A DNA stretch of 22,434 nt from a virus: positions 1 through 22,434 of IMG/VR virus record IMGVR_UViG_3300010430_000488. The stretch is one strand, 5' to 3'. A program made the translations under genes and the position numbers. Positions within the stretch are counted from its first letter, which is position 1. Each line of letters starts with the position of its first letter. Positions 1-22,434 of the stretch are shown here, in pieces. Below the pieces are notes generated by a model. It had not been told where the DNA came from and ran no database searches. It worked only from the letters and a program-made list of their open reading frames with translations.

Positions 1-1560
1 TCGGTAGAAGTCAGCCCAAAATTTATACCTGTTGACGGACCTATCGCTATGGTTTGTGAAACTGTACAATTTGTAAAATCTATAACCTCTAAAAGATATG
101 TGTCAGGAGATAAAGCGGATATTGATTGCGTAGTTGATGGGTCATCTATCACCGAATAAACCACCGCACTTGTATTAATATTTGTTAGTATATAATCAAA
201 TGGTCCGGCTAATGGTGATGAACCAGCAGTTAAAGTTACATCAATAACCCCATTATTATTTCCACAAGTCCCACTTGTAATAACAGAATTTACAATAAAC
301 TTAACAACGTTATTTATAGTGACATCTGTACTGTATGTACAAAGACCATTTTGAGTAGATATGGTCACAGTATAAGTATCAGAAGGTAAATTACTAAATA
401 CGTGTGACTGTGATGACGTACTAATACTTTGTGTGGAACCTAAAGAATCAGTTATCGTATAAGTAATAATACCCTGAGGAGCACTAATTGATATTGATAT
501 TGAACCGTCATCATTACAATCAGAATTGGTTGAATTAATATTGACCACTGTAAACCCTGCAGTTGATGTTATTGTTTGAAATGAAGTAATATTACATCCA
601 CCCGCGTCTGTTACGATGGTAGTGTTAGGACCACCACATAAACCTGTAAACGCCTCACTTAAATTATTTGACGTAACTACATCACCTCCGCTATTTTGAT
701 AAGTATATGGTGCACTTCCACCTGATATAGTTAAAATAACTGTTCCGTCACACTGAAAGCAATTAGCTTGAGTTGGTACAGAAGAAACCACACCTAATGG
801 TGGTGCAGTATTAATAGTGAATGACTCAGTTGCAATACAACCATCACTATCGGTTACCGTCACCCCCCAATTACCTGGCGATAACCCCGTCGCAGTTGGT
901 CCCGTTTGTCCATTTGTCCAAAGGTAAGTATATGGTGGAGTACCACCTACTAAATCAATTACACTGGCAGAACCCACATTTCCACCACATGGCGAACCAT
1001 CAACAATAAGAAGATTAAATGTTATTGGTGTACTTGGATTAATTACCACATTACTTGTTTGAGCAGTTGACCCACCAAAATCCGTCACAATAACATAATA
1101 GGTACCCGCAATTAAACTAGAGAATGTGTGATTAAGGAAAGCTATATTGTTATCTGTTTGTAGTATCGTCCCTGTGTTACCATCATATAGAGCATATGTA
1201 AATGGTGACGATATTGAATTATTTGTCACGACTATTTGACCACTGTTAGCTATACCACATGTAGTATCAGTAGAAACTGTAGACGCACTAAAACAACCCT
1301 CTACATTAACATTAATAGTTATATCGGCGTTTATCCCACCTGAACTATCATTTACAATAAAAACATAACTACCCTCTTCAACTCCACTCCAACTAAAAGG
1401 TCCGTTTCCTGTTTGAGATGATAATAAAAATCCTCCCGAAGCGGTTGTTGATGTATTTGTGATGGTATACGGCTTAGTACCTCCTGAAGGACTAATAAGT
1501 ATAGTACCAAATTTAGGATTATCACAAGTACCTGTAACTTCAAAACTATAAGTTAAAGGA
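1..1560 (-). repeat. Tandem SprB-like/Ig-like protein repeats in the tail adhesin
   Basis: At least six imperfect repeats, approximate bounds 1560-1296, 1295-1020, 1019-801, 800-549, 548-300 and 299-1. They share the scheme C-x(2-6)-G-x-I/V-x-V, then GGT/S-x-PYTY or an equivalent, then L-x-x-G-x-Y-x-V-x-V-T-D-x-x-G-C. The third copy (core 947-837, 37 residues) matches the length and pattern of the SprB repeat of flavobacterial gliding adhesins closely. The repeats are divergent at DNA level, so they are old rather than recently duplicated. Confidence 0.8.
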
Positions 1561-4559
1561 CCTTCGTCACAATCTGGAATACATGGGTCTGTACTAACCA
1601 CTACCCCTTGATACGGATATGTTGTGTCTAAACATACCGATAAACCTATTTGAGTACCTTGAAGTGTATTACCACAACAATCAGTAAAAGTAAAAAACCC
1701 ATCAGTTACACCTGAAAAACATCCAATAGTTTCACAACTCGTACAATTAGGAAACGGACCAACTTGGTTGGTGGCGTCACTAATCGGTTGAGAGGTAAGA
1801 ACATTAATCTCCTCAACTGTATAACAATCCCCTGAAAGATTGTAAACTTCATTTCTATTTCTACCACCAGTTTGAACATAAATAACATTTAACGGTGTTT
1901 GTATATTAAGTAAGAAACCATCTAAAGATGATGATACAACTGCCGGAGTGAAATTACTAACCGTAGGGTCAGTTAATATACCAAAGTGTTTAAGTCCTGA
2001 ACCCTGTTGGTATTGAGCAGGTAAATTTTGATAGGCGGTCGTTCCGGTAAGTCCAGAATAAACATTAGTTCTGGTTAACGCACTAAAATTTAAAAATTGT
2101 GGACCAACAAAATTAATATTATTTCCATAAGTAGATGAGAAAGTCGACGCATCAATAGTGTCCCCCTGAGAAGCAGCAACCGAATGTAAAGCAAATGCTG
2201 GCGTTTGTCCTGCGTTAGATATCACCACAGGATAAACTAAACCGTTTATAGTCCCACCACTTTGTCTTACTTCGTCCCAAACTTGTAAATATGACTCATA
2301 ATCATACTGAAATCTATCAGTATATTGTGTTACCGCATTACTTTGCCAATAAGTACCCCTTAAATTAAATGGTAAATCATATATCTGCGCCGATTTATCA
2401 TACGCACCGGTATAAAGACCAACGTAACTATCGGCCTCATCTATAACGAAAATTGATATGTAATTCGTTTCCTGACCTGAGAATGTACCTGGACCAGTAG
2501 TCGAAGAACCATCTAAATCACTATTACTAAATGGTACACCATTACTTCTACTATCGGAAATCGCGTATGGACCTGTTAAGTTATACCCTCTATTAATTCT
2601 TCGGTAAATATCTCCAGCAGTTACCTCATCGTTAAATTCTGATGATTTAGGTACACATTCACCACCAACATTTGATGAACACCAACCGGCATCATAAATC
2701 GAATTAGAAACGGGACTATTAAATTCATTAATTTGAACTCCATTAACTGTACCCCCACTTAATGAACCTAAATACGGATAAGATGCCCACCACATCCAAT
2801 TCTCACCATTTCTTGAGGTTTCTCCAACAATACCTTCATATAAATTATTTGCCGCTAACTCCCCAAGAATTACTTTATCATTATACCAAGTACGTATAGA
2901 CTCCGAGGCTTCTTCAGCTTTTGCTGAATCTAATGATGTAGCGTCATAAAAAACAAAAACTTTTTGACTTTTACTTGTCACCTCACAACTATCTAATTTG
3001 TCTGCCAATGCACTAAAAGAGGACCTTGTTGGTGTAGGTGTAGGTGTTTGTGTCGGCGTTGGAGTATATATCGCACTACTCGTAGGTGTTGGCGTGTATG
3101 TCGGTGTCGGTGTTGTTGTCGGTGTTGTTGTCGGTGTTGTTGTCACCGTAGGAGTCGGTGTCGGCGTGGACCCAACACATACAGCGTCATCACACCTTAT
3201 CGCAGTACTTACTGAGGATAAATTATCCCAATAAGTGATGGTTACATAAGGTTCGAAAAGTGGTTCATTAATTCTAGTGTAACACCCATTAACCCCTCCA
3301 ACATCTTCAAATAAATGAACATTACCTAAATTATATGGTCCTGAAAAATCATTATCAAAATCTATAACATTAAATCTAAATATTTTGTTACCAGTACAAC
3401 CTGAAAAAAAGTAATATTCCTCTAAGGGATTTACATTATTATTACAGTCAGCACAATTTTCATAAACGTTTGTTATTTCATGTACTGATTGTATAGTAGT
3501 ACTTATTAGTACTTGGTCAACTTTATCCGTTTCACCACCATAACAGAACGTCTTACTTTTAACGAATTGCGGTGTTATAAATCCAGTTCCAAGCGGGTTA
3601 CCCCACGTTAACGTTGAAGCACTAAAAGGGGATTGCCCTTGATTTACCCCGTTACAATCATTACCAGATGGTTGAAATTTATATATATTATTAAATGGAT
3701 TATTAGAAACACAATCAGAACAATTAGAATACCAATTTGATACTATGTCGTAATAACCAACACCTAAAGTACCTGAATAAGGTTGTTGAGCATTATTAGG
3801 TTTTAAACACGGACCCCCCCATATTGAAGAATATGATTCTACCCTATTCCTCATATCACCAGAATATTGTATACCACTCGAATCTGTTATTAAATTACCG
3901 TAACAATCATCGGACATAGTAACCCACCCATCATATAAACTGTTAAAGTAGTTTTTGGCGTTTGTTGCGAAATAAGGTATCTGTACGTAATACGAACCTA
4001 AACCACTTACTAAGTCTGATGTAATAGAACTAGCACTATTAAAATCATAATTTAAAACCCCATCATTAGTAATGTGACTATAATCATTTACACTTGTTAG
4101 AAAAATAAAATCATACCTATTAGTATCCGCGCCACCTATTACTTTTGATATATCATTAAACGTATTTGCACTATAAAAATTAGTACTGTATCTAGGAGAT
4201 TTAAATGTACCACTTGGACCTATTACATCAATATAGTTTTGAGCGAAAAATGTTGTATTAATATTAAACGTTGAACCTATATAAACCGCAACTGAAGTAT
4301 CTGATACCTTACCCCAATATTCACCTGTAACCATTTGAGTATCAAAAGGGATTGTTGCTGAACCTAAATTTGTAAGTTTCCAATATCTTGACCTAAATGA
4401 CCAAGTTGTATCAGGGTTACTAATCAGATGATTTTCCGTAAACGTTCTACTTAATCCTGCGGGTGTAGCGGCATCGGGCCAAGCCATATATACGGTAGAA
4501 CCTGTAGTTGGTGAACCTACAGTGGCTATTTGTTCTAATTTAAAATATAAAGTCGCCAT
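1..4559 (-). CDS. Giant multidomain tail adhesin/fibre with Thr-Pro linker and SprB-like repeats, 3' end outside window
   Basis: I read this frame codon by codon from the ATG at 4559 to position 1 and found no stop, giving at least 1519 residues. The N-terminal part (1 to about 460) starts MATLYFKLEQIATVGSPTTG and carries two NCxDC motifs. A Thr-Pro linker follows (465-511). Next is a globular region (about 528-850) with vWA-like features (KVFVFYDATS, YISIFVIDEAD). A cysteine-rich spacer has NCTSC and CC. From about residue 1000 to the window edge there are at least six tandem Ig-like repeats of 80-95 residues, one of them a near-canonical SprB repeat (GGTPPYTYLWTNG ... VTVTDSDGC). The gene is coupled to the gp7-like gene by a TAATG overlap, so it belongs to the tail operon. 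It is likely the distal host-binding protein. The vWA and receptor-binding roles are inferences. Confidence 0.85.
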   Translation of the reverse strand, partial: MATLYFKLEQIATVGSPTTGSTVYMAWPDAATPAGLSRTFTENHLISNPDTTWSFRSRYWKLTNLGSATIPFDTQMVTGEYWGKVSDTSVAVYIGSTFNINTTFFAQNYIDVIGPSGTFKSPRYSTNFYSANTFNDISKVIGGADTNRYDFIFLTSVNDYSHITNDGVLNYDFNSASSITSDLVSGLGSYYVQIPYFATNAKNYFNSLYDGWVTMSDDCYGNLITDSSGIQYSGDMRNRVESYSSIWGGPCLKPNNAQQPYSGTLGVGYYDIVSNWYSNCSDCVSNNPFNNIYKFQPSGNDCNGVNQGQSPFSASTLTWGNPLGTGFITPQFVKSKTFCYGGETDKVDQVLISTTIQSVHEITNVYENCADCNNNVNPLEEYYFFSGCTGNKIFRFNVIDFDNDFSGPYNLGNVHLFEDVGGVNGCYTRINEPLFEPYVTITYWDNLSSVSTAIRCDDAVCVGSTPTPTPTVTTTPTTTPTTTPTPTYTPTPTSSAIYTPTPTQTPTPTPTRSSFSALADKLDSCEVTSKSQKVFVFYDATSLDSAKAEEASESIRTWYNDKVILGELAANNLYEGIVGETSRNGENWMWWASYPYLGSLSGGTVNGVQINEFNSPVSNSIYDAGWCSSNVGGECVPKSSEFNDEVTAGDIYRRINRGYNLTGPYAISDSRSNGVPFSNSDLDGSSTTGPGTFSGQETNYISIFVIDEADSYVGLYTGAYDKSAQIYDLPFNLRGTYWQSNAVTQYTDRFQYDYESYLQVWDEVRQSGGTINGLVYPVVISNAGQTPAFALHSVAASQGDTIDASTFSSTYGNNINFVGPQFLNFSALTRTNVYSGLTGTTAYQNLPAQYQQGSGLKHFGILTDPTVSNFTPAVVSSSLDGFLLNIQTPLNVIYVQTGGRNRNEVYNLSGDCYTVEEINVLTSQPISDATNQVGPFPNCTSCETIGCFSGVTDGFFTFTDCCGNTLQGTQIGLSVCLDTTYPYQGVVVSTDPCIPDCDEGPLTYSFEVTGTCDNPKFGTILISPSGGTKPYTITNTSTTASGGFLLSSQTGNGPFSWSGVEEGSYVFIVNDSSGGINADITINVNVEGCFSASTVSTDTTCGIANSGQIVVTNNSISSPFTYALYDGNTGTILQTDNNIAFLNHTFSSLIAGTYYVIVTDFGGSTAQTSNVVINPSTPITFNLLIVDGSPCGGNVGSASVIDLVGGTPPYTYLWTNGQTGPTATGLSPGNWGVTVTDSDGCIATESFTINTAPPLGVVSSVPTQANCFQCDGTVILTISGGSAPYTYQNSGGDVVTSNNLSEAFTGLCGGPNTTIVTDAGGCNITSFQTITSTAGFTVVNINSTNSDCNDDGSISISISAPQGIITYTITDSLGSTQSISTSSQSHVFSNLPSDTYTVTISTQNGLCTYSTDVTINNVVKFIVNSVITSGTCGNNNGVIDVTLTAGSSPLAGPFDYILTNINTSAVVYSVIDDPSTTQSISALSPDTYLLEVIDFTNCTVSQTIAIGPSTGINFGLTST
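3027..3167 (-). repeat. Thr-Pro-rich linker of the adhesin with 12-bp tandem repeat
   Basis: The minus strand encodes about 47 residues that are mainly TP and TTTP units (residues 465-511), interrupted by SSAIY. Within it the plus-strand 12-mer GGTGTTGTTGTC is repeated three times exactly at 3109-3120, 3121-3132 and 3133-3144, each unit encoding TTTP in frame. Such linkers act as extended stalks and may be glycosylated. The whole-codon unit means copy-number change would keep the frame. Confidence 0.9.
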
Positions 4560-7528
4560 TAATTACATTGAATTTGTACATTTACACCAACATTTACTGT
4601 TAGAGTTTTATCTGTGAATTCAGGGTCACATCCTGTGTTACTTACTGTCAAAATATTATTAGTATCTATAGTATAGTTTAAACCACTTTGATATAAATAC
4701 TGTAACTTATCATTCAATGCATTAATCCACTGAGAAAATGTCGGATAATCTTGTCCACCAAACCCCTCATAAAATTCTTCCTGTACTAAAACCGTGGAAT
4801 CTAATCTTACATCAACAAACCACTTACTAGTTAAAGTATTCTGAATACAATCATTAATCGTATAACCTGATTTAGCGATACAACTATTTATACTATTATT
4901 TAGTAATGTCGGTATTGAATTAATGTTAACGTCACATGTTAATGTTTCATCAATACAATCATTGTCAAATAACCTACCGTAGTATATACAAGGTATACAT
5001 TCCACAAGTATAAGTTGACACCCTCTTTGTCTTCTCCAAACATGTTTTTGTCTTTGTAATACATTATTTACCATTTTCTGACCACCCATCCATATAGTCG
5101 AAGCAGGAATCATTTGTTCTACAAGTTTTGTCCAATAATCACCAATACCTAAAGTAAAATCAATCATCTTTTGGTATGTGTATTGATTTGATGGTATGTT
5201 TACCGCAGAATCGGACTGTAAGTATTTCCAATATATCGATTGTAGTGTTGGATAACTGTTCACCGCACCATCACTAATGGTTTGTCGGTTTCTTACATTA
5301 ATTAATGTACTGTAAAAAGTTTGAGCAAACTCGAAAAATGTTTTTTCTTTCGGTAATGGATTAATAGTTGTCCAATCTTGACCGCCAGGTGATGGGTAAG
5401 GTGATGTTAACCCTGACGATGGAAAAGGGTAATTATAACGTCTTGACATTCTCCATATATCGTAAGTAATACCTTGAGCCATGTTTAAATACAATTCAAC
5501 ATTTTTAGCGTTAAGTACTAATTTTTCATCAAATACTTCATAATAAGCATTATATTCCCCATTACGGTTTCTTCTTATACCCGTTTCAGTATCGTCCCAC
5601 GACTTATTATTATCTATAGTTCGGGTCAGGCCAAAACCAATATTCATATATGGGAATTTTCTAAATCTATCGAAATATTTTTGACCGTAAGTAAAAGTCT
5701 CCAAGGAGGTTTGAATACTAGGGTTCGCACCTGTGAATGTTGAATTTGTGATATCAAGTTTTTCGATTGCTCTATGGTCTGGAGTCTCAATATACCAACC
5801 CGCACCTTTCTCAAAAAAGTATTCGTTATTAGTTACGGGTCTTTGAGGGTAACCGTATTTATTCATAGGGTAATCGTCTCTATTTTCCTCAGTTTGGGTC
5901 ACGTATTTTGATGTAGTAAATCCAGTGTAGGGTACCCCCTGTATATTATAAACGACTGAAGGGTCTAATGCGGGTACATCATCAACTTTGGTACCTCCCG
6001 ATATTTTTAAGAACTCACCCTCAAACCTTTTTACGTTTATTGGACCATCAGCAATATATACAATCTCATTAAACTCAATTAAATCTTTAGGGGCTCCTAC
6101 CATTCTCATAATTGCCTCAATAGAATGTCTAGTACCTTTAGATTTAAACAAATAAGCCGAGTTTAATATCAAATTCCTATAAAATTGATAATTTAATTGA
6201 TTTGGTGTTGGGTCGTTTTGAAATCCTGAATAAATAGATTTATTTTTAGAGCCAAATATAGAAGTTAAGAAATCTTCGTTAGTTATTGGTGAGATATTAG
6301 TATTCCACCCTAAGGTCTGTGCCAAATTTTGTAATAATTCAGATGGTATATCGTTTTGGGGCGTATAATGTACTGAATTCATAAACGATAACGCGTCTAT
6401 AAACTTTTTAGACTCATCAAAACTTCTACCATATATTTGTAGTACTTTTTCAACTTTTTTATCTCCCGTATCAAAGTCTTTAAATGCTCCTGTAGTTAAA
6501 AATCTAACAATTAAATCGGTCTTATATCGGTCAATAACTTCACCGATTTGACTAACCTGAGTAAGATAATTATCGAACCTTAATGTCGATATATCTAAAT
6601 TCCAAACACCTAATTTAGGCCATGTTACTCTTTTTTTACTTTTTATAAATTGACCATCATCAGATTCCTCAACTAAATCAAACGTTGAGGTATAAGGTGG
6701 GTTACTAAATCTATTTAATAGGAAGTCCTCAATTTCATCAAAGTCTTCTTTGAATGTAAATTCAGTTTGAAACGTATTTGGCCTCAATATTAACGTATCC
6801 GTAGAAGCAGTTAACCCACTAAACGGATTACCTTGTACACTTACCGTAACGGTACCCGCCGAAACATTTTGTGATGCCCTAAAATTAACAAACGGATATT
6901 CAGTTTCCATATCATTAACATACAACGCGTATTTATTGTAGTTACTTGTCATATCCCTTAAAGGACTTATAGGGTACGGTCTAACCGATATATTACGAGC
7001 CGCGTTTACTGAGTAATCAATATCAAAAGGATTATTAAATCTAGTTACATCCATCGTAAATGTCGTTACTTGTTCGACACTATCAAACGTTATATTATTA
7101 GCGGTATTAGCACTACTATATGATGGTAATAAAAGTCGATTAACTTGTATTGACGCAGGAAAGAAATTTATTATCCTCGTAATCGATGACGATAACCTTT
7201 TCTGTAACGAACCATAAAGTGCGTAATTCGTGACCTGACTAATATCATAGTTAGGGTAAACTCTATAATTTTTTATCGCTATTGCTCGAGACTCTTCAAT
7301 ACTATTAACATCAAGGTCCTTTAAAGATATTGGATTACTAAAGACACCTGTCTCAAATGTTCTATTAACTTTTTCAACAATATTAGTAGAAAACTCAAAG
7401 TTACCTTGTGTTAGTCCCCCTCCCGCAACCACTTGAAGCCCCACTAAATCAGGTGAAAATGATTGGTCCGCACTTGGAGGTGCTGGTGGGTAAAAATACT
7501 TCTTAGTATTGTTGTTATTTGTAGCCAT
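4559..7528 (-). CDS. Baseplate protein with P2 gpI / T4 gp7-like region (989 aa)
   Basis: A helical stretch at about 335-390 (IDRYKTDLIVRF through KKFIDALSFM) is followed by ELLQNLAQTLGW (about 397-408), then by NLILNSAYLFKSKGTRHSIE (about 449-468) and AIMRMVGAP. The LA-x-x-LG and KGT-x-x-x-(I/L)E signatures are those of the tail-protein-I family (P2 gpI). T4 gp7 carries a comparable STKG element, and its length (1032 residues) is similar. gp7 and gp6 form the trifurcation unit of the wedge, so this protein is the likely gp7 counterpart here, although separated from gp6 by several genes. The last 150 residues hold a cysteine cluster beginning near 837 (RGCQLILVECIPC). The stop overlaps the adhesin start by one base (TAATG). 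Family-level assignment is my reading of motifs and has not been checked by a profile search. Confidence 0.7.
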   Translation of the reverse strand: MATNNNNTKKYFYPPAPPSADQSFSPDLVGLQVVAGGGLTQGNFEFSTNIVEKVNRTFETGVFSNPISLKDLDVNSIEESRAIAIKNYRVYPNYDISQVTNYALYGSLQKRLSSSITRIINFFPASIQVNRLLLPSYSSANTANNITFDSVEQVTTFTMDVTRFNNPFDIDYSVNAARNISVRPYPISPLRDMTSNYNKYALYVNDMETEYPFVNFRASQNVSAGTVTVSVQGNPFSGLTASTDTLILRPNTFQTEFTFKEDFDEIEDFLLNRFSNPPYTSTFDLVEESDDGQFIKSKKRVTWPKLGVWNLDISTLRFDNYLTQVSQIGEVIDRYKTDLIVRFLTTGAFKDFDTGDKKVEKVLQIYGRSFDESKKFIDALSFMNSVHYTPQNDIPSELLQNLAQTLGWNTNISPITNEDFLTSIFGSKNKSIYSGFQNDPTPNQLNYQFYRNLILNSAYLFKSKGTRHSIEAIMRMVGAPKDLIEFNEIVYIADGPINVKRFEGEFLKISGGTKVDDVPALDPSVVYNIQGVPYTGFTTSKYVTQTEENRDDYPMNKYGYPQRPVTNNEYFFEKGAGWYIETPDHRAIEKLDITNSTFTGANPSIQTSLETFTYGQKYFDRFRKFPYMNIGFGLTRTIDNNKSWDDTETGIRRNRNGEYNAYYEVFDEKLVLNAKNVELYLNMAQGITYDIWRMSRRYNYPFPSSGLTSPYPSPGGQDWTTINPLPKEKTFFEFAQTFYSTLINVRNRQTISDGAVNSYPTLQSIYWKYLQSDSAVNIPSNQYTYQKMIDFTLGIGDYWTKLVEQMIPASTIWMGGQKMVNNVLQRQKHVWRRQRGCQLILVECIPCIYYGRLFDNDCIDETLTCDVNINSIPTLLNNSINSCIAKSGYTINDCIQNTLTSKWFVDVRLDSTVLVQEEFYEGFGGQDYPTFSQWINALNDKLQYLYQSGLNYTIDTNNILTVSNTGCDPEFTDKTLTVNVGVNVQIQCN

Positions 7529-7530
7529 TC

Positions 7531-8439
7531 TTAATTAGTTATATTGTTGAAATTTTTACTGAAATCTATATTATCGTCCCTATCCTGTCTAACCTCATAT
7601 AGTAACTCATTAAATTCATCTCTAACTTCAAATAGATTATACTGTTTGTAAATATTAAGATTACTATCATACATTGTGTATATACCATCTTCCATACTTT
7701 TAGTTTGATTACCGTAAAGAGCTATCGCTAAGGTATCTATATCATGCTCAGCTAATTCAATATCAACACTTATTGGGTTGAAGAAAGTATTAGTCATTAC
7801 TATATTTTGATTAGGTTGACCAATAAATGGTGTCGCGTTCGCCTTATTAGAAGGTGCACTCGATGGTGAAACCGTACAGAAAATTAAATCGCTACCTCCA
7901 TCCACATATCTATATCTAATCGCTTTCTGTGAACTATTACTTAAATTAGTCACAACTGGTTCACAATAAAATGCTGAGGTAACAACCCTATAAAAATTAG
8001 GTATTTTAGTACCGTTACTATTTAAATATTCGATACGATAACCTATTAATCCTTGATTAATAAACCTATTTCGGTATTCCTGAGGTACCCCATTTAAATC
8101 TATTATTATACCTTTAACATTAGGTAATGATGATAATACTCCACAATCAGTAATTGTAGTTCTAATCTCTACAGGTCTTATGTATAATGTATATATTCCT
8201 ATTTTATTAAATTCTTCAGCTGGAAGTTTTAAATTATATAGACCTCCTAATATTTCAACATCAGCATTACCACCTGTCGTTGAACTGTGGAAATAAGGTG
8301 TTAATATATCTTCGGCGTTCAATTTTGTTAAAACAAAATTTGTCGTAACGTCTCTTGATGGAGTATAATTTAAAATTATCTCCACATCCTCTGGAGACAT
8401 GTCAGCTGGTCGTACTGTTCCGTATGTTCCTAATGCCAT
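7531..8439 (-). CDS. Unrecognised tail structural protein (302 aa)
   Basis: I do not recognise the family. The N-terminus (PADMSPEDVEIILNYTPSRD, about 11-30) is followed by a beta-rich core (GIYTLYIRPVEIRTTI, about 81-96) that could be an Ig-like sandwich, and by a C-terminal part with charged, helix-prone sequence (FEVRDEFNELLYEVRQDRDD, about 272-291). There is no signal or membrane segment. It sits between the PKD-domain protein and the gpI/gp7-like protein, with gaps of only 4 and 2 nt, so it is almost certainly a co-expressed virion protein. It could be an adaptor between wedge and fibre; this is a guess from position. Confidence 0.5.
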   Translation of the reverse strand: MALGTYGTVRPADMSPEDVEIILNYTPSRDVTTNFVLTKLNAEDILTPYFHSSTTGGNADVEILGGLYNLKLPAEEFNKIGIYTLYIRPVEIRTTITDCGVLSSLPNVKGIIIDLNGVPQEYRNRFINQGLIGYRIEYLNSNGTKIPNFYRVVTSAFYCEPVVTNLSNSSQKAIRYRYVDGGSDLIFCTVSPSSAPSNKANATPFIGQPNQNIVMTNTFFNPISVDIELAEHDIDTLAIALYGNQTKSMEDGIYTMYDSNLNIYKQYNLFEVRDEFNELLYEVRQDRDDNIDFSKNFNNITN

Positions 8440-8443
8440 TTTT

Positions 8444-9526
8444 TTACTCGTTATTATTGTTTATTCTAAAGTAACCATACCCATAGGATACCATATCACC
8501 TAAGTTATCCACTTCTCCAAGTCTTTGTAGTGATTCAAACCCTGAAAGCTTCCCTCTTTCAATAAATATTTCAGATTGTATTTCTGGCGAGTCAACTACG
8601 TTAATTAATACTTCTTGTTTGGTTATTGCTGACGCAACTAACTCATTACTTGTTAAACCTGAAGATTCGGCGACATATAATGTGGTACCATCTAAGTAAT
8701 CGTAGTACTGAACATTATTGATTGTATATGATGTGTACCCACTTGTTATTTGGTCAACCTTACCAAAAGCCTGACCACCTTTAACCACTGTAGTGGTAAC
8801 ATCAAACTGAGTATTACCATATAATTTAAGTTCAGATAATCTTGAAGAACTGAATCCACTTAATATAAATGGTACTGTGGTAAAATTATTAGATGTTTGA
8901 CTTTGTACTGTATTAGAACTATCTCCCGTAAATATATAATTGTAACTAATAGGTATCCCTGACCAACTACCACCTTGTGGTGTAAATGTAATATTACCAT
9001 AAGGATTAGTAATTGTTACTCCTGTTGTTGGAATATAAACCGTTTTTTCGACTATTGTTTGACCCCATGGATTATTTTGAGTCAATGTTATAACATAACT
9101 AGAAGTTATATTAGGGTAAATGTGTGACAAATATTGTGGAGCGTTTGAGGTTAGTGGTTCACTAAAACCGTCACCCCAATCAACAATATAGTCAGACAGC
9201 TTTAAAAATCCTTTGAATTCATCAGACGTATTAAATAACCTTATCGCGTTTTGATTAGATGGGTCACCAGATGTTATAAAGTTAGACACTACATCTTGTT
9301 GTATGGCGAACCCATCAAATGGAGTATAAAACCCATAGTTTTCATATGTTTGTCTAAAAACTATTGGTACCGTTAATCCCGTTAGTAAACTACTACCATC
9401 TGTACCTCCACTCAATATTTGAGTCATACCAGTATAAACACCAAAAGTATTTCCACTAAAGTATTCGGTAATAACATCACCTTTTATTGATTCAGGCGAA
9501 ATCTTTATGTAATATTTATCTTCCAT
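8444..9526 (-). CDS. Tail structural protein with PKD-like domain (360 aa)
   Basis: Residues about 105-168 look like a PKD (Ig-like) domain: YIVDWGDG at 113-120, then SHIYPN at 134-139, SYVITLTQNNPWG at 143-155 and a closing EKTVYIP strand. This matches the PKD pattern of WGDG, H-x-Y and a T-x-T-V strand followed by N-x-x-G. The remainder is Ser/Thr/Asn/Gly-rich, with further strand-like repeats (about 170-300), and no membrane segment. PKD domains serve in surface binding or as spacers in extracellular proteins, so a peripheral baseplate or receptor-contact role is inferred. The ATG overlaps the preceding stop by one base, and the next gene starts 4 bases after its stop. Confidence 0.6.
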   Translation of the reverse strand: MEDKYYIKISPESIKGDVITEYFSGNTFGVYTGMTQILSGGTDGSSLLTGLTVPIVFRQTYENYGFYTPFDGFAIQQDVVSNFITSGDPSNQNAIRLFNTSDEFKGFLKLSDYIVDWGDGFSEPLTSNAPQYLSHIYPNITSSYVITLTQNNPWGQTIVEKTVYIPTTGVTITNPYGNITFTPQGGSWSGIPISYNYIFTGDSSNTVQSQTSNNFTTVPFILSGFSSSRLSELKLYGNTQFDVTTTVVKGGQAFGKVDQITSGYTSYTINNVQYYDYLDGTTLYVAESSGLTSNELVASAITKQEVLINVVDSPEIQSEIFIERGKLSGFESLQRLGEVDNLGDMVSYGYGYFRINNNNE

Positions 9527-10395
9527 TATTGTGGATTAACATATTCGTACCATTTTATTCCATTAGTTAATTGACCTACACGATTACCTAAACCATATCC
9601 TTCAAATACTTCATACTCATAATTATCAACATCTAAATCGACTTTATAATAAAAGTATTCGGATTTATTAAATTTAAATTTTTCACTAATACCTGATTGT
9701 GGTCGATTAATCATTCTAACAAATTGACCTAGTTTAGCATTAAAAAATTTGGCAGACATATAAAAAGTATTAATATTTATATATTCTCGACTTTTTAACC
9801 AATAAATAAAGTAACCTTCTTTATCTCCCGTAAAATCTAAATTAAATGTTGGTGTTCTAATAATAACAGGTTTAGGTACGCTTGGCGTTCCAATATCCAC
9901 CCCTTGTTTCTCACCTTGTTGAGTCGGTATTACTACCGTAAAATACAATCTTTGATTTTCAGGTTGTGTGGAATCATAAAAATCTAACTTAAAAAAACTT
10001 CTTCTAAATGAATTCGCGTAGTAATACATTTCTTTATTCGTAAATGATATTCCGCTATATGTTGGGTAGACTGAAGGGTCAATATAATTGTAACTAGAAA
10101 CCCATAAGTTAGTATTTGCCGGTGTAGTATTACTTACATCAATAGACCGATTAAAAAATGAAAATTCATGCGTTGTACTAGTTTTAGGTTCATTATTTAC
10201 TGTTAACCATTTGTTATGTGAATACCTTGTTGTTTCAAAATCCTCCACAGGATTAATTATCTCCTCAAGGACATCATTCTCATATTGTTTAATTAAATCC
10301 TCCCTACCAAAATTATCAAAATCAATTTCAAGAGGCAGGTTAAGGTAGGTATTCCCATTATTAACAGTAAGTCTAAATTTATTCACAATTATCAA
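9526..10395 (-). CDS. Unrecognised tail structural protein (about 286-289 aa)
   Basis: I do not recognise the family. The sequence is rich in Tyr, Phe and Asn, with alternating strand-like segments and no membrane segment, consistent with a virion protein. Two starts are possible. A TTG at 10395 gives 289 residues and a 17-nt overlap with the preceding gene. A GTG at 10386 gives 286 residues and an 8-nt overlap (GTGAATAA), the same geometry as the ATGGGTAA junction one gene earlier. I favour the GTG, while the longer coordinate is reported here. The stop overlaps the next ATG by one base (TAATG). Confidence 0.5.
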   Translation of the reverse strand: MIIVNKFRLTVNNGNTYLNLPLEIDFDNFGREDLIKQYENDVLEEIINPVEDFETTRYSHNKWLTVNNEPKTSTTHEFSFFNRSIDVSNTTPANTNLWVSSYNYIDPSVYPTYSGISFTNKEMYYYANSFRRSFFKLDFYDSTQPENQRLYFTVVIPTQQGEKQGVDIGTPSVPKPVIIRTPTFNLDFTGDKEGYFIYWLKSREYININTFYMSAKFFNAKLGQFVRMINRPQSGISEKFKFNKSEYFYYKVDLDVDNYEYEVFEGYGLGNRVGQLTNGIKWYEYVNPQ

Positions 10396-12136
10396 TTATT
10401 GGTTGGAAGATTATGTTATTAAAAACGTTGTTGTTTTTCATTAGTGGCGTTTGTAAAAATAGTACGTCAGCAAATGGGTAATGTTCCCCATTTAGAAATG
10501 GGTGGTTAACTCCATTACCACTAGAATCTATAAACCCATATGAGTAAATATCTCTCCATCTCCATTGTCCCTCATAATTAGAAAAAAATGAATAGTCGGG
10601 TACCCCACTGACATCGTTTTTATCACCCACTTCAATATAGTCTGAATATACTCTTAATTTTACTGAATGGTGAGGGTTATATGTATATCCATCAGGTAAA
10701 GTATCACTCCCATTAGTTGTAAAAAACGATGGGTTGAATGAATATTTATGAGAAATTGGTGACACAACAGTTTCTTTTTGGTCATACTCATTCCACTCAC
10801 AAACATCACCCTTTAATTCAGTACCAAGAGGTAAGTCTTTATTATAGTAAAACCTCAGATTTAATCCGTTATCTCCCGCCCTTTGATAAAAGTCAGTATT
10901 AATATTATCTTTATTATTAACATTTGTTTTAGACCACCACGTATCCATAGTATCACTTAAAAAATTAAAGCTCCACCCCACTTCTAATCCTTTAGTTGGT
11001 TGAGTTAGTGTTGGACTATTAAAATATCCCATGTAACCTTTATTAACTATAGTAATAAATAATTCAGTCACAGGTCGACCTAAATTATCCATTAATGAGA
11101 TTATATCAATATCTTTATCAAATGACACACCAAAACTACCACGACCATCTTTAACCGATATTTTTGTAACTTCATTAGGTGTTAATGCGGAATATTCTAA
11201 TTTTCTTTTAATAGGGAAATTGTTTATTTCAAAAGCCATTCTTGTTAAATCAACATTAGACGTTTCTGTTAATGTTTTATGTTTTCTAACATAATATTTA
11301 GAGGTTGTTTCACCTGTATTGGCCGGATTTATTACTCTTTTTAAGTTACCCATAAAATTATCAGTAATTGTTACCCCCGTAAATCCATAATTATAAACAT
11401 TAAGAATTTTATCATCATTACCATAGGCTTGGTCACCTAAATTGTAAACTTCTAACAAATTAGACCCATTAACAGGTGTTTGTAAATAAATGTAATCCCC
11501 CGGATTTATATTATGTTTGTAACCACAATAGAAACTTATCATATTCTTACCATTTACAACACGATTTTTAATAATATAAGGTATACCTTCGGATACTTGG
11601 AATGTTATTTTATTAGGTGGATTACCACTATTTTCATCCGTATATGTCATATACTGATTATAATCATTAGTATGTGGGTATGTTAGGTATGTTGACCAAT
11701 TATATGTAGACGCACTTTTACTACGGTAGATAACATGATTTGGTATTCCACTTGTCCTAAAAAAATTAAATTCATCATATGGTGGATACCCTGTCCATAT
11801 CGCGTTTTGAATTACCCCCCCCGCATCCTGTACCGATTTAAGAGGATTAATTAAATATAATTCATCTTCAAATGGGTAGTAATTATTTGTTTTTCCTGAT
11901 ACTATATTATCAAATAAATTAACTATTTTACCAGCAATTCTAAACTTAGTTGATATCTGCCTTTCATGGTCAAACCTTTCCTCTAAGTTTAATATAACGG
12001 TCCTGTCACCTTCGATTATACTTTTTTTAGTGTTCTCTATTGGTACTTGAATAAATAAATCAGTATCAGGTGCACCAGCATATCTATCTGAACCTCTTAC
12101 TATCCTTATAGTTTCATTATTTTTCTGATTACCCAT
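10379..12136 (-). CDS. Unrecognised tail/baseplate structural protein (585 aa)
   Basis: I do not recognise the family. The 585 residues have no signal peptide or membrane segment. The N-terminus is polar (NNETIRIVRGSDRYAGAPDT), followed by a mixed-charge segment (about 30-70: TKKSIIEGDRTVILNLEERF and RISTK-like strands) and then a long beta-rich, Tyr/Asn-rich body with many aromatic pairs (TMDTWWSKTN around 395-405). This composition is usual for virion proteins. The ATG at 12136 overlaps the preceding stop by 8 nt, which indicates translational coupling. By order it could be a counterpart of the T4 gp8-gp10 peripheral wedge proteins, but no motif supports a specific match. Confidence 0.5.
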   Translation of the reverse strand: MGNQKNNETIRIVRGSDRYAGAPDTDLFIQVPIENTKKSIIEGDRTVILNLEERFDHERQISTKFRIAGKIVNLFDNIVSGKTNNYYPFEDELYLINPLKSVQDAGGVIQNAIWTGYPPYDEFNFFRTSGIPNHVIYRSKSASTYNWSTYLTYPHTNDYNQYMTYTDENSGNPPNKITFQVSEGIPYIIKNRVVNGKNMISFYCGYKHNINPGDYIYLQTPVNGSNLLEVYNLGDQAYGNDDKILNVYNYGFTGVTITDNFMGNLKRVINPANTGETTSKYYVRKHKTLTETSNVDLTRMAFEINNFPIKRKLEYSALTPNEVTKISVKDGRGSFGVSFDKDIDIISLMDNLGRPVTELFITIVNKGYMGYFNSPTLTQPTKGLEVGWSFNFLSDTMDTWWSKTNVNNKDNINTDFYQRAGDNGLNLRFYYNKDLPLGTELKGDVCEWNEYDQKETVVSPISHKYSFNPSFFTTNGSDTLPDGYTYNPHHSVKLRVYSDYIEVGDKNDVSGVPDYSFFSNYEGQWRWRDIYSYGFIDSSGNGVNHPFLNGEHYPFADVLFLQTPLMKNNNVFNNIIFQPIIDNCE

Positions 12137-15100
12137 TTAAGTCTGCGTTAAACATATATTTAGTTATGAATAAATTCATTGCACTTTTTCCCTTTTTTAA
12201 ACCAAAATAATTTTGAAATGGTGAACCAACTCGATAACCATCATTTGTACCGTTAGGTGCCCCGTTGCCAGGGTAATCGTTGATTGGTCTATTAAATATA
12301 TATCCGGTAGGTAATCCACTACTAGGTTTAGGGTACCCATTTGCTCCGTCAAATTTTTCATCTTGATACCTCTCCACTATACAGTCTTGGGTATGCCATG
12401 TATTTTCTTCACCTCCCCATAAATCACCATTTTGGTATTCCCAAGTATAAAATGGAACAACTTGTGTTCCAGGATAATTAAATTCATTTGCAGTAATTTG
12501 ATTCAACGGGGGATTTTCCGCAAACGTAATTTGACCCGGACCTAATATTCTTCTGTCACCAACTGTAGGGATTTGGTCAAACTCACTTATAGTACTACCG
12601 GTAAACCATATACCGAAGATACCACCAGCAACCGATATCTCATCTAGATAGTTACCTGAAAGATATGGTAAAGTACCAAACTCAGTATTAATAGAACACA
12701 TTTGAGCATAATCTCCGTCCACTCTAGAATCAAAGAATCTTTGTCTTATATCCCCCCCACCATCTCTTGAAAATAACGTTTGTATGGAAGCATCTTTTGC
12801 ACTTAACAATTGTTCAAGGAATGATGCGTCAATTAATCTTGAGATAATAAATAAATTCAATATCCCTGATACATCTTGATATGATGTTGATTCAACTTCA
12901 TCAATAATATACCCTTGAAATTCTGGTGTTAATAAAATTTCTTTTAAAAAATCTGTTTTTGGTCCCAAATCCATAATAGTGGTTGGTTGCCATATATTAC
13001 CTTCATTTGCCCCAATCGTCATTAAACCACCAAAAGTCCCTCCATCACATTGTGTCTGAGGTTTAAAATTACCTTGGTAGTAAGGTGCCGACCTATAAAA
13101 GAATGAATTAGTATCTGTATTAAAATATATTGGACCACAATTCTTTTTACTATCGCTTCCAAACCAACCTTGTTGACTTTGTGAGTCACCACAGAATTTA
13201 TATCGTTTTACCTCATTATCACTATCATAGAAAGTTTTCTTCTGAAATGATGGCATATATAAAGTACCGTTTACCCAATTATTTTGGAACATGTGACCTA
13301 TCACCCCTCTACATGCACCAAACATAAATCTAAATCTAGTTCTCCATTCGAGGAAGAATTTAAAATCTTTAGGTATACTTATCACTAATGGATTATCAAC
13401 AAATACATAACAACCACCTTGTGTTCTGTCGTCATCATCACATGGGTCTGAAACTGCAAAGTCATCTCCTGAACCATTGTAACAACCTAAAACTTTTAAT
13501 CCATTACAAGTGAAACTTTCCAAAACCCCATTAGGTAACGCGTTTGAATTTGGGTCCGCATTAAAATCACCGCCAGCACCTGAACTATCGGTAGCGGTAT
13601 TTCCTCCACTATTAGGTACCCCTGTACTCTGTCCTGTATCCGATATAGTATATATCATAAACGACTCATTAAGGTGTAAAGGAAAATCCTGTAGATATCC
13701 CTTTAACGGTCCTGTGTCTCTATTTGAAGATGTAGGTAACCTATCTGACCTAAATACTAATTTGGTTGAATTAATCATACCCATTTCAGGAGCAGTTGCG
13801 TTACCAGCAAAATAGGATGGTGAAACTGTGTAATTTTTATGATTTGAATTATTAAAAGCATCTTTTGGACTTTTGTTTGTCCATTGGTATGATGCCCCAT
13901 CTATACGCCCCTGAGGGAAATGTAACGGGTAGATGCCACTATCTTGATAGGAATTAACTGACATATATTCATATTGTTCACCAGAACCAACATTGACAGT
14001 ATCAGTATCTACCGTTTCACCATTACTACCAATTGCGGTAGTACCCCATATTAAATTATCCCATTCTGTACCTAATGATGAGTAATATGATAACCCTGTA
14101 GAGGTAAAGGATGAATACGCCCCTAAATTTGCCGTTGTCCCTGTACCTCCCAAAGGTTGAGTGCTAGGTGTAAATAAAAACGATGAGTGAAATAAATCAG
14201 TATCAGTATTATTTGTATCAAAAAATTCTGGATTATTACCACCATTTAATTGAAAATGTTGTTTAGGTGTGTACTCATCTGCCACGTTGCTATTATACTG
14301 TATTGGAATATTTGGATAATATTCTCCAGTAAACGTAAACTGAGAACTGTAGTTGGGGTCACCATAATTACCGCCAAATAATTTAGATAAATCAAATGAC
14401 ATAGTCTGTCTTGGAGAATACGGGTCAACACCTCTAGTAAGGAAATAAATATTTTGACTACCAAAACTGTCAAAATAGTCTCTAGGTTTTTTACTGTAAG
14501 CAGTAAATGTGGCACTACCACCCCCAAAAGTAAAATTGTCTTGACAAAGATGTATTTGTCTATAATCAAGAAGGTAAGTATGTAAAATCGATTCGTACTT
14601 ATTATTCACAGACTGAGTACCACCTGTTGCCTCATCTATTGTTTTTTTACCTATAACCTGATAATACTCCATACCCGATTTAAAATTATATGAGTTACCA
14701 TCTATAGGTGAGTATAGGTATAATTGTTTTGTTAAAGAACCACTACCTGATGGGTTAGCATAAGTAATATTCTTTTGAATGTAGGCCGAAGGATTTGAAA
14801 CCATAGTACCTGATATACTTTGAAAACCATATTGGTTAACTGTTAATCCAGTATTATTTACATTAGGGTCTTCAATTAATTCACTATCAACAAAAGCTAA
14901 TAATTGTCCCGGAGTGTAGTCAACGTTACCGTCTGTAACAATAATGATTGGCATATCTTCATAACGGTTAAAAGTTTGATTTGGAGATGGATTAGATGGT
15001 GGATTAGGTAAGGTCGCAAATTGGTTATTGCGAACTTCAACTCTCATACGATTCTGTGTAGGGTTTGAACTTCCATCACTCAAAGTATTAAAGTATCGTT

Positions 15101-17243
15101 CCCTCTGATTTATTAAGTTTATTGACTGAGGTATACTAGTGTTAACGGTAGTTCTAACGACTTTTGTTCCAAGAAAAGGTGTTTTACTTAATGCAAATGG
15201 ACTTTTAATCATTGCGGGACTAGGATTATAATACCCTTCTTCAATTGGATATTCAGGGTCAAAACCTGAAAACATAACCATATTATATTGTTCAGCATAT
15301 CCCTCACCATCACTACTGTTCCCATAACAATTATAACATTCATTACCACCACCAGCACACTCAATTGGTTCATAAGCACCTATACTAACAAAATCAGATA
15401 AATCACTGTTATTAGCATTTTCAAAGGCAACCTCAAAACTATCAATGGTATCATTACCCTCAACCTCATCCATATCAATATCTTCACATGAACACGCCTC
15501 ACAGTCAGGATAAGTAATCATAGGTAAAGTTAACCTCTTAAAGGGGTTTTCTTTTGACATTTTCTTTAAACCCTTTTTATCACAATCACTTTTTTTAACT
15601 CTTCTACTAAAAATCGCAATTGCTTTACATATTAATTTTATTATCGGATTTAAAATCATCACGAAAAAATTAACAATAGCCCTAACTATAGGATATAATA
15701 ACGCCAATACATGCATTATTGGTATAATTACAAAAATAACAGGAGATATTACAGTTAATAATATATTAAATACGAAGTATATAAAATCAAAGTTTCTTTG
15801 TCCGTCATTTATTGGAAAACGATTATTCTCACTCGCACATTGTTTATCTAATATTTCTTTTATCCCATAATGAGACGCCCTACCAAGACCATATTTCCAA
15901 CGGTCTATGTGCGCCGCAGTCGTATAAACTTTATTAAATCCAAATAAATAAAATGTATCTTCACATTTTATTGCTGCGTCTTTATCATAATAATCTGACC
16001 AATCTAATGAAAAAGAATAAGACTTATTTAAGTCTTTAAAGGAACCACCACTTGATGGTGAACTATTACCCCAATGTTCTTTAATATTTGGTATTAAATA
16101 ATTGGCTCTCATGATTTGTGATTGTAACCCCGCCTCATTCTGCCATTTAATTTTAAACCTATATTTAGATTTAGTTGGTATACCTATTGTTGGGTCAACT
16201 GAAATTACTCTCTCACCAAATTCATTGGTGGTCATATAGTCCAAATTCATTGGTAAATCTATTAACCAAGCTCCGTTATCATCAACAACATTACCCCCAT
16301 CTTCTAACTGATACTGTTCAAGTACGGGGTCACCATTTACATCTTCCTCGATTGTGTGTCTTATAGCTAAAATTTCTCCAGGACCCGCGGCAGTATCACA
16401 TAAATTACCTGTATCATTTTTGGGTCTACAAGTGGCTTTAATATATTCATCATCTGTCGATGAAAAAATTGAACCCATAAAAACTGAATGAGGAGTAATT
16501 TCGATTCCTTGGTCTGATAAATCAAAATCAACTCTAGTTATTCCAACATCACACATTTCATCTTGACCCCAAAACGAACTAACGTCAATATCTTTTATTT
16601 CATTTACTATTTGAGGTAACGATGATAAATCCTTAGAGTCTTTAAATAATTGACCACTAAATTGTGATTTTACCCCCCTACCCATTCTTATTAAATCAGA
16701 TGGTCTTAATGAAAACTCACCAATATTAGATAAATCTAAATCCATTACAATTTTTTGACTACCTAACGGTACACCAACAATCATAAAATCCCCCGAATCA
16801 TTAGTTCTTACAGAATACTTATAATACTTTTCATAAACTTGTAAAACTTCTTTACGAGTTAACACATCATCGACTGATGGGAACGTACCCGTCGCGTTGT
16901 GACCATAGTATTCGTCTTTATAAGGCAATAAATTATATCTATAACCGTCCTCATTTTTAGTCGTAGGGGTTTTATATGGATATAAAGTAGAAATGATTGG
17001 GTCATTTTCATCTACACTGTCTAAGGGTATGAAAATAGATATATGGGCATTAGGTATACCGAACCCACCGTTGGCTATGACACGTCCAACAACAACCCCA
17101 TAATCAGCACAAAACTGAGTGTATAGGTCTTCTTGTCTTAATTTTAAAGATAGAATCTCTAAAGAATCAAAATCTTGGTCAATTTTAACGTTAATATTTC
17201 TATCAACACCAGGTTCTGTTCTTATTCTAATAGATTTTGGCAT
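12129..17243 (-). CDS. Very large baseplate-region structural protein with transthyretin-like domain and hydrophobic segment
   Basis: This 1704-residue protein is not assigned to a named T4 protein. Residues about 50-170 look like an interrupted carboxypeptidase-regulatory/transthyretin-like domain: VVVGRVIANGGFGIPNAHI with a long insertion, then TNDSGDFMIVGVPLGSQKI. Residues about 485-545 are almost entirely hydrophobic (for example VISPVIFVIIPIMHVLALLY), enough for two or three membrane-spanning helices, and are followed by a basic SRRVKK. A cysteine-rich stretch (about 578-640, with CEACSC and CYNC) follows. The rest is Asn/Gly/Ser/Tyr-rich, as in peripheral virion proteins. It follows the gp6-like gene after a 71-base gap containing a hairpin and overlaps the next gene by 8 nt (ATGGGTAA). 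Its place suggests a baseplate wedge or hub-periphery protein. The hydrophobic stretch is unusual for one. Confidence 0.6.
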   Translation of the reverse strand: MPKSIRIRTEPGVDRNINVKIDQDFDSLEILSLKLRQEDLYTQFCADYGVVVGRVIANGGFGIPNAHISIFIPLDSVDENDPIISTLYPYKTPTTKNEDGYRYNLLPYKDEYYGHNATGTFPSVDDVLTRKEVLQVYEKYYKYSVRTNDSGDFMIVGVPLGSQKIVMDLDLSNIGEFSLRPSDLIRMGRGVKSQFSGQLFKDSKDLSSLPQIVNEIKDIDVSSFWGQDEMCDVGITRVDFDLSDQGIEITPHSVFMGSIFSSTDDEYIKATCRPKNDTGNLCDTAAGPGEILAIRHTIEEDVNGDPVLEQYQLEDGGNVVDDNGAWLIDLPMNLDYMTTNEFGERVISVDPTIGIPTKSKYRFKIKWQNEAGLQSQIMRANYLIPNIKEHWGNSSPSSGGSFKDLNKSYSFSLDWSDYYDKDAAIKCEDTFYLFGFNKVYTTAAHIDRWKYGLGRASHYGIKEILDKQCASENNRFPINDGQRNFDFIYFVFNILLTVISPVIFVIIPIMHVLALLYPIVRAIVNFFVMILNPIIKLICKAIAIFSRRVKKSDCDKKGLKKMSKENPFKRLTLPMITYPDCEACSCEDIDMDEVEGNDTIDSFEVAFENANNSDLSDFVSIGAYEPIECAGGGNECYNCYGNSSDGEGYAEQYNMVMFSGFDPEYPIEEGYYNPSPAMIKSPFALSKTPFLGTKVVRTTVNTSIPQSINLINQRERYFNTLSDGSSNPTQNRMRVEVRNNQFATLPNPPSNPSPNQTFNRYEDMPIIIVTDGNVDYTPGQLLAFVDSELIEDPNVNNTGLTVNQYGFQSISGTMVSNPSAYIQKNITYANPSGSGSLTKQLYLYSPIDGNSYNFKSGMEYYQVIGKKTIDEATGGTQSVNNKYESILHTYLLDYRQIHLCQDNFTFGGGSATFTAYSKKPRDYFDSFGSQNIYFLTRGVDPYSPRQTMSFDLSKLFGGNYGDPNYSSQFTFTGEYYPNIPIQYNSNVADEYTPKQHFQLNGGNNPEFFDTNNTDTDLFHSSFLFTPSTQPLGGTGTTANLGAYSSFTSTGLSYYSSLGTEWDNLIWGTTAIGSNGETVDTDTVNVGSGEQYEYMSVNSYQDSGIYPLHFPQGRIDGASYQWTNKSPKDAFNNSNHKNYTVSPSYFAGNATAPEMGMINSTKLVFRSDRLPTSSNRDTGPLKGYLQDFPLHLNESFMIYTISDTGQSTGVPNSGGNTATDSSGAGGDFNADPNSNALPNGVLESFTCNGLKVLGCYNGSGDDFAVSDPCDDDDRTQGGCYVFVDNPLVISIPKDFKFFLEWRTRFRFMFGACRGVIGHMFQNNWVNGTLYMPSFQKKTFYDSDNEVKRYKFCGDSQSQQGWFGSDSKKNCGPIYFNTDTNSFFYRSAPYYQGNFKPQTQCDGGTFGGLMTIGANEGNIWQPTTIMDLGPKTDFLKEILLTPEFQGYIIDEVESTSYQDVSGILNLFIISRLIDASFLEQLLSAKDASIQTLFSRDGGGDIRQRFFDSRVDGDYAQMCSINTEFGTLPYLSGNYLDEISVAGGIFGIWFTGSTISEFDQIPTVGDRRILGPGQITFAENPPLNQITANEFNYPGTQVVPFYTWEYQNGDLWGGEENTWHTQDCIVERYQDEKFDGANGYPKPSSGLPTGYIFNRPINDYPGNGAPNGTNDGYRVGSPFQNYFGLKKGKSAMNLFITKYMFNADLNG

Positions 17244-17252
17244 AATTAGTTT

Positions 17253-17278
17253 TTAAGATAAATAGTTATTCATCTTAA
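17253..17278 (-). promoter_or_regulatory. Hairpin in the leader of the 1704-residue tail gene
   Basis: In the 71-base gap after the gp6-like gene the minus strand carries an 11-bp inverted repeat (arms 17278-17268 and 17263-17253, one G-U pair) around a 4-base loop. It ends about 9 bases before the ATG at 17243. No T-run follows it on the minus strand, so it does not look like a terminator for this operon. A role as RNA processing site, stability element or translation control is inferred only from position. Confidence 0.5.
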
Positions 17279-17314
17279 TTTTAATTTGATTTTGTCAAAA
17301 GTATATGGATAGAT

Positions 17315-19153
17315 TTAAGAGAAGTCGACATTTTTAAGTGACTTAGCCCTAACTTTAATGTCGTTATTAGGAAAACGAATTTGGTACACTTGATTTGGTT
17401 GAGCGAAAATTGTATCGTCAACTAACTGTATTTGTTTTGTTTGACTGTCAGAATACCTTTGAGATGTTTGTGAATTAGAATACCTACCCCCAACTTTACC
17501 AAAAACTTTTAAATCTGAAAGTGATATAACACCAGGAATATCTTGAACTATTCTTCTAACATCAGAAACATTAACATTAAACCCTAGTTGTTGTTTTTGT
17601 GGTGAAAAATAACTATCAACAGAATTAATTATATTCGTAATAATTTGACCTTGGTTTTGAGTTGAATCCATAACTACAGACAAATCAAACTCTAAATCAA
17701 TTACATTAGCGCTAGATATTGAAATGTAATCATTTATCATTCGATAATGTGATAAATAATTGGCAATATTTTGTTTTAAAGTATTTGACACTGACTCAGT
17801 TAATTTACCTTGATTATCATACGAAAGAATTTCAATCTTTATTTTATTATCTTCTTCAGTAATTGCCGCTTTAGCTGGTGCACCGTATCTACTTGGCATA
17901 GTTCTTACTAATGAGTTATAATCGTTTACAGTTACCGCTCTTTTTTGTGCTGCAAAGTTAAATGAAACCATATTCCTTACTTCTTCAGTTGTAGGTAAGT
18001 CCCCACCTCCAATAGCTGCGGTAACATTAGTAACTCTTAAACTTTCAATCACATTTTGACTTATGGTACTCGATGGTCCATTAACATCAAAATAAGTTGT
18101 TCCAAACTGAGTAAGTACGTCAACCCCAACATTAGAGGCTTTACCCCCACCAATTCTATATTGAACAAATAATGTAGTATTTGCTCTTACAGTCACACCT
18201 AACCCAATATTGTTTTGGTAATCTTGAATCCTTAATGGAATCCCTGTTCTTGTGAACTCTTGTAATTGTTCTTCAGGAGTCGTAGTACCACCCCCAAAAT
18301 TTACTTTACAATAACCTTCAGGTGTATATTCCGATACAAATCTAGTTTCAGTTTCAATATATTTACCAACTTTAATACCTGGTTGGTCAGCGGGTTTAGT
18401 TGGGTCTTCAACAAATATTTTAGCCTCCGCTAACGCATCCACTTCGTACCATCTATTAGGTGAACTAATAAATTCATCATAAGTTGGTGGAGACTGGTAG
18501 TTAACTCCGTCTTTTTGTATCAGAGAAGTTATACTTATAACATTTTTTTCAGGTAAGAAAAACTCAAAAAATGGTCTAACATCATTATTGTTAATAACTT
18601 TTTTAAACGTTTTAGTTAATCCATTTACTACGACCTCTCGTTTAGTCATAGTATAATTAATTAATCGATTATTCCCATCAAAGTTTGGCGTTTTAGTTCG
18701 ATTGGGATAACCCTCACTATTATATTGTGAACTAAACTCAATATCATTAGGATTTTCAAATACTTGACCCCCACCAATAAACTGTGAACCAGCTCTCATT
18801 GTACCTAAATACCTTTCATCTTCTTGGTCACCTAACGCAGGTACAGTAATAGATACATCAACTAAAGCGATTGATGGTCGATTACCGGGGATTTTTAAAC
18901 CGTATGTTCTAGCAATATTATATAATGAAGATTTTTGTTGTGCATATTGAAGTACAGTCTCCTGTATACTACGGTCCATGTGATAATGTAGGTTATCTCC
19001 AATAGCAGCATTTAAATCCATAAACACTGAGTAAATGGAGGCATCATTAAAATTACCAATTAATTCGGGGTAATACTGTTGTGTATAATTTATCAATTCC
19101 TGTCTTAAGGATTGAAAATCTCTGTCTGTGTATGATATTTTACGATTAGCCAT
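17315..19153 (-). CDS. Baseplate wedge protein, T4 gp6 / P2 GpJ (Baseplate_J) family
   Basis: The T4 gp6 homologue forms the inner ring of the baseplate wedge and links neighbouring wedges. The protein has 612 residues, against 660 for T4 gp6. The N-terminus (ISYTDRDFQSLRQELINY, about 5-22) followed by DASIYSVFMDLNAAIGDNLHY is typical of the gp6 group in large myoviruses. Around 330-345 the RIGGGKASNVGVDVL segment matches the glycine-rich Baseplate_J signature. Around 408-425 the NDYNSLVRTMPSRYG segment and the later NDYISISSANVIDLEFDLSV strand are typical of the C-terminal half. The C-terminal third carries alternating helices and strands (GVISLSDLKVFG). It lies directly after the gp25-like gene, as in other contractile injection systems. 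The start is the ATG at 19153. Confidence 0.93.
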   Translation of the reverse strand: MANRKISYTDRDFQSLRQELINYTQQYYPELIGNFNDASIYSVFMDLNAAIGDNLHYHMDRSIQETVLQYAQQKSSLYNIARTYGLKIPGNRPSIALVDVSITVPALGDQEDERYLGTMRAGSQFIGGGQVFENPNDIEFSSQYNSEGYPNRTKTPNFDGNNRLINYTMTKREVVVNGLTKTFKKVINNNDVRPFFEFFLPEKNVISITSLIQKDGVNYQSPPTYDEFISSPNRWYEVDALAEAKIFVEDPTKPADQPGIKVGKYIETETRFVSEYTPEGYCKVNFGGGTTTPEEQLQEFTRTGIPLRIQDYQNNIGLGVTVRANTTLFVQYRIGGGKASNVGVDVLTQFGTTYFDVNGPSSTISQNVIESLRVTNVTAAIGGGDLPTTEEVRNMVSFNFAAQKRAVTVNDYNSLVRTMPSRYGAPAKAAITEEDNKIKIEILSYDNQGKLTESVSNTLKQNIANYLSHYRMINDYISISSANVIDLEFDLSVVMDSTQNQGQIITNIINSVDSYFSPQKQQLGFNVNVSDVRRIVQDIPGVISLSDLKVFGKVGGRYSNSQTSQRYSDSQTKQIQLVDDTIFAQPNQVYQIRFPNNDIKVRAKSLKNVDFS

Positions 19154-19159
19154 ATATTA

Positions 19160-19621
19160 TTAAATATTAATGATAACGAAATCTTTAGATGAAAATGTAC
19201 CATTAACAATTGTATAGTCAATTCTTAGTTTAGCGGTGTACTCTTGAGTCCCTTGTCCCGCCACTTTATATATCTGACCACCTAATTCATCATAATTTAT
19301 TTCCCCTGGTAAGGGTTCGGCTTCTAAGTATGGTTGTATTGAAATATCATTTATTTGTAGATTGGGGATGTATTTATCCACCGCCTGTCTAACATCCGAC
19401 TTAATCGCATCAAATGTGGGCCCATCCATTGGTTCAAATATAAACTCATAAATTCTAGTACCAAAATCAGGTAAGTAGTACCTACTTCCCTTTCTAGTTA
19501 GTATCAAATGTAATAAATCCGCCCTAATCTCCTCATCAGAAGATTGAGTCAATCTAAGGTAGTCCCCTTGTAAACTATCTCTAAAAGGAAAAAATACTCC
19601 GTATGTTTTACCGTCTGCCAT
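19160..19621 (-). CDS. Baseplate wedge protein, T4 gp25 / GpW family
   Basis: This is the small wedge protein that joins baseplate wedges and starts sheath assembly in contractile tails (T4 gp25, P2 GpW; T6SS TssE belongs to the same family). The 153 residues match the family's usual size. Recognisable features are the helix EEIRADLLHLILTRKGSRYY (30-49), the PDFGT turn at 51-55, the conserved E63-P64 in FIFEPMDGP, and a second helix with VRQAVDKYIPNL around 77-88 leading into a beta strand. The ATG at 19621 follows an AT-rich leader without Shine-Dalgarno sequence. It is the first gene of the tail block and stops 6 bases before the gp6-like start, the usual gp25-then-gp6/GpJ pairing. The family assignment is confident; detailed equivalence to T4 gp25 is inferred. 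Confidence 0.93.
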   Translation of the reverse strand: MADGKTYGVFFPFRDSLQGDYLRLTQSSDEEIRADLLHLILTRKGSRYYLPDFGTRIYEFIFEPMDGPTFDAIKSDVRQAVDKYIPNLQINDISIQPYLEAEPLPGEINYDELGGQIYKVAGQGTQEYTAKLRIDYTIVNGTFSSKDFVIINI

Positions 19622-19660
19622 ATTTCATAAATATAAACACAGATTATTTTATCTAAATAT
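19622..19660 (-). promoter_or_regulatory. Possible promoter/leader region of the tail-gene block
   Basis: The only DNA between the nrdA terminator and the gp25-like start is a very AT-rich stretch. Because a terminator lies just upstream, the tail block must either have its own promoter here or rely on readthrough. The 10-mer TTTATATTTA occurs twice on the minus strand, at 19663-19654 and 19637-19628, exactly 26 bases apart. Neither copy is a clean match to the T4 late promoter (TATAAATA) or the flavobacterial -7 element (TAnnTTTG; the last base differs). The promoter call rests on position rather than on a recognised motif. Confidence 0.3.
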
Positions 19661-19694
19661 AAAAGAAAAAAGGTTAGACGAATCCAACCTTTTT
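19661..19694 (-). terminator. Intrinsic terminator downstream of nrdA
   Basis: On the minus strand a 12-bp stem (arms at 19694-19683 and 1978-equivalent positions 19678-19667, one G-U pair) closes on a UUCG tetraloop (19682-19679). The 3' arm ends in a run of T that continues as TTTTTTCTTTT to 19661. The hairpin lies 25 bases beyond the nrdA stop codon and before the first baseplate gene. The A-tract on the other side could also let it work in the opposite direction, but no plus-strand gene ends here. Confidence 0.9.
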
Positions 19695-19719
19695 ATACAA
19701 TATCCCTATATTTTATCCC

Positions 19720-21426
19720 TTAACCTTCACATGCAACACATTGTAAATCATTTAAATTTAATTTTTTTCTAGCAAATGCTTGTGCTGAGTTCATTGAATG
19801 TTGATAATATAGTGTTTTTACCCCTAACTTCCATGAGTCAATAAGTAACTTATTTACATCTTTAGTCGGCATTTCAGGTGAAACCATTAGATTTAATGAC
19901 TGTGATTGGTCTATATAATCCTGTCTTATTGCCGCTTGATTAATAATTGATGACTGATTAATTTCTGCAAATGTTCTAAAAACATCTTTTTGTTCGTCAC
20001 TTAAAAAATCTAAATGTTGTACCGAACCATCTCCCTTTTTTATACTATCCCAAGTCTCTTTGTTATCTCGACCCATAGACTCTAACAATTCTTTTAACAC
20101 TGGATTTTTTATAGTTACCTTCATTTTAGCAACATCCTTAACATAACAGTTAGACCAAATAGGTTCAATAGATTGTGATACCTGACCAAGAATAAACGCC
20201 GATGAAGTAGTCGGAGCAACTGCATTAAGTGTTACGTTTCGTCTACCATAACCTTTTAGATATTCAGGTTCCCCAAATATTTCAGCTAACTCCTCTGATG
20301 CCTTATACGATTTATCTTTAATAGTTTTAAATACCTCAACGTTAAGTTTAGCAGTTTCTCTTGTATCAAAAGCCAACCCTTTTGATTGTAAAAGTGAGTG
20401 CCAACCTAAAACACCTAAACCAAGTGCCCTTTGTCTCTTAGCAAAGTTATAAGCCTTTTCCATATAAAGAAACGCCATTTTACCTTCTCTGGTACCATTG
20501 TCTCTTAATTCTTCTAATTTATTACAATACTCAGTGACTACCGCATCTAAGAAATAAACCATAGTTTCAACAGCATCGGTGTCTTTCCACTCATCATAGT
20601 GTAATACATTCATTGAAGATAATACACAAACAAATGATTCGTCTTCAGAATTGTGTAGAGCTATTTCAGAACAAAGATTGGAATTATAAATTTTAGCCCC
20701 TTTATCTTGGTAAACTTTAGGTGCGTTATTATTCATCGTGTCATGGAACATGATATATGGATAACCTATTTCACCTCTTCTTTGGATTACTTTTGCCCAT
20801 ACTTTTCTTTTATCATCATCACCGGCAATCATCTCTTGCATGAACTTATCGGTTACCGTCACTGCGTGTGTCAAATCTTGGATTGAAGCACCTTCTGTAC
20901 CAATCTCTAAAAACTCCATAATGTCTGGATGTTCAACAGGTAAGTAAGGTGAGAATCTACCTCTACGTGTCGCCCCTTGTGAAATATTATCTACGACACT
21001 TTGAAAAAGATTCATAAAGTGGACCGCTCCTGGAGCATGTCCGTTATCAGTTATCTTAGCTCCACGACCACGAATGTTACCGAAATACCCTGAAGTACCT
21101 CCACCCATTTTACTCATCTCACCAACCTCAGCCTGAGTAAATAGAATTGACTCTATACTATCACTGACATTAGAACCAAAACAACTAACAGGTAACCCTC
21201 TTTCTTTACCAAAATTTGCCCATACTGGTGATGATAGTGAATACCACCCTTTACTCATATAGTCGTAAAATTTATCGGCGAACCCTTCTTTACCTAATAG
21301 TTTTTCTGCATGTTCCGCAATTGTTTTTATTCTATCTAAAGGTTCCTCACCCTCACTCAAATAACCTCTACGAAGAAACGTAACTGATTCTTCATTAATC
21401 CAATTAAATGGTTTTCTATTTTTCAT
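19720..21426 (-). CDS. nrdA: Ribonucleoside-diphosphate reductase class I, large (catalytic) subunit NrdA, short form
   Basis: This is the catalytic alpha subunit, which reduces ribonucleotides using a radical passed from NrdB. All catalytic features are visible in 568 residues: C82 in LPVSCFG and C267 in FVCVLSSMN form the redox pair, N250, C252 and E254 lie in SNLCSEIAL, Y540-Y541 in KTLYYQH form the radical-transfer pair, and the C-terminal C563-x-x-C566 reloads the active site. GATRRGRFSPYL (151-162) lies in the substrate-specificity loop region. The protein is much shorter than E. coli NrdA (761 residues) and starts almost directly with the catalytic domain (NWINEESVTFLRRGYL), so the N-terminal ATP-cone is missing. 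The ATG at 21426 is preceded by an A/T-rich stretch without Shine-Dalgarno sequence. It is followed 25 bases downstream by a strong terminator, so nrdB-nrdA end one transcription unit. It is probably functional. Confidence 0.98.
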   Translation of the reverse strand: MKNRKPFNWINEESVTFLRRGYLSEGEEPLDRIKTIAEHAEKLLGKEGFADKFYDYMSKGWYSLSSPVWANFGKERGLPVSCFGSNVSDSIESILFTQAEVGEMSKMGGGTSGYFGNIRGRGAKITDNGHAPGAVHFMNLFQSVVDNISQGATRRGRFSPYLPVEHPDIMEFLEIGTEGASIQDLTHAVTVTDKFMQEMIAGDDDKRKVWAKVIQRRGEIGYPYIMFHDTMNNNAPKVYQDKGAKIYNSNLCSEIALHNSEDESFVCVLSSMNVLHYDEWKDTDAVETMVYFLDAVVTEYCNKLEELRDNGTREGKMAFLYMEKAYNFAKRQRALGLGVLGWHSLLQSKGLAFDTRETAKLNVEVFKTIKDKSYKASEELAEIFGEPEYLKGYGRRNVTLNAVAPTTSSAFILGQVSQSIEPIWSNCYVKDVAKMKVTIKNPVLKELLESMGRDNKETWDSIKKGDGSVQHLDFLSDEQKDVFRTFAEINQSSIINQAAIRQDYIDQSQSLNLMVSPEMPTKDVNKLLIDSWKLGVKTLYYQHSMNSAQAFARKKLNLNDLQCVACEG

Positions 21427-21447
21427 ATTATTATTTTGTTATTGTTT

Positions 21448-22434
21448 TTAAAATAAATCGTTAGATGTTATCGATTTCTGCTTTTTACTGTAATTAATAC
21501 TTCTTTTATTAAAAAAGTCAGTATGTTTTGTAGTTAGAATTTCATCATCAAACCATTCTGTGGTTTCCAATAGTGTTTGATTAATTTCAAAAATACTATC
21601 AACACCTATAGAATTCAAAGATACGTTAAATCTATGTTTAATGAACTCCATTGTTTGTTTTTTAGTTAAAAATTCTAAATCACCTTTTTCGAAAATCCAA
21701 TTAACTACTTCAGTCTCCGCTTCATAAGCCTCTTTAGTTGCGATAACTAAATCTTCAACTAATTGTGGTGTCCACCAATCAGGGTTTTCTTTTTTGATTA
21801 AATTAACTAATTCAAACCCAAATTCCGCATGGATATTCTCTTCTTTAGATGTTGCCTCAACTGCGTTACTAATACCTTTTAATTTATTTTTATGTTTATT
21901 AAATGACATAATAACTAAAAATTGTGAAAATAGTGATACGTTTTCAACAAACATTGAGAATAACACTATAGACTCAAAGTATTCTTTATCATCGACTGAT
22001 TTAGAGTTTGAGATAGCCTTTTCTAAGTATTTAATTCTTCTTCTCACTTGTGGAACCTCTAACAAATTTTCAAATTCCCCATTAAGACCTAGTAATTGAA
22101 TTAGGTGTGAGTAAGCGTCCGCATGTCTCACTTCCGATTCAGCAAACGTAGCCCCTACATTACCAATTTCAGGTTTCGGCATTCTTTTATAAATGTCACC
22201 CCAAAATGATTTAACCGCCACTTCAATTTGTGAAATCGCTAACATTGCTCTTTCAACTGCCGATTTTTCTTTTTCATTTAAATGTACTTTATAGTCTTGG
22301 ATATCAGACGTATAGTTAAATTCTGTGTGTACCCAATAGGAGTGTCTAATTGCGTCCACATATTCATTTAAGTTTGGGTACTCGTAAGGTTTAAGATTAG
22401 TTCTTTTTGAAAAAATGTTAGGTCGATTTTTAGA
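21448..22434 (-). CDS. nrdB: Ribonucleoside-diphosphate reductase class I, small (radical) subunit NrdB, 5' end outside window
   Basis: This is the radical-generating beta subunit of an aerobic class I ribonucleotide reductase, which partners NrdA to make dNTPs. The frame is open to the right edge, so the true start is outside. A GTG at 22359 could be taken as a start, but the 25 codons before it encode conserved NrdB sequence (LKPYEYPNLNEY before the VDAIRHSYWVHTEFN stretch). Counting from the first visible residue (328 visible), the expected di-metal ligands are present: E71 (SQIEVAVKSFW), E101 and H104 in SEVRHADAY, E164 in FVENVSLF, and E199 and H202 in KEENIH. Y108 occupies the radical tyrosine position. 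The C-terminus ends in SNDLF, a plausible tail for docking on NrdA. It is separated from nrdA by 21 bases. The family assignment is firm. Whether an N-terminal ATP-cone precedes the visible part cannot be seen. Confidence 0.97.
   Translation of the reverse strand, partial: SKNRPNIFSKRTNLKPYEYPNLNEYVDAIRHSYWVHTEFNYTSDIQDYKVHLNEKEKSAVERAMLAISQIEVAVKSFWGDIYKRMPKPEIGNVGATFAESEVRHADAYSHLIQLLGLNGEFENLLEVPQVRRRIKYLEKAISNSKSVDDKEYFESIVLFSMFVENVSLFSQFLVIMSFNKHKNKLKGISNAVEATSKEENIHAEFGFELVNLIKKENPDWWTPQLVEDLVIATKEAYEAETEVVNWIFEKGDLEFLTKKQTMEFIKHRFNVSLNSIGVDSIFEINQTLLETTEWFDDEILTTKHTDFFNKRSINYSKKQKSITSNDLF

Follow-up and report, generated by a model that had tools for sequence, protein, structure and literature searches.

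A tail-fibre-like protein with a core of seven SprB-type repeats in a large group of uncultured phages

The tail gene cluster and its terminal repeat protein

The window analysed here is an entire IMG/VR record, a genome fragment of 22,434 bases in which all the main genes (NrdB, NrdA, P0009, P0008, P0007 to P0002, and P0001) are carried on the minus strand. Two baseplate wedge homologues lie upstream of the fibre-like protein P0001, one of the gp25/GPW type (P0009; 19160..19621; PF04965, E 1.6e-11; phrog_261, E 7e-18) and one of the gp6/Baseplate_J type (P0008; 17315..19153; PF04865, E 4.3e-7; phrog_219, E 2.2e-21), confirming a first-pass annotation that had placed the repeat protein next to baseplate genes. 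These are followed by P0007 (12129..17243), a tail-cluster protein of 1704 aa, and by four conserved tail-cluster genes, P0006 (10379-12136), P0005 (9526-10395), P0004 (8444-9526) and P0003 (7531-8439). P0007 has a long hydrophobic segment at residues 485-545 (window 15609-15791; 19-aa hydropathy 2.63), as does its counterpart in one relative (L369), and this segment is possibly membrane-active. The cluster ends with P0002 (989 aa; 4559..7528) and P0001 (3..4559), the latter running for 1519 aa up to the contig end, with its C-terminus missing. Base 4559 is common to both genes and, because of this stop/start overlap, translational coupling is plausible; the earlier annotation had given the coupling as fact, of which the shared base is the part observed.

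The SprB label applies only to the C-terminal third of P0001. In the residues before it (1-997), an N-terminal module is followed by a Thr/Pro linker, then a second module and finally a Cys-rich domain. The N-terminal module (residues 1-460; 3180..4559) occurs in six of the 80 core-carrying loci described below, among the matches listed, and is an add-on of the sub-group to which the window belongs. The Thr/Pro-rich linker, evident in the sequence (residues 464-513; 3021..3170), leads to the second module (about residues 528-945; 1725..2978), which is present in the window and in the L007, L008 and L114 types, and absent from L010/L011, where the remainder of the protein is closely similar. 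A VWA domain was considered for this module and rejected, as there was no profile match, and AlphaFold2 gave no usable fold for residues 1-946 (pLDDT 29). The small Cys-rich domain, recognisable by a CFSG...TDCCG pattern (1569..1721), opens the conserved core.

In a whole-protein profile search P0001 matched Pfam PF13573 (SprB) with E 3.4e-19 and 68.6 bits, against a gathering cut-off of 28; PF13573 was the only domain family of Ig-like type to reach its cut-off there, the wider set of Ig-like Pfam families that had also been suggested giving nothing else. A genome-level search located PF13573 matches at six places between residues 171 and 1508, two of which exceed the cut-off alone. A phage-repeat profile resolved six complete repeats at residues 1002-1509, at 62-70 bits each, and found no repeat match in 200 shuffles of the repeat region. 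Repeats 1 to 6 span window positions 33-1568 (repeat 1, 1296..1568; repeat 2, 1041..1295; repeat 3, 795..1040; repeat 4, 552..794; repeat 5, 291..551; repeat 6, 33..290), the third and fourth being those that pass the Pfam cut-off alone, and the first 10 residues of a seventh, cut at the contig end, occupy 3..32. The claim that at least six SprB-like repeats end the protein was therefore correct, with the start of a seventh to be added.

Conservation, descent and predicted structure of the core

An alignment search, in which loci were chosen by similarity to the seven-repeat core, recovered at least 80 core-carrying viral loci. Among the matches listed, the core lies immediately downstream of P0003-P0002, in the same order, in 80/80 loci, P0002 being the conserved upstream neighbour, and the order gp25 - gp6 - P0007..P0003 - P0002 - core is maintained. 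All 80 of these listed loci have P0002 and P0003, 77 have P0004, 76 P0005, 75 P0006 and 68 P0007. In nearly all of them P0002 ends in an overlap with the start of the core gene or no more than 31 bases from it, and one locus has an extra gene in between. A homologue of the contractile tail sheath was found in 8/8 large relatives of 120-297 kb, mostly just under the curated cut-off; the gene lies beside baseplate wedge genes and its syntenic relatives carry a tail sheath, a context appropriate to a tail fibre.

Every array among the matches listed has seven repeats (80/80). Where both flanking domains could be recognised the number was again seven (60/60), and the spacing between these domains was 622-649 aa in 59/60. 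Since these loci had been picked by core similarity, the count was redone on 80 loci picked by P0003 alone. The repeat gene was present in 41 of the 42 that had more than 6 kb downstream, and all 37 complete arrays had seven repeats. The exception (L316) derives from the same contig as another locus (L113), in which the gene at the fibre position leaves the contig end before any core, and an apparent six-repeat array in L369 proved to have a weak first repeat (E 0.56), giving seven once this was counted.

The C-terminus missing from the window could be retrieved from relatives. Full genes on viral contigs encode 1607, 1625, 1919 and 2083 aa, and complete relatives of the window's elaborated type range over 1589-2134 aa. 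Their alignment gives the full order as N-terminal module, Thr/Pro linker, second module, Cys-rich CFSG domain, seven repeats, C-terminal domain, second Thr/Pro linker and variable tip; by analogy, the window's own protein would continue with the rest of repeat 7, the C-terminal domain and a tip. The conserved unit is a core of about 770 aa, consisting of the small Cys-rich domain, seven Ig-like repeats and the C-terminal domain. Many relatives have core-only genes (706-772 aa), and for this reason the core can be regarded as the conserved unit of the gene and the remainder as added; among relatives, the additions at the ends range from none to more than 2000 residues.

Repeats of the array descend by position. 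For 167 of 168 repeats, drawn from 24 phages, the nearest relative is the repeat at the same position in another phage, and identity is 35-48% within a position and 23-27% between positions. In an IQ-TREE tree of a smaller set each position class needs one change, with branch support varying from 0 to 97 on an alignment of 74 columns, which is few for branch support. Because the repeats cluster by position, the array was assembled before the phage group diversified, with number and order kept since, and, judged by its sequences, it is an old lineage of its own and not a recent host copy. A topology test that placed all phage repeats in one clade gave p-AU 0.756, by which a single clade is neither shown nor rejected, and of the proposed comparison of phage with bacterial repeats it is thus the position-wise descent within phages that is established.

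Structure prediction of the repeats, also suggested with the first-pass annotation, was performed on the core of one complete relative (L101, with 14 sequences). The AlphaFold2 model is an all-beta string of Ig-like beta-sandwich domains (Ig-like/Fn3 fold), mostly at pLDDT 75-90 in the repeats, and at a pTM of 0.27 the arrangement between domains and the overall shape are not predicted. The best solved-structure matches found by Foldseek were three pieces (9flp, 9flw, 9fly; E 6.7e-19 to 9.5e-16) of the GhpA grappling-hook protein from Aureispira sp. CCB-QB1, a filament on the bacterial surface that runs to thousands of residues. Its Ig-like string is similar to the modelled core, at 14-18% identity, and the phage core gave no sequence match to GhpA at E 0.01. 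VIA-align ranked fibronectin-type strings top (Fn7-10, Z 12.7 over 304 residues, rmsd 19.0 across several domains). A fold held in common shows no function.

The C-terminal domain of P0002 (4562..4855) and the one that closes the P0001 core in relatives are homologues (hhalign probability 96.9%, E 1.9e-10), and two copies of the domain were found by hmmsearch in 47/81 loci among those listed. It may be a common attachment or oligomerisation domain. Profile matches of P0002 itself are weak (one member matches Tail_P2_I at E 0.28 and two match DUF2612 at E 0.035), and its gene position suggests an adaptor between baseplate and fibre, similar to gpI of P2.

Bacterial SprB-repeat proteins and the presumed host

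The best 80 bacterial matches to the repeats are all from Bacteroidota. SprB and the T9SS-exported SprB-repeat proteins of that phylum belong to the same family and have similar Cys and Gly-Gly-x-x-Pro-Tyr motifs, but their architecture differs from that of the phage proteins. Complete bacterial ORFs have 2-44 repeats each, a hydrophobic N-terminus is common (50/87), and two bacterial controls gave matches to sorting domains, one to TIGR04183 (type A; 60.7 bits, over the cut-off) and one to TIGR04131 (type B; 29.4 bits, below the cut-off of 35). The phage proteins, in contrast, have seven repeats and neither sorting domain nor signal peptide: no T9SS sorting domain exceeded the cut-off in two complete relatives (L101 and L119), the window's own C-terminus being missing, and none of 80 phage core genes has an N-terminal signal peptide (P0001 hydropathy 0.37) when this is defined by hydropathy alone, as a 19-residue stretch of at least 1.6 within the first 40 aa. 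Neither the CFSG domain nor the C-terminal core domain was found in the bacterial repeat ORFs from the matches listed.

SprB repeats are also known from a fucoidanase, which is not an adhesin (PMC7698502), and from T9SS substrates located close to polymorphic toxins (PMC7073777), so their presence does not by itself identify a gliding adhesin. The designation 'host-type adhesin repeats' used in the first-pass annotation is thus accurate as to repeat type and overstated as to 'host-type adhesin', given the fucoidanase and the old, separate lineage of the phage array. A 642 kb sequence filed as 'uncultured phage' (LR756502.1) encodes a SprB-repeat protein of the bacterial exported kind (L016:6561-11585), with a signal-peptide-like start and, as read by eye, a gliding-type C-terminal end.

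The top viral structural match was A0A6J5LD72 (E 1.3e-54; 29% identity across the aligned stretch), a 'SprB repeat' protein of an uncultured Caudovirales phage in UniProt/BFVD. At 714 aa it has the length of a core-only gene, carries none of the modules and linkers seen in P0001, and very probably represents the same core. A literature search found no paper describing A0A6J5LD72, none that joins 'SprB repeat' with 'bacteriophage', and none on a fixed seven-repeat array. Hence, phage proteins labelled 'SprB repeat' already exist in UniProt, while the fixed seven-repeat array of SprB type appears to be undescribed in the literature searched.

A Bacteroidota host is likely for this phage group, because the best 80 bacterial repeat matches are all from that phylum and the phages lack Shine-Dalgarno sites. 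Shine-Dalgarno motifs precede 2.2% of genes in the phage group (2.7% in shuffles), compared to 3.3% in Bacteroidota loci (4.2%), 4.0% in Flavobacterium phage immuto (4.1%) and 28% in Microcystis phage Mel-JY01 (10%). Few Shine-Dalgarno sites are also seen in some other bacteria. The earlier suggestion that the repeats point to the host phylum is upheld as a likelihood of this kind. Searches found no isolates with P0002, P0003 or the core, and no host link for the group; P0003 had no match in 395 Bacteroidota genomes, a result that is uninformative without a positive control. Two other genes were considered as host indicators and dropped. The closest matches of NrdA (19720-21426) are phages of Sporosarcina and Staphylococcus, at 61-64%, and not phages of Bacteroidota; the gene has probably moved laterally and is uninformative on the host. 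Full-length matches of gp6 are distant (26-27%); they come from one phage each of Flavobacterium and Microcystis and from a huge uncultured phage, and SprB repeats occur in none of the three.

Probable role of the protein and alternative explanations

A large group of uncultured contractile-tail phages probably shares a conserved tail-fibre or fibre-stalk protein, of which P0001 would be an elaborated form: a fixed-length rod of seven domains with exchangeable ends. The core rod would consist of the seven Ig-like SprB-type domains, with the Cys-rich domain capping one end and the C-terminal domain at the other. P0002 and P0001 would employ their shared type of C-terminal domain in the same junction or oligomer, through which the rod may be anchored at the baseplate, projecting outward at a fixed length, and flexible Thr/Pro-rich linkers at both rod ends would bear the exchangeable modules, these being the likely binding tips. 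We likewise infer a virion location for the protein, which end of the rod is distal, and the use of the rod as a spacer. Of the roles put forward in the first-pass annotation, that of a long stalk is the one favoured, given the fixed seven repeats, the Ig-like string and the swappable ends.

A length that never departs from seven units, together with core-only genes without an obvious tip, would also suit a structural tail component of fixed length, such as a whisker, collar, baseplate strut or decoration, in place of a receptor fibre. The weak PDB profile matches are indeed to phage decoration and neck-whisker proteins (5lxk, E 0.00055; 8zvi, 0.0031; 9occ, 0.0041), but Ig-like matches this weak show no function. 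The large modules that are swapped at either end in many relatives, the further large fibre-like genes that lie directly downstream of the core gene in relatives, and a position at the end of the baseplate cluster all accord better with a fibre, and the structural reading seems rather unlikely.

It is less probable still that the SprB-type repeats themselves recognise the same ligands as host adhesins do, or that they associate with the gliding/T9SS apparatus of the cell surface. The same repeat family occurs in Bacteroidota surface proteins, the fold matches that of the GhpA filament, and a role as phage receptors in Bacteroidota has been proposed for gliding adhesins (PMC13288928). However, repeats that formed an avidity surface should differ in number between phages or remain similar to one another, and here the number is fixed at seven while positions have diverged to 23-27% identity; no T9SS sorting domain exceeded the cut-off in the two complete relatives, and none of the 80 core genes has a hydrophobic signal peptide; and it is the ends that vary and are swapped, as receptor-binding parts would be. 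The earlier proposals that the repeats share ligands with host adhesins, mimic them or interact with the gliding machinery are thus not supported. One speculation, to which very little weight can be given, is that the rod engages the host's moving adhesin/T9SS apparatus; it might, for instance, pair with SprB-type filaments of the host and in this way hold the virion on a gliding cell or let it be carried along. Mis-assembly of a bacterial adhesin gene with phage DNA, or recent uptake of such a gene from the host, can practically be dismissed even though repeats of this family otherwise typically belong to Bacteroidota chromosomes, because the gene occupies the same site in 80/80 viral loci from many datasets (among the matches listed), which rules out a chimera, and because its flanking core domains are in no bacterial repeat ORF examined and its repeats descend by position within phages, which, together with synteny, rules out recent capture.

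Ig-like domains on virion proteins are of a known kind, and on phage proteins they are usually regarded as scattered add-ons. Ig-like or Fn3 domains of phage fibres, tail-tip and decoration proteins were among the viral structural matches, several in number. Unlike these, the SprB-type array with its position-specific descent forms the conserved core of the gene: exactly seven Ig-like domains are the heart of a tail gene in a widespread group without isolates, in a repeat family whose bacterial members vary from 2 to 44. The fixed rod length becomes a testable property, the seven-repeat core makes a fibre locus recognisable in many uncultured phages, and the core together with P0002/P0003 provides a handle for finding their hosts.

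Other features were seen in the relatives. The fibre-position protein of L115 (12937-19959) has a VWA domain (PF00092, E 2.7e-15) among the parts added to the core, and DxSxS motifs like those of this domain occur in the fibre-position proteins of L113, L114 and L116. Two relatives carry a second, shorter SprB-type repeat gene (550 aa) elsewhere in the sequence (L129:2654-4306, and near 87116 in G004), which in L129 adjoins other Thr/Pro-rich genes.
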